From the NCBI GenBank assembly GCA_016177735.1, contig JACOUS010000030.1, positions 186,001 to 250,000 on the forward strand: a DNA stretch of 64,000 nt, given 5' to 3'. The stretch is from Ignavibacteriales bacterium. Lineage in GTDB: Bacteria; Bacteroidota; Ignavibacteria; Ignavibacteriales; Melioribacteraceae. The notes below the pieces were generated by a model. That model did no database searches. It was given only the letters and a program-made list of their open reading frames with translations, and was not told where the DNA came from. Position numbers and translations under genes: made by a program. This document shows, piece after piece, positions 1 to 64,000 of this stretch. Position 1 is the first letter of the stretch, and each line of letters begins with the position of its first letter.

Positions 1-261
1 TGGTACGGAGTTTCCGGAGATTTTATGTTTGCGCTCCGCGCCGGATACTTTTATGAAGACCCTTCATTCGGCAACAGAAAATTTGTTACACTCGGCGCCG
101 GTATTCGTTATGATCTTTACGGATTTGATTTTAGTTACCTCACAACAGATATGTTCAAGAACGGCGAGAACCATCCATTGAATAACACACTCCGCTTCAC
201 GTTATCGATCGGGTGGGGCGGGCAGCCGCAAAAGAACATCGGTTTTCCACGCGGAATTTAA
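1..261 (+). CDS. porV: PorV-like T9SS outer-membrane protein, C-terminal part (5' end outside window)
   Basis: The frame is open from base 1 and ends at 261, so this is the last 86 codons of a longer gene. The visible part has alternating aromatic and polar beta-strand segments (ALRAGYFYEDPS, RKFVTLGAGIRY, NTLRFTLSIGW) typical of the end of an outer-membrane beta-barrel. The combination of RAGYFYEDPS and a final NHPL-NTLRFTLS strand matches my memory of PorV (LptO), the T9SS outer-membrane protein that brings cargo to the PorU sortase. The next gene begins 6 bp downstream and encodes a protein with a T9SS sorting domain, which fits. An ATG at 25 is internal, not the true start. It could instead be another member of the PorV/PorQ/FadL-like group. 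Confidence 0.72.
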   Translation, partial: WYGVSGDFMFALRAGYFYEDPSFGNRKFVTLGAGIRYDLYGFDFSYLTTDMFKNGENHPLNNTLRFTLSIGWGGQPQKNIGFPRGI

Positions 262-267
262 TCTGAT

Positions 268-3200
268 ATGAAAAAAATAATCTCTCTCGCTTTTTTCGTG
301 CTTGGATTGGGCAGTTTATCTGCCCAATCTTTTGTTTGGAAACTTAACCATCATTCTTATGATAGCCCAAAAACTTTTGCGGAAAGCGATACGCTCAAAA
401 TTTTAGCAGTGATGGTGGAATTTCAAAAAGATAATGACGGCAATACTTACGGAGACGGCAAGTTCGGTTCAATTTATACGAAAGAATACGGCGATACAAT
501 TTTGGATCCGCTTCCGCACAACGCTCAGTATTTTGAAAATCATCTCGAGTTTGCAAAAAATTATTTCCAGAAAGTTTCCAGCGGCAAATTGAATGTTGCC
601 TACAAAGTTCTTCCGCAAGTTTTGACAGTTTCAAAAATTATGAGAGAATATTCTCCGTCTCCAACAAATCAAACTGATTATACAAATCTCGGAAATTTTG
701 CCGAAGAAGTTTGGCAGTTAGCCGGAACAACATTCGGCAATGTTGATTTTTCCAAGTACGATCTCTTTACAATTTTTCATGCCGGGGTAGGAAGCGATAT
801 AGCGAAAACTTCTGTTGCCGCAAATAGAGATTTGCCGTCGCTCTATTTAGGATCGAAGGCATTTAAAAAAATCTTTGGAGAAAACTTCTCCGGCTTCCCG
901 GTTAATTCTGGAAATTTTTTCATTACCAACACGATGATTCTGCCGTCAACCGAATCGTACGAACAAAAAATTAACGATGAAGTTTTTCTAACTGAAGTCA
1001 CTACCAACGGACTCATTGCGGCAAACATCGGAAGTTTTCTCGGCTTGCCGGATTTATTCAATACCGCTACCGGTGCAACCGCAATCGGCAGACTTGGTTT
1101 GATGGACGGCGAAGCAATTTTTGCGTACGGTGGAGTTTTTCCGCCGGAACTTTCTGCGTGGGAAAAAATTTATCTCGGATGGGCTGAACCGGTTGTAGTA
1201 AATCCTGGTACTGTTAATTTAAGTGTTGCCGCAAATCTTGCCGCATCTGCAAACGATACAACAATTTTAAAAATCCCGATCAACTCAACGGAATATTTTT
1301 TAGTGGAAAACCGCCAGCGCGATGTTAACAAAGATGGGGTGCAGATCAACTATAAAATTGGAAGCCAAACATTCACGTTCAAAGCCGAAAAAGATACGGG
1401 AAGATTTCGGTACTACGATGTAGATACTCTTCGTGGAGTAATTATTGATATTGATGAATTTGACTGGGCAGTACCGGGCAATGGAATTGTAATCTGGCAC
1501 ATTGATGAAAATATTATCAACGAAAAAATTGCGGATAATAAAATTAATGCCGACCTCGATAGAAAAGGTGTTGATCTTGAAGAAGCGGACGGTATTCAGG
1601 ATCTTGGCGAAAAGTTTACTCTGATTACCGGCGAAACTGTGTATGGTTCTGCCGAACAAAAAGATATGTGGTATGCCGGCAATAATTCGCGGTATTACAA
1701 AAACAAATTCTCGACCGATACAAAGCCGAATACAAATTCAAACACCGGCGCTAATAGTTTGATAACGATGGAAAATTTTTCAGCACCGGCAAACAAAATG
1801 TCGTTCAGTGTTAACTTCACAAGTGGGGGTATCAAACTGCTTGCCTCCAAACAATTGGAATTGAAGTCCACGCCGAAATCATTAATTGCAACAGAAAACC
1901 TTTTCTATTTTTTGGATGGCAATGATTTGGTTCAACTCGACAGCGCCGGAAATATTTTGAAGAGAATAGAAAACTTTAGCAATGTACAATTAACCGTATT
2001 TCCTAACCAAGGTGCAGATTATGTAATCGGTGCGTTCGATAAAAAAATAAATCTCTACATAAAAAATAATTCCGAAGAAACAGTTAAAAGAGTAAACATA
2101 ACTTCAAATGTTACAACGCCTATAGTTATTTATTTCCGGAATGATGAGCCATACGTTTTTGTAGGAACGGAAAACGGAGAGTTGATCGATGCCAAATTAG
2201 AATCATTACTGCAAAGTGAAAACGTTCCGCAAGAGGCAATAACAAAAATTGGCGATGAGCCTATTCTGCAAATTTGCAGAACATCTTTTTCAGACAACGA
2301 TTACTACTCTTTAATTACGTCAAATTATTTTTATGATGCAGTGAATGGTAAAGTCTCTTTGCCTCACGATGCAAAGAAAGCGGTTTTACTCTTAACCTCT
2401 AATTCTCTTGAAGTATTTTCGGTTGTTTTAACAGCGGATAACAATTTTTATGTAATCAAAAACGGGAAGATAGGAAATACTTTTTCTGTTTCTTCTTCAA
2501 ATGAACTCCAAACTTTTTCTGTTGCAGATATTAAGGACGACGGTAATTTTTATATTGTTATTCCTAACGGCAAAAATATTGAAGCATACAATTTAGAAGG
2601 TGTGTTGGCAGACGGCTTCCCATTTGAAGAAGCAAACGGGAAAAATTTTATCGGTACACCTTTATCAGATGATATTTTTTCGGAACCGGCTTTAGACATA
2701 ATTGCTTTCACTGAAGATGGAAATATCAGCATAATTAATGGAAGCACGGGCTCTACTTCTGCTTCGATTTTTTTAACTAGCGGGTCACCGATTTCTTCTA
2801 CACCAGTTATCTATAATATTGGAACCGTAGATTCAGAAAATGATATCACAATAAATAGCAGAATTACGTTGATTGATCAAACAAATAAATTTTATAATTG
2901 GAGTGCTGGCAACGTAAATGCTGTTGAGGGATGGTTCTCGGAATACGGACGCGCTTTTAATAATTCTTTCCTATCGATACCGGGCAGCAATAATAAGCCC
3001 ACAGAATTCTTCCCAACAGATCGTGCGTACAACTGGCCCAATCCGGTTTACGGAAGCGAAACAAATATTCGTTACTACGTCTCTGAAAATTCCAGTGTAA
3101 CAATAAAAATATTTGATCTTGCCGGAGATCTTGCAGCGAATTTAAATGATTACGCTGTAGGCGGACTCGATAACGAAACTGCTTGGAATGTAAGCAACGT

Positions 3201-3291
3201 TCAAAGCGGAATTTATTACGCAAGCATCGAAGTGAAATCCGACAGTGGAAAAACAGCAAACAAAATTATCAAGATAGCAGTCGTAAAATAA
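268..3291 (+). CDS. Secreted M6-peptidase-like protein with T9SS sorting domain, zinc motif lost
   Basis: 1007 aa. Residues 1-19 form a signal peptide (Lys-rich start, hydrophobic core, SLSAQ). Residues 40-330 resemble M6 (immune-inhibitor-A-like) metallopeptidases: an LKILAVMVEFQ strand, a YFENHLEFAKNYFQKVSSGKL block, and the GLPDLFN segment that normally follows the zinc site. At the place of HEFGH the protein has A252-N-I-G-S256, so both zinc histidines and the catalytic glutamate are gone. Residues 330-900 are a mixed region with propeller-like repeats. The last 80 residues (WPNPVYGSETNIRY, VTIKIFDLAGD, SGIYYASIEV) are a T9SS type A sorting domain. It follows porV by 6 bp. It is probably a surface protein that is no longer a zinc peptidase; a binding or structural role is inferred. 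Confidence 0.75.
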   Translation: MKKIISLAFFVLGLGSLSAQSFVWKLNHHSYDSPKTFAESDTLKILAVMVEFQKDNDGNTYGDGKFGSIYTKEYGDTILDPLPHNAQYFENHLEFAKNYFQKVSSGKLNVAYKVLPQVLTVSKIMREYSPSPTNQTDYTNLGNFAEEVWQLAGTTFGNVDFSKYDLFTIFHAGVGSDIAKTSVAANRDLPSLYLGSKAFKKIFGENFSGFPVNSGNFFITNTMILPSTESYEQKINDEVFLTEVTTNGLIAANIGSFLGLPDLFNTATGATAIGRLGLMDGEAIFAYGGVFPPELSAWEKIYLGWAEPVVVNPGTVNLSVAANLAASANDTTILKIPINSTEYFLVENRQRDVNKDGVQINYKIGSQTFTFKAEKDTGRFRYYDVDTLRGVIIDIDEFDWAVPGNGIVIWHIDENIINEKIADNKINADLDRKGVDLEEADGIQDLGEKFTLITGETVYGSAEQKDMWYAGNNSRYYKNKFSTDTKPNTNSNTGANSLITMENFSAPANKMSFSVNFTSGGIKLLASKQLELKSTPKSLIATENLFYFLDGNDLVQLDSAGNILKRIENFSNVQLTVFPNQGADYVIGAFDKKINLYIKNNSEETVKRVNITSNVTTPIVIYFRNDEPYVFVGTENGELIDAKLESLLQSENVPQEAITKIGDEPILQICRTSFSDNDYYSLITSNYFYDAVNGKVSLPHDAKKAVLLLTSNSLEVFSVVLTADNNFYVIKNGKIGNTFSVSSSNELQTFSVADIKDDGNFYIVIPNGKNIEAYNLEGVLADGFPFEEANGKNFIGTPLSDDIFSEPALDIIAFTEDGNISIINGSTGSTSASIFLTSGSPISSTPVIYNIGTVDSENDITINSRITLIDQTNKFYNWSAGNVNAVEGWFSEYGRAFNNSFLSIPGSNNKPTEFFPTDRAYNWPNPVYGSETNIRYYVSENSSVTIKIFDLAGDLAANLNDYAVGGLDNETAWNVSNVQSGIYYASIEVKSDSGKTANKIIKIAVVK

Positions 3292-3314
3292 TTTACTCAT
3301 AAACTAATCCTAAC

Positions 3315-6300
3315 ATGAAAAAATTTTTTGCAGTACTACTTTTTATGCCGGTTCTTCTTTTTGCACAATTCAACGAGTATGAACCCGAATATGAATGGTT
3401 TACAATAAAAGGTGCGCACGTTCTTGTTCATTATCATCCCGAAGCTGAAAGAAGTGCGCGAACAGTCTTAAAAATTGCCGAAGAAGTTTGGGGACCAATC
3501 ACTTCTCTTTACGAGTACGAACCCGAACCGGTTCATTTTGTAATTAAGGATATCGACGATTTCTCAAACGGTGCTACATATTTTTTCGATAACAAAATTG
3601 AAATTTGGGCATCTGCACTCGATTTTGATTTGAGAGGTTCGCACAACTGGCTGCGCAATGTTATCTCGCACGAATTTACGCACATGGTTCAGATACAAGC
3701 TTCAATGAAAGTTGGAAGAAGCATACCGGCGTTCTATCTGCAATTTTTAAATTACGAAGACAAACGCCGACCGGATATCCTTTACGGTTTTCCGAATTTC
3801 ATTGCATCGTACCCGGTTGCAACGGTAAATATGCCGGCGTGGTTCGCTGAAGGAACTGCACAGTACATGCGCAAAGAATTTGATTACGATAACTGGGATA
3901 CGCACCGCGATATGATTTTACGCAGTTATGCTCTCGATAATAAAATGTTAACGTGGAATCAGATGGGCGTGTTCAGCAAAACAAGCCTCGGCAATGAATC
4001 TGTTTACAATTCCGGATTTGCATTAACACGTTACATTTCTCAAAAGTACGGCGAGGATAAATTAAAAGAGATAACAAAAAAACTCGGCAAGCTCACAAAC
4101 TTTACTATTGATGCGGCTTTCAAAGATGTGCTCGGAAAAGACGGTGATGAAATTTATAACGAGTGGAGTTCGTTTTTAAAAGAAGATTATAAAAAAAGAA
4201 CTCAAGATGTTTTGGATAACCGTGTGGATGGCGAAAAAATTTTAAGCGACGGCTTCGGGAATTTCTATCCTTCGCTTTCAAGCGATGAAAAAAAACTTGT
4301 TTACATTTCCAATAAAGGTGCTGATTACTTCGGTGTTTCTTCCGTTATCCTTTATGATATTGAAACCAAGAAAGAGAAAACTTTGATGCCGCTTGTGCGG
4401 TCGTCCGTTTCATTTGTTGCCGGCGAGAATAAAATAGTTTATGCACAACTGAGCGATGATAATCCGAAGTGGACAAATATTCACGACCTCTACGTTTATG
4501 ATATTAATACAGAAGATGAAACGCGAATAACTTTTGGTTTGCGCGCCAATAATCCGAATGTATCGAAAGACGGGAAGAAAATTGTTTTTGTTTTTCAGAA
4601 AGACGGCACAAGCAATATCGGCATCACAAATATTGACGGCAAAGAATTCAAACAACTGACTTTTTTCGATAACGGCGAACAAGTTTACAATCCAAAATTT
4701 TCGCCGGATGGTAATTTTATTTTCTTCAGCTATCAGTTTCATAATTCGCGCGAGATCGCAAAAGTAAAAACCGACGGCAGTGCGTTCGAGTTTGTAATTA
4801 AAAACGGGTTTGATAACCGCGACCCGGTTTTTGATAACAGCGGTAGCCTGATTTATTCTTCGGACGAATCCGGCATCTTCAACTTGTACAAATACAATTT
4901 TGCAGACGGCAAAACAACCCAGCTAACAAATGTTGTTGGCGGCGCTTTCCAACCCGCAATTGATACGAAAGGGAATATTGTTTATTCGGGTTACACATCC
5001 GGTGGTTTTAAAATATTTTATTTGAATGCCGGCGAACAGAAAAAAGTTGACGCTTCAAAAAAATATGTTTGGCTGAAAAATCCTCCTTCGGGAAATGATA
5101 ATCCGAAAGGTGACTTCGCAAAATTTGATTCGAACGGATTAATAAACTTCAATGACAAAGAATCAGTGAACACCGAAGCACAAAAATATTCCGGCTTCTT
5201 TTCGCGTTTGAGTTTTGTTCCGTTTATCCGCTACGATAATTATAACACATCAAACAAAACGATTGACCGTATTAAGCCCGGTATTTATTTCACATCGAGC
5301 GATCATTTGAACCGTTTCAGTATTTTCGGCGGCGGTTCGATAAATAGAAGGTGGGAACGCGATCTGTTTCTATCGTTCGATTACCGCGATAAACTTCCTC
5401 TGCTTTACAAACTCGGCTTGAAACCGGAAATGGGAGTTGAACTTTACAGTGTGAGCCGCGAAACAAATACGCCGCTCATTTTCGATTCGCTCGATCAATC
5501 GCAAAACGCTGCAACAGATGTTACTTACAATTTATTTGAATTTGATTTCGTTGTACGCCATAAAATTTTTACCGAAGGAAATAAACTGGAAGCAAGATTT
5601 ATTTACAACAGCTATACTGCAACTCTCGGAAGTTTTATTCTGCCGAATACAACCTTGCTTTATCCTACAACCAAGGATACTTATTTGATCGGGAAAATTT
5701 TACAACTAAAGTTTACACATGAAAATATTATCCCCACAATCGATTCCGATATTAACCCGGTTGGAAGAAGAATAGAAGTTAAATGCGATTTTGAATTCAA
5801 CAGATACAATCAGGACGGCACTTACGAAATTGAAGACGGACTTTTAAAACCGGTTTATAAAAATTTCGATTTCCAACGGCTCGAAATAAACTGGAAAGAG
5901 TTTATCGAAATTTTCAAAGATCAGACTTTGACAGCACAATTTAGGGCGGCAACTATTTTCGGTCCAAAGGTTCCGGATTTTTTTGATTTCTATCTAGGTG
6001 GATTGATCGGCATGAAAAGTTATCCTTTTTATTCCGTTAGCGGAAATGAATTGGGGTGGATCAATTTAACTTACAGATTTCCGCTCTTCAAAAATATTGA
6101 TACGAGACTCGGTCATTTATATATCGATAAAATTTATTTGTCCGTGTACGGTGATTTCGGCAATGCATGGAACGGTGATATCCCTTCACTCGATAAATTT
6201 AAAAAAGGTGCCGGAGCAGAAGTGCGTATTAAAATGAATTCATTTTATCTTTTCCCGACAAGTTTCTTTTTCAATGCTGCTTATTCGTTCGATCAATTCT

Positions 6301-6383
6301 CGCGGAAAATTCTTAATGAAACGGTCACGTACGGCAAGGAGTGGAGTTTCTACGGCGGCATCTTATTCGATTTCAATTTCTAA
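3315..6383 (+). CDS. Exported gluzincin (peptidase MA-like) fused to TolB-type propeller and C-terminal beta-barrel
   Basis: 1022 aa with a signal peptide (cleavage near LLFAQ). Residues 25-300 are a peptidase-MA-like metallopeptidase: H119-EFTH-123 is the zinc motif and WFAEGTAQYM supplies the downstream glutamate. Residues about 310-610 hold repeated TolB/WD40-like propeller blades (for example NPKFSPDGNFIFFSY and NPNVSKDGKKIVFVF). Residues about 640-1022 are rich in beta-strands with alternating aromatics and end in phenylalanine, with FYLGGLIGMKSYPFYS and FFFNAAYSFDQ segments as in the last strands of Omp85/BamA-like barrels. The protein would sit in the outer membrane with the peptidase either in the periplasm or at the surface; the topology cannot be settled from sequence. 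All zinc ligands look intact, unlike the preceding gene. It starts 23 bp after that gene, probably in the same transcript. Confidence 0.75.
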   Translation: MKKFFAVLLFMPVLLFAQFNEYEPEYEWFTIKGAHVLVHYHPEAERSARTVLKIAEEVWGPITSLYEYEPEPVHFVIKDIDDFSNGATYFFDNKIEIWASALDFDLRGSHNWLRNVISHEFTHMVQIQASMKVGRSIPAFYLQFLNYEDKRRPDILYGFPNFIASYPVATVNMPAWFAEGTAQYMRKEFDYDNWDTHRDMILRSYALDNKMLTWNQMGVFSKTSLGNESVYNSGFALTRYISQKYGEDKLKEITKKLGKLTNFTIDAAFKDVLGKDGDEIYNEWSSFLKEDYKKRTQDVLDNRVDGEKILSDGFGNFYPSLSSDEKKLVYISNKGADYFGVSSVILYDIETKKEKTLMPLVRSSVSFVAGENKIVYAQLSDDNPKWTNIHDLYVYDINTEDETRITFGLRANNPNVSKDGKKIVFVFQKDGTSNIGITNIDGKEFKQLTFFDNGEQVYNPKFSPDGNFIFFSYQFHNSREIAKVKTDGSAFEFVIKNGFDNRDPVFDNSGSLIYSSDESGIFNLYKYNFADGKTTQLTNVVGGAFQPAIDTKGNIVYSGYTSGGFKIFYLNAGEQKKVDASKKYVWLKNPPSGNDNPKGDFAKFDSNGLINFNDKESVNTEAQKYSGFFSRLSFVPFIRYDNYNTSNKTIDRIKPGIYFTSSDHLNRFSIFGGGSINRRWERDLFLSFDYRDKLPLLYKLGLKPEMGVELYSVSRETNTPLIFDSLDQSQNAATDVTYNLFEFDFVVRHKIFTEGNKLEARFIYNSYTATLGSFILPNTTLLYPTTKDTYLIGKILQLKFTHENIIPTIDSDINPVGRRIEVKCDFEFNRYNQDGTYEIEDGLLKPVYKNFDFQRLEINWKEFIEIFKDQTLTAQFRAATIFGPKVPDFFDFYLGGLIGMKSYPFYSVSGNELGWINLTYRFPLFKNIDTRLGHLYIDKIYLSVYGDFGNAWNGDIPSLDKFKKGAGAEVRIKMNSFYLFPTSFFFNAAYSFDQFSRKILNETVTYGKEWSFYGGILFDFNF

Positions 6384-6401
6384 CAACGGGAAATTTTTAT
6401 T

Positions 6402-7277
6402 ATGAAGCGAATACTTGTTTTGATTCTGGTTCTTTCTACTGCGGTTTACTCTCAAGATAAATCGGATTTGAAATTAACGGGCACACTTTCGTTCGATTCA
6501 AAACTTGCGATCAATGAAATGAATCTTCAAAATTATTTTAATGATGAGCAGAACAATGCGGAAAAAAAATCACCGTATCTTGCAGCCGCGTTATCTTTTG
6601 TTCTTCCCGGCGCCGGTGAATATTATTCCGAAAGTTATTTAAAGAGCGCAATTTTTTTAGCGGCTGAAGTTACGGCAATTACTGTCGGTTTGATCTATGA
6701 TAAAAAAGGAGACGACCAAACAATTTCATTTCAGAACTATGCGAATCAACATTGGAGTGCTAAGCGTTATGCTGAGTGGACCGTTGTCAATGCACAAAAT
6801 ATCAATAGTTCGGTTGACCCTTCACAATATAATGTTTTTAAAAGCGATGGCAGCGTAAATTGGAGTGAACTAAATAGATTAGAAAATGCTATCGGTTCAT
6901 TTTATTCACATAGATTAGATCGCTACGGCGAACAACAATATTATGAAATGATTGGGAAGTACCAGCAGTTCTATCAAGGCTGGGAAGATGCCGATGCCAC
7001 ACTCACGACTTACGAAGAAATAAAAGAGCGGTTGTCATCTTCGCCGTCAATGTTCATCTATTATTCCGGCGAAAGAGGAAAGGCAAACGATTTTTACAGT
7101 GCTGCTCACACTGCCGTGCTTGTTGTTGTAGCAAATCATATTTTGAGTGCACTTGATGCTGCATGGAGTGCGAGCCGTTATAACAAAAATTTGGAGCTAT
7201 CAACCGAAGTGAAAAAATTTGATCTCGGCTTTAGGACAATTTATTATCCTCGATTAAATTTGCAGTACAGATTTTAA
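6402..7277 (+). CDS. DUF5683-like envelope protein, function unknown
   Basis: 291 aa, following the peptidase/barrel gene by 18 bp. It has a signal peptide (ILVLILVLSTAVYSQ). Residues about 50-85 read YLAAALSFVLPGAGEYYSE followed by a hydrophobic stretch (AIFLAAEVTAITVGLIYD). This pattern of a proline/glycine-containing hairpin and membrane helix is seen in DUF5683 and related small envelope proteins of Bacteroidota. A second hydrophobic helix lies near residues 225-245 (AHTAVLVVVANHILSALDAAW). The C-terminus is strand-like and ends in phenylalanine. The family assignment is tentative, and no enzymatic motif was seen. Confidence 0.55.
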   Translation: MKRILVLILVLSTAVYSQDKSDLKLTGTLSFDSKLAINEMNLQNYFNDEQNNAEKKSPYLAAALSFVLPGAGEYYSESYLKSAIFLAAEVTAITVGLIYDKKGDDQTISFQNYANQHWSAKRYAEWTVVNAQNINSSVDPSQYNVFKSDGSVNWSELNRLENAIGSFYSHRLDRYGEQQYYEMIGKYQQFYQGWEDADATLTTYEEIKERLSSSPSMFIYYSGERGKANDFYSAAHTAVLVVVANHILSALDAAWSASRYNKNLELSTEVKKFDLGFRTIYYPRLNLQYRF

Positions 7278-7295
7278 CCTCCCGTTTCGAGGTTA
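7275..7295 (+). terminator. Possible weak terminator hairpin after the surface-gene block
   Basis: A perfect 7-bp stem (TAACCTC at 7275-7281, GAGGTTA at 7289-7295) with a 7-nt loop begins at the stop codon of the preceding gene. No T-tract follows, so intrinsic termination is uncertain. It may instead protect the 3' end of the transcript. Confidence 0.3.
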
Positions 7296-7334
7296 TCTCA
7301 CATAATTGTTTTCGCGTTAAAATCTTGCTAATGC

Positions 7335-7400
7335 CTTGTTCATAATTTTGACCTTACAGTGAATGAACAAGAGCACGAGCATGATCAAGAGATGAGAAGT
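7335..7400. repeat. Inverted repeat plus AG-rich dispersed repeat word
   Basis: CTTGTTCAT (7335-7343) and ATGAACAAG (7363-7371) form a perfect 9-bp inverted repeat. The right arm runs into an AG-rich string (GAGCACGAGCATGATCAAG) that recurs in altered form near 39831-39850 and 55655-55676. It lies in the gap upstream of der. Confidence 0.45.
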
Positions 7401-7441
7401 TTTTAATCAAACAAAGTAAATGAGTTAGAGAGTATAGTATT

Positions 7442-8755
7442 ATGCAAGAACCGTTAGTAGTAATAGTAGGAAGACCGAACGTAGGAAAGTCAACATTATT
7501 TAACCGGCTCACAAAAAGTTCAAAGTCGATTGTCGATGATACAAGCGGCGTAACGCGTGATAGAGTTTACGGCGATGTTGAGTGGAACGGGAAAATTTTT
7601 CGTTTGATTGACACCGGCGGTTATGTTCCGAACTCGGAAGATTTATTTGAAACAGCTATACGTGAGCAAGTAGAAATTGCACTTGATGAAAGCGATGCGA
7701 TTCTTTTTGTTGTTGACGGCAAAGTTGGATTAACGCCGTTCGATGAAGAAATTGCGGCGATGCTCAGAAAATCTACGAAGCCGTTTTATCTGCTCGCCAA
7801 TAAACTCGATAGCCCGGAACTTGGAATAAACGCAAGCGACTTTTATTCGCTCGGTTTTGCAAATGTTTTTGATGTCTCTGCGCTGAATGGTCGAAACCTC
7901 GGCGATTTTTTGGATGATCTGCAAGCGCATCTAAAATTTCCGGACGAAACACTTCAATCCGATCCGCGATTGCATCTTGCAATAATCGGCAAACCGAATG
8001 TCGGTAAATCTTCGCTTGTAAATTCTTTGCTCGGTTACGATAGAAGTATTGTTACAAATATTCCCGGTACAACAAGAGACAGCATCGATTCCGTTCTAAA
8101 ATATTACGGCGAAGAAGTTATTCTGGTTGATACTGCCGGTCTGCGGAAAAAAACTAAAGTGAAAGAGAATATCGAATTTTTTTCCAATGTTAGAACGTAC
8201 CGCGCATTGTGGGATTCCGATGTTGCCATTTTACTGCTTGATGCGGAACTTGGCGTTGAAAAACAAGACCAACGAATTATTCAAGAAGCCGTGCGCAGAA
8301 GAAAAGGTTTGATCATTGCAATTAATAAATGGGATTTAATAGAAAAAGAAACCAACACAGCAAAACGTTTTGAAGCTGCAGTGAAAGATAAACTTGGTTC
8401 GATTGATTACGTGCCGATCATTACAATATCGGCTCTCACCAAACAAAGAATTTACAAACTGATCGACCTCGCAAAAAAAATTCACGAAGGACGAAGGAAA
8501 AAAATTCCTACCAGTCAATTGAACGAAGTGCTTTTACCTGAAATACAACAGACACCTCCGCCGGCTACTCCTTCGGGCAAGGAAGTAAAAATTAAATACA
8601 TTACACAAGTAGGCGATTATTATCCCATCTTTTTTTTCTTTGCAAACGAAAGCAAACATATACCGGAACATTATAAACGTTTTCTTGAAGGGCTTATCCG
8701 CAAACATTTCGGCTTTGAAGGCGTGCCGATGACGCTTTCTTTTAAGGAGAAGTAA
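7442..8755 (+). CDS. der: Ribosome-assembly GTPase Der (EngA)
   Basis: 437 aa, the usual length for Der, a GTPase acting in late assembly of the 50S ribosomal subunit. Two tandem GTPase domains are visible. The first has the P-loop GRPNVGKSTLFNRL, switch II DTGG and NKLD. The second has GKPNVGKSSLVNSL, DTAG and NKWD. The C-terminal KH-like domain contains the YKRFLEGLIRKHFGFEGVP segment. The ATG at 7442 has no strong Shine-Dalgarno upstream. It is separated from the surface block by about 160 bp, so it probably has its own promoter. Confidence 0.97.
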   Translation: MQEPLVVIVGRPNVGKSTLFNRLTKSSKSIVDDTSGVTRDRVYGDVEWNGKIFRLIDTGGYVPNSEDLFETAIREQVEIALDESDAILFVVDGKVGLTPFDEEIAAMLRKSTKPFYLLANKLDSPELGINASDFYSLGFANVFDVSALNGRNLGDFLDDLQAHLKFPDETLQSDPRLHLAIIGKPNVGKSSLVNSLLGYDRSIVTNIPGTTRDSIDSVLKYYGEEVILVDTAGLRKKTKVKENIEFFSNVRTYRALWDSDVAILLLDAELGVEKQDQRIIQEAVRRRKGLIIAINKWDLIEKETNTAKRFEAAVKDKLGSIDYVPIITISALTKQRIYKLIDLAKKIHEGRRKKIPTSQLNEVLLPEIQQTPPPATPSGKEVKIKYITQVGDYYPIFFFFANESKHIPEHYKRFLEGLIRKHFGFEGVPMTLSFKEK

Positions 8756-8820
8756 TTTGCCGGCAGATATCCAATCATTTTGAAAATCCTTATATTTCTT
8801 TTCAAATTAAAACACAATTA

Positions 8821-10176
8821 ATGCTGCCGCCTAAAAACATACTTGTTGTTGGTGGGAATGCCGCCGGTCCGGCTGCCGCCGCAAAAGCAAAACGGACTTC
8901 ACCCGGCTCCAATGTGATTCTTTTTGAAGCCGGAAATTTTATTTCTACCGGCACATGCGAACTGCCGTATGTCCTTTCCGATGTTATTGATGACTACGGC
9001 AAAATATTATTTTATTCTCCCGAATCTTTTGAGAAAGAAAAACAAGTTAAAGTGCTCGTTAATCATTTTGTAGAAAAGATTGACCGCGCACGAAAAACAA
9101 TAACAGCAAGAAATACACTTTCCAATCAGAGCATTGATTTCCCTTACGATAGATTAATTTTAACAACCGGATCCAAAGCAAAAACGATTCCATCACTTCC
9201 GGCAGAACTAAAAAATGTTTTCGCGCTGAAAAATGTAAATGACCTGATAAGAATAAAATCTTATTTGAAAAATAATGGTGCCGGGAGAGTGTTAATAATA
9301 GGTGCCGGATACGTTGGTTTGGAATCTGCAGAGTCATTTAAAAAACTTGGCTGTTCTGTTACAATTATCGAAAAAGAAAAATTACCGATGCCCTATGCCG
9401 ATGAGGAAATTGGAGCTTTGCTTCTCGATCTGCTGAAGAAAAATGACGTTGAGTTCATCGGCGGTGTGCGTGATATTAAATTCGGAATAAATGATAACAA
9501 ACTCGAATCAATTACTTATGAAGGACGAACACAAGAATATGATTTAGTGCTCGTTGCAATAGGTTTTGAACCGAACAACTCGCTTGCTGTTTCAGCAAAA
9601 CTACAAACCGGCAGATACGGCGGAATAAAAGTCGATCAAAAATTGCGAACGAACGATCCCGATATTTTTGCCGCCGGCGATAATATTGAAATTATTAATA
9701 AGATTACAAGCCAGCCCGATTATTTTCCGATAGCTACTACGGCGCACACATTTGCCCACATTGCCGGTGAAAATGCCGCCGGAGGCAATTCATATATTAA
9801 ATCAACAGTAAAAAATATTGCAGTAAAAATTTTTGATAAAAATCTTGTGATAGTTGGGTTGAATTCGACCGAAGCGTCGAATAATAGATTTAATTTCGGT
9901 TCCGTCCGTGAAGTTGCACCTAACCTTGTAAAAGTTATGCCGGAATCCGAAAGTGTATTCGGCAAAATAATTTTCGAGAAGTCTTCTAAAAAAATATTGG
10001 GCGCGGTTTTTTTAGGAAAGAAAGAAGTAACCGGTTACGGCGATTTGATTGCTTCATTCATTCACAATAATATTAAGGTGACGGAGTTGGCGAATATCAA
10101 TTACAACTATACACCGCCGTTATCACCTTTCATTAATTTACTTTCATTGCTCGGCAGAAAAGCCGGGAAGGATTGA
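8821..10176 (+). CDS. CoA-disulfide reductase / NADH oxidase-family FAD oxidoreductase
   Basis: 451 aa. The N-terminal FAD fold has a GGNAAGPAAAAKAKR dinucleotide motif. FISTGTCELPYVL contains the single redox cysteine in the position typical of CoA-disulfide reductases and NADH oxidases (SxxxCxxPY), so a Cys-S-CoA or Cys-sulfenate mechanism is expected. The NAD(P)H motif is IGAGYVGLESAESF, and FAAGDN is the second FAD-binding motif. A C-terminal dimerisation domain follows. No rhodanese domain is fused, unlike CoADR-RHD forms. Substrate choice (CoA disulfide, polysulfide, O2 or bacillithiol disulfide) cannot be read from sequence. It lies 5' of upp and nearly touches it. No Shine-Dalgarno is visible before the ATG. 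Confidence 0.85.
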   Translation: MLPPKNILVVGGNAAGPAAAAKAKRTSPGSNVILFEAGNFISTGTCELPYVLSDVIDDYGKILFYSPESFEKEKQVKVLVNHFVEKIDRARKTITARNTLSNQSIDFPYDRLILTTGSKAKTIPSLPAELKNVFALKNVNDLIRIKSYLKNNGAGRVLIIGAGYVGLESAESFKKLGCSVTIIEKEKLPMPYADEEIGALLLDLLKKNDVEFIGGVRDIKFGINDNKLESITYEGRTQEYDLVLVAIGFEPNNSLAVSAKLQTGRYGGIKVDQKLRTNDPDIFAAGDNIEIINKITSQPDYFPIATTAHTFAHIAGENAAGGNSYIKSTVKNIAVKIFDKNLVIVGLNSTEASNNRFNFGSVREVAPNLVKVMPESESVFGKIIFEKSSKKILGAVFLGKKEVTGYGDLIASFIHNNIKVTELANINYNYTPPLSPFINLLSLLGRKAGKD

Positions 10177-10178
10177 CC

Positions 10179-10805
10179 ATGAAAAATTTGACAGTTGTTG
10201 ATAATCCTTTTGTTAAAAGAGACGTAACAATTTTAAGAGATAAAGAAACGAATCCCGCTGATTTTAGATCTGCACTAAACCGTGTTTCATATTCGCTTGC
10301 AATTGAAATCAGTAATCATCTCGAACTTTCGGAATTCGAAGTGCAAACACCTCTCGAAAAAACAAAAGGATACAAAATTAAAAAGCAGATTGTGCTCGTC
10401 CCGGTTTTGCGCGCCGGTTTGAGCATGGTGAGTTCATTTTTGGAAATGATTCCCGATGCGAAAGTTGGGCACATCGGTTTACAGCGTGATGAAAAAACTT
10501 TGGAGCCTGTTGATTATTATTATAAAACTCCGAAAAATTTAGATGAATCGGTAACAATTTTACTCGATCCTATGCTTGCAACCGGCGGCAGTGCTGTGGC
10601 TTCGTTTAATTATCTTAAAAAAAGAGATGCGAACAACTGCATATTGGCTTGTTTAATTGCGGCGCCGGAAGGTGTTGAAAAAATGGGGAAGGAACATCCC
10701 GAAGTTCCCGTTTACACTGCGGCATTGGATCGTCAGTTAAATTCTGTCGGTTACATTTTGCCCGGTTTGGGAGACGCCGGCGATAGAACTTTCGGTACGT
10801 TTTAA
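10179..10805 (+). CDS. upp: Uracil phosphoribosyltransferase
   Basis: 208 aa from the ATG at 10179. A TTG two codons earlier (10173) is possible, but GGAAGGA at 10167-10173 spaces well to the ATG. The enzyme makes UMP from uracil and PRPP (pyrimidine salvage). The PRPP-binding loop is LLDPMLATGGSAVAS, and the LVPVLRAGLSM segment and uracil-binding YILPGLGDAGDRTFGT end match the family. It follows the FAD oxidoreductase by 2 bp and is probably cotranscribed, although no functional link is evident. Confidence 0.96.
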   Translation: MKNLTVVDNPFVKRDVTILRDKETNPADFRSALNRVSYSLAIEISNHLELSEFEVQTPLEKTKGYKIKKQIVLVPVLRAGLSMVSSFLEMIPDAKVGHIGLQRDEKTLEPVDYYYKTPKNLDESVTILLDPMLATGGSAVASFNYLKKRDANNCILACLIAAPEGVEKMGKEHPEVPVYTAALDRQLNSVGYILPGLGDAGDRTFGTF

Positions 10806-10930
10806 TGAATGTAACATGTGAAATGGTGAATGGGAGATGTTAAAAAACATTACTGTGAAAATTTTACTTAGATGGTTTTTCTTCCATTTTCCATTTTCCA
10901 TTTTACGTTTGCCATTTTACGTTTGCCATA
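10806..10930. repeat. Intergenic tandem and imperfect inverted repeat
   Basis: Between upp and rel there are three copies of CCATTTT (from 10884) and two perfect 14-bp copies of TTTTACGTTTGCCA (10901-10914, 10915-10928). The reverse complement of this tract resembles the upstream GAAATGGTGAATGGGAGATG string at about 10819-10838, so the whole gap can fold as an imperfect hairpin. It could serve as the upp terminator. No gene is seen here. Confidence 0.5.
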
Positions 10931-11026
10931 ACACTGGTTAGAACTTGAGTTTGAGATTTGTTGTTAAACAATTGTATTGACTTTGTGTTAAAAGAATAAT
11001 AATAATTGCCGTAAGAAAAGAACGCG

Positions 11027-13201
11027 ATGGAAGCTACAATAAGCATAAAGCACAAAAGAATGCTTGACGATCTTCTTGCGGCGTGCAAAACAAATCTGCC
11101 CGCTGTTAATGAAGGATTGATTCAGAAAGCATTTCAGTTAAGCTACGAATCGCACAAAAACGATTTTAGAGCTTCCGGCGAACCATATTTTAATCATCCG
11201 TACGAAGTAGCAATGGTAGTAGCCCGCGAATTTCCTCTCGATGATATTTCTGTTGTCAGTGCGTTACTTCACGATGTTGTCGAAGATTCTGATATCGGTC
11301 TCGATTTCATTGCAAAGGAATTCGGGAAAGAAGTTGCAGAGATTGTTGACGGTGTTACAAAAATCGGCGGCGTGTTTAAAGGACAGGAAATTACACAAGC
11401 AGAAAATTACCGCAAGCTTTTGCTTTCTATGATAAAAGATGTGCGTGTTATTCTTGTAAAATTTGCAGACCGATTGCACAACATGCGTACACTTGAGTTT
11501 GTTCATCCGCAAAAGCAGAGAAGGGTTGCAAAAGAAACTTTGGAAATTTATGCACCGTTTGCTCACCGCTTCGGACTCGGTGCGGTAAAATGGGAGATGG
11601 AAGACCTCGCGTTCAAGTATCTTAATAAAGAAGCCTACGACGATATTGCCAAAAAAGTTAAGAACACGCGGAAGGAAAGAGAAGCCTTCATAAATAAATT
11701 TTCGAAACCTATTACAGAAAAATTGAAGGAACACAAACTTAATTATGAAATCGGCGGGCGACCGAAACATCTTTACAGTGTTTACCGAAAAATGATAGTG
11801 CAGAACCGTCCGTTCGAAGATATTTATGATTTGCTTGCAGTGCGTATCGTTCTTGAAAGCAACGACCCGAACGAATGTTATTATGTTCTCGGAATTATTA
11901 ACCAGCTTTATAAACCTATCGCAGACCGCTTCAAAGATTTTATTTCGATACCGAAAAAAAATAATTATCAATCGATTCACACAACGGTAATTGGACCCGA
12001 AGGCAAACTTGTTGAAGTACAAATACGAACGCGGAAGATGCATGAAATTGCCGAACGCGGAGTTGCTGCACACTGGAAATACAAAGAGAAAATAGAGACT
12101 TCGGATGCCGATCTTGAAGAATGGGTAAACTGGGTTCGTGATATTTTTGAGAACGCTTCGAAAGACGAAGCGACAAAAGAAATACTTGCGAGCTTCAAGC
12201 TGAATTTATATCAGGATGAGATTTACATTTTTACTCCGAAAGGAGATCTGCGGAGACTTCCGCTTCAATCAACGCCGGTAGATTTTGCATACGAAGTACA
12301 CAGCAATGTTGGCGACCACTGCATTGGTGCAAAGGTAAACGGGAAGATTGTCCCGCTCGATACCGTTCTGCACAGCGGCGATCAAGTTGAGATCATTACT
12401 TCAAAAAATCAACATCCCAATAAAAGCTGGCTGCAGTTCGTACAAACGCACAAAGCAAAAAGCCACATCAGAAAATATCTAAACAAAGAAGAAGAAAAAT
12501 TATACGATGTAGGCAAGGATATTTGGGAAAGAAAAATCAAAAAGTTGAAACTCTCTTTCTCGCATGATGAAATAGCCAAACTCGCGCGTAAATTAAAATT
12601 TGATAACACCCGCCATTTTTATACGGCAATTGCTCTCGAAAAGGTTAATCTCGATGAAATACTAAATCCAAAAATTGAGGAAGAAGAAAAAGCTCCGCCG
12701 GAACTTGAGTTTAATAAATTCGCAGACATTGCGAGAACCACAGCCGGCGGCGTTGTTGTTGAAGGCGACCAAAAAGGTTTGGCAATTTCGTACGCGAAAT
12801 GTTGCCACCCAATTCCAGGCGATCCGGTTGTTGGATACGTTACAATCGGTGAAGGTATCAAAATTCACCGGCGCGACTGCAACAATTTGATCAGTATGCT
12901 CAAAAACAGCGAGAGCAGAGTAGTACCGGTTAATTGGCCCAAAACAAACGGCGCTTTCTTTGTTGCCGGAATTAAAATACGCGGTGAAGATATGCCGGGA
13001 ATTCTAAAAGATATTTCAAACTGTATTACTACTTACGAAAATACAAATATCAAATCCGTCAACATCAGCACGGGTGATTCGATGTTCAAAGGGACTGTTA
13101 CCGTTTACGTAAAAGACCTCATTCATTTAAATAAATTGATGGACAGATTAAAAAAAGTAAAAGGCATCTATTCTGTTGAACGATTTGATGCTGAAAGTTA
13201 A
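11027..13201 (+). CDS. rel: Bifunctional (p)ppGpp synthetase/hydrolase (Rel/SpoT family)
   Basis: 724 aa with the full long-RSH layout. The N-terminal HD hydrolase has HDVVEDSD intact, so hydrolase activity is expected. The synthetase domain has GRPKHLYSVYRKM, DLLAVRIVLE and the RFKD motif just before the SIPKKNNYQSIHTTV segment. RxKD at this place is the signature of bifunctional Rel/SpoT, whereas RelA-only enzymes have ExDD. A TGS domain (IYIFTPKGDLRRLP) follows, then a conserved CC motif (YAKCCHPIPGD) and a C-terminal ACT domain. As the only RSH seen here it would both make and degrade the alarmone. ruvX follows 20 bp downstream. Confidence 0.97.
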   Translation: MEATISIKHKRMLDDLLAACKTNLPAVNEGLIQKAFQLSYESHKNDFRASGEPYFNHPYEVAMVVAREFPLDDISVVSALLHDVVEDSDIGLDFIAKEFGKEVAEIVDGVTKIGGVFKGQEITQAENYRKLLLSMIKDVRVILVKFADRLHNMRTLEFVHPQKQRRVAKETLEIYAPFAHRFGLGAVKWEMEDLAFKYLNKEAYDDIAKKVKNTRKEREAFINKFSKPITEKLKEHKLNYEIGGRPKHLYSVYRKMIVQNRPFEDIYDLLAVRIVLESNDPNECYYVLGIINQLYKPIADRFKDFISIPKKNNYQSIHTTVIGPEGKLVEVQIRTRKMHEIAERGVAAHWKYKEKIETSDADLEEWVNWVRDIFENASKDEATKEILASFKLNLYQDEIYIFTPKGDLRRLPLQSTPVDFAYEVHSNVGDHCIGAKVNGKIVPLDTVLHSGDQVEIITSKNQHPNKSWLQFVQTHKAKSHIRKYLNKEEEKLYDVGKDIWERKIKKLKLSFSHDEIAKLARKLKFDNTRHFYTAIALEKVNLDEILNPKIEEEEKAPPELEFNKFADIARTTAGGVVVEGDQKGLAISYAKCCHPIPGDPVVGYVTIGEGIKIHRRDCNNLISMLKNSESRVVPVNWPKTNGAFFVAGIKIRGEDMPGILKDISNCITTYENTNIKSVNISTGDSMFKGTVTVYVKDLIHLNKLMDRLKKVKGIYSVERFDAES

Positions 13202-13221
13202 CCACTGGAAATAATTTCTTG

Positions 13222-13638
13222 ATGGAAGAAAAAAGAATACTCGCAATTGATTACGGAGAAAAAAGAATCGGCATTGCAATAACCGATCCTTTGAATATGT
13301 TTGCGTACCCTTTAACTACGCTTGAAAATGATTCCAAGTTTATGGCGAAGATGAAAGAAATTGTAAATGAATATAATGTTGTGAATATTATTGTCGGTAA
13401 TCCGTTGAAAGAGAGCGGAGAAAAATCAAGAATTGCGGAGATGATAAAAAATTTTACTGAAGAAATTAAAAATCATTTGGGATTGCCGGTTGAATTAGTT
13501 GATGAAAGATATTCATCCGAAATTGCAAAGCAGAGAATAATTGAAAGTGTGCCTTCAAAGAAGAAGCGGAGAGACAAAACATTGCTCGATAAAAACGCAG
13601 CGGCGGTACTGCTTGAAGATTATTTGAGGCAGAATTAA
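13222..13638 (+). CDS. ruvX: RuvX/YqgF RNase H-like nuclease
   Basis: 138 aa from the ATG at 13222 (a TTG one codon earlier is also open). The family is a putative Holliday-junction resolvase or pre-16S rRNA processing nuclease. The RNase H-fold start ILAIDYGEKRIGIAITDP with its first catalytic Asp is present, followed by IIVGNPLKESGE, the LVDERYSS motif carrying the Glu, and the C-terminal KNAAAVLLEDYL with the last Asp. The length is normal. It follows rel by 20 bp and precedes the BMC genes, which seem to have their own promoter. Confidence 0.93.
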   Translation: MEEKRILAIDYGEKRIGIAITDPLNMFAYPLTTLENDSKFMAKMKEIVNEYNVVNIIVGNPLKESGEKSRIAEMIKNFTEEIKNHLGLPVELVDERYSSEIAKQRIIESVPSKKKRRDKTLLDKNAAAVLLEDYLRQN

Positions 13639-13663
13639 TAATGAAATAGAACAGATTATCAAA

Positions 13664-13693
13664 TTGACATTTTTATCTATATAAATTATTTTG
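13664..13693 (+). promoter_or_regulatory. Candidate promoter for the BMC shell genes
   Basis: TTGACA at 13664-13669 is followed 17 bp later by TATTTTG (13687-13693). This fits both a sigma-70-like -35/-10 pair and, loosely, the Bacteroidota TTG / TAnnTTTG pattern. It sits 36 bp before the first BMC start codon. Confidence 0.5.
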
Positions 13694-13728
13694 AAATCGA
13701 AATTAATTAAAAATTGGGAGCACATCAT

Positions 13729-14010
13729 ATGACCCTAGACGCACTAGGAATGATCGAAACCAAAGGGTTGGTTGGCTCGATTGAAGCCGCCGACGCAATG
13801 GTAAAAGCAGCCAAAGTTGAATTAATCGGTAAAGAAACAATTGGCGGCGGATACGTAACCGTAATGGTTAGAGGCGATGTTGGAGCAGTAAAAGCCGCAA
13901 CAGATGCCGGCGCTGCAGCCGCTCAAAGAGTGGGCGAGTTGGTTTCGGTTCACGTAATTCCGCGTCCGCATTCAGACGTAGAAATGATTCTTCCAAAACG
14001 TTCAAAATAA
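13729..14010 (+). CDS. BMC-H hexameric microcompartment shell protein
   Basis: 93 aa, one BMC domain. The ATG at 13729 is chosen because GGGAG (13716-13720) lies 8 bp upstream; an in-frame TTG at 13714 overlaps this site. The sequence shows [49 protein letters not shown] and VHVIPRPH, the canonical PduA/EutM/CcmK core, including the conserved Lys of the ETKG segment and the IPRPH edge. Such proteins form hexagonal tiles with a central pore. The role is structural and says nothing about cargo. The second shell gene starts 6 bp downstream. Confidence 0.96.
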
Positions 14011-14016
14011 TAGAAT

Positions 14017-14727
14017 ATGCAATTAGCTCTCGGGCTCATTGAAACCAAAGGATTAATTGGTGCCATTGAAGCCGCCGATGCAATGGTTAAAGCCGCTAAT
14101 GTTAAATTAGTGAGCAAAGAAAAAATTACGGCGGCGTTGGTTACCGTAAAAATTATCGGTGAAGTCGCAGCGGTTAAATCTGCTGTAGATGCCGGTGCCG
14201 CAGCTGCACAAAGAGTAGGTCAGCTTGTCTCCGCACATGTTATTCCCCGTCCCGATGATCAATTAGAAGATATTATTTACTTTTCGTCACTCACTCCCGA
14301 AACAAAAGAAAAAAAGAATACTGCTAATGTAGAAACTTTTGTTGATGGAACTCCGGCTCAAATTAATAACGATGCAGTCACAAAAGAAGAAACTCCATCC
14401 GAAAATGATGTTGTAGAAAAACCGAGGAAACGGAGAGAAAGACAAAAAGCAGAAACGACGGCAAGCGATGAATCTTCATCGAGATTAGAAATGTTACGCA
14501 AAGAAGCGATGCAAGAAATTGGCGGTACGGAAGAAGAAACAACCATAGAAGAAACTCAGGAAGAATTGCTGCCGAAAGAAATTCCTTCGCCTGAATATTT
14601 GGCGGAACTCAATGTTCACAAACTTCGTCATCTTGCGCGGAGTTTTGAAAATTTCCCGATTAAGGGAAGACAAATTTCGCGTGCAAACCGGGACGAATTG
14701 ATTGCTTTGTTCGATCAGATACGGTAA
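14017..14727 (+). CDS. BMC-H shell protein with long C-terminal extension ending in a Rho-N/SAP-like segment
   Basis: 236 aa. Residues 1-85 are a BMC domain closely similar to the preceding protein ([31 protein letters not shown]), suggesting tandem duplication. Residues 86-190 are acidic, Lys/Glu/Thr-rich and probably disordered, with a basic patch (PRKRRERQK). Residues 190-236 ([28 protein letters not shown]) look like a small helical Rho-N/SAP/HeH-type module, a fold often used to bind nucleic acid. EutK is a known BMC-H protein with a C-terminal nucleic-acid-binding domain, so there is a precedent of principle. The role of the tail is inferred only. A strong terminator follows. Confidence 0.9.
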
Positions 14728-14755
14728 GCTTTTAATAGGCATATTAGTTTAAAAG

Positions 14756-14784
14756 AAAAACTCCACCACTGTGGAGTTTTTTTT
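14756..14784 (+). terminator. Rho-independent terminator after the BMC genes
   Basis: Arms AAAAACTCCAC and GTGGAGTTTTT flank a CACT loop and are followed by T8. It closes the two-gene BMC transcript. The A-rich left side could also let it act in the opposite direction. Confidence 0.9.
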
Positions 14785-14795
14785 ATATTTCCATC

Positions 14796-15707
14796 ATGAA
14801 GAAAAAATTTATCCCAATAATATTCATCGTTCTATTTTCAATTATCCTTTGGGGTGCTGTTACCTTATCGGGAGATTTCACTTCTACAATTAAAGTGAAA
14901 GTTCAGGTTGTTGAATCACCAAAAAATTTTGCACTCGGGAAAATTTCCCACAAAGAAATCTATTTGCGTGTGAAAGCAAAAGGATGGGAACTTGCCAAAT
15001 TAGGTCTTGGCGGCGAAAGAGAGTTTGTAGTATCGGCTCATAGAAGAATCGGCAGAAGCAGAATCGATCTCCGTAAAGAAGTTGAAAACAATCAGTGGCT
15101 CGCCTCGTCATTTCATCTTGTTGAAATGGCTCCGACACACATCGAAATAAATATTGATAAAACTATTTCCAAAATGGTGAAGGTGAAGCAGAATGTCGAA
15201 ATTGAATTTAAACCGGGTTACGGAATTGCATCGGATATTAAGATCACACCGGAAGAAGTTGAAATATCCGGTGCAGCAAGCATTCTGCAGAATATTGACA
15301 GCGTAAACACCGAACCCGAACAATTGCAAAATATTGATGACAAAGTTGAAATCGATCTCGCATTCCAGGAAATAGACGGCGTAACTTTTACTGTGAAAAA
15401 TTGCAGACTCGAATTTGATGTGCAGAAAATTGTCGATAAATCATTCGATGAGCTTCCGGTTGAAATAAGAAATGTTCCTCCCTCGAAAGAATTAATTTTG
15501 TTCCCGGGCAAAATATCAGTTGTTCTTAAAGGCGGTATCAGCAAACTTGGAAGATTAACAAACGACAGTGTAAAAGCCTTTGTTGATTTTTGGGAAATAC
15601 AACGACATGAAGAAGAACAAATCGAACCGATTATAGAAATTCCTCCGTTCACTACTTTGGTAGATATAAAACCTAAAAAACTAGAATACATAATCAAACA
15701 ATACTGA
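14796..15707 (+). CDS. YbbR-like (CdaR-type) extracytoplasmic protein
   Basis: 303 aa. A single N-terminal membrane helix (FIPIIFIVLFSIILWGAVTL) is followed by repeated YbbR-type beta domains, with recognisable KVKQNVEIEFKPGYGI and ITPEEVEISGAASIL segments (x-P-x-x-V-x-V-x-G is the family pattern). In Firmicutes the YbbR protein CdaR regulates the membrane diadenylate cyclase CdaA. No cyclase gene is adjacent here; tmk follows by 2 bp, so a regulatory role is only inferred. The protein should be anchored in the inner membrane with its domains in the periplasm. Confidence 0.8.
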   Translation: MKKKFIPIIFIVLFSIILWGAVTLSGDFTSTIKVKVQVVESPKNFALGKISHKEIYLRVKAKGWELAKLGLGGEREFVVSAHRRIGRSRIDLRKEVENNQWLASSFHLVEMAPTHIEINIDKTISKMVKVKQNVEIEFKPGYGIASDIKITPEEVEISGAASILQNIDSVNTEPEQLQNIDDKVEIDLAFQEIDGVTFTVKNCRLEFDVQKIVDKSFDELPVEIRNVPPSKELILFPGKISVVLKGGISKLGRLTNDSVKAFVDFWEIQRHEEEQIEPIIEIPPFTTLVDIKPKKLEYIIKQY

Positions 15708-15709
15708 AT

Positions 15710-16330
15710 ATGCTCATAACATTCGAAGGATTAGACTTCTGCGGCAAGTCAACACAAGTGCAGCTTCTGGAAAATTATTTTAAAAAGCAGAACAAAAAAA
15801 TAATTGTAATCAGGGAACCGGGCGGCACGCAAATTTCCGAGAAGATCCGCAAAATACTTCTCGATAGAAATCATTCCGAAATGAAAGATGAAACGGAAGT
15901 TCTACTTTTTTCTGCAAGCCGCGCGCAGTTGGTTCGTGAAGTTATTCTGCCGGCTTTGAAAGAAAATTATTTTGTAATTTCCGACCGCTTTCATGATTCT
16001 TCAATTGCATATCAATCGTTCGGCAGAGAACTAAATTTTGATTTCGTTGTTCAACTACAAAAGTTTGCGATTGGCGAAGCGATACCGGCAATAACTTTTT
16101 TTATCGATATTCCGGTTGAAGAAGTTGCCAAACGAATGTCGAAAGTAAAACATATTGAACTGGACAGAATCGAAACTTCAAGGCTCGATTTTTACGAGAG
16201 AGTACGTAAAGGTTATCTTTATCTCGCAGAGAATGAAAAGAGAATTAAATTGATTGACGGAACGTTATCAATAGAAGAAATACATATGCAAATTATAAGC
16301 GAAATTGAAAAGCAGTTGGAAAGGAATTAA
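15710..16330 (+). CDS. tmk: Thymidylate kinase
   Basis: 206 aa, the typical length. It phosphorylates dTMP to dTDP. The P-loop is FEGLDFCGKSTQ, the EPGGTQISEKIR segment carries the dTMP-binding motif, and the DR motif is SDRFHDSSIAYQ. It starts 2 bp after the YbbR gene, and the S41 protease ATG follows its stop directly, so these genes are translationally linked. Confidence 0.96.
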   Translation: MLITFEGLDFCGKSTQVQLLENYFKKQNKKIIVIREPGGTQISEKIRKILLDRNHSEMKDETEVLLFSASRAQLVREVILPALKENYFVISDRFHDSSIAYQSFGRELNFDFVVQLQKFAIGEAIPAITFFIDIPVEEVAKRMSKVKHIELDRIETSRLDFYERVRKGYLYLAENEKRIKLIDGTLSIEEIHMQIISEIEKQLERN

Positions 16331-17974
16331 ATGAAAAAGAAAATTGTGATAGTACTCGCGGCAGTTATTCTGTTTTCCGGATTTATGCGGAAAGACAGCG
16401 ATATCTATTTCGAAATAAATAAAAGCATCGATATTTTCGGCAAAGTGTACCGCGAAGTTACGCTCAATTATGTTGAACCTCTGAACCCTGAAGAATTTAT
16501 GCTTGCCGGAATTGACGGCATGCTCGAATCGCTTGACCCGTACACAAACTTCATTGATCAGAATAATCAAAAAGATATTGATATAATTACAAAAGGGAAG
16601 TACGGCGGTATCGGTGCAACAGTAGGATTGAGAAATGAAAGCATCACAATTGTTGATTTGATCGAAGGATATTCTGCACAGCGGCAAGGATTGAGAATCG
16701 GCGATGTTATTGTTAAGATTAACGGTACGCGTGTAACAAAAGAAAATTATGATGAGCTGAACGAACTCTTAAAAGGCGACCCCGGCACAACAGTTACGAT
16801 TGTAATCCAAAGAGAAGGCGAGAGTGATGAAATAAAATTCAATTTGATACGCGAAGAAATTGAAATCAAAAATTTGACTTACTATGGATTTTATCCCGAA
16901 GAAAGTAACAGCGCATTTTTGAAACTTAGCGGCTTTTCGAGAACAGCCGGCGAGGAAGTTAAAAAAGCCTTGCTCGAATTGAAGTCGCAAAAAGAAATTA
17001 ATTCGATAATTCTTGATTTGCGCGGCAATCCCGGTGGATTGATGGATGCAGCTATGGATGTCTGCGAAAAATTTTTGAAGAAAGGAGAGCTAATTGTTTC
17101 CGTAAAAGGACGCGACAGCTTAAGTACAAAAAAATATTATTCATACGAAGAACCGATTGCCGGTACTACCAAACTTGCTGTTTTGATTGATGAAGGTTCC
17201 GCTTCCGCTTCCGAAATTGTTGCCGGTGCAATGCAAGATCACGATCGCGCTGTAATTATCGGAACCAATTCATTCGGCAAGGGACTCGTGCAGACTTTAA
17301 TTCCGCTTTCGTACAATACTTCATTAAAAATTACGACAGCCAAATATTACACGCCGAGCGGAAGATCGATTCAAAAAGTTGATTACTCGGAAAAGAATAA
17401 AGTTTTTCAGTACAATTTATCTCTCAAGCAAGATGAATTTACAACCGATAACAAGCGCAAAGTTCTTTCAGCCGGCGGAATCAAACCCGATTCGACCGTG
17501 CTGAATAGATCGAAATCGAGTTTGGTACAGAGATTATTGGCAGACGGAATGTTCTTCAAGTTTGCTACGCATCTGTATAATGGAAATGTAAAAGCGGATT
17601 TCAAAAATTACGATATCAACAAACTTGTCAAGGAGTTTAAAGAATATTTAAAGACCGAGAATTTCCGGTTTATTTCTCCGGCAGAAAAATTAATTGGACA
17701 ACTGAAGACAGCCGCGAAGGAAGAGAATTTCGATCAGAAATTTATTGATCAGCTTGAAAAATCCGGCGAGCAAATTGACGAGAGCCATTCCAAAGAAATC
17801 GAAAAATATAAAGAAGATATTATTGCTTCGGTCAAAGAAGAGCTCACTGCACGCACCGACGGACGGCAAGGAAGAATTATAGAATCTTTAAAATATGATC
17901 AGCAATTTAAAACGGCACTTAGTATATTGAACAAGCAAGAAATTTATAACAGTTTATTGAGTGTCTTGAATTGA
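16331..17974 (+). CDS. S41-family C-terminal processing peptidase (CtpA-like)
   Basis: 547 aa. The N-terminal signal or anchor is KKKIVIVLAAVILFSGF. Residues about 90-170 form a PDZ domain (GGIGATVGLRN, AQRQGLRIGDVIVKINGT). The protease core shows ILDLRGNPGG, the nucleophile segment DEGSASASEIVAGA and the general-base lysine in NSFGKGLVQ. This is the Ser-Lys dyad of CtpA/Prc enzymes, which trim envelope or secreted proteins from their C-termini. A helical C-terminal extension of about 150 residues follows the core. The ATG directly abuts the tmk stop. Confidence 0.93.
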   Translation: MKKKIVIVLAAVILFSGFMRKDSDIYFEINKSIDIFGKVYREVTLNYVEPLNPEEFMLAGIDGMLESLDPYTNFIDQNNQKDIDIITKGKYGGIGATVGLRNESITIVDLIEGYSAQRQGLRIGDVIVKINGTRVTKENYDELNELLKGDPGTTVTIVIQREGESDEIKFNLIREEIEIKNLTYYGFYPEESNSAFLKLSGFSRTAGEEVKKALLELKSQKEINSIILDLRGNPGGLMDAAMDVCEKFLKKGELIVSVKGRDSLSTKKYYSYEEPIAGTTKLAVLIDEGSASASEIVAGAMQDHDRAVIIGTNSFGKGLVQTLIPLSYNTSLKITTAKYYTPSGRSIQKVDYSEKNKVFQYNLSLKQDEFTTDNKRKVLSAGGIKPDSTVLNRSKSSLVQRLLADGMFFKFATHLYNGNVKADFKNYDINKLVKEFKEYLKTENFRFISPAEKLIGQLKTAAKEENFDQKFIDQLEKSGEQIDESHSKEIEKYKEDIIASVKEELTARTDGRQGRIIESLKYDQQFKTALSILNKQEIYNSLLSVLN

Positions 17975-18255
17975 AGAATTTGAAGATACTTACATATCGC
18001 AACCCTCAATTTTGTAAATGCCCCGAATGTAAAAAAGTTGGAATGCTTCAAAAATCTCATGCACGAAATATGACCGAACAGATTATTAAGAAATTATCTT
18101 TCTATAAAATTTATAGATGCAAAGAGTGCGGATGGAGAGGATACATTTCTACAATTACTTTTTCGTGGCAAGCATTTAAAGCCGCTTTTGTTTATGCTTT
18201 CCTGATTTTAATTACCGCTTATGTTGTTAAAGCGCTTATCACAAAATTTATGTAA
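17971..18255 (+). CDS. Small zinc-ribbon membrane protein
   Basis: 94 aa, TTG start overlapping the previous stop by 4 bp (TTGA); no earlier in-frame ATG is available. Two CxxC pairs (CPEC near residues 17-20 and CKEC near 51-54) would bind one zinc. They are followed by a C-terminal transmembrane helix (AFVYAFLILITAYVVKALI). The TTG start and coupling to the protease gene support that it is real. Function unknown. Confidence 0.65.
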   Translation: MKNLKILTYRNPQFCKCPECKKVGMLQKSHARNMTEQIIKKLSFYKIYRCKECGWRGYISTITFSWQAFKAAFVYAFLILITAYVVKALITKFM

Positions 18256-18298
18256 CACAGCAATTTGGAACCAACCTCATAATTACCCTTGTGATATC

Positions 18299-18328
18299 AA
18301 TTGCCGCGACCTTCAGTCCGTGGCAATT
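18299..18328. repeat. Palindromic hairpin with CTTCAG core
   Basis: Arms AATTGCCGCG (18299-18308) and CGTGGCAATT (18319-18328) pair over 10 bp with one G-T. The loop ACCTTCAGTC can extend the stem through GAC/GTC. It lies between convergent genes and may act as a bidirectional terminator. It resembles the palindromes at 37077 and 49447. Confidence 0.55.
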
Positions 18329-18358
18329 TAAAATCTCCCAAAATTTCGTTTAGTTGAC

Positions 18359-20062
18359 TTATTGAATTTCTTCGTAACTAACTTTTTCTTTTTTGATAAA
18401 CAAAAAATTCTTTGCGAGATCTTCCATGCTGTTGTAGTCTTTGAGGTAGTGAATCTTAATTCTTGATCTGTTTTTAACAAACCAGCTTAGCGAGATTTTC
18501 AATCTCTCCAGATCTTTCTCGGTTAATTCCTTTATTGATTGAATCATGCCGGAAAAATAATTTTCGAGGGCATCGTCAAAATAGTCTTTGTTGTCAATAA
18601 TAAAATTTTTGATAAACATCTTTCCTTCGAGCAGAAGGACGTAATCATTATTTTTTGCGCCGGAAATTTCAATCAGCGCATTTGCTTTGTTAACCGGTTC
18701 TGCAAGTATGGAAGCTCTTTGCAACTGCTTGAATATTGCGTTGATTGTATCACGCACTTGTGCGGCTTCTTCAAATTTCTGCCGCTCGCCGAGTTCTTTC
18801 ATTTTATTTAATAAGCGGTTAACCGCCGTTTGATTTTGCCCGCGCAAAAATTCATGTACTTTTTGAAGTTCGTCTTCGTACGCGCTTTTTGTATTTTTAT
18901 CAACACACGGTGCCAAACATCTTTCGATGTCTGCAAGATAGCATTTTCTGCTTTTCGCAAATTCTTTATCATCGCATTCGCGCAATAAATATGTTTTATC
19001 AATAATCTCTTTAATTGCATTCACTGTTTCGCGGTTAGGGTACGGACCGTAATAATCATTACCGTCAAATTCAAAAGCAGATGCTATCTCGATAGCAGAA
19101 AAATTTTCGGATGATGACAATCTTAAAAAATAGTTTCTCGAATATTTTTTCAGCAGAGTATTCAAACGCGGATTTTGTTTTTTAATCATCTCCGCTTCGG
19201 AAAGCAATGCCGTCAGTTCTGAATTGGTAACAAGAAAACCAAGACTGTTGGCTCTTCTAACAATCTCTCTTGGTTTGCGCGGAGCGTTGCTAACAAAATA
19301 ATTGCTCACTCTGCTCTTTAATGATTTCGCTTTGCCGATGTAAATAATTTCCTCTTTCGTGTTTTTGAAAAAGTAAATGCCCGGATCACCCGGCAACGAT
19401 GAATATGATTCAGCCAATTTTTTCTTAATAACTTTGTACTGAGTTCCGGACGGAATATTTTGGAAATGAATCAAATCTGAAATTGTATCGATGCCATGAT
19501 CTTCACGGAGAGATTTAAACATCTTCATTAAAACTTTTGCAGTCGCTGCGGCGTCTCCCAATCCGCGGTGAACATTGCGGTGGCGGATTTTTAAATTTTT
19601 TACGAGGCTGCCGAGCGATCTGCTCGAAAATTCAGGGTACAATCTTTTTGCAAGTTTCAAAGTGCAAATCGCTGTGTTCTCAATCATTTGAGAATTTGTA
19701 TTATTGCATTCGTTTTTCAAAAAAGAATAATCGAAATTAAGATTGTGCGCAACTAAAACGGAGTTGTCAACGAATGCTTTTATCTTTTCATAAACTTCAT
19801 CGAAGTAGGGAGCGTTTTCAACATCGGCAGTTGTTATGCCGGTGAGCGATGTTATGTAATAGGGTACGTGTCTGCCCGGATTAATGTATGATTGAAATGT
19901 ATCAACAGTTTTTCCGTTTCGTATTTTTACGATGCCGATCTCGATCACTCTATCGGAGCGCGGCGAGGTTCCGGTTGTTTCAAAATCGAAAACAGAGTAA
20001 TCCGCTTTTTCAAAAGGGACTTCTTTGATAGGTGTTTCGTCTTTGAGAATATTTTTTTTCAT
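18359..20062 (-). CDS. DnaQ-like 3'-5' exonuclease fused to UvrC-type GIY-YIG endonuclease
   Basis: 567 aa. Residues 20-185 are a DEDDh exonuclease: VFDFETTG (Exo I), HNLNFDYSF (Exo II) and HRGLGDAAATAKVL (Exo III, with His and Asp). Residues about 220-310 are a GIY-YIG domain (GIYFFKN, IIYIGKAKSLKSRVSNYF, SEAEMIKKQNP with the catalytic Glu). Then comes a cysteine cluster (CYLADIERCLAPC) as in UvrC and a UVR helical hairpin (LGERQKFEEAAQVRD). The UvrC C-terminal RNase H endonuclease and HhH domains are absent. Comparable DnaQ-UvrC fusions are known in mycobacteria. A damage-incising, end-trimming repair nuclease is inferred. Confidence 0.9.
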   Translation of the reverse strand: MKKNILKDETPIKEVPFEKADYSVFDFETTGTSPRSDRVIEIGIVKIRNGKTVDTFQSYINPGRHVPYYITSLTGITTADVENAPYFDEVYEKIKAFVDNSVLVAHNLNFDYSFLKNECNNTNSQMIENTAICTLKLAKRLYPEFSSRSLGSLVKNLKIRHRNVHRGLGDAAATAKVLMKMFKSLREDHGIDTISDLIHFQNIPSGTQYKVIKKKLAESYSSLPGDPGIYFFKNTKEEIIYIGKAKSLKSRVSNYFVSNAPRKPREIVRRANSLGFLVTNSELTALLSEAEMIKKQNPRLNTLLKKYSRNYFLRLSSSENFSAIEIASAFEFDGNDYYGPYPNRETVNAIKEIIDKTYLLRECDDKEFAKSRKCYLADIERCLAPCVDKNTKSAYEDELQKVHEFLRGQNQTAVNRLLNKMKELGERQKFEEAAQVRDTINAIFKQLQRASILAEPVNKANALIEISGAKNNDYVLLLEGKMFIKNFIIDNKDYFDDALENYFSGMIQSIKELTEKDLERLKISLSWFVKNRSRIKIHYLKDYNSMEDLAKNFLFIKKEKVSYEEIQ

Positions 20063-20159
20063 ATGTTTAATTTAATCAAAAGAAAAATAGATAACAGTTT
20101 GAAGCCCGGTTTCGTTATTCGTACGATTTTCAATATATTTCAATTCGAGAGAATAAATT

Positions 20160-20963
20160 ATGAATATAAACATCCTCTTCATTGGCGATATAGTAGGCCA
20201 ACCCGGATTAGACATCACGCAAATGTGGCTGCAAAGCCTTCAAAAAAAATATCGTGCTGATGTAACTATTGTCAACGGTGAAAATGCATCCGACGGGAAA
20301 GGCTGTACCGAAAAAGAAGCTAAACAGCTTTTTGATCTCGGTGTTCATTGCATCACCGGCGGAAACCACACATGGGATAAACATCAATCTCAGGAATATT
20401 TGAAGAAAGATCCGCGGGTAATTAGACCTTTGAATTATCCCAAAGGGACATTCGGTAACGGATATTATGTTGTCGAAAGCCCGAAAGGAAAGGTTGGCGT
20501 TGTTAATTTGCAAGGACGTGCATTTATGGCGCCGATTGACTGCCCGTTCCGCTCAGCGGAGTGGGTGTTGCCGAAGTTGAAACAAGAAACAAAAATAGTT
20601 TTAGTTGATATGCACGCAGAAGCAACAGCAGAAAAACTTGCACTCGCAAATTATCTTGACGGAAAAGTTTCGGCAGTGATTGGAACACATACTCACGTGC
20701 AGACTGCAGATGAACGAATTCTTACAAACGGAACCGGCTACATGACCGACTGCGGAATGACCGGACCGTACGATTCGGTAATCGGAATGAAAACAGATGC
20801 GGCGATAAATCGTTTCTTGTATCAAACTCCGCAAAAATATCAAACGGCAACCGATAATGTTCATCTCTGCGGTGTATTCATAAAAGTTGATTCCGATACC
20901 GGCAAATGTCTTGAGATCGAAAGAATTTTTGTCCCTGAATTCGATAAAAAAATTTCTGATTAA
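20160..20963 (+). CDS. ymdB: YmdB-family metallophosphoesterase
   Basis: 267 aa, matching the YmdB (TIGR00282) family of di-iron phosphodiesterases active on 2',3'-cyclic nucleotides. Metal ligands are visible in LFIGDIVGQPG, NGENASDGKGC, TGGNHTWDK and IGTHTHVQTADE. The closing part TDCGMTGPYDSVIGMK is characteristic. It starts 97 bp from the divergent DnaQ-UvrC gene and lies upstream of folD. Confidence 0.93.
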   Translation: MNINILFIGDIVGQPGLDITQMWLQSLQKKYRADVTIVNGENASDGKGCTEKEAKQLFDLGVHCITGGNHTWDKHQSQEYLKKDPRVIRPLNYPKGTFGNGYYVVESPKGKVGVVNLQGRAFMAPIDCPFRSAEWVLPKLKQETKIVLVDMHAEATAEKLALANYLDGKVSAVIGTHTHVQTADERILTNGTGYMTDCGMTGPYDSVIGMKTDAAINRFLYQTPQKYQTATDNVHLCGVFIKVDSDTGKCLEIERIFVPEFDKKISD

Positions 20964-21004
20964 TAAATAAACTCGAAATCCATAACTCTTAACCCGCATT
21001 TATT

Positions 21005-21889
21005 ATGTCAATTCTAATCGACGGCAAAAAAACAGCAGAAGAGATCAGACTTGAATTGAAAGCCAAAGTCGATCTATTGAAAAAGGAAGGAAAGAAAGTA
21101 CCCGGACTTGTAACAATTCTTGTTGGTGAAAACCCGGCTTCGCAATCGTATGTTAATTCAAAAAGCAAAGCTTGTATTGAAATCGGAATGCACTCAATTG
21201 TAGAAAGACTTCCGCAAGATTTACCCGAAAAAAAATTACTTGATTTGGTGAACAAATACAATAACGATGATGATATCCACGGCATTTTGATACAGCTACC
21301 TTTGCCGGAACAAATTAACGAACAAAAAATTATTGAAGCGATAAATCCTAAAAAAGATGTTGACGGATTTCATCCGGCGAATGTTGGAAATCTTGTTATT
21401 GGCAATCAAACATTTTTTCCGTGCACACCGTACGGAGTTTTGGAATTGCTGAGCAGATACAAAATACCTACCGAAGGCAAACATGTCGTTGTAGTCGGGC
21501 GGAGTAACATTGTCGGCAAGCCGGTTGCAAACATGCTGCTTCAAAAGAAAACCGGTGCAAATGCCGTTGTTACTGTTTGTCATTCAGCTGCAAAAGATTT
21601 ATCGCAGTTTACAAAATCTGCCGATATATTGGTTGCCGCAATCGGCAGAGCGCATTTTATAAAAGCCGATATGATCAAAGAAGGAGTGGTTGTTATTGAT
21701 GTCGGCATCAATCGTGTTGAAGATTCCACCGCGAAGAAAGGATACAAATTAGTCGGCGATGTAGATTTTGTTGAAGTAGAAAAAAAGTCATCTTATATTA
21801 CGCCCGTGCCCGGCGGCGTTGGACCGATGACAATTGCAATGCTGTTAAAAAATACTTTGGAAGCTTACGCAAGAATAACAAACGGATAA
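21005..21889 (+). CDS. folD: Bifunctional methylenetetrahydrofolate dehydrogenase/cyclohydrolase
   Basis: 294 aa. It interconverts 5,10-methylene-, methenyl- and 10-formyl-tetrahydrofolate. Visible motifs are VGENPASQSYVNSKSKA (with the catalytic Lys), ILIQLPLP, VVVVGRSNIVGKP (NADP-binding loop) and TPVPGGVGPMTIAML. It heads a tight cluster: deoC starts 3 bp after the stop. Confidence 0.97.
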   Translation: MSILIDGKKTAEEIRLELKAKVDLLKKEGKKVPGLVTILVGENPASQSYVNSKSKACIEIGMHSIVERLPQDLPEKKLLDLVNKYNNDDDIHGILIQLPLPEQINEQKIIEAINPKKDVDGFHPANVGNLVIGNQTFFPCTPYGVLELLSRYKIPTEGKHVVVVGRSNIVGKPVANMLLQKKTGANAVVTVCHSAAKDLSQFTKSADILVAAIGRAHFIKADMIKEGVVVIDVGINRVEDSTAKKGYKLVGDVDFVEVEKKSSYITPVPGGVGPMTIAMLLKNTLEAYARITNG

Positions 21890-21892
21890 TAA

Positions 21893-22762
21893 ATGAATTC
21901 ATCTGTAATTGATAAAGTTGTATCGGAAGTTTTTATCGAGAAAGCACTACAAGATTTTTACTGCCACGGCGGAACTTGTGCCGGATGGGAAAGAAATGTA
22001 ATTGATCAACCGTTGGCGGTAAAAAACATAATTAAAAACGGTGCCGAAAGAATTGCTGCCGGAATTGGAATAGGGCAAGAGATTGTTGATAGAAATGTTG
22101 CGCGGATGATTGATCATACTTTGTTGAAACCCGATACGACTCCCGATGAAATAAAAAAACTTTGCGATGAAGCGAGAACTTATGAATTCGCTTCGGTCTG
22201 TATCAATCCGTGTTATGTTACAATGTGCCGGGATTTGTTGAAGGGAACACGCGTGAAAGTTTGCACGGTAATTGGTTTTCCGCTCGGTTCTAACACTACA
22301 GAGATAAAAAGAGCCGAAGCAGAACAAGCATTAAAAAACGGTGCACAAGAAATTGACATGGTAATTAATATCGGAATGTTGAAGCAAGGCAACAATCAAT
22401 ATGTTTTTGATGATATTAACCAGGTTGTGCTTGCGGCAAAAAAATATAACGCGCTCTGCAAAGTAATTATTGAAACGGCTCTGCTTACCGATGAAGAAAA
22501 AATAAAAGCATGTTTGATAAGCAAAGAAGCAAAAGCAGATTTTGTGAAAACATCAACCGGGTTCAGCAAGGGCGGCGCTACTGCCGGCGACATTGCGTTG
22601 ATGAAATATGTTGTCGGTTCAACAGTGGGCGTGAAAGCTTCCGGCGGAATTAGAACCGCAGAAGATGCAAAGCTGATGATCGAAAGCGGTGCGGATAGAA
22701 TCGGTGCGAGTGCCAGCGTTAAAATTGTTAAAGGTGAATCAGCAAGTACCGGCGGTTATTAG
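21893..22762 (+). CDS. deoC: Deoxyribose-phosphate aldolase with BMC-targeting-like N-terminal extension
   Basis: 289 aa, about 70 longer at the N-terminus than standard DeoC. It cleaves 2-deoxyribose-5-phosphate to acetaldehyde and glyceraldehyde-3-phosphate. The core (from [10 protein letters not shown]) is intact: [15 protein letters not shown], the Schiff-base lysine K219 in [14 protein letters not shown] and K248 in [11 protein letters not shown]. Residues 3-22 ([20 protein letters not shown]) form an amphipathic helix with the spacing typical of BMC encapsulation peptides. [10 protein letters not shown] linker follows, with two cysteines. BMC shell genes lie about 7 kb upstream. DeoC is the signature aldolase of the sugar-phosphate-utilising (SPU) microcompartment type. 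It sits between folD and a HicB-like gene with 1-3 bp junctions. Confidence 0.95.
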
Positions 22763-22992
22763 TGGTACTTGATCTTATCGTTACAAAGACGGATGACGGT
22801 TGTTCCGCAGAAATTCCTTCCATTAAAGGATGCGAAAGCTGGGCACATAACGAAGACGATGCAATAGAAAAAAACCTCGAGCTCTTCCGGTTTTATATCA
22901 AAGAAGGGAAAGATTTTAAAATCAAAATTGATCGGGCACGCAAAGAAGGAAACAAGATTGTGTACAAGATAATTTTTGATAAGCAGATATGA
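22762..22992 (+). CDS. HicB-like small protein, no partner toxin
   Basis: 76 aa, GTG start overlapping the deoC stop by 1 bp; the next gene overlaps its end by 4 bp. The sequence (DGCSAEIPSIKGCESWAHNEDDAIEKNLELF) follows the HicB/DUF1902 pattern of a small RNase H-like beta fold (x-x-P-x-x-x-G-C ... A). No HicA-like partner is adjacent, so an antitoxin role is unlikely; it may be a stand-alone HicB-fold protein. Translational coupling on both sides supports that it is expressed. Confidence 0.65.
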   Translation: MVLDLIVTKTDDGCSAEIPSIKGCESWAHNEDDAIEKNLELFRFYIKEGKDFKIKIDRARKEGNKIVYKIIFDKQI

Positions 22993-23579
22993 GGAAATTT
23001 AAAACCGACCAAAGACTTGATAGAATTATTTCTACCGTAAAAGCCAGGCAATTTTCACTCCGCGTTGTTTTGGAAAATATTCATGACCCCCATAATGTGA
23101 GTGCAATATTCCGCTCGTGCGATGCAGTCGGTGTCCCGAAAGTATCTTTGCTTTATACAATCGAAAAGTTTCCCAAAATAAACAGAATAACTTCTGCTTC
23201 GGCTAATAAATGGATAGAAACGGAAAAGTTTGATGACACCGCAGCTTGTGTTGAATCTTTGAAGCGGGAAGGTTTTAAAATTTTTTCAAGCTTTCTCGAT
23301 TCATCGGCAAAAAATTTGTACGAATTGGATCTAACTCAAAAGACGGCGATTGTTTTGGGTAACGAACATCGCGGTGTATCGAAAGAATTAAAAGAACTAT
23401 CGGATAAAATTTTTTACATACCGATGCACGGAATGATCCAAAGTTTGAACGCATCTGTTGCTGCAGCAGTTACGTTGTACGAAGCACAGCGCCAGCGTTC
23501 ATTAAACGGTATGTATGAAAAAAGCGAACTCTCACAAAAACAACTTGACGAAATAATTGATAGATGGTGTAATAAATGA
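22989..23579 (+). CDS. trmH: SpoU-family tRNA (guanosine-2'-O)-methyltransferase, TrmH-like
   Basis: 196 aa with a SPOUT knot. Motif 1 is VLENIHDPHNVSAIFRSCDAVG (N and R), motif 2 is IVLGNEHRGVS and motif 3 is IPMHGMIQSLNASVAAAVTLYE. This pattern matches TrmH, which methylates G18 of tRNA. The C-terminal extension (SQKQLDEIIDRWCNK) is also TrmH-like. It overlaps both neighbours by 4 bp. Confidence 0.9.
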   Translation: MRKFKTDQRLDRIISTVKARQFSLRVVLENIHDPHNVSAIFRSCDAVGVPKVSLLYTIEKFPKINRITSASANKWIETEKFDDTAACVESLKREGFKIFSSFLDSSAKNLYELDLTQKTAIVLGNEHRGVSKELKELSDKIFYIPMHGMIQSLNASVAAAVTLYEAQRQRSLNGMYEKSELSQKQLDEIIDRWCNK

Positions 23580-24856
23580 TTTACAGTTTTGAAAAAATAA
23601 ATTATGTAAAAGGCGAACTCGAACTTCCCGGTGATAAATCTTTATCACATCGTTCTGTAATGTTTGCAGCGATGGCAAAAGGCGAATCAATCATCCGTAA
23701 CTGTTCCAATTCCGAAGACGTGCATTCAACAATGGAATGTTTTTCCAAACTTGGCGTTGAATTTGAAAAAACGGAAAAGTACATAAAAGTAAAAGGAAAG
23801 GGTTACAAAAATTTTAACGCACCGATGATAGAACTTTATGCCGGTAATTCGGGGACAACTACACGGTTGATAAGCGGCATTCTTTGTGCGCAAAATTTTT
23901 CTTCTATAATTACCGGCGATGAATCGTTATCAAAACGACCGATGATGCGTGTCGTTGAACCGCTCCGGTTGATGGGCGCAAACATTGAAACAACTGCGGG
24001 TGGAACTCTTCCGATGAAGATTAAAGTTGCCGGAAAACTTGTTCCGGTAAATTATAAACTGCAAGTTGCAAGCGCACAAGTTAAAAGCGCACTTTTGCTT
24101 GCGGCTCTGCATCTCGAGGAAGAATCCGTAATTATAGAAACTGTGCCGACAAGAAACCACACGGAAAAACTTTTGGGACTGCGCACTGAAGAGACGACGG
24201 AAGGAACTAAAATTTATTCATCGAAGAAAAATTACCCGGAGCCGTTTGAAATCACAGTTCCTTCGGATATTTCGACCGCAGCATTTTTTATTGTGCTCGC
24301 TTTGCTGGCAAAGAATTCCGAACTCATTATCAAAAATGTTTCGTTGAATGAGACGAGAACCGGCATAATCGAAGTATTGAAAAAAATGGGTGCCGAAATT
24401 TCTATCGAAAAAGAATTTTTGGAAAAAGGAGAGAAGGTTGGCGATCTGTTAATAAGATCGAGTGCAATCCGTAATGTTGAAATACCGGAATCGGTCATTC
24501 CAAACATCATCGATGAAATTCCGATTCTCGCTGTTGCCGGAATTTTTGCGGAGGGAAATTTCAGAATCAATAATGCTAAAGAACTGCGTGTGAAGGAATC
24601 TGACCGGATAAAATCTCTCTGCCACAATTTTAAGCTTGCCGGATTGAACGTTGATGAATTTGAAGACGGTTTCGAAATATCCGGCAGCCTCACCGAAAAA
24701 CAAGTAACGTTTGAAAGTTTCGGCGACCACCGCATTGCAATGGCATTTTCTGTTTTATCGATGCTGATGAAAAACGGCGGAACGGTAAACCAATTTGAAA
24801 GTGTCGGTGTGTCAAATCCAAGTTTAGTTGAACAGCTTAAAAAGATTTGTAAATAA
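23576..24856 (+). CDS. aroA: EPSP synthase (3-phosphoshikimate 1-carboxyvinyltransferase)
   Basis: 426 aa, normal length. The sixth step of the shikimate pathway. Visible motifs are PGDKSLSHRSVMFAAMA (phosphate and substrate binding), YAGNSGTTTRLISGIL, SKRPMMRVVEPL, LRVKESDRI and FGDHRIAMAFSVL. It is the last gene of the folD-deoC-trmH cluster. Other aromatic pathway genes (aroF, tyrA) lie near 53-55 kb, so the pathway is scattered. Confidence 0.97.
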   Translation: MIYSFEKINYVKGELELPGDKSLSHRSVMFAAMAKGESIIRNCSNSEDVHSTMECFSKLGVEFEKTEKYIKVKGKGYKNFNAPMIELYAGNSGTTTRLISGILCAQNFSSIITGDESLSKRPMMRVVEPLRLMGANIETTAGGTLPMKIKVAGKLVPVNYKLQVASAQVKSALLLAALHLEEESVIIETVPTRNHTEKLLGLRTEETTEGTKIYSSKKNYPEPFEITVPSDISTAAFFIVLALLAKNSELIIKNVSLNETRTGIIEVLKKMGAEISIEKEFLEKGEKVGDLLIRSSAIRNVEIPESVIPNIIDEIPILAVAGIFAEGNFRINNAKELRVKESDRIKSLCHNFKLAGLNVDEFEDGFEISGSLTEKQVTFESFGDHRIAMAFSVLSMLMKNGGTVNQFESVGVSNPSLVEQLKKICK

Positions 24857-24899
24857 TTGCCGCTCATTCAGCTACCTGATAGAACGCGTATAGCGCGGA

Positions 24900-25166
24900 T
24901 TATATTTCCTTAAATTTCCCGGAAATATATTTGTGAATTATACTTGCTATCAGTGTTTGGTAGGGCATCCCTTCTTCCAAAGATTTTGCTTTTAGGTTTG
25001 CCAAATCTCTTTCTGTAAGTAGAATGTTAATTCTCTTATTCTTTGCAGCAGTATCTTTAGCAATTCGCTGGTATTCTGACTTTTTCTTTTCAAGATCTTT
25101 TACAGATTTCCATTTACCTTTTTCGTACGATTTCAATAATTCTTTTTCTTCTTTATCGAGCTTCAT
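24900..25166 (-). CDS. CopG/BrnA-like antitoxin
   Basis: 88 aa. The N-terminal half is charged (KSYEKGKWKSVKDLEKKKSEY). The C-terminal half reads RINILLTERDLANLKAKSLEEGMPYQTLIASIIHKY, a ribbon-helix-helix DNA-binding pattern of the CopG antitoxin type. It lies 1 bp after the BrnT-like gene on the same strand, in the toxin-first order usual for BrnTA. It probably neutralises the toxin and represses the pair. Confidence 0.8.
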   Translation of the reverse strand: MKLDKEEKELLKSYEKGKWKSVKDLEKKKSEYQRIAKDTAAKNKRINILLTERDLANLKAKSLEEGMPYQTLIASIIHKYISGKFKEI

Positions 25167-25167
25167 T

Positions 25168-25443
25168 TTATTTCCCTTCCAAATATTTTTTTGTTGCTTT
25201 TCTGCTGGGGATGATAGTTTTTAAAAATACTTTATCGGATTCTTCAACAAATGGGACCAAATAAACATACTGTTCATACTCAACAACAAAAATTTCTTGA
25301 TTTTTATATTTGTCCTTTTGCGGTTGTTCAATAATATCAAGTAAATATCCCAGCTCAATCTGACTAACAATTGTTTCAAACGAAATATGTCTTTCTTGTT
25401 TTAGCTTTTCATTCTTATCTTCATTCCATTCAAAATACTTCAT
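25168..25443 (-). CDS. BrnT-family toxin-like protein
   Basis: 91 aa. It begins YFEWNEDKNEKLKQERHISFE, matching the BrnT start (F-x-W-D/N-x-x-K-x-x-x-N-x-x-K-H-x-I-x-F-E). BrnT toxins are RelE-fold ribonucleases that inhibit translation. A basic C-terminus (IIPSRKATKKYLEGK) is as expected. It forms a two-gene unit with the CopG-like antitoxin, next to decayed sequence, as is common for mobile toxin-antitoxin pairs. Confidence 0.8.
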   Translation of the reverse strand: MKYFEWNEDKNEKLKQERHISFETIVSQIELGYLLDIIEQPQKDKYKNQEIFVVEYEQYVYLVPFVEESDKVFLKTIIPSRKATKKYLEGK

Positions 25444-25651
25444 CGGGTGTATCTTTTATTTTAAAATTAGAATAAGATGCTCCTATAGTCAAATTTATTC
25501 AAGTTGTTTATAATCAATGGGTGCATGAAATATTTAGAACGTAGTCAATATAACAACTTACTTAAAAGCACTACTCGTTGTAAAATTCTCTCTTATCCTC
25601 CAGCTGAAAATCTAAAAAAATATCGATTATGTTTTTAATTGATTCTTTTGC

Positions 25652-26106
25652 TCAATATAGGACAATTTTTGTCTTAAATGTTTCAACCCGGTCTCCACCT
25701 TTAACAGCCTTAACTTTTGAACGTACGAATGCTGCTTCTAATCTTGGCGGGCAAGAAAATATGCTACCAAATTCTGGATTATAATGTATGATAGCATTTC
25801 TCAATTCATATAAGGCAATATATTCTTGCAGAATTTTTTCATCGACATTACCTATTTAAATTTCGTTATTTTTTTTATCGTTAAGCAACAGCTTCGTCAA
25901 TCCTTCATTTAATAAAGCTTCGAAGCTCGCACAATAAAAATGATTGTGGAAAAAACATAAAAGGATGAAAACTGATCTTGGAATTGATTGTAGGTATTTG
26001 TCTCCATTTTAATAGCGAAATACCACTATGCTTTTGACATTGTCCCAAACGAAAAAAATGTTTTTTCTCGAATCAATTCTTTTGGTATAAATACGTCTTT
26101 GCTCAT
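25652..26106 (-). pseudogene. Decayed gene of unknown family beside the toxin-antitoxin pair
   Basis: The 714-bp gap 25444-26157 holds no intact gene, but the minus strand shows a broken one. An ATG at 26106 opens a short frame that stops after about 25 codons. After a frame change, a peptide beginning NHFYCASFEALLNEG runs on, meets one in-frame TAA near 25860 and continues in the same frame as VDEKILQEYIALYELRNAI, FGSIFSCPPRLEAAFVRSK and VKGGDRVETF to a stop at 25652-25654. That is at least one frameshift and one or two nonsense changes. I do not recognise the family. Confidence 0.55.
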
Positions 26107-26157
26107 ATTAGCTGCTGCGCATTGCTAATTTGTGCTTGACCGATCTAATAATTCTCC

Positions 26158-27783
26158 CTACAACTCAAGCACCTGATGCTCGAATTTGTTGATTGCAAGT
26201 TCGTTGTAAATCCACTTTATCAAATCCATTCCGTACTTGTTCAAGAAATAAAGTAGATTTAATTCACGTTCTTGAAGATTATCATTCGGGTAGAGAACAT
26301 TTCTTGCTTTCGTAATCTGCCGTATTGCGGATTCATGCCGGCGTTTTTCTGCTTCGATTGTTTTTGTTTTCAGATAATCAAATGTCTGCTCGACACGCTG
26401 TTTCGATTTTGCAGAGAGGTCAAGTAATGTTTTATCGATAGCAGAAAGTTTTCCGTTCAACGAATTGAAAATTTCTCCGATAGAATCGGAAAGCTCGCCG
26501 TATAATTTGTCCAAATTAATGTCTCCGTTAGCAGCAACAATTTTCGAAATCAATTCGTCTTCGGTTGTAAATACATCGAGGTAATTGAGATTCTGTTTAT
26601 CTAAAATTCCTTTGATGCTTCGCTCAACAATTGTAGCCGAACTGCGCGGGTAGATGAACGGTTGTGTAATATTATAAAAATCGTACATCGGTGTAACTTG
26701 TGCAAAGTAACTTATCTCTCCCGGTCCGCCGACATAAAAAGCTGTCGGCAAGAGATAGTCCTGACAAATCGGTCGCAACAATACATTCGGGCTGAATCGC
26801 TCCGGTGAAAAATTTAGTTGAGCAAGTATATCTTCGCGTGTAAATCTTTTCCGTTTCCCTTTCAATCTGTAATCATTTTCTACCGGCTCAATAAGAAGTC
26901 TTTCGTTATCATCAACATAAAACAAGTTAATGGCTTTCACTTTAACTTGAGCATGATAAGTTTCTTCAAGTTCCGCACTTCTTTCAACAAGGTAACCGGT
27001 TTGCTCTCTGTAATTGGTAATTTCTTGTTCGAAGATCGGAATTAAAAGACGCTTTACTTCCGGATCAATCGGGTTGAAAACAATCAGCCCGTATTCATCG
27101 AATAATCTTATCATTAATTCGCGGAACGATTCCAAAAAAGTTCTGCCGGGCTGGTAGATAGTTTTAATTAGATCAACGAGCGAAGGTTTAAACTCGCTCT
27201 CTCTCAAATTTTCGTTCAGTTCGTTAATAACTGCTTCAATATTTTGATTGAATTTTAATCCGCCGATGCCGCCGCGGTTAATTTCTTCGGGCTGTCCGTC
27301 GTCATATTTTAAAAGAGCAATCTGATTTTCATTGTTCAAAATATTTGTCGAACGTACTTCATCAAAATCGTGATCGTCTCCTTCGAGCCAAAAGACCGGT
27401 ACAAAATGATACTGTTCGTATTTCTCTTTCAGGTAACTGCAAAGTTTAATAGCTGTAATCGATTTGTAAAAAGTGTATAAAGGTCCGCCGAACAAACCAA
27501 GCTGCTGCCCCGTAACAACTGCAATTGTTTTTTGCGAATACAAAGCTTCGATGTTGGATTGTGTCTGCTTCGATATTTTGTTATCGGCATATTGAGCGCG
27601 GATAATGTCGGTTAGCTTTGCTCTGTGCGGTCTCTCTTTTTCAGATAAAGTTTTGAAAAGTGATTCGTATGCTTCTTGCTCTCTGAAATTTCTTTTATAA
27701 AATTTTTCTACGTTATCAAACTCTTGAAGGTAATCTAAAAATAAGTTTTGATGCCCGGGGATATCGCCAAAGTTTAAATACAT
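26158..27783 (-). CDS. bshC: Bacillithiol biosynthesis cysteine-adding enzyme BshC
   Basis: 541 aa, the family's usual size. Diagnostic segments are VTGQQLGLFGGPLYTFYKSITA and VPVFWLEGDDHDFDEV (nucleotide-binding-like core), YFAQVTPMYDFYNITQPFIYPR, and a coiled-coil region near residues 440-500. BshC is thought to ligate cysteine to glucosaminyl-malate to make the thiol cofactor bacillithiol; Chlorobi make an N-methylated form. No bshA or bshB is in the window. It is monocistronic here, divergent from the ROK kinase. Confidence 0.94.
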   Translation of the reverse strand: MYLNFGDIPGHQNLFLDYLQEFDNVEKFYKRNFREQEAYESLFKTLSEKERPHRAKLTDIIRAQYADNKISKQTQSNIEALYSQKTIAVVTGQQLGLFGGPLYTFYKSITAIKLCSYLKEKYEQYHFVPVFWLEGDDHDFDEVRSTNILNNENQIALLKYDDGQPEEINRGGIGGLKFNQNIEAVINELNENLRESEFKPSLVDLIKTIYQPGRTFLESFRELMIRLFDEYGLIVFNPIDPEVKRLLIPIFEQEITNYREQTGYLVERSAELEETYHAQVKVKAINLFYVDDNERLLIEPVENDYRLKGKRKRFTREDILAQLNFSPERFSPNVLLRPICQDYLLPTAFYVGGPGEISYFAQVTPMYDFYNITQPFIYPRSSATIVERSIKGILDKQNLNYLDVFTTEDELISKIVAANGDINLDKLYGELSDSIGEIFNSLNGKLSAIDKTLLDLSAKSKQRVEQTFDYLKTKTIEAEKRRHESAIRQITKARNVLYPNDNLQERELNLLYFLNKYGMDLIKWIYNELAINKFEHQVLEL

Positions 27784-27934
27784 TCACACTCCCGTTATTA
27801 TTAAAAATCTGTTATTTTAGTTCCCGAATAAAAACAACATTCATGCTATTTCGTTCAAACTGCTGTGTCAATTTAATAAATTTTTAATTAGGTAGGAATT
27901 AAGCACAGCCGCAAGAAAAATTAAAGGAGTTATA

Positions 27935-28903
27935 ATGCCGAACAGCTACATCATTTCAGTTGATTTAGGGGGTACAAAAATTCTTTCCGCGTTGATCAAT
28001 AATAAGAATGATATTGTCGCAAGAGTGAAAATACCAACTGATACCGGTGACGGAGCCGGTGGTTTGGTTTCGGCAATTGCAGACTCCGTCAAGAAAATTA
28101 TGACGGAAAATGAAATCTCCGAACGTGAAGTGAAAGCTGTTTGTCTGGGCGTGCCGGGCACAGTAAACCCGTACACGGGATTGATTGCCGTAGCGCCGAA
28201 CCTCGAAGTAAAAAACTTCAACATAAAAAATGCTCTCTCAAAATATTTTTCGATGCCCGTGTTGATTGAAAACGATGTGAACATTGCCGGATTGGGAATA
28301 AAAAAATTCGAGTTCAAGAATAACGTTAACAATATGCTTGTTGTGTTTGTGGGAACTGGTATCGGTAGTGCTCTCTTTTTCGACGGCAGACTTTACAGAG
28401 GTTCGACATTTTATGCCGGAGAAATCGGTCACATGTTGATTGATCAAAAAGGAACATTTTCTTCGCAGTCAAAAAGTTCTACTTTCGAATTAACAGCGAG
28501 CAGAACAGCAATTGTAAAGGGGATAAAAAAAGAATTACGAAAAGGGAAGAATAGCCTGCTGAATGAATACAAATCGCCGAAGAAAGCATTAAAAAGCAAA
28601 GGACTTGCACAAGCTGTGAAGAAGAATGATCCGCTTGCCGTAAAACATTTATCGAAAGCTTCCGAAACGATTGGAACGGTACTCGGCAGTGTAACTACTT
28701 TGCTGAATCTCGATACAATAGTTTTGGGCGGTGGTGTTGTTGAAGCAATGCACGAATTTATGATGCCGAGAATACGATTAGCTTTTAAGGAATCAGTTTT
28801 ACCCGAACCGGGAAAGAATGTAAAAATTGTTGCAACAAAACTTGGTGATGACGCGGCTTTGTACGGCGGCATCGCGCTTGCTGAAGAATTTTTGAGTAAG
28901 TAG
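27935..28903 (+). CDS. ROK-family sugar kinase lacking the usual zinc motif
   Basis: 322 aa. ISVDLGGTKILSALI is the phosphate-1 motif, IENDVNIAGLG carries the catalytic Asp, and FVGTGIGSALFFDGRLYRG plus AGEIGHMLID are ROK signatures. At the place where ROK proteins normally have the zinc-binding CxCGxxGCLE segment, this one reads FSSQSKSSTFELTA with no cysteine. ATP-binding LDTIVLGGGVVE is present near the C-terminus. Glucokinase or another hexose kinase activity is likely. AAAGGAG about 7 bp before the ATG is a good ribosome-binding site. Confidence 0.88.
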   Translation: MPNSYIISVDLGGTKILSALINNKNDIVARVKIPTDTGDGAGGLVSAIADSVKKIMTENEISEREVKAVCLGVPGTVNPYTGLIAVAPNLEVKNFNIKNALSKYFSMPVLIENDVNIAGLGIKKFEFKNNVNNMLVVFVGTGIGSALFFDGRLYRGSTFYAGEIGHMLIDQKGTFSSQSKSSTFELTASRTAIVKGIKKELRKGKNSLLNEYKSPKKALKSKGLAQAVKKNDPLAVKHLSKASETIGTVLGSVTTLLNLDTIVLGGGVVEAMHEFMMPRIRLAFKESVLPEPGKNVKIVATKLGDDAALYGGIALAEEFLSK

Positions 28904-28913
28904 GATAGAATAA

Positions 28914-28982
28914 ATGGTTCAATCAATCGTTCACATTGCTATTGTTGTAAAAGATTATGATGAAGCAATAGTTCCTTTGTAA
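28914..28982 (+). pseudogene. 5' fragment of a split VOC (glyoxalase-fold) gene
   Basis: From the ATG at 28914 the frame gives MVQSIVHIAIVVKDYDEAI, the classic first strand of a vicinal-oxygen-chelate protein, then VPL and a stop at 28980. The continuation (EFYTKKLHF...) is found 871 bp downstream. Joining the two copies of the 7-bp repeat GCAATAG restores a perfect in-frame VOC protein of about 140 aa. The break therefore results from an insertion. See the 3' fragment. Confidence 0.85.
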
Positions 28983-29842
28983 ACAATAAAATTGCGGAAT
29001 TAAAAAAAAACTTAGAGGAACTCGAATCATTAATTAACAAAAAGAAGTAGAGGGCGCTATGAAACATTTATCTTTCATTTTTCTGATACTTTTTGTTCCT
29101 ATGAATAAGCAAACAACATTTGCTCAAGAAATGCCGGATAACGCAAACACAATAATAATAACTACCGATGAACACCATGATGTGGCATTCAAAAAAATAG
29201 GAAAGCTTCTCATCAATGAAGGCTTCACATTGCAAAATGTTGATAAAACTTTTCTCATGGTAGTAACTGTCCCGATGACAAAGAAGACTGGTTTCTTAGG
29301 TATGCAAGAAATAGCAATCAAAATTACTGGTGAAATATTACAAAACCCTACTCGGATCAGATTATTCGCAGATTTTTTAGATATCCAAGTAAATAAAGGC
29401 TTGGGTCTTGAGAATGATTTTGATAAAAGGAAATTACGTGCAGAAAATTCAAGCGGCACCTACTCAACCGCATTTGAATTATTAGATGAAATAGCAAGGG
29501 AGTATGAAAGCGGTAAAATCTCTTACATAATTGAAAAAGAGAACTAACCGAATATCGGAAATAGTATTTGTTTTTAAGTGTTTTTTACGTTTCCGATATT
29601 TCCGATAAACAATTTCATTAAAAAGGTAATTTTGCCGTTAGCGGCTTATATATTTCCAAATTGTTTGTAATACGTGGCGTAAATGGCTTTTTCAAGCAGT
29701 TTCAAAATGGTAAGTAATTATAGCATAAATTGTTCCGGCAATGCGGTTTTTAAAATTTTTTGCAGTTAATGCGCAAACATGCCTTTGTTTTCTTTTCAAA
29801 AACGCGTCTTTTTTTTGCAGTTAATTAGCTCGTGTGCAATAG
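28965..29842. repeat. 7-bp direct repeat GCAATAG flanking the segment inserted in the VOC gene
   Basis: GCAATAG occurs at 28965-28971 and 29836-29842, exactly at the two ends of the interruption. The intervening 864 bp contains the last 25 codons of an unrelated frame (28973-29050, SFVNNKIAELKKNLEELE...), one intact small gene (29059-29547) and about 290 bp of AT-rich sequence. A 15-bp string (TTTTTTGCAGTTAAT) is present twice near the right end, about 56 bp apart. No terminal inverted repeats and no transposase were found. It could be a target-site duplication or a micro-homology from illegitimate recombination. Confidence 0.7.
29059..29547 (+). CDS. Small secreted protein of unknown function inside the inserted segment
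   Basis: 162 aa with an N-terminal signal peptide (HLSFIFLILFVP, then TFAQE). The mature part has alternating strands and helices (TIIITTDEHHDVAFKKIGKLLINEGF, FLMVVTVPMTKK, IAIKITGEIL), resembling a small alpha/beta domain. No motif was recognised. GAGGG ends 4 bp before the ATG. It lies wholly within the segment that splits the VOC gene, so it probably arrived with it. Intergenic 29548-29835 holds an AT-rich stretch with a GCCG-TTAG-CGGC mini-hairpin near 29634 and no gene. Confidence 0.6.
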   Translation: MKHLSFIFLILFVPMNKQTTFAQEMPDNANTIIITTDEHHDVAFKKIGKLLINEGFTLQNVDKTFLMVVTVPMTKKTGFLGMQEIAIKITGEILQNPTRIRLFADFLDIQVNKGLGLENDFDKRKLRAENSSGTYSTAFELLDEIAREYESGKISYIIEKEN

Positions 29843-30207
29843 AATTTTATACAAAGAAATTACACTTTACGTTAGTGGAAGATACTTATCAACCCGAACA
29901 AGATAAACGATGGGTAGTAGTAGCTCCTCCAGGTTCGGCTGGTACAACAATATTACTTGCACGAGCCTCCAAGCCAGAACAAGAACCATTTGTAGGAAAC
30001 CAAACCGGCGGCAGAGTTTTTCTTTTTTTGAACACCGATGATTTTTGGAGAGACTACAATGAAATGGTTGCGAAGGGGATAGAATTTGTTAGAGAACCGA
30101 AAGTACAGCCTTATGGTACGGTGGCGGTATTTAAGGATTTGTATGGAAACTTGTGGGATCTGCTTCAACTGAAAAAAGATCATCCGATAATGAAGCGAGT
30201 TAAATAG
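29836..30207 (+). pseudogene. 3' fragment of the split VOC (glyoxalase-fold) gene
   Basis: After the second GCAATAG copy the frame reads EFYTKKLHFTLVEDTYQPEQ, RWVVVAPPGSAGTTILLARA, FVGNQTGGRVFLFLNTDD and FKDLYGNLWDLLQL, the remainder of a bacterial glyoxalase/bleomycin-resistance-type protein including the late Glu/Asp-rich strand. The frame stays open upstream to 29779, but those residues (MPLFSFQKRVFFLQLISSC) are unlike any VOC start, so a functional protein is doubtful. It belongs to the fragment at 28914-28982. Confidence 0.82.
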
Positions 30208-30239
30208 TTTGCTCTCTTTGTTACTGCTGCTGTTAAGAA

Positions 30240-31055
30240 CTACAATCTCACCATCAAATAAATATCTTGTGTAAGATTTTGCTCGTACTTGCCGGGGATG
30301 AAATCAACAATCTTGAAACAGCTCAACAAATTTTCTTCTATGAATTTTTTCGTTTGGTATGTTGTACACTTGTTATCGCCTTCGATATCATCGTTGATTG
30401 TCAGAATTCCATTTTGTTGAAGTGAGTTGAGTTGTTCCGGTGTCAAATTGTTGTACAAATTTTCTCCGTGCGTTGTAAGATAAAGAAAGCCTCCCGGCTT
30501 GATTATCCTTTCAAATTCTTTCATCCACTCTTTTTGCAAATCGAATCCCAAATGTGTGAAGACCGACCGCGCGTAAACGAAATCAAAAAAAATATTTTCA
30601 TAATTGAGCGGCGGCGCAAGTTTATTAACCGAAAAATTTCCGAAGGTTAAATTTGCCGAGCACCACTTAATTAAAAGAGGATTGTAATCCGAGCCGAAAA
30701 GTTCGAAGTGTTTGGAGTGATGATGAAAATGTCTGATTATTCTTCCGCACCCGCATCCGAAATCCAAAACACGGTTAAGTTTTTCCAACTCAATTTTGTT
30801 TTTGTCGAGCACTTTCAGCAAGTCGTCAAAAATTAATTTGCCGGAATTGTAATAAACACTGCTCCACCGCAAAGCAATGATTAAAAAAATCAATTTCGGA
30901 GGAGGAGCCGGGTAGCCGTCGGGCAATCCGTTCTTTCTAAATTTGATTTCGTTTGTCAGCACTTCCGGCGAAATTGATTTGGCTGAATTATAAATCATTC
31001 TTGCTTTATCGATAAAACCGATATGCTGTAAAAATTTTTTTATTAAATTTTTCAT
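30240..31055 (-). CDS. Class I SAM-dependent methyltransferase
   Basis: 271 aa. The Rossmann motif I is VLDFGCGCGRIIRHF; motif II (FELFGSDYNPLLIKWC) and FFDFVYARSVFTHL follow, then EFERIIKPGGFLYLTTHGE. This is a methyltransferase-11-like small-molecule or glycan methyltransferase; the substrate is unknown. The N-terminal 40 residues are not part of the SAM fold. It lies downstream of the ABC-F gene on the same strand with an 11-bp gap. Confidence 0.82.
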   Translation of the reverse strand: MKNLIKKFLQHIGFIDKARMIYNSAKSISPEVLTNEIKFRKNGLPDGYPAPPPKLIFLIIALRWSSVYYNSGKLIFDDLLKVLDKNKIELEKLNRVLDFGCGCGRIIRHFHHHSKHFELFGSDYNPLLIKWCSANLTFGNFSVNKLAPPLNYENIFFDFVYARSVFTHLGFDLQKEWMKEFERIIKPGGFLYLTTHGENLYNNLTPEQLNSLQQNGILTINDDIEGDNKCTTYQTKKFIEENLLSCFKIVDFIPGKYEQNLTQDIYLMVRL

Positions 31056-31066
31056 CCCTTCACGAA

Positions 31067-33013
31067 CTAATTGCCGATTAAGTCGAAACTTTTTTCTATT
31101 TCCTCAATTTTGCTTGTTAGCTCCTCCCACAAAGTATATTCTTCGTCGAGGTTCTTTTTAATTTTTTCGTACTCCATATTTTTTTCTTTTGCAAGCTGTG
31201 CGTTGCTGAAAATTTCAGGTTTCGTCAGTTCGGTTTCAATTTCTGTTTTTTTCTGCTCGAGTGTTTGAATTTTCTGCTCGCAATTTTCTAACTGCTTTTT
31301 TATTTCTTTTGTCTGACTGTATTTCTTTTGCCGGATTTCCGCTTCCATTCTTTTCAAATCTTTGCGGTTAATTTTGTCATCGGTTTTAACAGCAGCTACA
31401 ATTTCTATTTGTTCATGTCGCTTTTGGAGGAAGTAATCAATGCCTCCGTAATAAAGTTTTAAATTGCCGCTTTGTATCTCAATCACTTTTGTGATTACGG
31501 GTCGCAGAAAATCAATATCATGCGAAACAATCAGCAGAGTGCCGGCGTAGTTAATTAGTGCATTTTGCAAAATCTCTTTTGAATTAAAGTCGAGATGATT
31601 TGTCGGTTCATCGAGAATAATAAAATTACTTTTTGTGAGAAGAAGCCTCGATAATGCTACTCTGCTTTTTTCTCCGCCGGAAAGGACTTTTATTTTTTTG
31701 AACACATCATCGCCGGAGAACAAAAATGAACCGAGGATTTTTCTTAATTGTACCGCCGATAATTGATCATTTACTTCTTCGAGCGAATCGATTAAGTCAT
31801 GTTCGGGGTTCAATGAATCTGCAACTTCTTGTTCGTAATAAGAAACGATTGTGTTTGTGCCGTAGATTAATTCGCCCTTTGTTGGTGAGCTTTTGCCGCC
31901 GATAATTTTTGCAAGAGTTGTTTTGCCGGCGCCGTTTGAACCGACTATTGCAATTTTTTCGCCGCGTTCAATTTGAAGATTTATATTGCGAAGTACTTCA
32001 AGTTCGCCGTAAGATTTGAAAATATTTTTTAATTCAACCGGGACTGTGGCACTTCTCGGCGGGTCGGGAAATTTTATTTCAATTTTTTTTTCGTCTTCGA
32101 TAAGCTGTACGGTATCAAGCTTTTCCAATTGTTTGATACGGCTTTGTACTTGCCGTGCTTTGCTTGCTTTGTATCTGAATCTTTCGATGAAACGTTCGGT
32201 CTCTTTTACTTTTCGTTCACGGATTTTTTGCTGTTCCTTTAACTGAATATCGCGTTCATCTTTGAATCTCAAATAATGATCGTAATTGCCGGGGAAAAAA
32301 TTAATCTGTTGAAAAAATATTTCGAGAGTTTTTGTAGTAACACTGTTAACGAAATGCCTATCGTGAGAAACGATGATCAAACCGTTTTTGCTGGATTGGA
32401 GAAAATCGATCAACCAGGTGAGTGTATCAATATCGAGATGATTGGTCGGTTCGTCGAGCAGAATAAGATCGTTTTCGGCAAGTAGAATTTTTGCCAATTG
32501 AATTCTCATCTGCCATCCGCCGGAAAACTCTTCTGTCTTCCTAAAAAAATCTTTTTCTTTGAAACCGAGTCCTTCCAAAATTTTTTCTATTCTTGACTGG
32601 CTTGAATAAAAATCCAGCTGGTCTTTCCGGTTGTGTAGTTCGCCCAGCTCTTCCAAAAGTTCTTGCCGGTCTTCTTCATTTGGCAAATCGGAATTCAATG
32701 CATCGAGAATTTCCGTTTCTTTTTCTACGATTGCGTTCAATTCAATGAGAGAAGATTTAACTTCATCAAAAAGAGTTTTGCCTTTGAAGGAGAGCAAATC
32801 TTGCGGAAGGTAGCCGACGCTGATCCCTTTCTGCTTTATGATTTCGCCGGTCTCGGGTTTTTCCAAACTGTAAAGCAATTTTAGAAAGGTTGATTTCCCT
32901 TTGCCGTTGGAACCGACAAGCGCAATTTTATCATGTCTGCTGATCTTGAGATTTACATTCTCAAAAAGATTTTCGCCGGTAAATTGAACCGATAAATTTT
33001 TTATGTCAATCAT
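31067..33013 (-). CDS. ABC-F family ATPase
   Basis: 648 aa. Two ABC cassettes without membrane segments. First Walker A is GSNGKGKSTFLKLL, the signature is FSGGWQMRIQLA and Walker B is LILLDEPTNHLD. Second Walker A is GSNGAGKTTLAKII, the signature is LSGGEKSRVALS and Walker B is FIILDEPTNHLD. Between them is the P-site tRNA-interaction linker with a basic stretch (YRYKASKARQVQSRIKQ in essence). A C-terminal coiled coil (KKQLENCEQKIQTLEQKKTEIE) is present, as in Uup/YdiF-type proteins. It is expected to act on the ribosome rather than in transport. Confidence 0.92.
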   Translation of the reverse strand: MIDIKNLSVQFTGENLFENVNLKISRHDKIALVGSNGKGKSTFLKLLYSLEKPETGEIIKQKGISVGYLPQDLLSFKGKTLFDEVKSSLIELNAIVEKETEILDALNSDLPNEEDRQELLEELGELHNRKDQLDFYSSQSRIEKILEGLGFKEKDFFRKTEEFSGGWQMRIQLAKILLAENDLILLDEPTNHLDIDTLTWLIDFLQSSKNGLIIVSHDRHFVNSVTTKTLEIFFQQINFFPGNYDHYLRFKDERDIQLKEQQKIRERKVKETERFIERFRYKASKARQVQSRIKQLEKLDTVQLIEDEKKIEIKFPDPPRSATVPVELKNIFKSYGELEVLRNINLQIERGEKIAIVGSNGAGKTTLAKIIGGKSSPTKGELIYGTNTIVSYYEQEVADSLNPEHDLIDSLEEVNDQLSAVQLRKILGSFLFSGDDVFKKIKVLSGGEKSRVALSRLLLTKSNFIILDEPTNHLDFNSKEILQNALINYAGTLLIVSHDIDFLRPVITKVIEIQSGNLKLYYGGIDYFLQKRHEQIEIVAAVKTDDKINRKDLKRMEAEIRQKKYSQTKEIKKQLENCEQKIQTLEQKKTEIETELTKPEIFSNAQLAKEKNMEYEKIKKNLDEEYTLWEELTSKIEEIEKSFDLIGN

Positions 33014-33026
33014 TAATCATTACACT

Positions 33027-35243
33027 CTATTTCCGTAACACGGCAACCTTTCCGGTAGCAACATTATTTGCTTCGTCATCGTAAGCAACAATAACATAAA
33101 TTCCCGATGCAACGAATTTACCGTTCATATTTTTTCCGTCCCATTGAGCAACTTTACCGCCCGGTGTTACAAACGAACTAATTAAGTTCCCTGAGATATC
33201 GAATATTTTTATGCTTGTATTTTTGATCAAGCCGTCAATTGTAATTTTCTGATCATTGTTTTCAATTATGAACGGATTTGGATAAACAAAAAGATCACCG
33301 AGACTTTCTACCGGTTCAATCGATTCGGTCAGCAATACGGTCAATCCGTCATCGGTTCCGATATAAACTCTTCCGCTCTTCGAATCGATTGCAATACTTT
33401 TTATATCATTATTCGGAAGGGGACTATTTGTTTTGTTGTAATGCTCTAAAAGTGTAAAACCATCCGACGCCAAAACGAAAACACCTTGTTTGGTGCCGAT
33501 CCATTTTTTGTCGAGCGGATCAACTGCAATGCAATTAACTGTTTGGTCTCTCAATGCAAAGGCGATAGAACTTGTTAAAGTACTTTTTGGTTTGGAAGGA
33601 TCGGTAATAAGATTCAAACCAACACTTGTACCGATCCACAAATAGCCGCGTTTATCAACTGCAAGCGCAGTAAGCACACTGCTCAAAAGTCCGTCATCTG
33701 CGGAAATAAAACCTTGAGTATCGTCGGAAGTATTTTCAAACGTTTTGTTCTCATTGAAGTAATAAAGTCCCATGTTTCCGGCTATTGTAAAAAACCATTT
33801 GGTGTTGTTGTCGTCAATCGCCATGTTGCCGAGAACTTCGTCTTCGTTAATAATGGGATTTGTGAAAGCGTAACTATACCATTTGTTGTCCGCTGTTTTA
33901 ACAGTAAGCGGCTTCCTTTCACCCGAAATAACATTTGCTATCCATGCATTTCCTTTTGAATCGAGTTCAATATCGGAGATGGCAACAAAAGCCGTACTCC
34001 AGGGCACTCCAACCAGCGGACTGTTAGTGCTGTTGTAAGTTTCCAGCTGACCATTATTGAAAATAGTAATGCCGCCGCCCCAAATAGCAAAATAAATTTT
34101 GCCGTCCGAGCCGGCAGTAACATTGTAATAATCGTTCATCGGAATTTGTGAATACTGCTGCTTATCGTACAAGTTCCAGTTAGTGCCGTCAAATTCCATA
34201 AAGCCGATTCCGGAAGCATCTTTACCGGTTGCTGCGTACAGATTGCCGTTATTACTAACCGCCATATTTAAAAATAGATTTCCGGCTGGTCCTTCGGGTT
34301 TCAAAATGGTTTGATCATTTAATCTAATTAGACCGCTTGATGAAGCGATATAGATTTGATTGTTGTCGGAAACGGTTAATGAATTCAGAGTTGTGGAATA
34401 ATTTTCATAAACTAAATTTAATTGTGTACCGTCATAATTATATAGTTGATTTGCGGTCAGTAAGTAGAGAATGTTGTTTGATACATAAAGATTTTTAACA
34501 TCAGCATCGTCCAATAAAAACTTTTCCCAAGCTTGTCCGGAAAATTTGGCAACGCCTTTGTTTGTTGCGAGCAAAATAGAACCATTAAAAGAAACTATTT
34601 TTGATGCGGATGCGGCAAGAAGTTCTGTTGACCCGAATGAATATGTATTCCAGGATTCGGGCACGGACAGATTTTGAGTACCCGGTTTCTGAACGGCAAC
34701 GCCGCTTTCGGTAATTGCATAAATAACATTCTGCTTAAAAGTACTGACAACATTTTTTTCGGCAGTAAAACTTCCGAGTTTTGTAAACGTATCGTAAAAA
34801 GAAAAATTAGTTGAATTGATTAACGATAGACCGAATGAAGTCGATATAAAAACGGTATCTCCGCTCACGAAAATATTATTTATCTTCTTAATGCTTCTGT
34901 CGTATTTGCCAATTTCCGTAATGTTGTTCAAAGTTCCGTCTGCTTCATTGTAAACCATAATGTAACCGTCTTGCGAGCCGAGCCAAATTTTTCCGTAGTT
35001 GTCTTTTGCAACGGCAGAGAGTGACTGGCTCATCATTCCATCAGCTTTGTTTATTGTAAGAAAATTATTATCGGCGTTTAACCTGAATGCACCGCCGTAT
35101 GTAGTGCACCAGATTCCATTTACAGAAGAAACAGTTCCCGATACGTATTTCATATCGGCATAAATTTTCCATTCACCGAATTGTGTTTGTGCATAAATGT
35201 TTGTGAAAAGTAACAACGCAAAAATTAATTTGTACATTTTCAT
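33027..35243 (-). CDS. PorZ-like two-component-regulator propeller protein with T9SS sorting domain
   Basis: 738 aa from the ATG at 35243, where a signal peptide (MYKLIFALLLFTNIYAQ) begins and AAAGGTG precedes it. An upstream in-frame ATG at 35321 adds a non-signal leader and is less likely. The body holds many propeller repeats of the form LSAVAKDNYGKIWLGSQDGY and KRGYLWIGTSVGLN, making one or two beta-propellers. The C-terminus (FVYPNPFIIENN, SIKIFDISGN, GKFVASGIYVIVAY) is a T9SS type A sorting domain. PorZ, which hands anionic lipopolysaccharide to the T9SS sortase, has this architecture; assignment to PorZ is likely but not proven. Confidence 0.78.
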   Translation of the reverse strand: MKMYKLIFALLLFTNIYAQTQFGEWKIYADMKYVSGTVSSVNGIWCTTYGGAFRLNADNNFLTINKADGMMSQSLSAVAKDNYGKIWLGSQDGYIMVYNEADGTLNNITEIGKYDRSIKKINNIFVSGDTVFISTSFGLSLINSTNFSFYDTFTKLGSFTAEKNVVSTFKQNVIYAITESGVAVQKPGTQNLSVPESWNTYSFGSTELLAASASKIVSFNGSILLATNKGVAKFSGQAWEKFLLDDADVKNLYVSNNILYLLTANQLYNYDGTQLNLVYENYSTTLNSLTVSDNNQIYIASSSGLIRLNDQTILKPEGPAGNLFLNMAVSNNGNLYAATGKDASGIGFMEFDGTNWNLYDKQQYSQIPMNDYYNVTAGSDGKIYFAIWGGGITIFNNGQLETYNSTNSPLVGVPWSTAFVAISDIELDSKGNAWIANVISGERKPLTVKTADNKWYSYAFTNPIINEDEVLGNMAIDDNNTKWFFTIAGNMGLYYFNENKTFENTSDDTQGFISADDGLLSSVLTALAVDKRGYLWIGTSVGLNLITDPSKPKSTLTSSIAFALRDQTVNCIAVDPLDKKWIGTKQGVFVLASDGFTLLEHYNKTNSPLPNNDIKSIAIDSKSGRVYIGTDDGLTVLLTESIEPVESLGDLFVYPNPFIIENNDQKITIDGLIKNTSIKIFDISGNLISSFVTPGGKVAQWDGKNMNGKFVASGIYVIVAYDDEANNVATGKVAVLRK

Positions 35244-35360
35244 GTCCGCACCTTTAGCTTTGATGAAGCTTGGAAATATTGATGACAAATTTAGTATTTT
35301 CTTTTTGAACAAAAAGACCAAAACAAATACTATGTGAATTAAATAAGGTAGAGGTTTAGT

Positions 35361-36191
35361 TCATGCGTTGTTCTTTTGTAACATGTTCCTCATTGCTTCG
35401 AGGTGGTTGGGTGAGATAAAATATTTACCGAGATTATTATCATCGCCTTTTTTGCCGCCGTGAAAATCGGAACCGCCGGTTGCCAAAAGGCAGTATTGAT
35501 TAACAATCCCTTTATAAAATTTTATTTGATTTTCGTTGTGGCTCGGATGAATAACTTCAATTCCGTCAACACCGGCTTTAATCAAGTTTATTAATATTGA
35601 TTCCTTCATGTAACCGGGATGTGCAATTATCGATAAGCCGCCGGCATCGTTGATTAACTTCAACGCACTCTGCGGCGATACATGAATTTTCCTTTCGTAT
35701 GCCGGACCGTTATCGCCGATGAATTTATCGAATGCTTCGTAATAGTTTGAGATGATGCCGAGATCAACAAGTGCGTATGCAACGTGCGGTCTTCCGATTG
35801 AAGAATTTTGTGCTTGTGCAAGTACGTCATCAAGTGTTATATGCAGACCGAGTTTTCTAAGTTTCTGTACAATTCTTTTTGCGCGGTGGAATCTTTCATC
35901 TCGGAAAAAAATTAAATACTTACGAAGCTCTTCATTCTCGATATCGATAAAATAGGCGAGGAGATGAATTTCTTTATCTTCGAGATCAGTACTGATTTCC
36001 ACACCCGGGATAACTTCCACGCCGATTTCCTTGCCGTAAATAATTGCTTCGTTAATTCCGTTAACGCTGTCGTGGTCGGTTATACTGATTGTTGACAAAC
36101 CGGCTTCTTTTGAACGTTTTACTAATTCAATAGGCGGGTAAGCTCCATCGGAATGAGCGGTATGCATATGGAGGTCAATTTTATTCGGCAT
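35361..36191 (-). CDS. PHP-domain phosphoesterase (RNase AM/YciV-like)
   Basis: 276 aa. The PHP metal site is visible: DLHMHTAHSDG at the start, TDHDSVNG, IPGVEIST, GLSIIAHPGY and GGSDFHGGKK near the end. Family members hydrolyse 3',5'-nucleoside bisphosphate or trim RNA 5' ends. The start codon overlaps the end of the Crp-family gene upstream on the same strand, so the two are cotranscribed. Confidence 0.87.
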   Translation of the reverse strand: MPNKIDLHMHTAHSDGAYPPIELVKRSKEAGLSTISITDHDSVNGINEAIIYGKEIGVEVIPGVEISTDLEDKEIHLLAYFIDIENEELRKYLIFFRDERFHRAKRIVQKLRKLGLHITLDDVLAQAQNSSIGRPHVAYALVDLGIISNYYEAFDKFIGDNGPAYERKIHVSPQSALKLINDAGGLSIIAHPGYMKESILINLIKAGVDGIEVIHPSHNENQIKFYKGIVNQYCLLATGGSDFHGGKKGDDNNLGKYFISPNHLEAMRNMLQKNNA

Positions 36192-36874
36192 TATAAACTG
36201 TACATCTCCTTAAATTTTTCGTAGTCGATAATTCTCAATTTACTGCCGTCTATTTCTACGAGTCCTTTTTTTGCAAAACTATGAATTGTTCTTGAAATAG
36301 TTTCCCGCGAAGTGCCCGCCATGTTTGCAAGGTCTTGCTGCAGCGGAAGTTTTTCGATCTCAACTTTTCCTTGCCGTATTTTACCGATATCATCTGCGAG
36401 CTGTAGGATTACAGTTGCAACTTTTCCTTCCGCGTCTTTTAATGAGAGCGCTTTTATTTTAACATCAGCCGAACGAAGTCTTTGCGTTAATTCTTGAAGA
36501 AGCGAAATTGAAATTTCCGGGTACTCTCTCAACAATCCTAAAAATTCTGTACGTTGAATTAAGAACAACTCGGAATCTTCGGTTGCTGTTACTGTTGCAG
36601 AGCGGGTTTGCCCGTCGAGAATAGCCATCTCTCCGAAGAAATTACTGTCGGATAAAATTGTTAGTATAACTTCGCGCCCATCTGTGCTTGTTCGGGATAC
36701 TTTTACTTTTCCGCTTGCAATCACAAAAAGAGCCGAACCGACTTCATCTTCCATTAATATTACATCATTCTTTTTGTAATTTTTCCTTGTCCCGATTTTT
36801 TCAATCTTCTCAAGTGTTTCATCACTTAGTTCCGAAAAAATTGGAACATACTGTAAAAATTCTGACGAAGGCAT
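36191..36874 (-). CDS. Crp/Fnr-family transcription regulator
   Basis: 227 aa. The N-terminal cyclic-nucleotide-binding fold has GKVKVSRTSTDGREVILTIL and FFGEMAILDGQTRSATVTA. The C-terminal winged helix has LANMAGTSRETISRTIHSFAKKG. The FGEMAxLDxxxRSATV loop is like a cAMP-binding site, but the ligand is not certain. There is no cysteine cluster for an FNR-type iron-sulfur centre. It is the first gene of the minus-strand pair with the PHP enzyme. Confidence 0.93.
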   Translation of the reverse strand: MPSSEFLQYVPIFSELSDETLEKIEKIGTRKNYKKNDVILMEDEVGSALFVIASGKVKVSRTSTDGREVILTILSDSNFFGEMAILDGQTRSATVTATEDSELFLIQRTEFLGLLREYPEISISLLQELTQRLRSADVKIKALSLKDAEGKVATVILQLADDIGKIRQGKVEIEKLPLQQDLANMAGTSRETISRTIHSFAKKGLVEIDGSKLRIIDYEKFKEMYSL

Positions 36875-37076
36875 TTCTAACCTCGTTTTGTTATAATATT
36901 TTCATCAATAGGAGAGAATCGAACCATTAAAAGATAAAACATAAATTGGTAATCAACAATTCTTTATCACTGCCGTGCCAAACTTTTTTGGCAGCCATCG
37001 AAGGTTTACCAAATCTTTCCTTCTCAAAATTTTTACATACAGTTGTTACCAAATTCATATTTGGACCCTTTAGCTG

Positions 37077-37096
37077 CCACGAACTTTAGGTCGTTG
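37077..37096. repeat. Palindrome with CTTTAG core
   Basis: CCACGA (37077-37082) and TCGTTG (37091-37096) pair at 5 of 6 positions around an ACTTTAGG loop. It is similar in design to the hairpins at 18299-18328 (CTTCAG core) and 49447-49498. Confidence 0.4.
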
Positions 37097-37223
37097 TAGA
37101 AATATTTATCCTATGTCAGCGGCTTTTCACAAAGGGATGGCAATGCCAAGCCACAATTACATACAATTTGCGCTGAAGCCCGGAAAGATGGGTGGATGCT
37201 TGTTCGAAAAAGTTAGGGTCGAA

Positions 37224-37400
37224 AAGGGAATGATTGATTTGAATGGCCTTAAATTGAATCTTCTTTTCCTCATCATAAACTTTTTGTCGGAGGATAAAAA
37301 GCTAACCAAATCGTTTCTCCCTAAATTTTTTTGGGAAAGTTTGGGGCAAACATTATTAAAAAAGGAATAGCTGATTTTAATGGTCTTAAATTGAATCTTC
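37224..37400 (+). repeat. Imperfect 40-bp direct repeats, 137 bp apart
   Basis: 37224-37263 and 37361-37400 share 34 of 40 bases by my alignment; both end in CTTAAATTGAATCTTC. In the plus frame each would encode a similar peptide (KGMIDLNGLKLNL and KGIADFNGLKLNL), which hints at duplication of a former coding end rather than of a regulatory site. Confidence 0.55.
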
Positions 37401-37459
37401 AGGTGTGAATTTTTATATTGGAATCCGAATTTCATCACTTTATGTAAACGGAGGAATAA

Positions 37460-38521
<1,062 letters not shown>

Positions 38522-38540
38522 TAATTATCCTTTTAAAGCC

Positions 38541-38576
38541 AAGACGCACGCCTTGAAGGCGCGCGTCTTTTTTTTA
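38541..38576 (+). terminator. Rho-independent terminator after gap
   Basis: A GC-rich hairpin with arms AAGACGC (38541-38547) and GCGTCTT, and an inner CGCCTTGAAGGCG stem, is followed by a run of eight or more T. It separates gap from pgk, so pgk may be read by readthrough or from its own promoter. Confidence 0.9.
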
Positions 38577-38607
38577 TCAGTACATAGTTCGAATGCGGAG
38601 GAACTAA

Positions 38608-39807
38608 ATGAAAAAATTGAGTATTGACAAAGTTGCTCTTAAATCAAAAAGAGTTTTGGTACGTGTTGATTTCAATGTACCTCTCGATGAAAATTTAACA
38701 ATTACGGACGATATCAGAATCACATCGGCTTTGCCCACAATTAAAAAAATTATTAACGAAGGCGGACGCTGTATTTTGATGAGCCACCTCGGAAGACCGA
38801 AAGGCGGACCAAATCCGAAATACAGTTTAAAACCGGTAGCTGTCAGGCTCGGCGAACTTTTGCAGATGGATGTTAAGTTTGCACCGGACTGCGTTGGCGA
38901 TCAGGTAAAAACGATCGTTAATTCTTTGAAAGACGGCGAAGTACTTTTGCTAGAGAATTTAAGATTCCATGCAGAAGAAGAAAAGAATGATTCTGCATTT
39001 GCACAGCAGATTGCCGAACTTGGCGATGTTTACATCAACGATGCTTTCGGAAGCGCGCACCGTGCACATGCTTCAACCGAAGGCGTTACCAAATTTATTG
39101 AAGTGTGTGCATCGGGTTACTTGATGCAGAAAGAATTGGATTATCTCGGTTCTGCAGTTGCTAATCCGCTTCGTCCTTTCACTGCAATTCTTGGCGGTTC
39201 AAAAATTTCCGGCAAGATTGATGTAATTGACAGCTTACTTCCGAAAGTAGATTATCTCCTCATCGGCGGTGGAATGGCGTACACATTTTATAAAGCAATG
39301 GGTTACGAAATCGGCTCGTCGCTTTTAGAAGCAGAGAAAATTGATCTCGCAAAAGATACTTTGGAAAAATTCAAAAGTACGAAAGCAAAAGTGTTACTGC
39401 CGAAAGATAACGTTGTTGCGCCCGAATTTAAAAATGAATCGCCTTCTGCTGTTGTTGATTCCGACAAAATTCCATCAGATAAAATGGGGCTCGATATCGG
39501 TCCGAAAACAGTTGACGAATTCAAGAAAGTAATTCTTGAAAGCAAAACTATTGTTTGGAACGGTCCGATGGGAGTTTTCGAATTCGATAACTTTGCAATT
39601 GGAACCAATGCCGTTGCCGCCGCACTTGCAGAAGCTACTGCTAACGGAGCGGTTACAATTATCGGCGGTGGAGATTCTGCCGCGGCAATTAGCAAAGCCG
39701 GTTTGGATGATAAAGTCTCCCACGTTTCTACCGGCGGCGGTGCTTCTTTAGAATTTCTCGAAGGAAAAATTCTGCCCGGCGTTGCCGCTCTTAACGATGA
39801 CAAATGA
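38608..39807 (+). CDS. pgk: Phosphoglycerate kinase
   Basis: 399 aa, full length. [40 protein letters not shown] and [16 protein letters not shown] make the N-terminal 3-phosphoglycerate domain. [32 protein letters not shown] and [16 protein letters not shown] make the nucleotide domain. It transfers phosphate from 1,3-bisphosphoglycerate to ADP. GGAGG precedes the ATG by about 6 bp. Confidence 0.98.
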
Positions 39808-39837
39808 TTTTCACGAAAGAAAAAAAGATTATGAACG

Positions 39838-39876
39838 AGAGCAAGATGATAATTTTTATCTCTTGCTCTTATTCTT
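39838..39876 (+). terminator. Likely terminator after pgk
   Basis: Arms AGAGCAAGA (39838-39846) and TCTTGCTCT (39861-39869) with further GATAA/TTATC pairing inside, followed by a T-rich TATTCTT. The left arm resembles the AG-rich repeat word at 7363-7399. Confidence 0.7.
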
Positions 39877-39943
39877 ATCAGTTCCTTTCCATTCTCAAAA
39901 AAATAAATTAATTTTCATACCGAATAGTTCAATGGAATTATAA

Positions 39944-40873
39944 ATGGGTTTAGATTCAAGAGATTATTACCGTCCCTCAGGTTTTGGAGGGTTTAGTTTT
40001 TTTCCGCCGGTTATTAAAAATTTACTTTTGATAAACATCGGTGTTTTTATTGTTCAGTTGATTTTTGATAATCTAATGTTTGGCGGGCTGCCGGGCGGAT
40101 ACATTCTAAATAGATATTTTGCATTAAATCCCATCACCGGTTTTGATGCGGCTGGCATACCGTTCAATTTCCAGATATGGCAGATCATCACGTATCAATT
40201 CATGCATGGTAGTTTTACTCACATTCTGTTCAACATGTTTATGCTCTGGATGTTCGGAATGGAAATCGAAAATATAATGGGCTCGAGGAGATTCCTCGCG
40301 TTTTATCTTGCAAGCGGAATTGGAGCCGGTTTGGTTCAACTGCTTGTTTCGCCTCTGCTTTCCGATAGTTTGGGATGGACAATCGGCGCTTCCGGTGCAG
40401 TGTTCGGCGTAATGATTGCATTCGCAATGTTTTTCCCGGATAGATACGTTTTCATTTATTTTTTAATTCCAGTCAAAGCAAAATATCTGATTGCTATCCT
40501 CGTTATTTTCGAATTCATGTCCGTCTCCGAGCCGTCAGTTGTTGCTCATCTTGCTCATATCGGCGGTGCGGTCTCCGGTTTTCTCTTTTTGATCCTTGAT
40601 AAAAAAAATCATTTCGGTTTTAGAACTTTGATGAACAATTTTAAAAAACCAAAAGGCTTTGGCTCAACTTACAATTTCAGAAGACCGGCTGCGCGGCAGA
40701 AAAACGATATTGAAGATGCGGAGTTTTACGATGTTACGAATAAAACCGAAAATGAAGATGAAGTAGCTCAAGAAGAAATTGATAAGATACTCGATAAAAT
40801 CAGTCAAAGCGGATACAAAAATTTAAGCAATCGTGAAAAGAAGATTTTATTTGAAGCGAGCAAACGTAAGTAG
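39944..40873 (+). CDS. Rhomboid-family intramembrane serine protease
   Basis: 309 aa with about six transmembrane helices. WQIITYQFMHGSFTHILFNMFMLWMFG contains the conserved HN region, GASGAVFGV the nucleophile serine and VAHLAHIGGAVSGFLF the catalytic histidine. An ER/GSRRFLAFYL element follows helix 2. The cytoplasmic tail (about residues 225-309) is acidic and ends in the motif IDKILDKISQSGYKNLSNREKKIL, common in Bacteroidota rhomboids. Substrates unknown. It is followed by an overlapping lipoprotein gene. Confidence 0.92.
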   Translation: MGLDSRDYYRPSGFGGFSFFPPVIKNLLLINIGVFIVQLIFDNLMFGGLPGGYILNRYFALNPITGFDAAGIPFNFQIWQIITYQFMHGSFTHILFNMFMLWMFGMEIENIMGSRRFLAFYLASGIGAGLVQLLVSPLLSDSLGWTIGASGAVFGVMIAFAMFFPDRYVFIYFLIPVKAKYLIAILVIFEFMSVSEPSVVAHLAHIGGAVSGFLFLILDKKNHFGFRTLMNNFKKPKGFGSTYNFRRPAARQKNDIEDAEFYDVTNKTENEDEVAQEEIDKILDKISQSGYKNLSNREKKILFEASKRK

Positions 40874-41177
40874 AAAACTCACTCTGTTTTTTTTGACCGC
40901 CGCTCTTTTGATAATTTCAAATTGCGGCGGCTCTATTGATGAAGACAAAGCCGTAAAAATTTATGTCGAAAGCGCGATTGCAGAAGAGCAGTTTTCTTAC
41001 AGCGCAGATTCTGTTAAATCCCGCAAAGGGAAAATCCTTAAAAAATATCAAACCACCCGTCAAGATTACGAAGCCTATCTAAAAAATTTAGAATACGATG
41101 AAGAGAAGTGGGCAAGTTTTTTTAAGAGAGCAGATGAATATCTAACCGACCTCAAAAAGAGTGAAGCAATCAAGTAA
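40833..41177 (+). CDS. Putative small lipoprotein (DUF4296-like)
   Basis: Up to 114 aa. It overlaps the end of the rhomboid gene; the start is uncertain (GTG at 40833, or TTG at 40851). A hydrophobic segment (LTLFFLTAALLIISNC) ends in a cysteine at a lipobox-like site, although Asn before Cys is unusual. The mature part is helical (AVKIYVESAIAEEQF, YEAYLKNLEYDEEKWASFF), in general resembling Bacteroidota DUF4296 lipoproteins. It converges with recQ, overlapping it by 8 bp. Confidence 0.6.
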   Translation: MKRRFYLKRANVSRKLTLFFLTAALLIISNCGGSIDEDKAVKIYVESAIAEEQFSYSADSVKSRKGKILKKYQTTRQDYEAYLKNLEYDEEKWASFFKRADEYLTDLKKSEAIK

Positions 41178-43749
41178 CTTTATGTTTTGTTAATGCAATC
41201 CGCAGTTTAGCGTAACTGATTTTCTCGTTCGTTGCAAAACGCAGTTCCTTCAAATCGGTAATCCCTTCGTTAATTTTTTTGTTAATCATTTCCAATTCAT
41301 TCTTATCGAACAAGTAATCTATTTCGGTGTTTGGTTTGTATTCGAGCAAAGTTTCAATCTGCATTGATACAACCGACTCCGGCAGTTTTGCAAGTTTTGC
41401 AATTTCTTCGAGCGGATATTTTTTTTGCACGAGTTCATAAATCAAGATAATGCTTTCGGGCAGACTCTCTTTTTTTACTTTGTCGGAAAAATCATTCTGT
41501 GCGGAAAAATCTCTGATTGCATTTATAAAATCTTCACCGATTTTATTCAGCATCCGCTGGCTGAATCCTTTGATGGAAAGCAGATCGCTGTAAGCCGTAG
41601 GTTTGTGTCTGCAAATTTCTTTTAATACTTCGTCCGGACAAATAAGCTGTGGCAGCTGGCTGAAACGTGCCGAAGCTTCCTTCCGTATTTGCCGCAAGAT
41701 ATTGAAAAGCCGTAATTCCGATTCATAATCTTTATTGGAAATTTTTTGCGGCGGTTCTTCTAAAATATTTTTATCGTGATTTAAAACCGAAAGCTTTGTA
41801 GAATTATTAACGTATTCTATTTTTCCCCTTGCAATAAGATTTGCAACCGTGCTCTCTATTTCCTTTTTGCCGTAGTGAGTTAACGATGAGTACGAAGATA
41901 AATCGAGCAATTCTTTCTTCCTCGATTTACCGAGAAGTCCGTCAACTAAAGTTTTTTTGTCGAGTGAGATTTTTGATTCGTTAATGAAACTCAAAATATG
42001 TTCTTCGATAAAATCGGTTGAATCGTGTTGAAGAGACTTGCCCGTGCAATTATCGCACTTGCCGCATTTGTAATTTTTAACATCTTCGCCGAAATAATTG
42101 AGTATGTATTTAAATCGGCAGTCAGCAGCAAAAGCAAAATTAATCATCTGTTCCAGTTTATTTCGGTTGTGATCGGCAAGCTGTGCAGATTTTTGGAAAT
42201 TTAATTTCAGGTCGTCTGATTTTTGCCGGTGTTGTAAAATTCTGAATGAAGGAACTTTCAACGGTGCTTTGTAAGAAATTATTCCGGCGTTGTTCAGAAA
42301 ATTCAAATTGTTCACAACTCTTTCTCGGTCATCATTTAAAATTCCGCTGAGTTTGGAAATGTTTATTGAAGTTTCCGAACCGAAAATACTTCCGCCGTAT
42401 TCGCGCACGAGAAGTAAAATCAAATCTTTTATTTCGTTATCGTCCATCGTTTTGATGTATCCGTTCAATCTCTGCGGGTGAATCAAAAAACGAGCAGCGT
42501 GTTTATTCTTATTCTCTTTTCTCGTTTCAACGTATGCGGAATCTTCAAGAATTTTTATCGAGCTTTCGAACAAAGCTTTTGAAATTTCTTTGATGCCCAT
42601 CAATTGCAAAAGACCGTTCTCGAAAGGAATATCTTTTCCGCTAACGTTCCCTAGTGCAATGTTTCCGTAATCGCACAAAGCATTGTAAACTGTTTCAACT
42701 TGTTCACGGGACGGATAAGAATTACGAATAAAATATTCTTGAATTTGTTTGTCGTTTTCATCATAGAACAGAAAAGTTTGGGAATCGTTTCCGTCTCTTC
42801 CGGCTCTTCCTATTTCCTGATAATAATTTTCGATGCTCGGCGGTAGATTGTAATGCACAACTGTTCTGATATTGCTTTTATCGATGCCCATCCCGAAAGC
42901 ATTTGTTGCGGCGATTATGTTAATTCTTCCGTTCTGAAAATCATCTTGAATTATCCTTCGAAGTTCTGCCGTCAACCCGGCGTGATAATAAACCGAATCA
43001 AAATTATTTGCACGGAGATGTTCGCAGACTTCTTCGGCAAGCTTTCTTGTAGCAGTGTAAATGATTGCCGGCTGTTCAATCTTCTTAAACAGTTGTATTA
43101 ATTTTTCTCTCTTCTGATTTGTTTGAACAACACTTACAGCAAGATTTTCCCTCTCAAATCCTTTTACAAACACAAGTGGATTTTCCATCCCCAGTTGCTC
43201 GATAATATCGTTACGGACATCTTCTGTAGCTGTTGCAGTAAAAGCAGCAACGGATTTTATGCCGGAAGACTCGATAAAATTTTTGATCTTCCGGTAACTC
43301 GGTCTGAAATTATGCCCCCACTCGCTGATGCAGTGTGCTTCATCGATAAAAATATAGTCCGGCTTCAAAGATTTGATTCGTTCGGGAAAAGAATAAGTAT
43401 CTAATTTTTCGGGCGAAACATAGAGCAATTTAATTCTGCCATTGGCAGCGTCGTTTAAAACTTTTTCACTCTCTCGAAAGTCTAATGTGCTGTTGATAAA
43501 AGCGGAAACATTACCAATCCGGTTAAGCGAATCTACCTGATCTTTCATTAAAGCAATCAGGGGGGAAATTACAATTGAAAAATTCAGCGAGAGGAGCGCC
43601 GGTATTTGATAGCAGATCGATTTTCCGCCGCCGGTGGGAAGTACCGCAAGTACTTCCTTGCCGGATAATATTGAATTAATTATCTCTTCCTGACCCGGTC
43701 TAAAATTTTCGTGTCCGAAAAACTGTTTTAATAATTCTTGCGGAGACAA
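41170..43749 (-). CDS. recQ: RecQ-family ATP-dependent DNA helicase with extended C-terminus
   Basis: 859 aa, longer than E. coli RecQ (about 610). Helicase motifs are AVLPTGGGKSICYQIP (I), DEAHCISEWGHNFRPSY (II with aromatic loop), AFTATAT (III) and GRAGRDG (VI). The RecQ-Ct domain has the four-cysteine zinc site (CRFKYILNYFG ... CGKCDNC) and a winged helix. An HRDC domain (LLSIKGFSQRMLNKIGEDF) follows. The last 100 residues add a further helix-turn-helix unit (YPLEEIAKLAKLPESVVSMQIETL), as in Bacteroidota RecQ1-type proteins. It unwinds recombination intermediates and stalled forks. Confidence 0.95.
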   Translation of the reverse strand: MSPQELLKQFFGHENFRPGQEEIINSILSGKEVLAVLPTGGGKSICYQIPALLSLNFSIVISPLIALMKDQVDSLNRIGNVSAFINSTLDFRESEKVLNDAANGRIKLLYVSPEKLDTYSFPERIKSLKPDYIFIDEAHCISEWGHNFRPSYRKIKNFIESSGIKSVAAFTATATEDVRNDIIEQLGMENPLVFVKGFERENLAVSVVQTNQKREKLIQLFKKIEQPAIIYTATRKLAEEVCEHLRANNFDSVYYHAGLTAELRRIIQDDFQNGRINIIAATNAFGMGIDKSNIRTVVHYNLPPSIENYYQEIGRAGRDGNDSQTFLFYDENDKQIQEYFIRNSYPSREQVETVYNALCDYGNIALGNVSGKDIPFENGLLQLMGIKEISKALFESSIKILEDSAYVETRKENKNKHAARFLIHPQRLNGYIKTMDDNEIKDLILLLVREYGGSIFGSETSINISKLSGILNDDRERVVNNLNFLNNAGIISYKAPLKVPSFRILQHRQKSDDLKLNFQKSAQLADHNRNKLEQMINFAFAADCRFKYILNYFGEDVKNYKCGKCDNCTGKSLQHDSTDFIEEHILSFINESKISLDKKTLVDGLLGKSRKKELLDLSSYSSLTHYGKKEIESTVANLIARGKIEYVNNSTKLSVLNHDKNILEEPPQKISNKDYESELRLFNILRQIRKEASARFSQLPQLICPDEVLKEICRHKPTAYSDLLSIKGFSQRMLNKIGEDFINAIRDFSAQNDFSDKVKKESLPESIILIYELVQKKYPLEEIAKLAKLPESVVSMQIETLLEYKPNTEIDYLFDKNELEMINKKINEGITDLKELRFATNEKISYAKLRIALTKHKVT

Positions 43750-43817
43750 GCAGAAGTACCTTTGAATAGTTGTTTTTAAAATTTATTTTGAACCAAAATA
43801 AAAATAGTGATCGAAAG

Positions 43818-44738
43818 ATGCTTAATATAAACCGTGTAGATAAATCCTTCGGAAATTTACAAGCTCTCACAAATGTAAGCTTAAAAATTGAGAAAGGTGA
43901 ATTCTTCGGGCTGCTCGGGCCCAACGGCGCCGGCAAAACTACATTGATGAATATTATCATCGGTTACTTTGCCGCCGATACCGGCACGGTTTCGGTTGAC
44001 AGCGAAATGATGACTTACGAAAATTTAACGATGCGAAAAAAGATCGGCTACGTTCCGCAAGATATTTCGCTTTATCTCGAATTAACCGCACAACAGAATT
44101 TGAAAATATTCGGACAGCTTTACGATTTGGAAGGCGCGAGCCTCAATAAAAAAATTGATGAAGTACTCGATCTGGTTCAATTGAAAGAAAGAAGCGGTGA
44201 CCGTGTAAAAGAATTTTCCGGAGGAATGAAACGCCGTTTAAATCTTGCAGCAAGTTTATTGCACGATCCGCAAATGCTTTTGTGCGATGAACCGACAGTT
44301 GGTGTTGACCCGCAGTCGCGCAATGCAATATTTGATATGCTGAACCAGCTCAACCGCTCCGGCAAAACAATTGTGTACACAACACATTATATGGAAGAAG
44401 CCGAACGGCTTTGCTCGCGGCTTGCAATTATTGATCACGGAAGAATTATTGCAAGCGGCACACTGATCGAACTAATTAATCTGCTGAATCAAAAAGAAAC
44501 TTTGAAAATCCAAAAGAATGCTCACACGCAAAATAAAATTCAGGCACTCGGCAAACTTGGGCATTTATCCGAAACCGATTTTTATTATGAACTGCTGCCG
44601 AATGATTCGTACTTGCTTCATTCAAAAATTTTTGCGGAAATAGAGACTGCCGGCATCCCGAATCAATTTGTAGAAATCAGCCGCGCATCGCTGGAAGATG
44701 TTTTCTTAAACATAACCGGAAGGAGTTTGAGAGATTGA
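43818..44738 (+). CDS. ABC transporter ATP-binding protein
   Basis: 306 aa from the ATG at 43818. Walker A is GLLGPNGAGKTTLMNII, the Q-loop is VPQDISLYLELT, the signature is FSGGMKRRLNLA, Walker B is LLCDEPTVGVDPQS and the H-loop is YTTHYMEEAERL. This is the ABC-2 (DrrA/CcmA-like) exporter class. The C-terminal 80 residues are the usual accessory domain. The next gene overlaps its stop by 4 bp and encodes the permease. Confidence 0.94.
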   Translation: MLNINRVDKSFGNLQALTNVSLKIEKGEFFGLLGPNGAGKTTLMNIIIGYFAADTGTVSVDSEMMTYENLTMRKKIGYVPQDISLYLELTAQQNLKIFGQLYDLEGASLNKKIDEVLDLVQLKERSGDRVKEFSGGMKRRLNLAASLLHDPQMLLCDEPTVGVDPQSRNAIFDMLNQLNRSGKTIVYTTHYMEEAERLCSRLAIIDHGRIIASGTLIELINLLNQKETLKIQKNAHTQNKIQALGKLGHLSETDFYYELLPNDSYLLHSKIFAEIETAGIPNQFVEISRASLEDVFLNITGRSLRD

Positions 44739-46060
44739 AAGCTATATACAATCTTATCATAAAAGATTTAATACGATTCTTGAACGATAAACCGGCTGTA
44801 CTGCTGACGTTTGTTGTACCGATGGCTTTGATTGTAATTTTTGGAAACATATTCGGCGGAAGCGGACCGCGCGGCAAAGTGGGGATTATTCTCGTTAACG
44901 AAAGCAGCACGCCGGTATCACGAATTATCGAAACCAAACTTGATACTGCACAGTCACTGCGCATAATTAAAAAATATCTTCCGGATGATGGGAAGGATTC
45001 ACTGAAATTTACAGAAGACATTGCCAAAGAATATGTGCGCACCGGAAAAATTTCTGCCGCCGTTGTAATGCCGAAAGATTTTTTTGCGGATACATCCGGC
45101 TCGCTCAAATTCAAATTCTACTACGACCCTAAAAACGAAATCGAGTCGTCAATAATTCAAGGACAAATGCAGCAAGCAATAATGAGCGGTGTACCGCGCT
45201 TAATGCCCGTATTGATGACACGAAGAGCAGTTAACTTTATCGGCAGCGACAGTACAACAATGTTTATCAAAAATATCAGTTCGCTTCTCGAAAAATATTT
45301 TGATCTCTCCGCAGATTCACTTATGAGGAGTTTCACTCAAGTTGATACTGCCGCGCTGATGGATTCATCTTTACAACCGGATTCAAGCGGCGGCACACAG
45401 ATGCTGAGCAGTTTAATCAGGTTTGAAAGCGAACAGCTTGTCGGCGCTCAAGTTGCCAACCCCGGTTTAACACGAACAGTAGGCGGCTGGGCAATGATGT
45501 TTTTACTTTTCTCGTTAACCGGTGCGGCTACTTCATTGTTCGAAGAAAAACAAGAAGGAACTTTGAAGCGGCTACTTTGCATGCCGTTGAACCGTTCGCA
45601 CATTCTGTGGAGTAAATATATTTACACGATGCTTTTAGGAATGGTTCAGCTTTTTGTTCTGTTTGTTTTTTCGTGGGTGCTTTTTAAAGTTGATGTGTTT
45701 TCAAATCTGTTCAATCTTTTGATTGTAATTTTTGCGTCGTCTGCCGCAGCAGTTTCTTTCGGAATGCTGATAACATCTCTCGCAAAAACTATTAATCAAG
45801 CCAACGGAATAAGCACACTCGTAATTTTGGTCATGTCCGCAATCGGCGGCTCGTGGTTCCCGGTTACGTTATTGCCGGAATGGATGCAAACGATATCGAG
45901 AGGAACACTCACGTACTGGTCGGTTGAAGCATTTTTACAAGTGTTGTGGCGCCAGTCAAATTTTGCCGGTATTGCTAATCATGTTGCAATACTTCTTTCG
46001 ATTGCTTTCTTAATTAATTTTTACTCGTTGATTAGATTTAAGAACGGGAAAGTTTTTTAA
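44735..46060 (+). CDS. ABC-2 type exporter permease
   Basis: 441 aa with a TTG start in a TTGA overlap; GGAAGGAG lies about 9 bp upstream. One N-terminal helix (AVLLTFVVPMALIVIFGN) is followed by a large extracytoplasmic domain of about 210 residues and five C-terminal helices (GGWAMMFLLFSLTGAATSLFEEKQEGTLKRL onwards), as in YhaP/DrrB-like ABC-2 permeases. ARTSLEDVF-type ends and EEKxxGTLxRL are typical. The substrate (lipid, drug, polymer) cannot be read. Confidence 0.92.
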   Translation: MKAIYNLIIKDLIRFLNDKPAVLLTFVVPMALIVIFGNIFGGSGPRGKVGIILVNESSTPVSRIIETKLDTAQSLRIIKKYLPDDGKDSLKFTEDIAKEYVRTGKISAAVVMPKDFFADTSGSLKFKFYYDPKNEIESSIIQGQMQQAIMSGVPRLMPVLMTRRAVNFIGSDSTTMFIKNISSLLEKYFDLSADSLMRSFTQVDTAALMDSSLQPDSSGGTQMLSSLIRFESEQLVGAQVANPGLTRTVGGWAMMFLLFSLTGAATSLFEEKQEGTLKRLLCMPLNRSHILWSKYIYTMLLGMVQLFVLFVFSWVLFKVDVFSNLFNLLIVIFASSAAAVSFGMLITSLAKTINQANGISTLVILVMSAIGGSWFPVTLLPEWMQTISRGTLTYWSVEAFLQVLWRQSNFAGIANHVAILLSIAFLINFYSLIRFKNGKVF

Positions 46061-46263
46061 GTACATCAAATCCTTTTTGAAAAGAATTCTCATTGTCTTC
46101 ACGTTTTTTTTAATTCTAATAATTGCGGGAAATAATCCACTCATTTCGAAAAGAAAATCCAACAATTTGATGGTATAAATTTTGCGATAAGAATGAATCT
46201 CGGAAGAGTTTTAGATATTTTTGAATCAACAAAACAAATAATTCTGATAATAGAGAGATAAAT

Positions 46264-47199
46264 ATGGCAGATGAAAAACTTAAACTGGAAGACTTACTAA
46301 GCGGAGTTCAAAGAAACGATGAAGACGGCAGAATCGATTACGTTGCTATCATCGGCGGCGGATTGATGGGACAGGGAATAGCTCAAACTATTGCTTCTTC
46401 CGGTTTGGATGTTTTGATAGTCGAAAAAAACGATAAAAGAGTTACGGCTTCACAAGCAATATTGAAAGCTTCGATGGAAAGAGAAATTGCACGATGGGCA
46501 ATGACACAGAGTGAAATGAAATCAATTTTAAGCCGTGTGAAATGGACAACAGATATCAACGATGTTACAGATTGTGATTTAATTATTGAAGCGGTTGACG
46601 AAAATTACGAACTCAAGAAAAAAATATTTAAAGACCTCGATAAGATTGCCAACCACGAAACAATTTTTATCTCCAACACATCGACATTAAGTTTAACAAA
46701 GATTGCCGAAGTGACTAACCGAAAAGATAAAATTATCGGTATGCATTTTTTGAACCCGGTTCCCAAAGTTCCGCTTGTTGAATTGATAAAAGCTTTGGAT
46801 ACTTCCGACAAAACCGTTGAGGTAGTAAAAAAGTTTGCAAAGAAAATAGGAAAGACTGCTGTCGAAGTTTATGAGTATCCGGGATTTGTCACTACTCGTG
46901 CGATTGTTCCATTATTGAACGAAGCAATGCACATCTTGCTTGAAGGAATTGCATCGGCAAAAGATATCGATACGGCGATGAAACTCGGTTACAATTTCAA
47001 AACCGGTCCGCTCGAAATGGCTGACTCGATGGGATTGGACGAAGTGCTTGCATGGATGGAAACTTTATGGAGTACGCTCGGCGAACCGCGTTACAGACCG
47101 AGCCCGATACTTCGCAAATTGGTTCGTGAAAGAAAACTCGGCAAGAAAACCGGCGAAGGTTTCTTTAAATATGATGCCGATGGAAAAATTATCGAGTAA
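46264..47199 (+). CDS. 3-hydroxyacyl-CoA (3-hydroxybutyryl-CoA) dehydrogenase
   Basis: 311 aa. NAD-binding IIGGGLMGQGIAQTIA, catalytic-site segments ISNTSTLSLTKIAEV and IIGMHFLNPVPKVPLVEL with the His, and the C-terminal helical domain (FKTGPLEMADSMGLDEVLAWME, KKTGEGFFKYD). It oxidises 3-hydroxyacyl-CoA with NAD. An N-terminal extension of about 25 residues precedes the Rossmann fold. It lies 14 bp before ackA, so a role in fermentation or acetyl-CoA metabolism is possible. Confidence 0.93.
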   Translation: MADEKLKLEDLLSGVQRNDEDGRIDYVAIIGGGLMGQGIAQTIASSGLDVLIVEKNDKRVTASQAILKASMEREIARWAMTQSEMKSILSRVKWTTDINDVTDCDLIIEAVDENYELKKKIFKDLDKIANHETIFISNTSTLSLTKIAEVTNRKDKIIGMHFLNPVPKVPLVELIKALDTSDKTVEVVKKFAKKIGKTAVEVYEYPGFVTTRAIVPLLNEAMHILLEGIASAKDIDTAMKLGYNFKTGPLEMADSMGLDEVLAWMETLWSTLGEPRYRPSPILRKLVRERKLGKKTGEGFFKYDADGKIIE

Positions 47200-47213
47200 A
47201 AATTGAGGATACA

Positions 47214-48434
47214 ATGAAAATCTTAGTTTTGAATTGCGGAAGCTCATCAATAAAATATCAGTTCATCGATACGGAAAACCGTGTTGCACTTGCAAAAGGA
47301 ATGGTTGAAAGAATCGGAATGTCGAGCGCAGTATTAACGCATCAGCCGCTCAATAAAGAAAAGATTCGTATTGTCGGTGAAATACTTGATCACTCAATTG
47401 CAATTGAATATGTTATTGCAGTTTTGCTGAGCCCGAATCATGGCGTAATAAAAGATAAAAAAGAAATTGATGCTGTCGGTCATCGTGTTGTTCATGGCGG
47501 CGAAACATTTTCCGGCTCGGTTTTAATCACAGATCAAGTGATGAATGCGCTCAAAGATAATATTGAACTTGCACCACTTCATAATCCGCCGAACATAAAA
47601 GGTATTCAGGCAACAAAAGATCATCTGCCGGCAACTCCTCAGTGCGGTGTTTTTGATACGGCGTTTCATGTTAAGATGCCGCCGCGCGCATATCTTTACG
47701 GCATTCCCTACGAGCTTTATAAAAAATATAAAATCCGCCGTTACGGATTTCACGGAACATCGCATCGTTATGTTTCCGAAAGAGCCGCGGCGTTAATCGG
47801 CAGACCGATTGAAGAATTAAGAATTGTCACGGCACATCTCGGCAACGGATGCAGCATGGCGGCGGTTGACCACGGTAAATCCGTTGATACAACAATGGGC
47901 TTTACTCCGCTTGAAGGATTGATTATGGGTACAAGAAGCGGCGATATGGATCCATCCGTAATTCTTTACATCATGGCAAAAGAAGGGCTTTCGCTTTCCG
48001 AAGCGAACACACTTTTGAACAAACACAGCGGATTGATCGGAATCAGCGGAGAAAGCAGCGACATGCGCGAAATTGAATCCGCAATTGCCGAAGGAAACAA
48101 AAAAGCCAAATATGCTTTCGATGTGTTCACGTACAAAATAAAAAAGTATGTCGGTGCGTACGCCGCTGCAATGGGCGGTTTGGATATGCTCGTTTTCACC
48201 GGTGGTATCGGAGAAAACTCAACACTTGTTAGAAAAGATGTTTGCGCCAACATGGAATTTCTCGGAATTAAGTACGATGAGAATTTGAATAACAACGTAC
48301 TGGACGAGTGCGAAATTACTGCCCCTGATTCCAAAGTAAAAGTTCTGCGCATTCCTACAAACGAAGAACTTGTTATCGCACTCGATACCGAACAAATTGT
48401 GAATGAGCAGTTAACCCCCGAACAAGTTAAATAG
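47214..48434 (+). CDS. ackA: Acetate kinase
   Basis: 406 aa. ILVLNCGSSSIKYQFID and GHRVVHGGETFSGS are the acetokinase signatures; YGFHGTSHRYV, AHLGNGCSMAAVDHGKSVDTTMG and FTGGIGENS are the ASKHA phosphate and adenosine motifs. It makes ATP and acetate from acetyl phosphate. Paired with the hydroxyacyl-CoA dehydrogenase and followed by a terminator. It could serve the last step of a DeoC-derived acetaldehyde pathway, though it is a general enzyme. Confidence 0.97.
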   Translation: MKILVLNCGSSSIKYQFIDTENRVALAKGMVERIGMSSAVLTHQPLNKEKIRIVGEILDHSIAIEYVIAVLLSPNHGVIKDKKEIDAVGHRVVHGGETFSGSVLITDQVMNALKDNIELAPLHNPPNIKGIQATKDHLPATPQCGVFDTAFHVKMPPRAYLYGIPYELYKKYKIRRYGFHGTSHRYVSERAAALIGRPIEELRIVTAHLGNGCSMAAVDHGKSVDTTMGFTPLEGLIMGTRSGDMDPSVILYIMAKEGLSLSEANTLLNKHSGLIGISGESSDMREIESAIAEGNKKAKYAFDVFTYKIKKYVGAYAAAMGGLDMLVFTGGIGENSTLVRKDVCANMEFLGIKYDENLNNNVLDECEITAPDSKVKVLRIPTNEELVIALDTEQIVNEQLTPEQVK

Positions 48435-48458
48435 TTTTTAGTAGAAATAGTATTTATT

Positions 48459-48486
48459 AAATCCCACTTTATAGGTGGGATTTTTT
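48459..48486 (+). terminator. Rho-independent terminator after ackA
   Basis: Arms AATCCCAC (48460-48467) and GTGGGATT (48475-48482), 7-nt loop, followed by a T-tract to 48486. Confidence 0.9.
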
Positions 48487-48557
48487 ATATTTGGGTGTCC
48501 GCAAAAATGTGTCCCCAAAAAAGTTTTGTTAAATTGATTCGCAAATAATCGAAGATT

Positions 48558-49148
48558 ATGATGGATATAAATTCATTCTTATTAACATTTATTCCTCTGT
48601 TTGTTGCGATTGATATTATCGGAACAACGCCGATCTTTCTCGGGTTCACCGAAGGTGTTTCCAATTTCCAGCGGAAGAAATTGATTCTCGAAGCTTGCTT
48701 GACCGCTTTCATTGTAGCTGTTGCATTTTTGTTTGCCGGCAAAGCCGTGTTAAGATTTCTCGGAATCACGATTAATGATTTTAGAATTGCCGGCGGATTG
48801 GTGCTGCTGATCCTAAGCATCAATGATATTCTTTCCTCTTCCGAAAACAGAAGAAACCCTCACACAAATATTGGAATTGTTCCGCTCGGAATTCCATTAA
48901 TAATGGGACCGGCGGCACTTACTACAATTTTAATTCTCGTTGATAAATACGGTTACATTTCGACAATTATTTCTATGCTTGCAAATTTTACAATCATCGT
49001 TTTGATTTTATCGAATGCAAAATGGATGACAAAAGTAATCGGCGACGGTGGTGCGAAAGCATTTGCAAAAATTGCATCTCTGTTTCTCGCCGCTTATGCT
49101 GTGATGATGATACGCGAAGGAATTACAATAATAATAGATACGCTTTGA
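48558..49148 (+). CDS. MarC-family integral membrane protein
   Basis: 196 aa with six predicted transmembrane helices. FIPLFVAIDIIGTTPIFLGFTE at the start and GIVPLGIPLIMGPAALTTIL in the middle are MarC/UPF0056 signatures. The molecular function of the family is not established (it was once linked to antibiotic resistance). Two ATGs in tandem (48558, 48561) are equivalent starts. Stands alone after the ackA terminator. Confidence 0.9.
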   Translation: MMDINSFLLTFIPLFVAIDIIGTTPIFLGFTEGVSNFQRKKLILEACLTAFIVAVAFLFAGKAVLRFLGITINDFRIAGGLVLLILSINDILSSSENRRNPHTNIGIVPLGIPLIMGPAALTTILILVDKYGYISTIISMLANFTIIVLILSNAKWMTKVIGDGGAKAFAKIASLFLAAYAVMMIREGITIIIDTL

Positions 49149-49193
49149 GTTATAAAATTTTTTTGGAAGAAATAATTTCATTGAGAGTTTATT

Positions 49194-49437
49194 ATGAAGA
49201 AAGAACTCATTGAGGAACTATTTCAGAAATTTGAGAATGCATGTTATGCTTTGCAAGGTGTTGAATGCTGGAGTGCTCGCGAATTACAAGCCATTTAGGA
49301 TTATGCAAAGTGGGATAACTTTTGGAATGTTATTCAAAAAGCAAAAAAAATCTTGTTTAAATGCCGGAGAAAATGCTGCCGACAATTTTGCCGATATCGG
49401 GGAAATGTGGATGAACTCCGAAATATTAGAATCATAG
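49194..49437 (+). pseudogene. Remnant of a DinD-like (DNA-damage-inducible protein D) gene
   Basis: The ATG at 49194 gives KKELIEELFQKFENACYALQ and ECWSARELQAI, then a TAG (49296-49298), then DYAKWDNFWNVIQKAKK in the same frame. After a +1 shift in the A-run near 49343, CLNAGENAADNFADIGEM follows. This sequence of elements (WSARELQ..LgYakWdNF..VI.KAK..C..aG....hFADi.km) is the N-terminal domain of DinD/BRO-type proteins. The C-terminal two thirds is missing. Decayed by one stop, one frameshift and truncation. Confidence 0.72.
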
Positions 49438-49446
49438 AAAAAATTG

Positions 49447-49543
49447 CCACGAGATTTTCCGTGTAAACGGAATCCCGCAAAGCGGTGATATCTCGTGGAA
49501 TAATTTTAAAGATTAAAAACGGCTTTAGCCGCAATTGACAAAT
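49447..49543. repeat. Three-way-junction palindrome followed by a CGGCTTTAGCCG hairpin
   Basis: CCACGAGAT (49447-49455) pairs perfectly with ATCTCGTGG (49490-49498). Inside are two hairpins: TTCCGT-GTAA-ACGGAA (49457-49472) and CCGC-AAA-GCGG (49475-49485). Together they form a compact cloverleaf-like element of 52 nt. A further CGGC-TTTA-GCCG mini-hairpin lies at 49520-49531. No terminator T-run follows. It looks like a palindromic mobile repeat or a structured RNA; no gene is present between 49438 and 49624. Confidence 0.6.
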
Positions 49544-49624
49544 TCTCAGAGAATGATTTATTGTTTTGTGTTCATCAAAATGATATTGATGATTTAATTC
49601 AAACAATAAAATAAGAGATTAATC

Positions 49625-50416
49625 ATGGAACTACATCTTAAAGATAAAACCGTACTTGTTACTGCGGCAAGCATGGGAATTGGCAGAGCAGTGGCAGAAC
49701 TTTTTATAAAAGAAGGATGCAAAGTTGCCATTTGTTCGCGAAACAAAGAAAACCTTTTGAAGACTGCACAAGAAATAAAATCTCTTTACGATATTGAACC
49801 GCTCTGGTTGATCTGCGATATCAACAAAGCTGCAGAAATAGAAAACGCGGTTAATGTTGTCCGGCATAATTATGGGGATATTGATATTCTTGTAAATAAT
49901 TGCGGCGGACCAATGCCCGGCTTTTTTGAAGACCTTGCAGATGAACATTGGCAAGACGCATACGAACAAGTTTTGATGAGCACTGTCAGATTTTCGCGGC
50001 TCGTTTTACCCGGCATGAAATCCAAAAACTGGGGGAGAATAATTAACATCACATCGCTGGCTGTCAAACAGCCAGTTGATAATTTGATTCTCTCAAATTC
50101 ATTACGAAGCGGAGTTACTGCTTTCGCAAAAACTTTGAGCAATCACGTTGGGAAGTACAATATTACAGTTAACAATGTAGCGCCGGGCTATACACTAACA
50201 TCGCGTCTTTACGAGCTGGCAGTAACGCGTGCAAAGCACAGCGGCGAATCGCATGAGCACGTTCTCGCTTTGATGGCAAATGATGTTCCGGTAAAACGTC
50301 TTGCGCGCCCGGATGAAATTGCTTCGCTTGTTGTTTATCTCGCATCCGAATTAGCGGCTTACATTACCGGTTCAACTATTGCAATCGACGGCGGCATAAT
50401 TAAATCAACTTATTAA
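49625..50416 (+). CDS. SDR-family oxidoreductase with atypical active site
   Basis: 263 aa. The Rossmann glycine motif is TAASMGIGRAVAELF (TAxxxGIG), with NNCGGP in the place of NNAG. At the catalytic region the protein reads NITSLAVKQPVDNLILSNSLRSGVTAF, so the usual YxxxK becomes SxxxR while the serine region is kept. GYTLTSRLYEL and ITGSTIAIDGGIIKS complete the fold. This matches the BKR-like SDR subgroup that lacks a standard catalytic tetrad. Substrate unknown. Confidence 0.88.
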   Translation: MELHLKDKTVLVTAASMGIGRAVAELFIKEGCKVAICSRNKENLLKTAQEIKSLYDIEPLWLICDINKAAEIENAVNVVRHNYGDIDILVNNCGGPMPGFFEDLADEHWQDAYEQVLMSTVRFSRLVLPGMKSKNWGRIINITSLAVKQPVDNLILSNSLRSGVTAFAKTLSNHVGKYNITVNNVAPGYTLTSRLYELAVTRAKHSGESHEHVLALMANDVPVKRLARPDEIASLVVYLASELAAYITGSTIAIDGGIIKSTY

Positions 50417-50420
50417 AAGC

Positions 50421-50535
50421 GAGTGTAGAACGAAGAGTGATGAGTGCAGAGTTATAAATATAGATAGCGATGAGTTGTCAAAATTTTTGCTATAAGCTCT
50501 ACGCTCGTCACCCTTCACTCTACACTCGTTTTTTT
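50421..50535. repeat. Long imperfect inverted repeat, may terminate the SDR transcript
   Basis: The left arm GAGTGTAGA...GCAGAGTTATA (50421-50456) pairs with the right arm TATAAGCTCT...TCTACACTC (50491-50527), about 35 nt each with a few mismatches, around a 34-nt loop. The right arm is followed by T7. The GAGTG/AGAGTGA composition is word-like and similar in style to the repeats at 10806 and 52861. Confidence 0.65.
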
Positions 50536-50554
50536 CCTCAAAACAGAGGACACC

Positions 50555-52108
50555 TTGAAAAAAGAAATTGAACTAATAATTCCACCCGATTTTATTAACG
50601 ATTATTCATATCTGCAAATAGAAGCTTCCAAAAAATTAAAAGCTGCGCCGGAAGAAATTAGAGCAGTTCAAACAATCCGCAGATCAATCGACGCACGAAG
50701 TAAAAATCCAATTTACAGAATTAATGCGCTCGTATATTTAAACGAAGAACCCTCCTTGGAAAAAAGAGAGATAAAATTTTCGCATGTGAAGGGTGAAAAG
50801 CAAATTGGAGTGATTGGTTTTGGCCCGGCTGGAATGTTTGCTGCGTTGAGATTAATTGAACTCGGTATTAAACCGGTAATTTTTGAAAGAGGAAAAGATG
50901 TACAAACTCGCAGAAAAGATTTACGCGCAATTCAACAATTCGGCAAAGTTAATCCCGATTCTAATTACTGTTTTGGCGAAGGCGGCGCCGGTACATACAG
51001 CGACGGCAAACTTTACACGCGTTCAACAAAACGCGGCGATGTCAACCGAATATTAAATTTGCTCGTTCAGCACGGCGCTCATCAGGAAATTTTAATTGAT
51101 GCTCATCCGCACATCGGTTCGAACAAACTTCCGAAACTTGTTGCAAATATTAGAGAAACAGTTTTGCAATGCGGAGGCGAGATACATTTCAATTCGCGGG
51201 CAACGGATTTTATTGTTGAGCAAAATAAAGTTAAGGGCGTTGTTGTAAATGATGAAAAAGAATTTTTGTTCGATGCTGTGATACTTGCAACCGGTCATTC
51301 TGCGCGCGATATTTTTTATCTGCTCAACAAAAAAGGAATTAAACTCGAAGCCAAATCTTTTGCTATGGGCGTCCGCATCGAACACCCACAGAGTTTGATT
51401 GATGAAATTCAGTACCACACAAAAGAGCGCCATCCGAATTTACCAGCATCAAGTTACAATCTTGCTTGCCAAATTGGTGAACACGGCGTTTATTCTTTTT
51501 GCATGTGTCCGGGCGGAATAATAATTCCGTCATCGACAGCGCCCGATGAACTTGTATTAAACGGAATGAGTGTTTCGCGTAGAGATTCTCCATTTGCAAA
51601 TTCCGGATTAGTTGTTTCTATCGATGAAAATGATTGGCACGAATTTAAAACGCACGAAGTGCTTGCCGGATTGGAATTTCAAAAAGAGATTGAACGAATT
51701 GCATTTGCCGCCGGCGGAAAAAATCAAAGTGCGCCGGCACAGCGCATCACTGATTTTGTGAAAGGGAAAATATCTTCAACTTTGCCGGAGACTTCGTACA
51801 TACCGGGAATTGTGAGCGCACCGCTTCATGAAATTTTGCCAAAAACAATTTCTACCGGGATTAGAAAATCACTTTTCGAGTTCGATAAAAAAATGAAAGG
51901 ATATTTTACCGAAGAAGCTCAAATACTTGCCGCAGAAACCCGCACAAGTTCACCGGTACGAATTCCGCGCGACAATACAACTTTGATGCATGTTGATGTT
52001 GAAGGATTGTTCCCGGGAGGAGAAGGCGCCGGATATGCCGGTGGAATTGTTTCAGCCGCAATCGACGGAGAAAATTGTGCCGATGCAGCGGTAAGATATT
52101 TGCGATAG
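50555..52108 (+). CDS. FAD-dependent oxidoreductase (COG2509-like)
   Basis: 517 aa, TTG start with AGAGGA 4 bp upstream. An N-terminal domain of about 90 residues (IIPPDFINDYSYLQIEASKKL ...) precedes the FAD-binding motif GVIGFGPAGMFAALRL. CFGEGGAGTYSDGKLYTRS, VILATGHSARDIFYLL, FAMGVRIEHPQSLID and FPGGEGAGYAGGIVSAAIDG are diagnostic of the uncharacterised COG2509 FAD dehydrogenase group. The physiological substrate is unknown. Monocistronic, converging with efp. Confidence 0.9.
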   Translation: MKKEIELIIPPDFINDYSYLQIEASKKLKAAPEEIRAVQTIRRSIDARSKNPIYRINALVYLNEEPSLEKREIKFSHVKGEKQIGVIGFGPAGMFAALRLIELGIKPVIFERGKDVQTRRKDLRAIQQFGKVNPDSNYCFGEGGAGTYSDGKLYTRSTKRGDVNRILNLLVQHGAHQEILIDAHPHIGSNKLPKLVANIRETVLQCGGEIHFNSRATDFIVEQNKVKGVVVNDEKEFLFDAVILATGHSARDIFYLLNKKGIKLEAKSFAMGVRIEHPQSLIDEIQYHTKERHPNLPASSYNLACQIGEHGVYSFCMCPGGIIIPSSTAPDELVLNGMSVSRRDSPFANSGLVVSIDENDWHEFKTHEVLAGLEFQKEIERIAFAAGGKNQSAPAQRITDFVKGKISSTLPETSYIPGIVSAPLHEILPKTISTGIRKSLFEFDKKMKGYFTEEAQILAAETRTSSPVRIPRDNTTLMHVDVEGLFPGGEGAGYAGGIVSAAIDGENCADAAVRYLR

Positions 52109-52190
52109 ATCGAAGAAAATTTTGATAGGGTTATTTTTTTGTAGTAGGGACACGGCATGCCGTCTCCCGGCAAATTTATGATGAGGAAAA

Positions 52191-52754
52191 TTATTCTTTC
52201 ACTCTCTCAACATATCCGGCAGAGCGTGTGTCGATTTTGAGAAGGTCGCCTTCGTTTACAAAAAGAGGAACGTTAACAGTTGCGCCGGTTTCAAGCTTTG
52301 CCGGTTTCAATGTATTTGTGGCGGTGTCGCCTTTAACGCCGGGTTCGGTATAAACAACTCTTAGATTTATAAACACGGGAAGTTCAATTGCAATTATAAC
52401 AGTATCATCAAAAAGAATATCGATGTTGGTATTCTCTTTTAAAAATTGTTGACCTTCGCCGATTACATCGGGTGATATATTTATCTGTTCGAATGTTTCA
52501 TTGTGCATGCAAACAAAATCCTTACCGTCGCGATACAAGAATTGGTATATATGTCTTTCAACGCGTACGTCATCTATACTTTCTCCGGCACGAAAACGGT
52601 TTTCCAAAACTTTTCCGGTTTTCATGTTTTTCAATTTTGCACGGACAAACGCGCGCCAGTTGCCCGGATTAACATGTTGAAACTCAACGAGTGTCCACAA
52701 TTCATTATTCCATCTAATGACCATGCCCGGTCTGAAATCGGCTGTTGTAGCCAT
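52191..52754 (-). CDS. efp: Translation elongation factor P, Asn at the modification site
   Basis: 187 aa, three beta-barrel domains. It relieves ribosome stalling at polyproline. The family is clear from DFRPGMVIRWNNELWTLVEF, KNMKTGKVLENRF, YQFLYRDGKDFVCM, PAKLETGATVNVPLFV and the end DTRSAGYVERVKE. The tip loop reads V28-NPGN32-WRAF: the residue that is Lys34 in E. coli (beta-lysylated) or Arg in the rhamnosylated type is Asn32 here. PGN-(L/W)-RAF loops occur, as I recall, in Chlorobi EF-P, so this is probably a lineage-specific unmodified or differently modified type. Confidence 0.96.
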   Translation of the reverse strand: MATTADFRPGMVIRWNNELWTLVEFQHVNPGNWRAFVRAKLKNMKTGKVLENRFRAGESIDDVRVERHIYQFLYRDGKDFVCMHNETFEQINISPDVIGEGQQFLKENTNIDILFDDTVIIAIELPVFINLRVVYTEPGVKGDTATNTLKPAKLETGATVNVPLFVNEGDLLKIDTRSAGYVERVKE

Positions 52755-52860
52755 CCAATGATTCTCCTTTGTTTCTAAAATTGCGGCTCAAAGATAGTAA
52801 TTCGGTCTCTTTTTTACTAATGAACGAAAGATGTCATGTAATTTAGAAATAATGTTTTGT

Positions 52861-52917
52861 CTCCGTGAATCTCTGTGTAATTTTTTATTTCACAGAGAAC
52901 GCGGATGAATCACCGAG
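52861..52917. repeat. Inverted repeat of CTCTGTG type between efp and tyrA
   Basis: CTCCGTGA (52861-52868) and CTCTGTG (52871-52877) are mirrored by CACAGAG (52891-52897) and TCACCGAG (52910-52917). It lies 5' of efp and 3' of tyrA (both minus strand), so it may terminate the aroF-tyrA transcript. Confidence 0.5.
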
Positions 52918-52951
52918 TTCCGCAGAAAAGTATAAAAATTTTGTAATTTGT

Positions 52952-54031
52952 TTACGCAATCTTGAAGCCGGCAGAGGAGAGAATTTGTTTTGCGGTTTGT
53001 GCGGCAGCTTCATTTTCAAAAGAGATTCTGAATGTACCGCCCGAACCTTCTCTAACTTTCAGCAGTTCGATATCTTTTATGTTGATTCCTTTTTCAAAAA
53101 GAGAAGTAGTAAGTTTTGCAAGTACGCCCGGCTCATCTTTTACGAAAACATAAAGATCAACAAGCGAGTGGATAAAACCTTTTGTGCTTTTCGGAACTTC
53201 ATCACGTTTGATTCTTGCGCTCTCAAATTTTTCCGCAATCTTATCGAAAGAACCGTTTGCAATATTTTTTTTCATCTGTTCGAGATCGTTGATGAAATTA
53301 TCGATTGCTTGAATAATATTTTTGTTGTTCTTTCTAATTATCGGCTCCCAGATAGAAAAATCACTTGCGGCAATCCTCGTCATATCGCGGAATCCGCCGG
53401 CGGCATAATCAAAAAAGTTGATGTTGTTTTCTTTCAATCCGGCAGAATTGATTAACGATACCGAAACAAGCTGCGGCAAGTGGCTCACCGAAGCAACAAT
53501 TATATCGTGCACTTTCGGATTTAAGTAAGCGGCACGCGCACCAAGCCGATGAATCAATTTTACAAACTCATCTATAACCGGATATTCTTTTGCAGATTCA
53601 CCGATGATGTAAATACAATTTTCGAAAAGCAGCGGATCGGAATTTTCGTAGCCGCCTTTTTCTTTGCCGGTCATCGGATGCCCGCCGATGTAAAATCCGT
53701 TTCGCTGTTTCGATTCCCAAATTTCCTGAAACACGGATTTTACACTGCAGACATCGGTTAATATCTGATTCGGTTTCAATTCTTGAACAAGTTCTTCAAA
53801 AATTTTTATTGTTGAATCAACCGGCAGACACAAAAAAATCAGATCACTTTTTAAAGCGTCACGGTACGAATGAAGTTTTTCATCAATCGTACCTTCGGAA
53901 ATAGCTTTGGTTAAAGTCTCTTCAATATCGAATGCGGAAATTGTGAAATGAGGCATTGCATTTTTAAGTGCCTTCGCAATTGATCCGCCGATCAAACCCA
54001 ATCCGATTATCGAGACGCTTTTAATTTCCAA
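52952..54031 (-). CDS. tyrA: Prephenate dehydrogenase with C-terminal ACT domain
   Basis: About 359 aa. The TTG at 54031 is preferred as start: it lies 1 bp after the aroF stop and AGGA sits 9 bp upstream. Further TTGs upstream (to 54061) would overlap aroF. NAD motif SIIGLGLIGGSIAKAL; IGGHPMTGKEKGGYENSD and SHLPQLVSVSLINSAG carry the catalytic-region His residues. The last 75 residues (LYVFVKDEPGVLAKLTTSLFEKGINIKDIE) form an ACT domain that probably binds tyrosine for feedback control. Pairs with DAHP synthase for aromatic amino acid synthesis. Confidence 0.94.
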   Translation of the reverse strand: MEIKSVSIIGLGLIGGSIAKALKNAMPHFTISAFDIEETLTKAISEGTIDEKLHSYRDALKSDLIFLCLPVDSTIKIFEELVQELKPNQILTDVCSVKSVFQEIWESKQRNGFYIGGHPMTGKEKGGYENSDPLLFENCIYIIGESAKEYPVIDEFVKLIHRLGARAAYLNPKVHDIIVASVSHLPQLVSVSLINSAGLKENNINFFDYAAGGFRDMTRIAASDFSIWEPIIRKNNKNIIQAIDNFINDLEQMKKNIANGSFDKIAEKFESARIKRDEVPKSTKGFIHSLVDLYVFVKDEPGVLAKLTTSLFEKGINIKDIELLKVREGSGGTFRISFENEAAAQTAKQILSSAGFKIA

Positions 54032-54032
54032 C

Positions 54033-55046
54033 TTAGATTGTCCTGCCAATTGCTTGTGCAATTAATTTTAATTCATCAACAAGTTTGAGGAAAGTATCGG
54101 GCAGCAGCGCTTGCGGTCCGTCCGATAAAGCTTTTTCGGGATCGTCATGAATTTCGATCATCAGTCCATCGGCACCGGCTGCAACAGCGGCACGCGCCAT
54201 CGGAGGAACTTGATCGCGCAACCCGGTTGCGTGAGACGGATCGGCTATTACCGGCAGATGACTTTTTTTGTGCACAACCGGAATCGCAGAAAGATCGAAC
54301 GTGTTGCGTGTATAACTTTCAAATGTTCTTATTCCACGCTCGCACAAGAAAACATTTTTGTTGCCGTTGGCAAGAATGTATTCCGCAGACATCAGCCATT
54401 CTTCAATTGTTGCCGCGATGCCGCGTTTCAACATTACCGGTTTGTTAGTTGTGCCGAGTTCTTTTATTAAAGAAAAGTTCTGCATGTTTCTTGCGCCTAC
54501 TTGAAAAATATCAGTGTACCGTTCAATCAATTCGATGTGTGCGATCTGCATAACTTCTGTAATAACGAGGAGATTATATTTATCAGCCGCGGCGCGCATT
54601 AGTTTTAATCCTTCTTCGCCCAATCCCTGAAATGAATAGGGAGAAGTGCGCGGTTTGAAAGCCCCGCCTCTTAAAATTTTTGCGCCTGATTTTGCAACAA
54701 TTTCTGCAAGCCTGAATATTTGGTCTTCGTTCTCGACGGAACACGGACCCGCCATCAACATAACCTGATTGCCGCCGATCTCGACATCTTTAATTTTTAT
54801 CACCGTATTCTTTTCATGAAAACTTCTGCTTGCAAGTTTAAATGGTGTCGTAACGCGGTAAACGTCCTCAACGCCGTCAAGTATGCTTATAGTTCTTGTA
54901 TCGAAATTCGGTTTTACACCAATTGCACCGATAATTGTCTTTTCCGCACCGACAGATTTGTGTACTTGAAAGCCAAACCCTTCAAGATGTTTAACAACAT
55001 TTTCTATTTGTTCCGGTGTCGCATTCTTTTCAAGTATTACTACCAC
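54033..55046 (-). CDS. aroF: 3-deoxy-7-phosphoheptulonate (DAHP) synthase, type I-beta
   Basis: 337 aa. Residues 1-70 are a ferredoxin-like regulatory domain (MVVILEKNATPEQIENVVKHL), as in the Thermotoga-type enzyme regulated by tyrosine and phenylalanine. The barrel follows: MLMAGPCSVENEDQI, LRGGAFKPRTSPYSFQGLG, QVGARNMQNFSLI, KPVMLKRGIAATIEEW and ADPSHATGLRDQVP. It condenses PEP and erythrose-4-phosphate, the first shikimate step. It is immediately upstream of tyrA, likely one operon. Confidence 0.96.
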   Translation of the reverse strand: MVVILEKNATPEQIENVVKHLEGFGFQVHKSVGAEKTIIGAIGVKPNFDTRTISILDGVEDVYRVTTPFKLASRSFHEKNTVIKIKDVEIGGNQVMLMAGPCSVENEDQIFRLAEIVAKSGAKILRGGAFKPRTSPYSFQGLGEEGLKLMRAAADKYNLLVITEVMQIAHIELIERYTDIFQVGARNMQNFSLIKELGTTNKPVMLKRGIAATIEEWLMSAEYILANGNKNVFLCERGIRTFESYTRNTFDLSAIPVVHKKSHLPVIADPSHATGLRDQVPPMARAAVAAGADGLMIEIHDDPEKALSDGPQALLPDTFLKLVDELKLIAQAIGRTI

Positions 55047-55067
55047 TTTATACTCCTTTGTTACTTT

Positions 55068-55688
55068 TTATTCGTGAAATTTTTTCTCGCCGGCTTTTAT
55101 TTCAACCGGTATGTAATCTTCTTTTGTCGGGATTGCACAAGAATATTTTGGACTGTACGCGCAGTACGGGTTATACGCCGCGTTGAAATCAATCTCATAA
55201 ATATAATTCGCGTCGTCTTTCTTTTCGAAATCTATGTAACGCCCGACTCCGTATGATTCGTTGTTTGTCGTTTTATCTGTGAACCAGATTGAATGATAAA
55301 TTACATTGTCGCGTGTTTTACCTTCGTAAACATTTATCTTGTATTCCGTGCTGTTATAGTTGAACAAAACGTATCCGTATCTAACAACTTTTCTCGGCTC
55401 GCCTTTTGTTCCGTAAATTGTAACCGTGTCCTTCGGTTGATATTCGTACAACTTGCTTTTGAAAACGTAGCCGGGATCGATGTCAAAATATTTCAGATCA
55501 TGAAATTCAACTTTGCCCTTGAAATTGAACGGGGAATCCTGACTGCTTTTCATGTACTCGTTTTTTTCTTTCCGCTGAAGTTCAACTTTTGCGATATGCT
55601 CTTTTTGTTCGGGAGTATAATTTTTGCCGCAAGCAGAAATTAAAAAAGGAAGAATAAGAACAAGAGCACGTGCATGAATTAAATTCAT
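55068..55688 (-). CDS. DUF1684-family lipoprotein
   Basis: 206 aa from the ATG at 55688. An in-frame ATG at 55793 overlaps mutS and adds a non-signal leader. The signal peptide (HARALVLILPFLISAC) ends in a good lipobox. The C-terminus has the DUF1684 signature: FNAAYNPYCAYSPKYSCAIP and VEIKAGEKKF. Family function unknown; outer- or inner-membrane anchored. The signal-peptide codons coincide with a copy of the AG-rich repeat word seen in intergenic regions. Confidence 0.82.
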   Translation of the reverse strand: MNLIHARALVLILPFLISACGKNYTPEQKEHIAKVELQRKEKNEYMKSSQDSPFNFKGKVEFHDLKYFDIDPGYVFKSKLYEYQPKDTVTIYGTKGEPRKVVRYGYVLFNYNSTEYKINVYEGKTRDNVIYHSIWFTDKTTNNESYGVGRYIDFEKKDDANYIYEIDFNAAYNPYCAYSPKYSCAIPTKEDYIPVEIKAGEKKFHE

Positions 55689-55752
55689 TACAAAAAAGTT
55701 ACTCTTAGTTTTAAATACTTCTTTCTCTTGATCCCGTTTATGATCATGAAAT

Positions 55753-58371
55753 TTAATTTGATTTTTTCTCATCAATTTTTCTCTTGAGTTCATTTAATTT
55801 ATTTAGTGCATCCAAAGGAGTAAGCTGATCAATCGCGAGATCGGAAATTTCTTTCCGCAAAGCATCGTCTTTCATTTCAAACAAACTGATTTGCAGATTA
55901 TCCTGATTTTTCAATTTAGCAAGTTTGGCTTTTTTCACTTCGTACGGAGTCAATTCTTTGCTTTCGAGATTTGCGAGAACTTCTTTCGCACGGCTCGTAA
56001 CAAATTGCGGCAAGCCAGCCATCTGTGCAACTTGAATTCCGTAACTGTGATCTGCGCCGCCCGGCGTAACTTTGTGCAAGAAAATTACTTTATCTCCGTA
56101 TTCGCGGACTTCCACTTTAAAGTTTTTGACTCGCGGAAATAACTGAGCCATTTCATTCAACTCGTGATAGTGAGTTGCGAAGAGTGTCTTTGCATTTATG
56201 TTCGTGTTCTCGTGCAAGTATTCGGTAATTGCCCACGCAATTGAAATTCCATCGAATGTACTTGTGCCGCGCCCGATTTCATCGAGCAGTATCAAACTTT
56301 TGTCTGTTGCGTTGTTCAATATATTTGCGGCTTCTTGCATCTCTACAAGAAATGTGCTTTCGCCGGCGGAAATATTATCGCTCGCACCGACACGTGTAAA
56401 AATTCTATCAACCAAACCGACTTGCGCTTCCTTTGCCGGAATAAACGAACCGATCTGTGCAAGCAAAACAATCAATCCGATCTGGCGGAGGTAAACAGAT
56501 TTACCAGCCATGTTCGGTCCGGTTAAAATTATTATTTGTTCTTCCGATGAAGATAGTTTGCAGCTGTTCGGCGTAAATTTTTCACCCGGAGGAAGAATTC
56601 TTTCAACAACCGGATGCCGCCCTTCAATTATTTCTATCGAATCCGATTCATCGAGTTTCGGTTTTACATAATTGTATTCATCGGCACAGTCAGCAAGCGA
56701 TTGAAAGCAGTCGAGCATTGCAACCAACTGCGCATTCTCCTGAATTTCTTTTGCCGCAGATGATGCATCGGCTCTCACCTGATCAAATAATTCATATTCA
56801 AGTTTCGCAATGTTCTCCTCGGCATTCAGAATTTTATCTTCGTACTCCTTCAATTCGGGAGTGATGTACCGCTCGTTATTTACTAGTGTTTGTTTGCGGA
56901 TATAATTATCGGGAACTTTATCTTTGTTTGCGTGGCTGATTTCAATGTAATATCCGAAAATTTTGTTGTAGCCGATTTTTAGCGAAGAGATTTTTGTTCG
57001 TTCGCGTTCTGCTTTTTGCAGATTTGCAATCCAATCTTTTACGTTAGTAGATAAACTTCTCAATTCATCCAGCTTTTCGTTGTATCCATTTCGAATTACT
57101 CCGCAGTCGGAAATTGAAAGAGGCGGATCATCTGCAATTGCAAGTTCAATTTTTTCAACGAGCCAATCGAGATTATTCAAACGCTGGTTAATAGTTGTAA
57201 TTGTTTCGGCAGAAGTTTGATCTAGTAATTGTTTGATGAGCGGAATTTTTTTCAGCGAACTTTTGAGATTGAGAAGTTCACGCGGATTAATTCTTCCCGT
57301 GCAGACTTTTGATGTGAGCCTTTCAAGATCGCCGATTTCTTTTAATTCGTTCTGTAAATTTTTTCTGAGCGTTTTATTGTTGAATAATTCTTCTATCGAT
57401 TGCTGGCGTTTCAAAATCGGTTCGAGTTTTTTGAGCGGGGCGGTAACCCATTTTTTCAGCATTCTTCCGCCCATCGCAGTTTCTGTGCGGTCGAGAATCG
57501 AGAAGAGCGAACCTTCACGGTCGCCGTCGTTCATCGTAAAAGTTATTTCAAGATTTCTTTTTGTGGAGAAATCAAGAATCATGTAATCGGAAGGATTGTA
57601 CCGGGAAATTTTATTTATGTGCGGCAAATTTGCTTTCTGCGTTTCGCGTAAATAATTGAGCGCAGCACCGGCTGAGCAGATTGCTGTTCGCAGTGATTCG
57701 ATTCCGAATCCCTTCAATGTTTTTGTGTTGAAGTGATTCATTAATAATTCCGAAGCAAAATCGTAACTGTAAATCCAATCGTCAATACGCGTAATTCGCG
57801 ACTGCGGAGAAAATTTTTGAATGAGCGGTTCGAGTTCATTCTTAAATTTTTTCGGAATTAAAATCTCGGCAGCATTAATTAAACCGAGTTGTTGAATGAA
57901 TTCTTCTCTTTGTACTTCATAAGTTTGAAATTCGCCGGTCGATATATCACAGAATGAAAGTCCCGCATTTTCATCTTCAAGATAAATGGAAAGTAGGTAG
58001 TTATTTTTTTTGTGATCAAGAAGTTTATCGGAAAAAGCAACACCGGGCGTTACTACTTCAACTACATCTCTTTTAACAATTCCTTTTGCAAGTTTGGGAT
58101 CCTCAAGTTGTTCGCAGACCGCAACGCGGTATCCGGCACGCACAAGTTTCGGCAAGTAGTTGTCGATTGCATGATGCGGAAAGCCGGCAAGAGGCACGTC
58201 TCCGGCGGCGCCGTTAGCTCTCTTTGTTAATGTAATTCCGAGAACTTTCGACGCTATCTTTGCATCCTCTTCGAACGTTTCAAAGAAATCACCCATGCGG
58301 AAAAGTAAAATTGTATCCGGGTAATTCTCTTTGATCCGGGAATATTGAGCCATTAACGGCGTTACAGACAT
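55753..58371 (-). CDS. mutS: DNA mismatch repair protein MutS
   Basis: 872 aa from the ATG at 58371 (VTPLMAQYSRIKENYPD is the normal MutS beginning; an upstream in-frame ATG at 58425 adds an unlikely leader). The mismatch-binding segment is FRMGDFFETFEEDA (F-x-E). Walker A is TGPNMAGKSVYLRQIG, Walker B is LILLDEIGRGTSTFDG, and TLFATHYHELNEM follows. The clamp and connector domains lie between. The C-terminal 60 residues are the tetramerisation tail. Divergent from the downstream methyltransferase island. Confidence 0.97.
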   Translation of the reverse strand: MSVTPLMAQYSRIKENYPDTILLFRMGDFFETFEEDAKIASKVLGITLTKRANGAAGDVPLAGFPHHAIDNYLPKLVRAGYRVAVCEQLEDPKLAKGIVKRDVVEVVTPGVAFSDKLLDHKKNNYLLSIYLEDENAGLSFCDISTGEFQTYEVQREEFIQQLGLINAAEILIPKKFKNELEPLIQKFSPQSRITRIDDWIYSYDFASELLMNHFNTKTLKGFGIESLRTAICSAGAALNYLRETQKANLPHINKISRYNPSDYMILDFSTKRNLEITFTMNDGDREGSLFSILDRTETAMGGRMLKKWVTAPLKKLEPILKRQQSIEELFNNKTLRKNLQNELKEIGDLERLTSKVCTGRINPRELLNLKSSLKKIPLIKQLLDQTSAETITTINQRLNNLDWLVEKIELAIADDPPLSISDCGVIRNGYNEKLDELRSLSTNVKDWIANLQKAERERTKISSLKIGYNKIFGYYIEISHANKDKVPDNYIRKQTLVNNERYITPELKEYEDKILNAEENIAKLEYELFDQVRADASSAAKEIQENAQLVAMLDCFQSLADCADEYNYVKPKLDESDSIEIIEGRHPVVERILPPGEKFTPNSCKLSSSEEQIIILTGPNMAGKSVYLRQIGLIVLLAQIGSFIPAKEAQVGLVDRIFTRVGASDNISAGESTFLVEMQEAANILNNATDKSLILLDEIGRGTSTFDGISIAWAITEYLHENTNINAKTLFATHYHELNEMAQLFPRVKNFKVEVREYGDKVIFLHKVTPGGADHSYGIQVAQMAGLPQFVTSRAKEVLANLESKELTPYEVKKAKLAKLKNQDNLQISLFEMKDDALRKEISDLAIDQLTPLDALNKLNELKRKIDEKKSN

Positions 58372-58529
58372 AGTGAATCTTAAATTTTGGGCTAAAAATA
58401 TACAAGAATAGTGAACGAATAACAATTTGGTGATTTCATATAGTATAATGCTTTCAAGAAAAGATTATCTTGAGTATACCAATTAATCTATTTTTTTTAC
58501 ATTTTAAATGTAACCAATCAAGTGAAATA

Positions 58530-59789
58530 GTGAATAAAACGTTTACCTATGTTGATCTCTTTGCGGGGGCATCGGGTCTCTCAGAGGGTTTCCGTGTTGC
58601 TGGATTCCAACCGGTGGCTCATGTTGAAAAAGATAAATACGCATGTCTCACAATAAAAACCAGAATAGCTTATCATTATTGTAAAGAAAATAATTTTGAA
58701 GACCTTTACAAAGAGTATTATTATGAAAAGATTAACAAAGATATTTTCTATTCAGAGATTCCCTTTTATAAAACCGAAGTCGTAATCAATGAAGAAATAT
58801 CAGATGATAGATTCAATTTGATTATATCTCGAATAAATGATGCCAAAAAACAAATTGATGTGGGTGAAATAGATGTAATAATTGGTGGTCCACCTTGCCA
58901 GGCTTATTCTATAAGAGGGAGAAAAGCCAATGAGTATAAAAAAAAATATGATCAGAGAATTTATTATTACAAATTGTACGCGCGGTTTTTAAGAGAAATC
59001 AGACCGAAATTATTTGTATTCGAGAATGTTCCCGGTTTAATATCGTTTGAAGACGGCTACATTTTTGATGATTTGAGGAAAACACTGGCAGAGGAAGGGT
59101 ATAAACTCGATTATAGAATTCTGAATGCCTCGGATTTCGGTGTACTACAGGATAGAAAGCGTATCATCATTATTGGATGGAGAAAGGAATTATCGTTTTC
59201 ATATCCCGAATTTGAAAAAGTTAACTACGGTTCTAATAATATTGTTTATGATTTACTAACCGATCTCCCTTCGTTAAAACACGGCTCAAACAATCCACCA
59301 CTTTATTATGCAGGCACTCCAAACTCTTATCTTCGTGAGAGTGGAATAAGAAATGGATTACGAAAAGTAAAGTTACATAATACCAGAACGCATAATAATA
59401 TTGACATTGAAATTTACAAACGGGTGATTGAATTATGGAATGAAAAACAAAAGAGATTGAAATACAGTTCGCTGCCCAAAAGATTACGGACTCATAAAAA
59501 CATAGAAGGATTTCTTGATCGTTTTAAGGTTGTTGCCGGTGATGCAAATTATGCCCATACTCTGATAGCACATATTGCGAAAGATGGTCATTATTATATT
59601 CATCCGGATATAAATCAATGTAGATCAATTTCAGTTCGGGAAGCCGCCCGGATCCAATCTTTCCCTGATAATTTTATTTTTGAGGGACCAAGAACATCTA
59701 ATTTTACTCAGATAGGAAATGCAGTACCTCCTTTAATGTCCAAAGAGATTGGAAGAAAGATAAAAGATATATTATGTCAAAAAGCATAA
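58530..59789 (+). CDS. DNA (cytosine-5) methyltransferase
   Basis: 419 aa from the GTG at 58530, placing the fold start (TFTYVDLFAGASGLSEGF, motif I) near the N-terminus; a TTG at 58470 would add 20 residues. Motif IV with the nucleophile Cys is IIGGPPCQAYSIRG, motif VI is FVFENVPG, motif VIII is QDRKRIIIIG, motif IX region is SISVREAARIQSFPDNF and motif X is QIGNAVPPLM. All catalytic motifs are intact. The short target-recognition region lies around residues 240-340; the target sequence cannot be predicted. It overlaps the GHKL gene by 16 bp, starting a four-gene AT-rich island. Confidence 0.95.
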   Translation: MNKTFTYVDLFAGASGLSEGFRVAGFQPVAHVEKDKYACLTIKTRIAYHYCKENNFEDLYKEYYYEKINKDIFYSEIPFYKTEVVINEEISDDRFNLIISRINDAKKQIDVGEIDVIIGGPPCQAYSIRGRKANEYKKKYDQRIYYYKLYARFLREIRPKLFVFENVPGLISFEDGYIFDDLRKTLAEEGYKLDYRILNASDFGVLQDRKRIIIIGWRKELSFSYPEFEKVNYGSNNIVYDLLTDLPSLKHGSNNPPLYYAGTPNSYLRESGIRNGLRKVKLHNTRTHNNIDIEIYKRVIELWNEKQKRLKYSSLPKRLRTHKNIEGFLDRFKVVAGDANYAHTLIAHIAKDGHYYIHPDINQCRSISVREAARIQSFPDNFIFEGPRTSNFTQIGNAVPPLMSKEIGRKIKDILCQKA

Positions 59790-61933
59790 CTAAAAAAGAC
59801 AATGAAATTCAAGTTACTTTTAAACCTCGTGCAAGATTACTCTTGCAGCTGGGTGATCAGCTTATCAAGAATGAGAGTATTGCTCTAATTGAATTAGTAA
59901 AAAATTCCTACGATGCGGATGCTACAAAAGTCGAAGTATATATGGAAAATGTTGAGGATTTAGTTAATGGCATAATCATTATTGAAGATGACGGTTATGG
60001 TATGGATGAGAATACAGTTGCAAATGTATGGATGGAACCGGGTAGTGATTTTAAGTCAAAGCAATTCGAACGGCGTGAAGTAAGTCCAAAATTTAAGAGA
60101 CTTCCTATAGGTGAAAAGGGTATTGGCAGATTTGGTGCTCATAAACTTGGCAATCAAATTGAAATGACAACAAAAAAAATGGGTTCAAGAGAGGTTTATA
60201 TTAAAATCGATTGGACACTTTTTAATAGATATAAATATTTAAACGAGGTACCTTTATCATTCCTTGTGAGGGAACAACCTTTACTATTCAAAAATGGGAA
60301 GACGGGTACTAACATTACCATTAGTAATTTAAGAAAGGAATGGACCCGCGGAGTGGCAAGAGATGTTAAACGTGCAATAACCTCACTTGTTTCTCCATTC
60401 GAAAAACATGAGTCTTTTGTGGCTGAGTTCGATATCACTGATAAACCTAAATGGTTTGATGGACTTTTAGAATGGAAAGATGTCAAACATTTTTCCTTAT
60501 ATCACTTTAGGGCAATCCTAAAAGATAATTCTATTGTGAGAGTCGATTACGAATTCACACCATGGGCTTCCATGTCAAAATTACCCGCCAGAAAAATAAA
60601 ATATCATCTAGAAAAAAAGACAAATTCTGGTTTTTATGATTCTGAGGAAAAATTAGTTGATAAACTATCTCAATTTGAAGATAGTGAAGGTAATTATATT
60701 TCTTTAGAAAAATATGATATTGGAGAGATTGTTTTTGAAGGATATGTTTTCGATAGAGATGCGTTTATTCTTAAACTTGGTGTTGCTGATAAAAAAGGTT
60801 TCAAACAATATCTTGATAAAAATTGTGGAGTTAGAGTTTTCAGAGATGGTCTGCGTGTTTATGATTATGGTGAACCTGAAGACGATTGGCTCGGGTTAGA
60901 TTTAAGAAGGGTTAACCAGCCTTCAAAAAGATTAAGCAATAATATTGTATTAGGGGCGGTATATCTGAATCGGACTTCAAGTTTTTCTTTAGAGGAAAAA
61001 ACTAATAGAGAAGGATTTAAAGAAAATGAAGCTTATGATATCTTTAAAAATTCTGTTATCCATACACTTAGTATAATTGAAATATTTCGTTATAGTGATA
61101 AACAAAGATTAAGAGAAATTTATGGCCCTACGCCTAAATCTGAACCTGTTTTGCAGTTGTTAGGCGATCTAAAGAATTATATTGATAAAAAAATAAAAGA
61201 CGAAGTTATCAATGATGAAATAACAAAATATTTAGGTAAGATTGAATCAGATTACAAGAAAATTAATGAAAATTTGTTAATGGCTGCTGGTGCTGGTTTA
61301 AGTATGAGTGTTGTTATTCATGAAGTTGAGAAAATAATCCTAGAAGTTGAAAAAGTGTTGATAGCAGAGAAGGGGTCTGAACGAGTAATTAAATTAGTAA
61401 AACATCTTTCATCCTTAATCGATGGCTATGCTGAAATAATTAAAAAATCTTCGCAAACCTCCGAAAATATTCTTGAAATATTAGATCAAGCTCTATTTAA
61501 TACTGAATACAGACTCAGCGTTCATAAGATTAAAGTTATTAAGGCTTATAAAAACTACGACGGCAAAACAAAAACAAAATTAGCCAGAAATTTATTGATT
61601 GGCAGTTTAATGAATATAATTGATAATTCTATTTATTGGTTAGAGAAAGGAAAGATTATAAATAAAAAATTGTTTTTTGATCTTTCAGAAGAAGACAATT
61701 ACACCAATATAGTTATAGCTGACAATGGAACTGGATTCTTACTTCCAACTGATGAAATAGTTGAACCATTTGTTTCTGCTAAACCTGGTGGTATGGGTTT
61801 AGGATTACATATTGCTAATGAAATAATGTCTTCGCAAGGTGGAAAATTATCCTTTCCTGATTGGGGTGATTATGATATACCTAATGGCTTTAAAGGTGGT
61901 GCTATAATAGTCTTAAGTTTTAAAAACAAATAG
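59774..61933 (+). CDS. Double GHKL ATPase: MORC/MutL-like N-terminus plus histidine-kinase-like C-terminus
   Basis: 719 aa. The N-terminal GHKL domain has N-box E40-LVKNSYDADA, G1 motif D73-GYGM and GEKGIGRFGAHKLG (G2, as in MutL, Hsp90 and MORC). A middle S5-like domain (about 220-430) follows. The C-terminal part has H516-EVEKI, a typical H-box, then a helical region, a second N-box (N614-IIDNSIYWLE), D650-NGTGF and GGMGLGLHIANEI. So one chain joins a MORC-like clamp ATPase to a histidine-kinase catalytic unit. No membrane segment is seen, so it is cytosolic. It overlaps the methyltransferase gene and precedes a receiver-like gene by 8 bp. Phosphorelay is inferred. Confidence 0.88.
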   Translation: MSKSITKKDNEIQVTFKPRARLLLQLGDQLIKNESIALIELVKNSYDADATKVEVYMENVEDLVNGIIIIEDDGYGMDENTVANVWMEPGSDFKSKQFERREVSPKFKRLPIGEKGIGRFGAHKLGNQIEMTTKKMGSREVYIKIDWTLFNRYKYLNEVPLSFLVREQPLLFKNGKTGTNITISNLRKEWTRGVARDVKRAITSLVSPFEKHESFVAEFDITDKPKWFDGLLEWKDVKHFSLYHFRAILKDNSIVRVDYEFTPWASMSKLPARKIKYHLEKKTNSGFYDSEEKLVDKLSQFEDSEGNYISLEKYDIGEIVFEGYVFDRDAFILKLGVADKKGFKQYLDKNCGVRVFRDGLRVYDYGEPEDDWLGLDLRRVNQPSKRLSNNIVLGAVYLNRTSSFSLEEKTNREGFKENEAYDIFKNSVIHTLSIIEIFRYSDKQRLREIYGPTPKSEPVLQLLGDLKNYIDKKIKDEVINDEITKYLGKIESDYKKINENLLMAAGAGLSMSVVIHEVEKIILEVEKVLIAEKGSERVIKLVKHLSSLIDGYAEIIKKSSQTSENILEILDQALFNTEYRLSVHKIKVIKAYKNYDGKTKTKLARNLLIGSLMNIIDNSIYWLEKGKIINKKLFFDLSEEDNYTNIVIADNGTGFLLPTDEIVEPFVSAKPGGMGLGLHIANEIMSSQGGKLSFPDWGDYDIPNGFKGGAIIVLSFKNK

Positions 61934-61941
61934 GTAATAAT

Positions 61942-63228
61942 ATGCAGTTACCATTTAATGGTAGAATTATAATCATTGATGATAATATTGAAGAAACCAA
62001 ACCGCTTATAGAAATTCTTTCAAAGAAAAGAATTCCCTTCAATTACTATTCTGGCACGAATCAGAATGAATTCCCCGATAATAATACAGCCAATAAACTA
62101 CGGGTTCTTTTTCTAGATTTAAATATTTTTGAACTTAATAAAGATGCTAAAACAGTAATTAGTTCAATTCATGGCATATTAACAAGTTTTATACCGGATA
62201 ATCCAAGCCCGTATTTATTAATTATTTGGAGTAAACAAGACAAAGAATATAAACATGCTTTAGAAGATCACTTCAAAAATATAATACCCCTAAAAACTCC
62301 TTCTGAAATAATATTTTTATCAAAATCAAAATATTTCGATTACGTTGATAGCAAGTGGGTTCCCCAAACTGATTGTATCAATAAACTGACAACAGATCTT
62401 ACATTAAAACTAGATAACATTTCCTTTTTGCGAAATCTAATTCGCTGGGAAAATATTGTTCATGAATCAACTACGAAAACAATAAATGAAATATCAAGTT
62501 TTTATCCTCAAAATCAAGATTGGAATAAAAATACTTTGGCAATCATATATAAGTTAGCAAAATCAATTATTGGTAATGATGATATTTTGTCGACTGAGAA
62601 TGAACAAAAATTTAAAAAAGCATTTATTCATATAAATAGCTTATTATTTGATAATGTCGAAAACTTTGTTTCAGAATCCGGATTAGGTAATACTACAAAT
62701 ATAATAGACGGCAGAATTGATGAGGAAATTAGTATTCAAATAAATACTAAACTTCATACTAATAACAAGAATTTTTTAATTGATTCGTTTGAGCCGGGCA
62801 ATTTATATTTACTTCCAATCATAAGAAATGAGCTTAATACAATTATTAGAAAAAAAGTGTTCAAGGGAAAATACGACTCATTGATGTCTTCTTTTCCTTG
62901 GTTGGTGGAGTTAGATATTACGCCGATTTGTGATTATTCACAAGATAAAGAATATATCCGTACAATATTAGGCTTGGCTTTAAGTTATGAACAAAGAAAT
63001 ATCTGCGAAAAAAAAGGAGACTATTTTTATTTAACGCCAACATTTAAATTCAATTGTCAAAATAGATTCTTTTTATTTGATTTTCGTCAAATAAAAACAA
63101 CATCAAAAGAAGAAATTAAATCTCGAAAAATTATTCCAATACTTAAATTACGTCGTGAGTTGTGCTCCGACATTCAAGCAAGATTATCAAATCAAATTAA
63201 TAGACCTGGTGTTAGCTTCGTTGAATAA
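61942..63228 (+). CDS. Receiver-like protein with uncharacterised C-terminal region
   Basis: 428 aa. The N-terminal 120 residues resemble a response-regulator receiver: RIIIIDDNIEETKPLIEIL with acidic D13-D14, the phosphoacceptor candidate D59 in VLFLDLNIF, and LLIIWSKQDKEY in the position of the T/S and K motifs. The remaining 300 residues are helical with no DNA-binding motif that I recognise (NLIRWENIVHESTTKTINE, RNELNTIIRKKVFKGKYDS). Very AT-rich, unlike flanking genes. It starts 8 bp after the double-GHKL gene and is probably its partner. Confidence 0.72.
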   Translation: MQLPFNGRIIIIDDNIEETKPLIEILSKKRIPFNYYSGTNQNEFPDNNTANKLRVLFLDLNIFELNKDAKTVISSIHGILTSFIPDNPSPYLLIIWSKQDKEYKHALEDHFKNIIPLKTPSEIIFLSKSKYFDYVDSKWVPQTDCINKLTTDLTLKLDNISFLRNLIRWENIVHESTTKTINEISSFYPQNQDWNKNTLAIIYKLAKSIIGNDDILSTENEQKFKKAFIHINSLLFDNVENFVSESGLGNTTNIIDGRIDEEISIQINTKLHTNNKNFLIDSFEPGNLYLLPIIRNELNTIIRKKVFKGKYDSLMSSFPWLVELDITPICDYSQDKEYIRTILGLALSYEQRNICEKKGDYFYLTPTFKFNCQNRFFLFDFRQIKTTSKEEIKSRKIIPILKLRRELCSDIQARLSNQINRPGVSFVE

Positions 63229-63257
63229 CCAAAATCATTTTTAAAGGATGTTATGAT

Positions 63258-63890
63258 TTGTTTTATGTTAAAATTTTAAATTGGTTCAAAGTTAATAAAA
63301 GATATTTCATTTGGAGGGAAAACCCTACTCCTTATAAAATCATGATCGCTGAGTTCATGCTTCAACGAACGAAAGCAGCACAGGTTGAACCGGTTTATAA
63401 AAAATTTCTGAAACAATATCCTGAAGTTCTTTCACTCTCAAAAGCTAGAATCAGAAGTGTTGAGAAATATACTGCCTCACTTGGTCTTCATAAACGGGCT
63501 CGAAATTTCATTGATGCTGCAAGATATATAGTAGAAAATTTCAAAGATGAATACCCCAAGACAAGAAAGAAGTTATTGAGCATTCCTGGTGCTGGTGATT
63601 ATGTTGCGGGTGCAATTATGGCTGTATGTTATAATAATGCTGATTATGTTATTGATAGCAACATAGCCCGCTTTATTAATAGATTTTATGGTTTAAAACT
63701 TTACGGTGAGGTTAGGCGTAAAAAATTAATAATTGCAAAAGCGATGGAGATTTTCAAAACAAGTAACCAAAAGGAATTTTTATTTGCTCTACTTGATTTT
63801 ACAGCATTGATTTGCAAACCAATAAGACCGGGATGCTGTGATTGTCCGCTCAACAGTAAATGTAAGTATGAAGGTAAATTAGCATTGTAA
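63258..63890 (+). CDS. HhH-GPD DNA glycosylase, MIG/thymine-DNA-glycosylase type with 4Fe-4S cluster
   Basis: 210 aa, TTG start with AAAGGA about 9 bp upstream; no in-frame ATG is available. PYKIMIAEFMLQRTKAAQVEPVY is the MutY/MIG helix, and LLSIPGAGDYVAGAIMAVCY is the helix-hairpin-helix. At the position of the EndoIII catalytic Lys there is Tyr (GAGDY), as in the thermophile mismatch glycosylase MIG. The catalytic Asp is in YVIDSNIARFINR. The cluster ligands are intact as C-x6-C-x2-C-x5-C. MIG excises T from G-T mismatches, and its gene is plasmid-linked to a C5 methyltransferase; the same linkage is seen here. MutY-like A-G activity is the alternative. Confidence 0.88.
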   Translation: MFYVKILNWFKVNKRYFIWRENPTPYKIMIAEFMLQRTKAAQVEPVYKKFLKQYPEVLSLSKARIRSVEKYTASLGLHKRARNFIDAARYIVENFKDEYPKTRKKLLSIPGAGDYVAGAIMAVCYNNADYVIDSNIARFINRFYGLKLYGEVRRKKLIIAKAMEIFKTSNQKEFLFALLDFTALICKPIRPGCCDCPLNSKCKYEGKLAL

Positions 63891-64000
63891 ATACTTCTGT
63901 ACCGTACCATCAACTGATTAATCTCATAATTAATTATATTGTGCACAACAACTATCTTTTCTTGAATATGAAAATGAAAACGATCCAACTTTCGAGCAAG

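Follow-up and report, generated by a model that had tools for sequence, protein, structure and literature searches.

In 2021 Bellieny-Rabelo et al. described the protein pair HEF_HK/Response_reg_2 (PF19191/PF19192), which is linked to C5 methylases and Vsr; a glycosylase is not mentioned in their paper (Bellieny-Rabelo et al., 2021; PMC8011034). MORC and paraMORC proteins (GHKL+S5, found with helicases and nucleases) had already been linked to Dcm and Vsr (Iyer et al., 2008; PMC2292703). In CapK/CapS, a GHKL kinase has been proven to respond to ssDNA and to control defence operons (PMC13373217), and MIG from Methanobacterium (1kea) is an HhH-GPD glycosylase with an iron-sulphur motif that adjoins a C5 methylase, as do its plasmid relatives in Thermus and Caldicellulosiruptor. 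Restriction-modification loci of the type considered here are apparently defensive and poorly understood.

The window, which is the whole stretch of 64,000 nucleotides analysed, contains at 58530-63890 a compact operon of four plus-strand genes, located between mutS and an alpha-amylase-family gene:

55753..58371, minus strand, mutS, left flank, outside the system
58431..64000 (window end), plus strand, inserted island, borders from homology to relatives
58530..59789, plus strand, C5-cytosine DNA methyltransferase gene (GTG start, 419 aa)
59774..61933, plus strand, double-GHKL kinase-like protein gene (719 aa), overlapping the methylase gene by 16 bp
61942..63228, plus strand, receiver-like protein gene (428 aa, three parts), 8 bp after the GHKL gene
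63258..63890, plus strand, HhH-GPD glycosylase gene (TTG start, 210 aa), 29 bp after the receiver gene

The coordinates confirm the strand, overlap and gaps given in the earlier note, which had also called the island AT-richer than its neighbours and proposed a check of base composition. The GC content of the four genes is 0.28-0.34 and their GC3 0.21-0.27, so that the island differs from the rest of the window, where the other 33 long open frames all lie above it (GC at least 0.368, GC3 at least 0.303). Homology with relatives ends at 58430 and restarts at about 64038, just past the window end; in the relatives, which represent the empty site, mutS and the alpha-amylase-family gene are directly adjacent and the island is absent. 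Because of this empty site, and because relatives of the module are carried on plasmids and on IMG/VR contigs, the module is regarded as mobile. Low GC and empty site support the view that the island is a horizontally acquired C5-methylation module, which bears out the DNA-modification module proposed earlier. Within 55-64 kb no Rfam elements were found; no terminators were found, and promoter-like sites did not exceed chance expectation.

The suggestion that a nuclease might follow downstream did not hold: inspection of the sequence beyond 64000 revealed the alpha-amylase-family gene as the next gene, and neither it nor the island encodes a nuclease, so that the combination of methylase and cognate nuclease characteristic of a type II restriction-modification system is not present there. 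The lack of a nuclease in the window's island was counted against a defence module.

The methylase (Pfam DNA_methylase, 2e-62) carries the motifs FAGASG, GGPPCQ, FENVPG and QIGNAVPP and is the only C5 methylase of the genome. The double-GHKL protein has an N-terminal HATPase_c_3 (3e-19, residues 36-148), whose nearest PDB structure is MORC2, a middle domain and a C-terminal HATPase_c of the histidine kinase type (1e-11, residues 612-715). Both Bergerat motif sets are invariant in 88 homologues; residue 516 is His in 88/88 of them and is followed by Glu in 87/88. To the receiver-like protein no family was assigned in a Pfam search. Its AlphaFold2 model (pLDDT 92.9) has a confidently predicted receiver fold matching PorX, FixJ and 3lte, in which the key residues are conserved (Asp59 in 87/87, Asp13 in 86/87, Ser/Thr97 in 87/87 and Lys128 in 86/87 sequences). 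The features concerned are:

61319..61321, plus strand, codon of His516, putative phosphoacceptor in a HEVE motif ahead of the C-terminal HATPase_c
61942..62370, plus strand, receiver domain (residues 1-143) with Asp13/Asp14 pocket, phosphoacceptor Asp59, Ser97 and Lys128
62794..63216, plus strand, C-terminal domain of the receiver-like protein (residues 285-425), predicted MazF/PemK-like barrel, candidate output

Because of the near-invariant His/Asp/Asp/Ser-Thr/Lys residues and the confidently predicted receiver fold, the His-to-Asp phosphotransfer from the GHKL protein to the receiver-like protein, as postulated in the earlier note, is predicted to be likely.

In the C-terminal domain Gly286 and Cys330-Asp331 are invariant or nearly so. 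In Foldseek, MazF-mt3 heads the credible matches together with a viral endoribonuclease (both at probability 0.91-0.95, E 0.14-0.25); from the model, a domain with a predicted MazF/PemK-like fold, of the SH3-like barrel kind, and an invariant Cys appears as a new candidate output. By sequence profile the link to MazF is not significant (hhalign probability 0.2%), and the catalytic Arg and Thr of MazF, at positions inferred from fold topology, are not conserved. The Foldseek E value of about 0.2, the profile result and the unconserved Arg/Thr were counted against the MazF-like fold.

The kinase/receiver pair resembles HEF_HK/Response_reg_2 in architecture, HATPase_c_3, conserved His helix and HATPase_c following one another in the same order beside a receiver with D/D-D-T-K; the kinases of the two families show collinear blastp similarity, and C5 methylase, Vsr and HNH_2 genes are neighbours of both. 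Membership was nevertheless rejected for kinases and receivers by the Pfam profile test. PF19191 and PF19192 did not match the window proteins at E 1, were absent from the families listed for 14 kinases of this family, and were not among the 25 largest, by members, of the 38 families for 87 receivers, whereas the protein pair of locus L042, the positive control, matched both. The receiver family aligned weakly with Response_reg_2, over the receiver part only (hhalign probability 38%, E 3e-4). From sequence comparison we propose that the kinase and receiver constitute a new sister family to HEF_HK/Response_reg_2, for which there is no Pfam model.

Since the sister pair was described in 2021, the core of the locus has a precedent. 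The claim that no system with exactly this set has been described thus stands for the four genes together and falls for the core, relatives of which appear in PMC8011034 and PMC2292703; no description of the exact set was found in the literature searched, and a subscription-only or unpublished one is possible. As in MORC/paraMORC loci, an N-terminal GHKL ATPase is encoded beside Dcm-type methylases, Vsr and nucleases, but here the protein has a further GHKL domain, of the kinase type, and a receiver as its partner, and the island has no helicase. The likeness to CapK/CapS, a GHKL kinase and a phosphorylated partner encoded among defence genes, is an analogy only, CapS being a STAS-wHTH serine substrate and the present partner a receiver that has an Asp as phosphoacceptor.

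With the double-GHKL protein as query, 78 genome loci from many phyla were collected. The receiver-like gene adjoins the double-GHKL gene in 76/78, and 63/78 have a C5 methylase no more than 1.5 kb away, which answers the question of co-occurrence raised earlier. Recurrence of all four genes was borne out for core pair and methylase; the fourth gene is usually another one, namely Vsr in 34 loci, the MIG-type glycosylase in 6 and both in none, and near about half of the loci no repair gene was found. An HNH_2 nuclease gene touches the receiver gene in eight loci, which links the module to restriction. Near some loci XhoI, EcoO109I, HNH_5 and GmrSD_N are found, and on Rhizobium plasmids an annotated type II enzyme stands beside the module. 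The XhoI and EcoO109I genes were left out as module parts; they probably belong to neighbouring systems with their own methylases.

The occurrence of a MIG-type glycosylase as fourth gene in the window and six other loci, where many loci have Vsr, is new. The glycosylase (Pfam HhH-GPD, 7e-11) contains the iron-sulphur motif C-X6-C-X2-C-X5-C, and its best PDB match is 1kea (3e-32). The seven in-operon glycosylases form one clade (support 100/97, in a tree containing one MutY only) and, unlike MIG and its Thermus and Caldicellulosiruptor relatives, travel with the kinase/receiver pair. Glycosylase-bearing loci are scattered over the kinase tree, in which the label changes at least four times; the window and L054, both with glycosylase, are sister to L044 with Vsr (99% SH-aLRT). 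Since the glycosylase alternates with Vsr and accompanies the only C5 methylase of a genome without Vsr, the view that it takes the place usually held by Vsr, as a putative guard against 5-methylcytosine deamination, is supported, and with it the repair role assigned to it in the earlier note.

We therefore consider, with a probability of about 0.5, that the island is a mobile methylation and phosphorelay module, most likely anti-phage or anti-plasmid, in which the glycosylase replaces Vsr. The methylase would mark a cytosine motif, and the double-GHKL and receiver proteins would form a soluble two-component phosphorelay. Upon a cue, probably DNA-linked, the C-terminal kinase may phosphorylate His516, from which the phosphate would pass to Asp59; the phosphorylated receiver could then switch its MazF/PemK-like C-terminal domain and/or the nuclease whose gene lies close by in some loci. 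The glycosylase would remove T from T:G mismatches left by 5-methylcytosine deamination, the job of Vsr in many related loci. In a more specific and doubtful version, the module would be a restriction-modification system without nuclease: the kinase would detect DNA that is invading or unmethylated and pass phosphate to a receiver with a MazF-fold toxic or DNA/RNA-acting effector, while the glycosylase clade, repeatedly replacing Vsr, would protect the methylated host.

Alternatively, the kinase/receiver pair might be a regulator rather than an effector, adjusting how the methylase and a restriction nuclease beside it or elsewhere are expressed or how active they are, the window having lost the nuclease and kept an orphan methylation and a repair enzyme. 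The variety of nucleases near the module, the type II enzyme on Rhizobium plasmids and the CapK/CapS precedent make this conceivable as a tentative second reading, but most loci have an intact kinase and receiver and no adjoining recognised nuclease, and the extra conserved domain of the receiver protein models as a beta-barrel rather than a helix-turn-helix. The similarity to MORC2, the ties of MORC/paraMORC to Dcm and Vsr and a repair gene belonging to the locus could also mean that the N-terminal GHKL clamps or loops DNA in support of methylation or of very-short-patch repair, much as Vsr is assisted by MutL, with phosphotransfer being secondary. This is unlikely in view of a C-terminal half of the histidine kinase type whose His, N, G1 and G2 boxes are invariant, a receiver partner with all five key residues, and the many loci near which no repair gene was found.

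A MutY-type adenine glycosylase or a general repair gene, present in the island by chance, was considered as an alternative because the glycosylase scores 159 bits with the mutY model and the genome has no MutY above the curated cut-off. The score is itself under the MutY cut-off, the C-terminal 8-oxoG domain of MutY is missing, L[QH]RT stands where MutY has LQQT, the nearest solved structure is MIG, and the six other loci with the gene in the same operon have no Vsr; we thus hold the MutY reading for quite improbable. The active-site Tyr was discarded as a marker of MIG versus MutY, since two MutY proteins of the phylum share it; this Tyr and the genome's lack of a MutY over the cut-off were counted against the T:G role. 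The methylase has as its best PADLOC match DrmMII (PDLC02649, 536 bits), from which DISARM or a derivative of it might be suspected. This can practically be dismissed: DrmA (helicase), DrmB (DUF1998) and DrmC (PLD) are absent from the island, MZB/DUF1998 domains are absent genome-wide, and methylases of this type repeatedly accompany the GHKL/receiver pair.

If the preferred reading of a defensive phosphorelay module is true, methylation-based defence is under the direct control of a His-Asp phosphorelay, the chemistry that bacteria mainly use for signalling. It would also mean that a C5 methylase can have either of two repair partners, the mismatch endonuclease Vsr or a base-excision glycosylase, and this would be a clear example from nature of one enzyme taking over the function of another. 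The phosphorelay offers H516, D59 and C330 for point mutations, by which a long-predicted system becomes directly testable.

The N-terminal GHKL also shows similarity to the BbrUII/HgiDII restriction enzyme family (NF050001; 78 bits, far under the 550-bit cut-off, spanning residues 23-202 only). Upstream of the GTG start of the methylase gene there is an in-frame TTG at 58470.

The earlier note described four plus-strand genes with a 16-bp overlap and gaps of 8 bp and 29 bp, and all were found again at the same positions of the window (G000:C35:186001-250000 of the 3.87-Mb source genome G000), with Pfam domains as follows:

58530-59789, plus strand, C5 methylase
59774-61933, plus strand, double-GHKL kinase-like protein (HATPase_c_3 and HATPase_c), here called the kinase
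61942-63228, plus strand, receiver-like protein (no Pfam family assigned), here called the receiver
63258-63890, plus strand, HhH-GPD glycosylase

The island is indeed AT-richer than its neighbours: its genes have GC 0.28-0.34 and GC3 0.21-0.27, below the values of every one of the 33 long open frames elsewhere in the window. The first gene past 64000 encodes a plus-strand alpha-amylase-family protein of 1225 aa; no nuclease gene belongs to the island, and the suggestion that one might follow downstream is not supported. In 20 of 20 relatives tested mutS and the alpha-amylase-family gene are present, usually side by side in divergent orientation with a few hundred bases between them. DNA similarity to relatives ends near 58430 at the latest and restarts near 64038, the site measures about 0.2-0.8 kb in the three nearest relatives, and the island is absent from a same-genus genome. 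The similarity break, the adjacency in relatives and this absence show that the island, about 5.6 kb long, was cleanly inserted.

Within the phylum the homologues are patchy: 10 of 396 genomes have the receiver and 12 of 297 the kinase. When the kinase alignment was run against 84,980 species genomes, 78 loci were retained, most commonly in the order methylase, kinase, receiver; 76 of them have the receiver gene next to the kinase gene, and 63 have a C5 methylase within 1.5 kb. The alignment also matches 20 IMG/VR contigs, and plasmids of Rhizobium, Agrobacterium, Burkholderia and Campylobacter bear the module, which is real, recurrent and mobile. The methylases tested, those of the window and of loci L045, L054 and L075, are of one type, since PDLC02649 (PADLOC) is the best model for all four. 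On the archaeal contig OY282369.1 (title uncultured Cenarchaeum; L072, L079) several kinase and receiver homologues lie close together in one locus.

The firmest new result concerns the fourth gene. Of the 78 loci, 34 have Vsr within 6 kb of the kinase and six (Ignavibacteria, Cloacimonadota, Spirochaetia, Aminicenantes and two unassigned bacteria) have a glycosylase resembling that of the window. The two were found together in none, where about 2.6 such loci would be expected by chance; a chance zero is only modestly improbable, and the loci are related to each other. Mapped on a tree of the 88 kinases, the glycosylase trait has to change four times or more across branches with good support: the glycosylase-bearing window and L054 are sister to L044 with Vsr, and in a further pair L064 has the glycosylase and L063 Vsr. 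All seven in-operon glycosylases fall into a single supported clade, which excludes the MIG mismatch glycosylases of Methanobacterium, Thermus and Caldicellulosiruptor; those of the latter two are plasmid-borne and lie beside C5 methylases. The source genome has a single C5 methylase, that of the island, and no Vsr was found in it. The simplest reading is that two unrelated repair enzymes have repeatedly replaced each other, both acting on the T:G mismatch that arises when 5mC is deaminated, the putative substrate of the glycosylase. A role as adenine glycosylase is a conceivable alternative, because no protein of the source genome passes the curated cut-off for MutY; the best MutY-like match there is the island glycosylase.

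There is strong evidence, none of it bearing on the trigger, that kinase and receiver would be competent for phosphorelay. Across 88 kinases the motifs of the N-terminal ATP site (E40, N44, D72-x-G-x-G-M, GEKGxGR) and of the C-terminal one (N614, D617-N618, D650-x-G-x-G, GxGxG) are kept; His516, ahead of the C-terminal kinase domain, is invariant and followed by Glu in 87. In the receiver D59 (87/87), D13 (86/87), Ser/Thr97 (87/87) and Lys128 (86/87) are conserved, and its AlphaFold2 model (pLDDT 92.9) matches in Foldseek the response regulators PorX and FixJ and the receiver domain 3lte. Residues 252-428, modelled separately (pLDDT 92), probably form a MazF/PemK-like barrel, a predicted fold: low-probability matches aside, the PDB search returned three chains of MazF-mt3 (probability 0.91-0.95, E about 0.2, TM-score by target 0.59-0.65), and a phage endoribonuclease came up in the viral library (probability 0.95). 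The relationship finds no support in sequence profiles, and the receiver family shows no conservation where MazF catalytic residues are expected; Cys330 is invariant in this region, and Asp331, Gly286 and Asn268 nearly so. The domain is the best candidate for the output, and a phosphorelay-gated MazF-fold output would be the most interesting and least secure reading.

An HNH_2 nuclease gene touches the receiver gene in eight of 78 loci, among them L075, which also has a glycosylase, and occupies the corresponding place in the HEF_HK-type locus L042; further loci lie near XhoI, EcoO109I, GmrSD-like or other nuclease genes. No recognised nuclease stands beside the operon among the genes scanned in L054, L062 and L064, and in L065 the opposite strand carries, at a distance of about 0.8 kb, an AAA/PD-(D/E)XK gene that is unrelated. 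The nuclease is thus optional for the module, and either the acting part is the kinase/receiver pair or the version in the window does no more than methylate. In L047, L074, L076, L097, L100 and L102 genes for a MORC-like ATPase and Z1-like, PD-(D/E)XK-like and AIPR-like proteins, named partly by eye, follow or lie near the pair, two GHKL systems back to back. Beyond the window, downstream of the island, minus-strand nucleotidyltransferase-like and HEPN-like genes (L003:12181-13004) resemble by eye an MNT/HEPN toxin-antitoxin, adjoined by a TIR-like gene (L003:13022-13885; also by eye).

MORC/paraMORC with Dcm and Vsr were described by Iyer et al. (PMC2292703). The HEF_HK/Response_reg_2 pair of Bellieny-Rabelo et al. 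(2021; PMC8011034) is like the island pair in look and probably in working. Since the kinases are collinear relatives, yet the family models match neither kinase nor receiver of the island type, we call the island pair a putative sister family rather than a member. That paper mentions no glycosylase. The island is a variation on a described kind of system, itself experimentally untouched as far as the literature found shows. DISARM was excluded by the absence of a DUF1998 domain. The module's methylase (window 58530-59789) is matched very strongly by PDLC02649 (DrmMII), and DISARM calls resting on this model alone may therefore be mislabelled.
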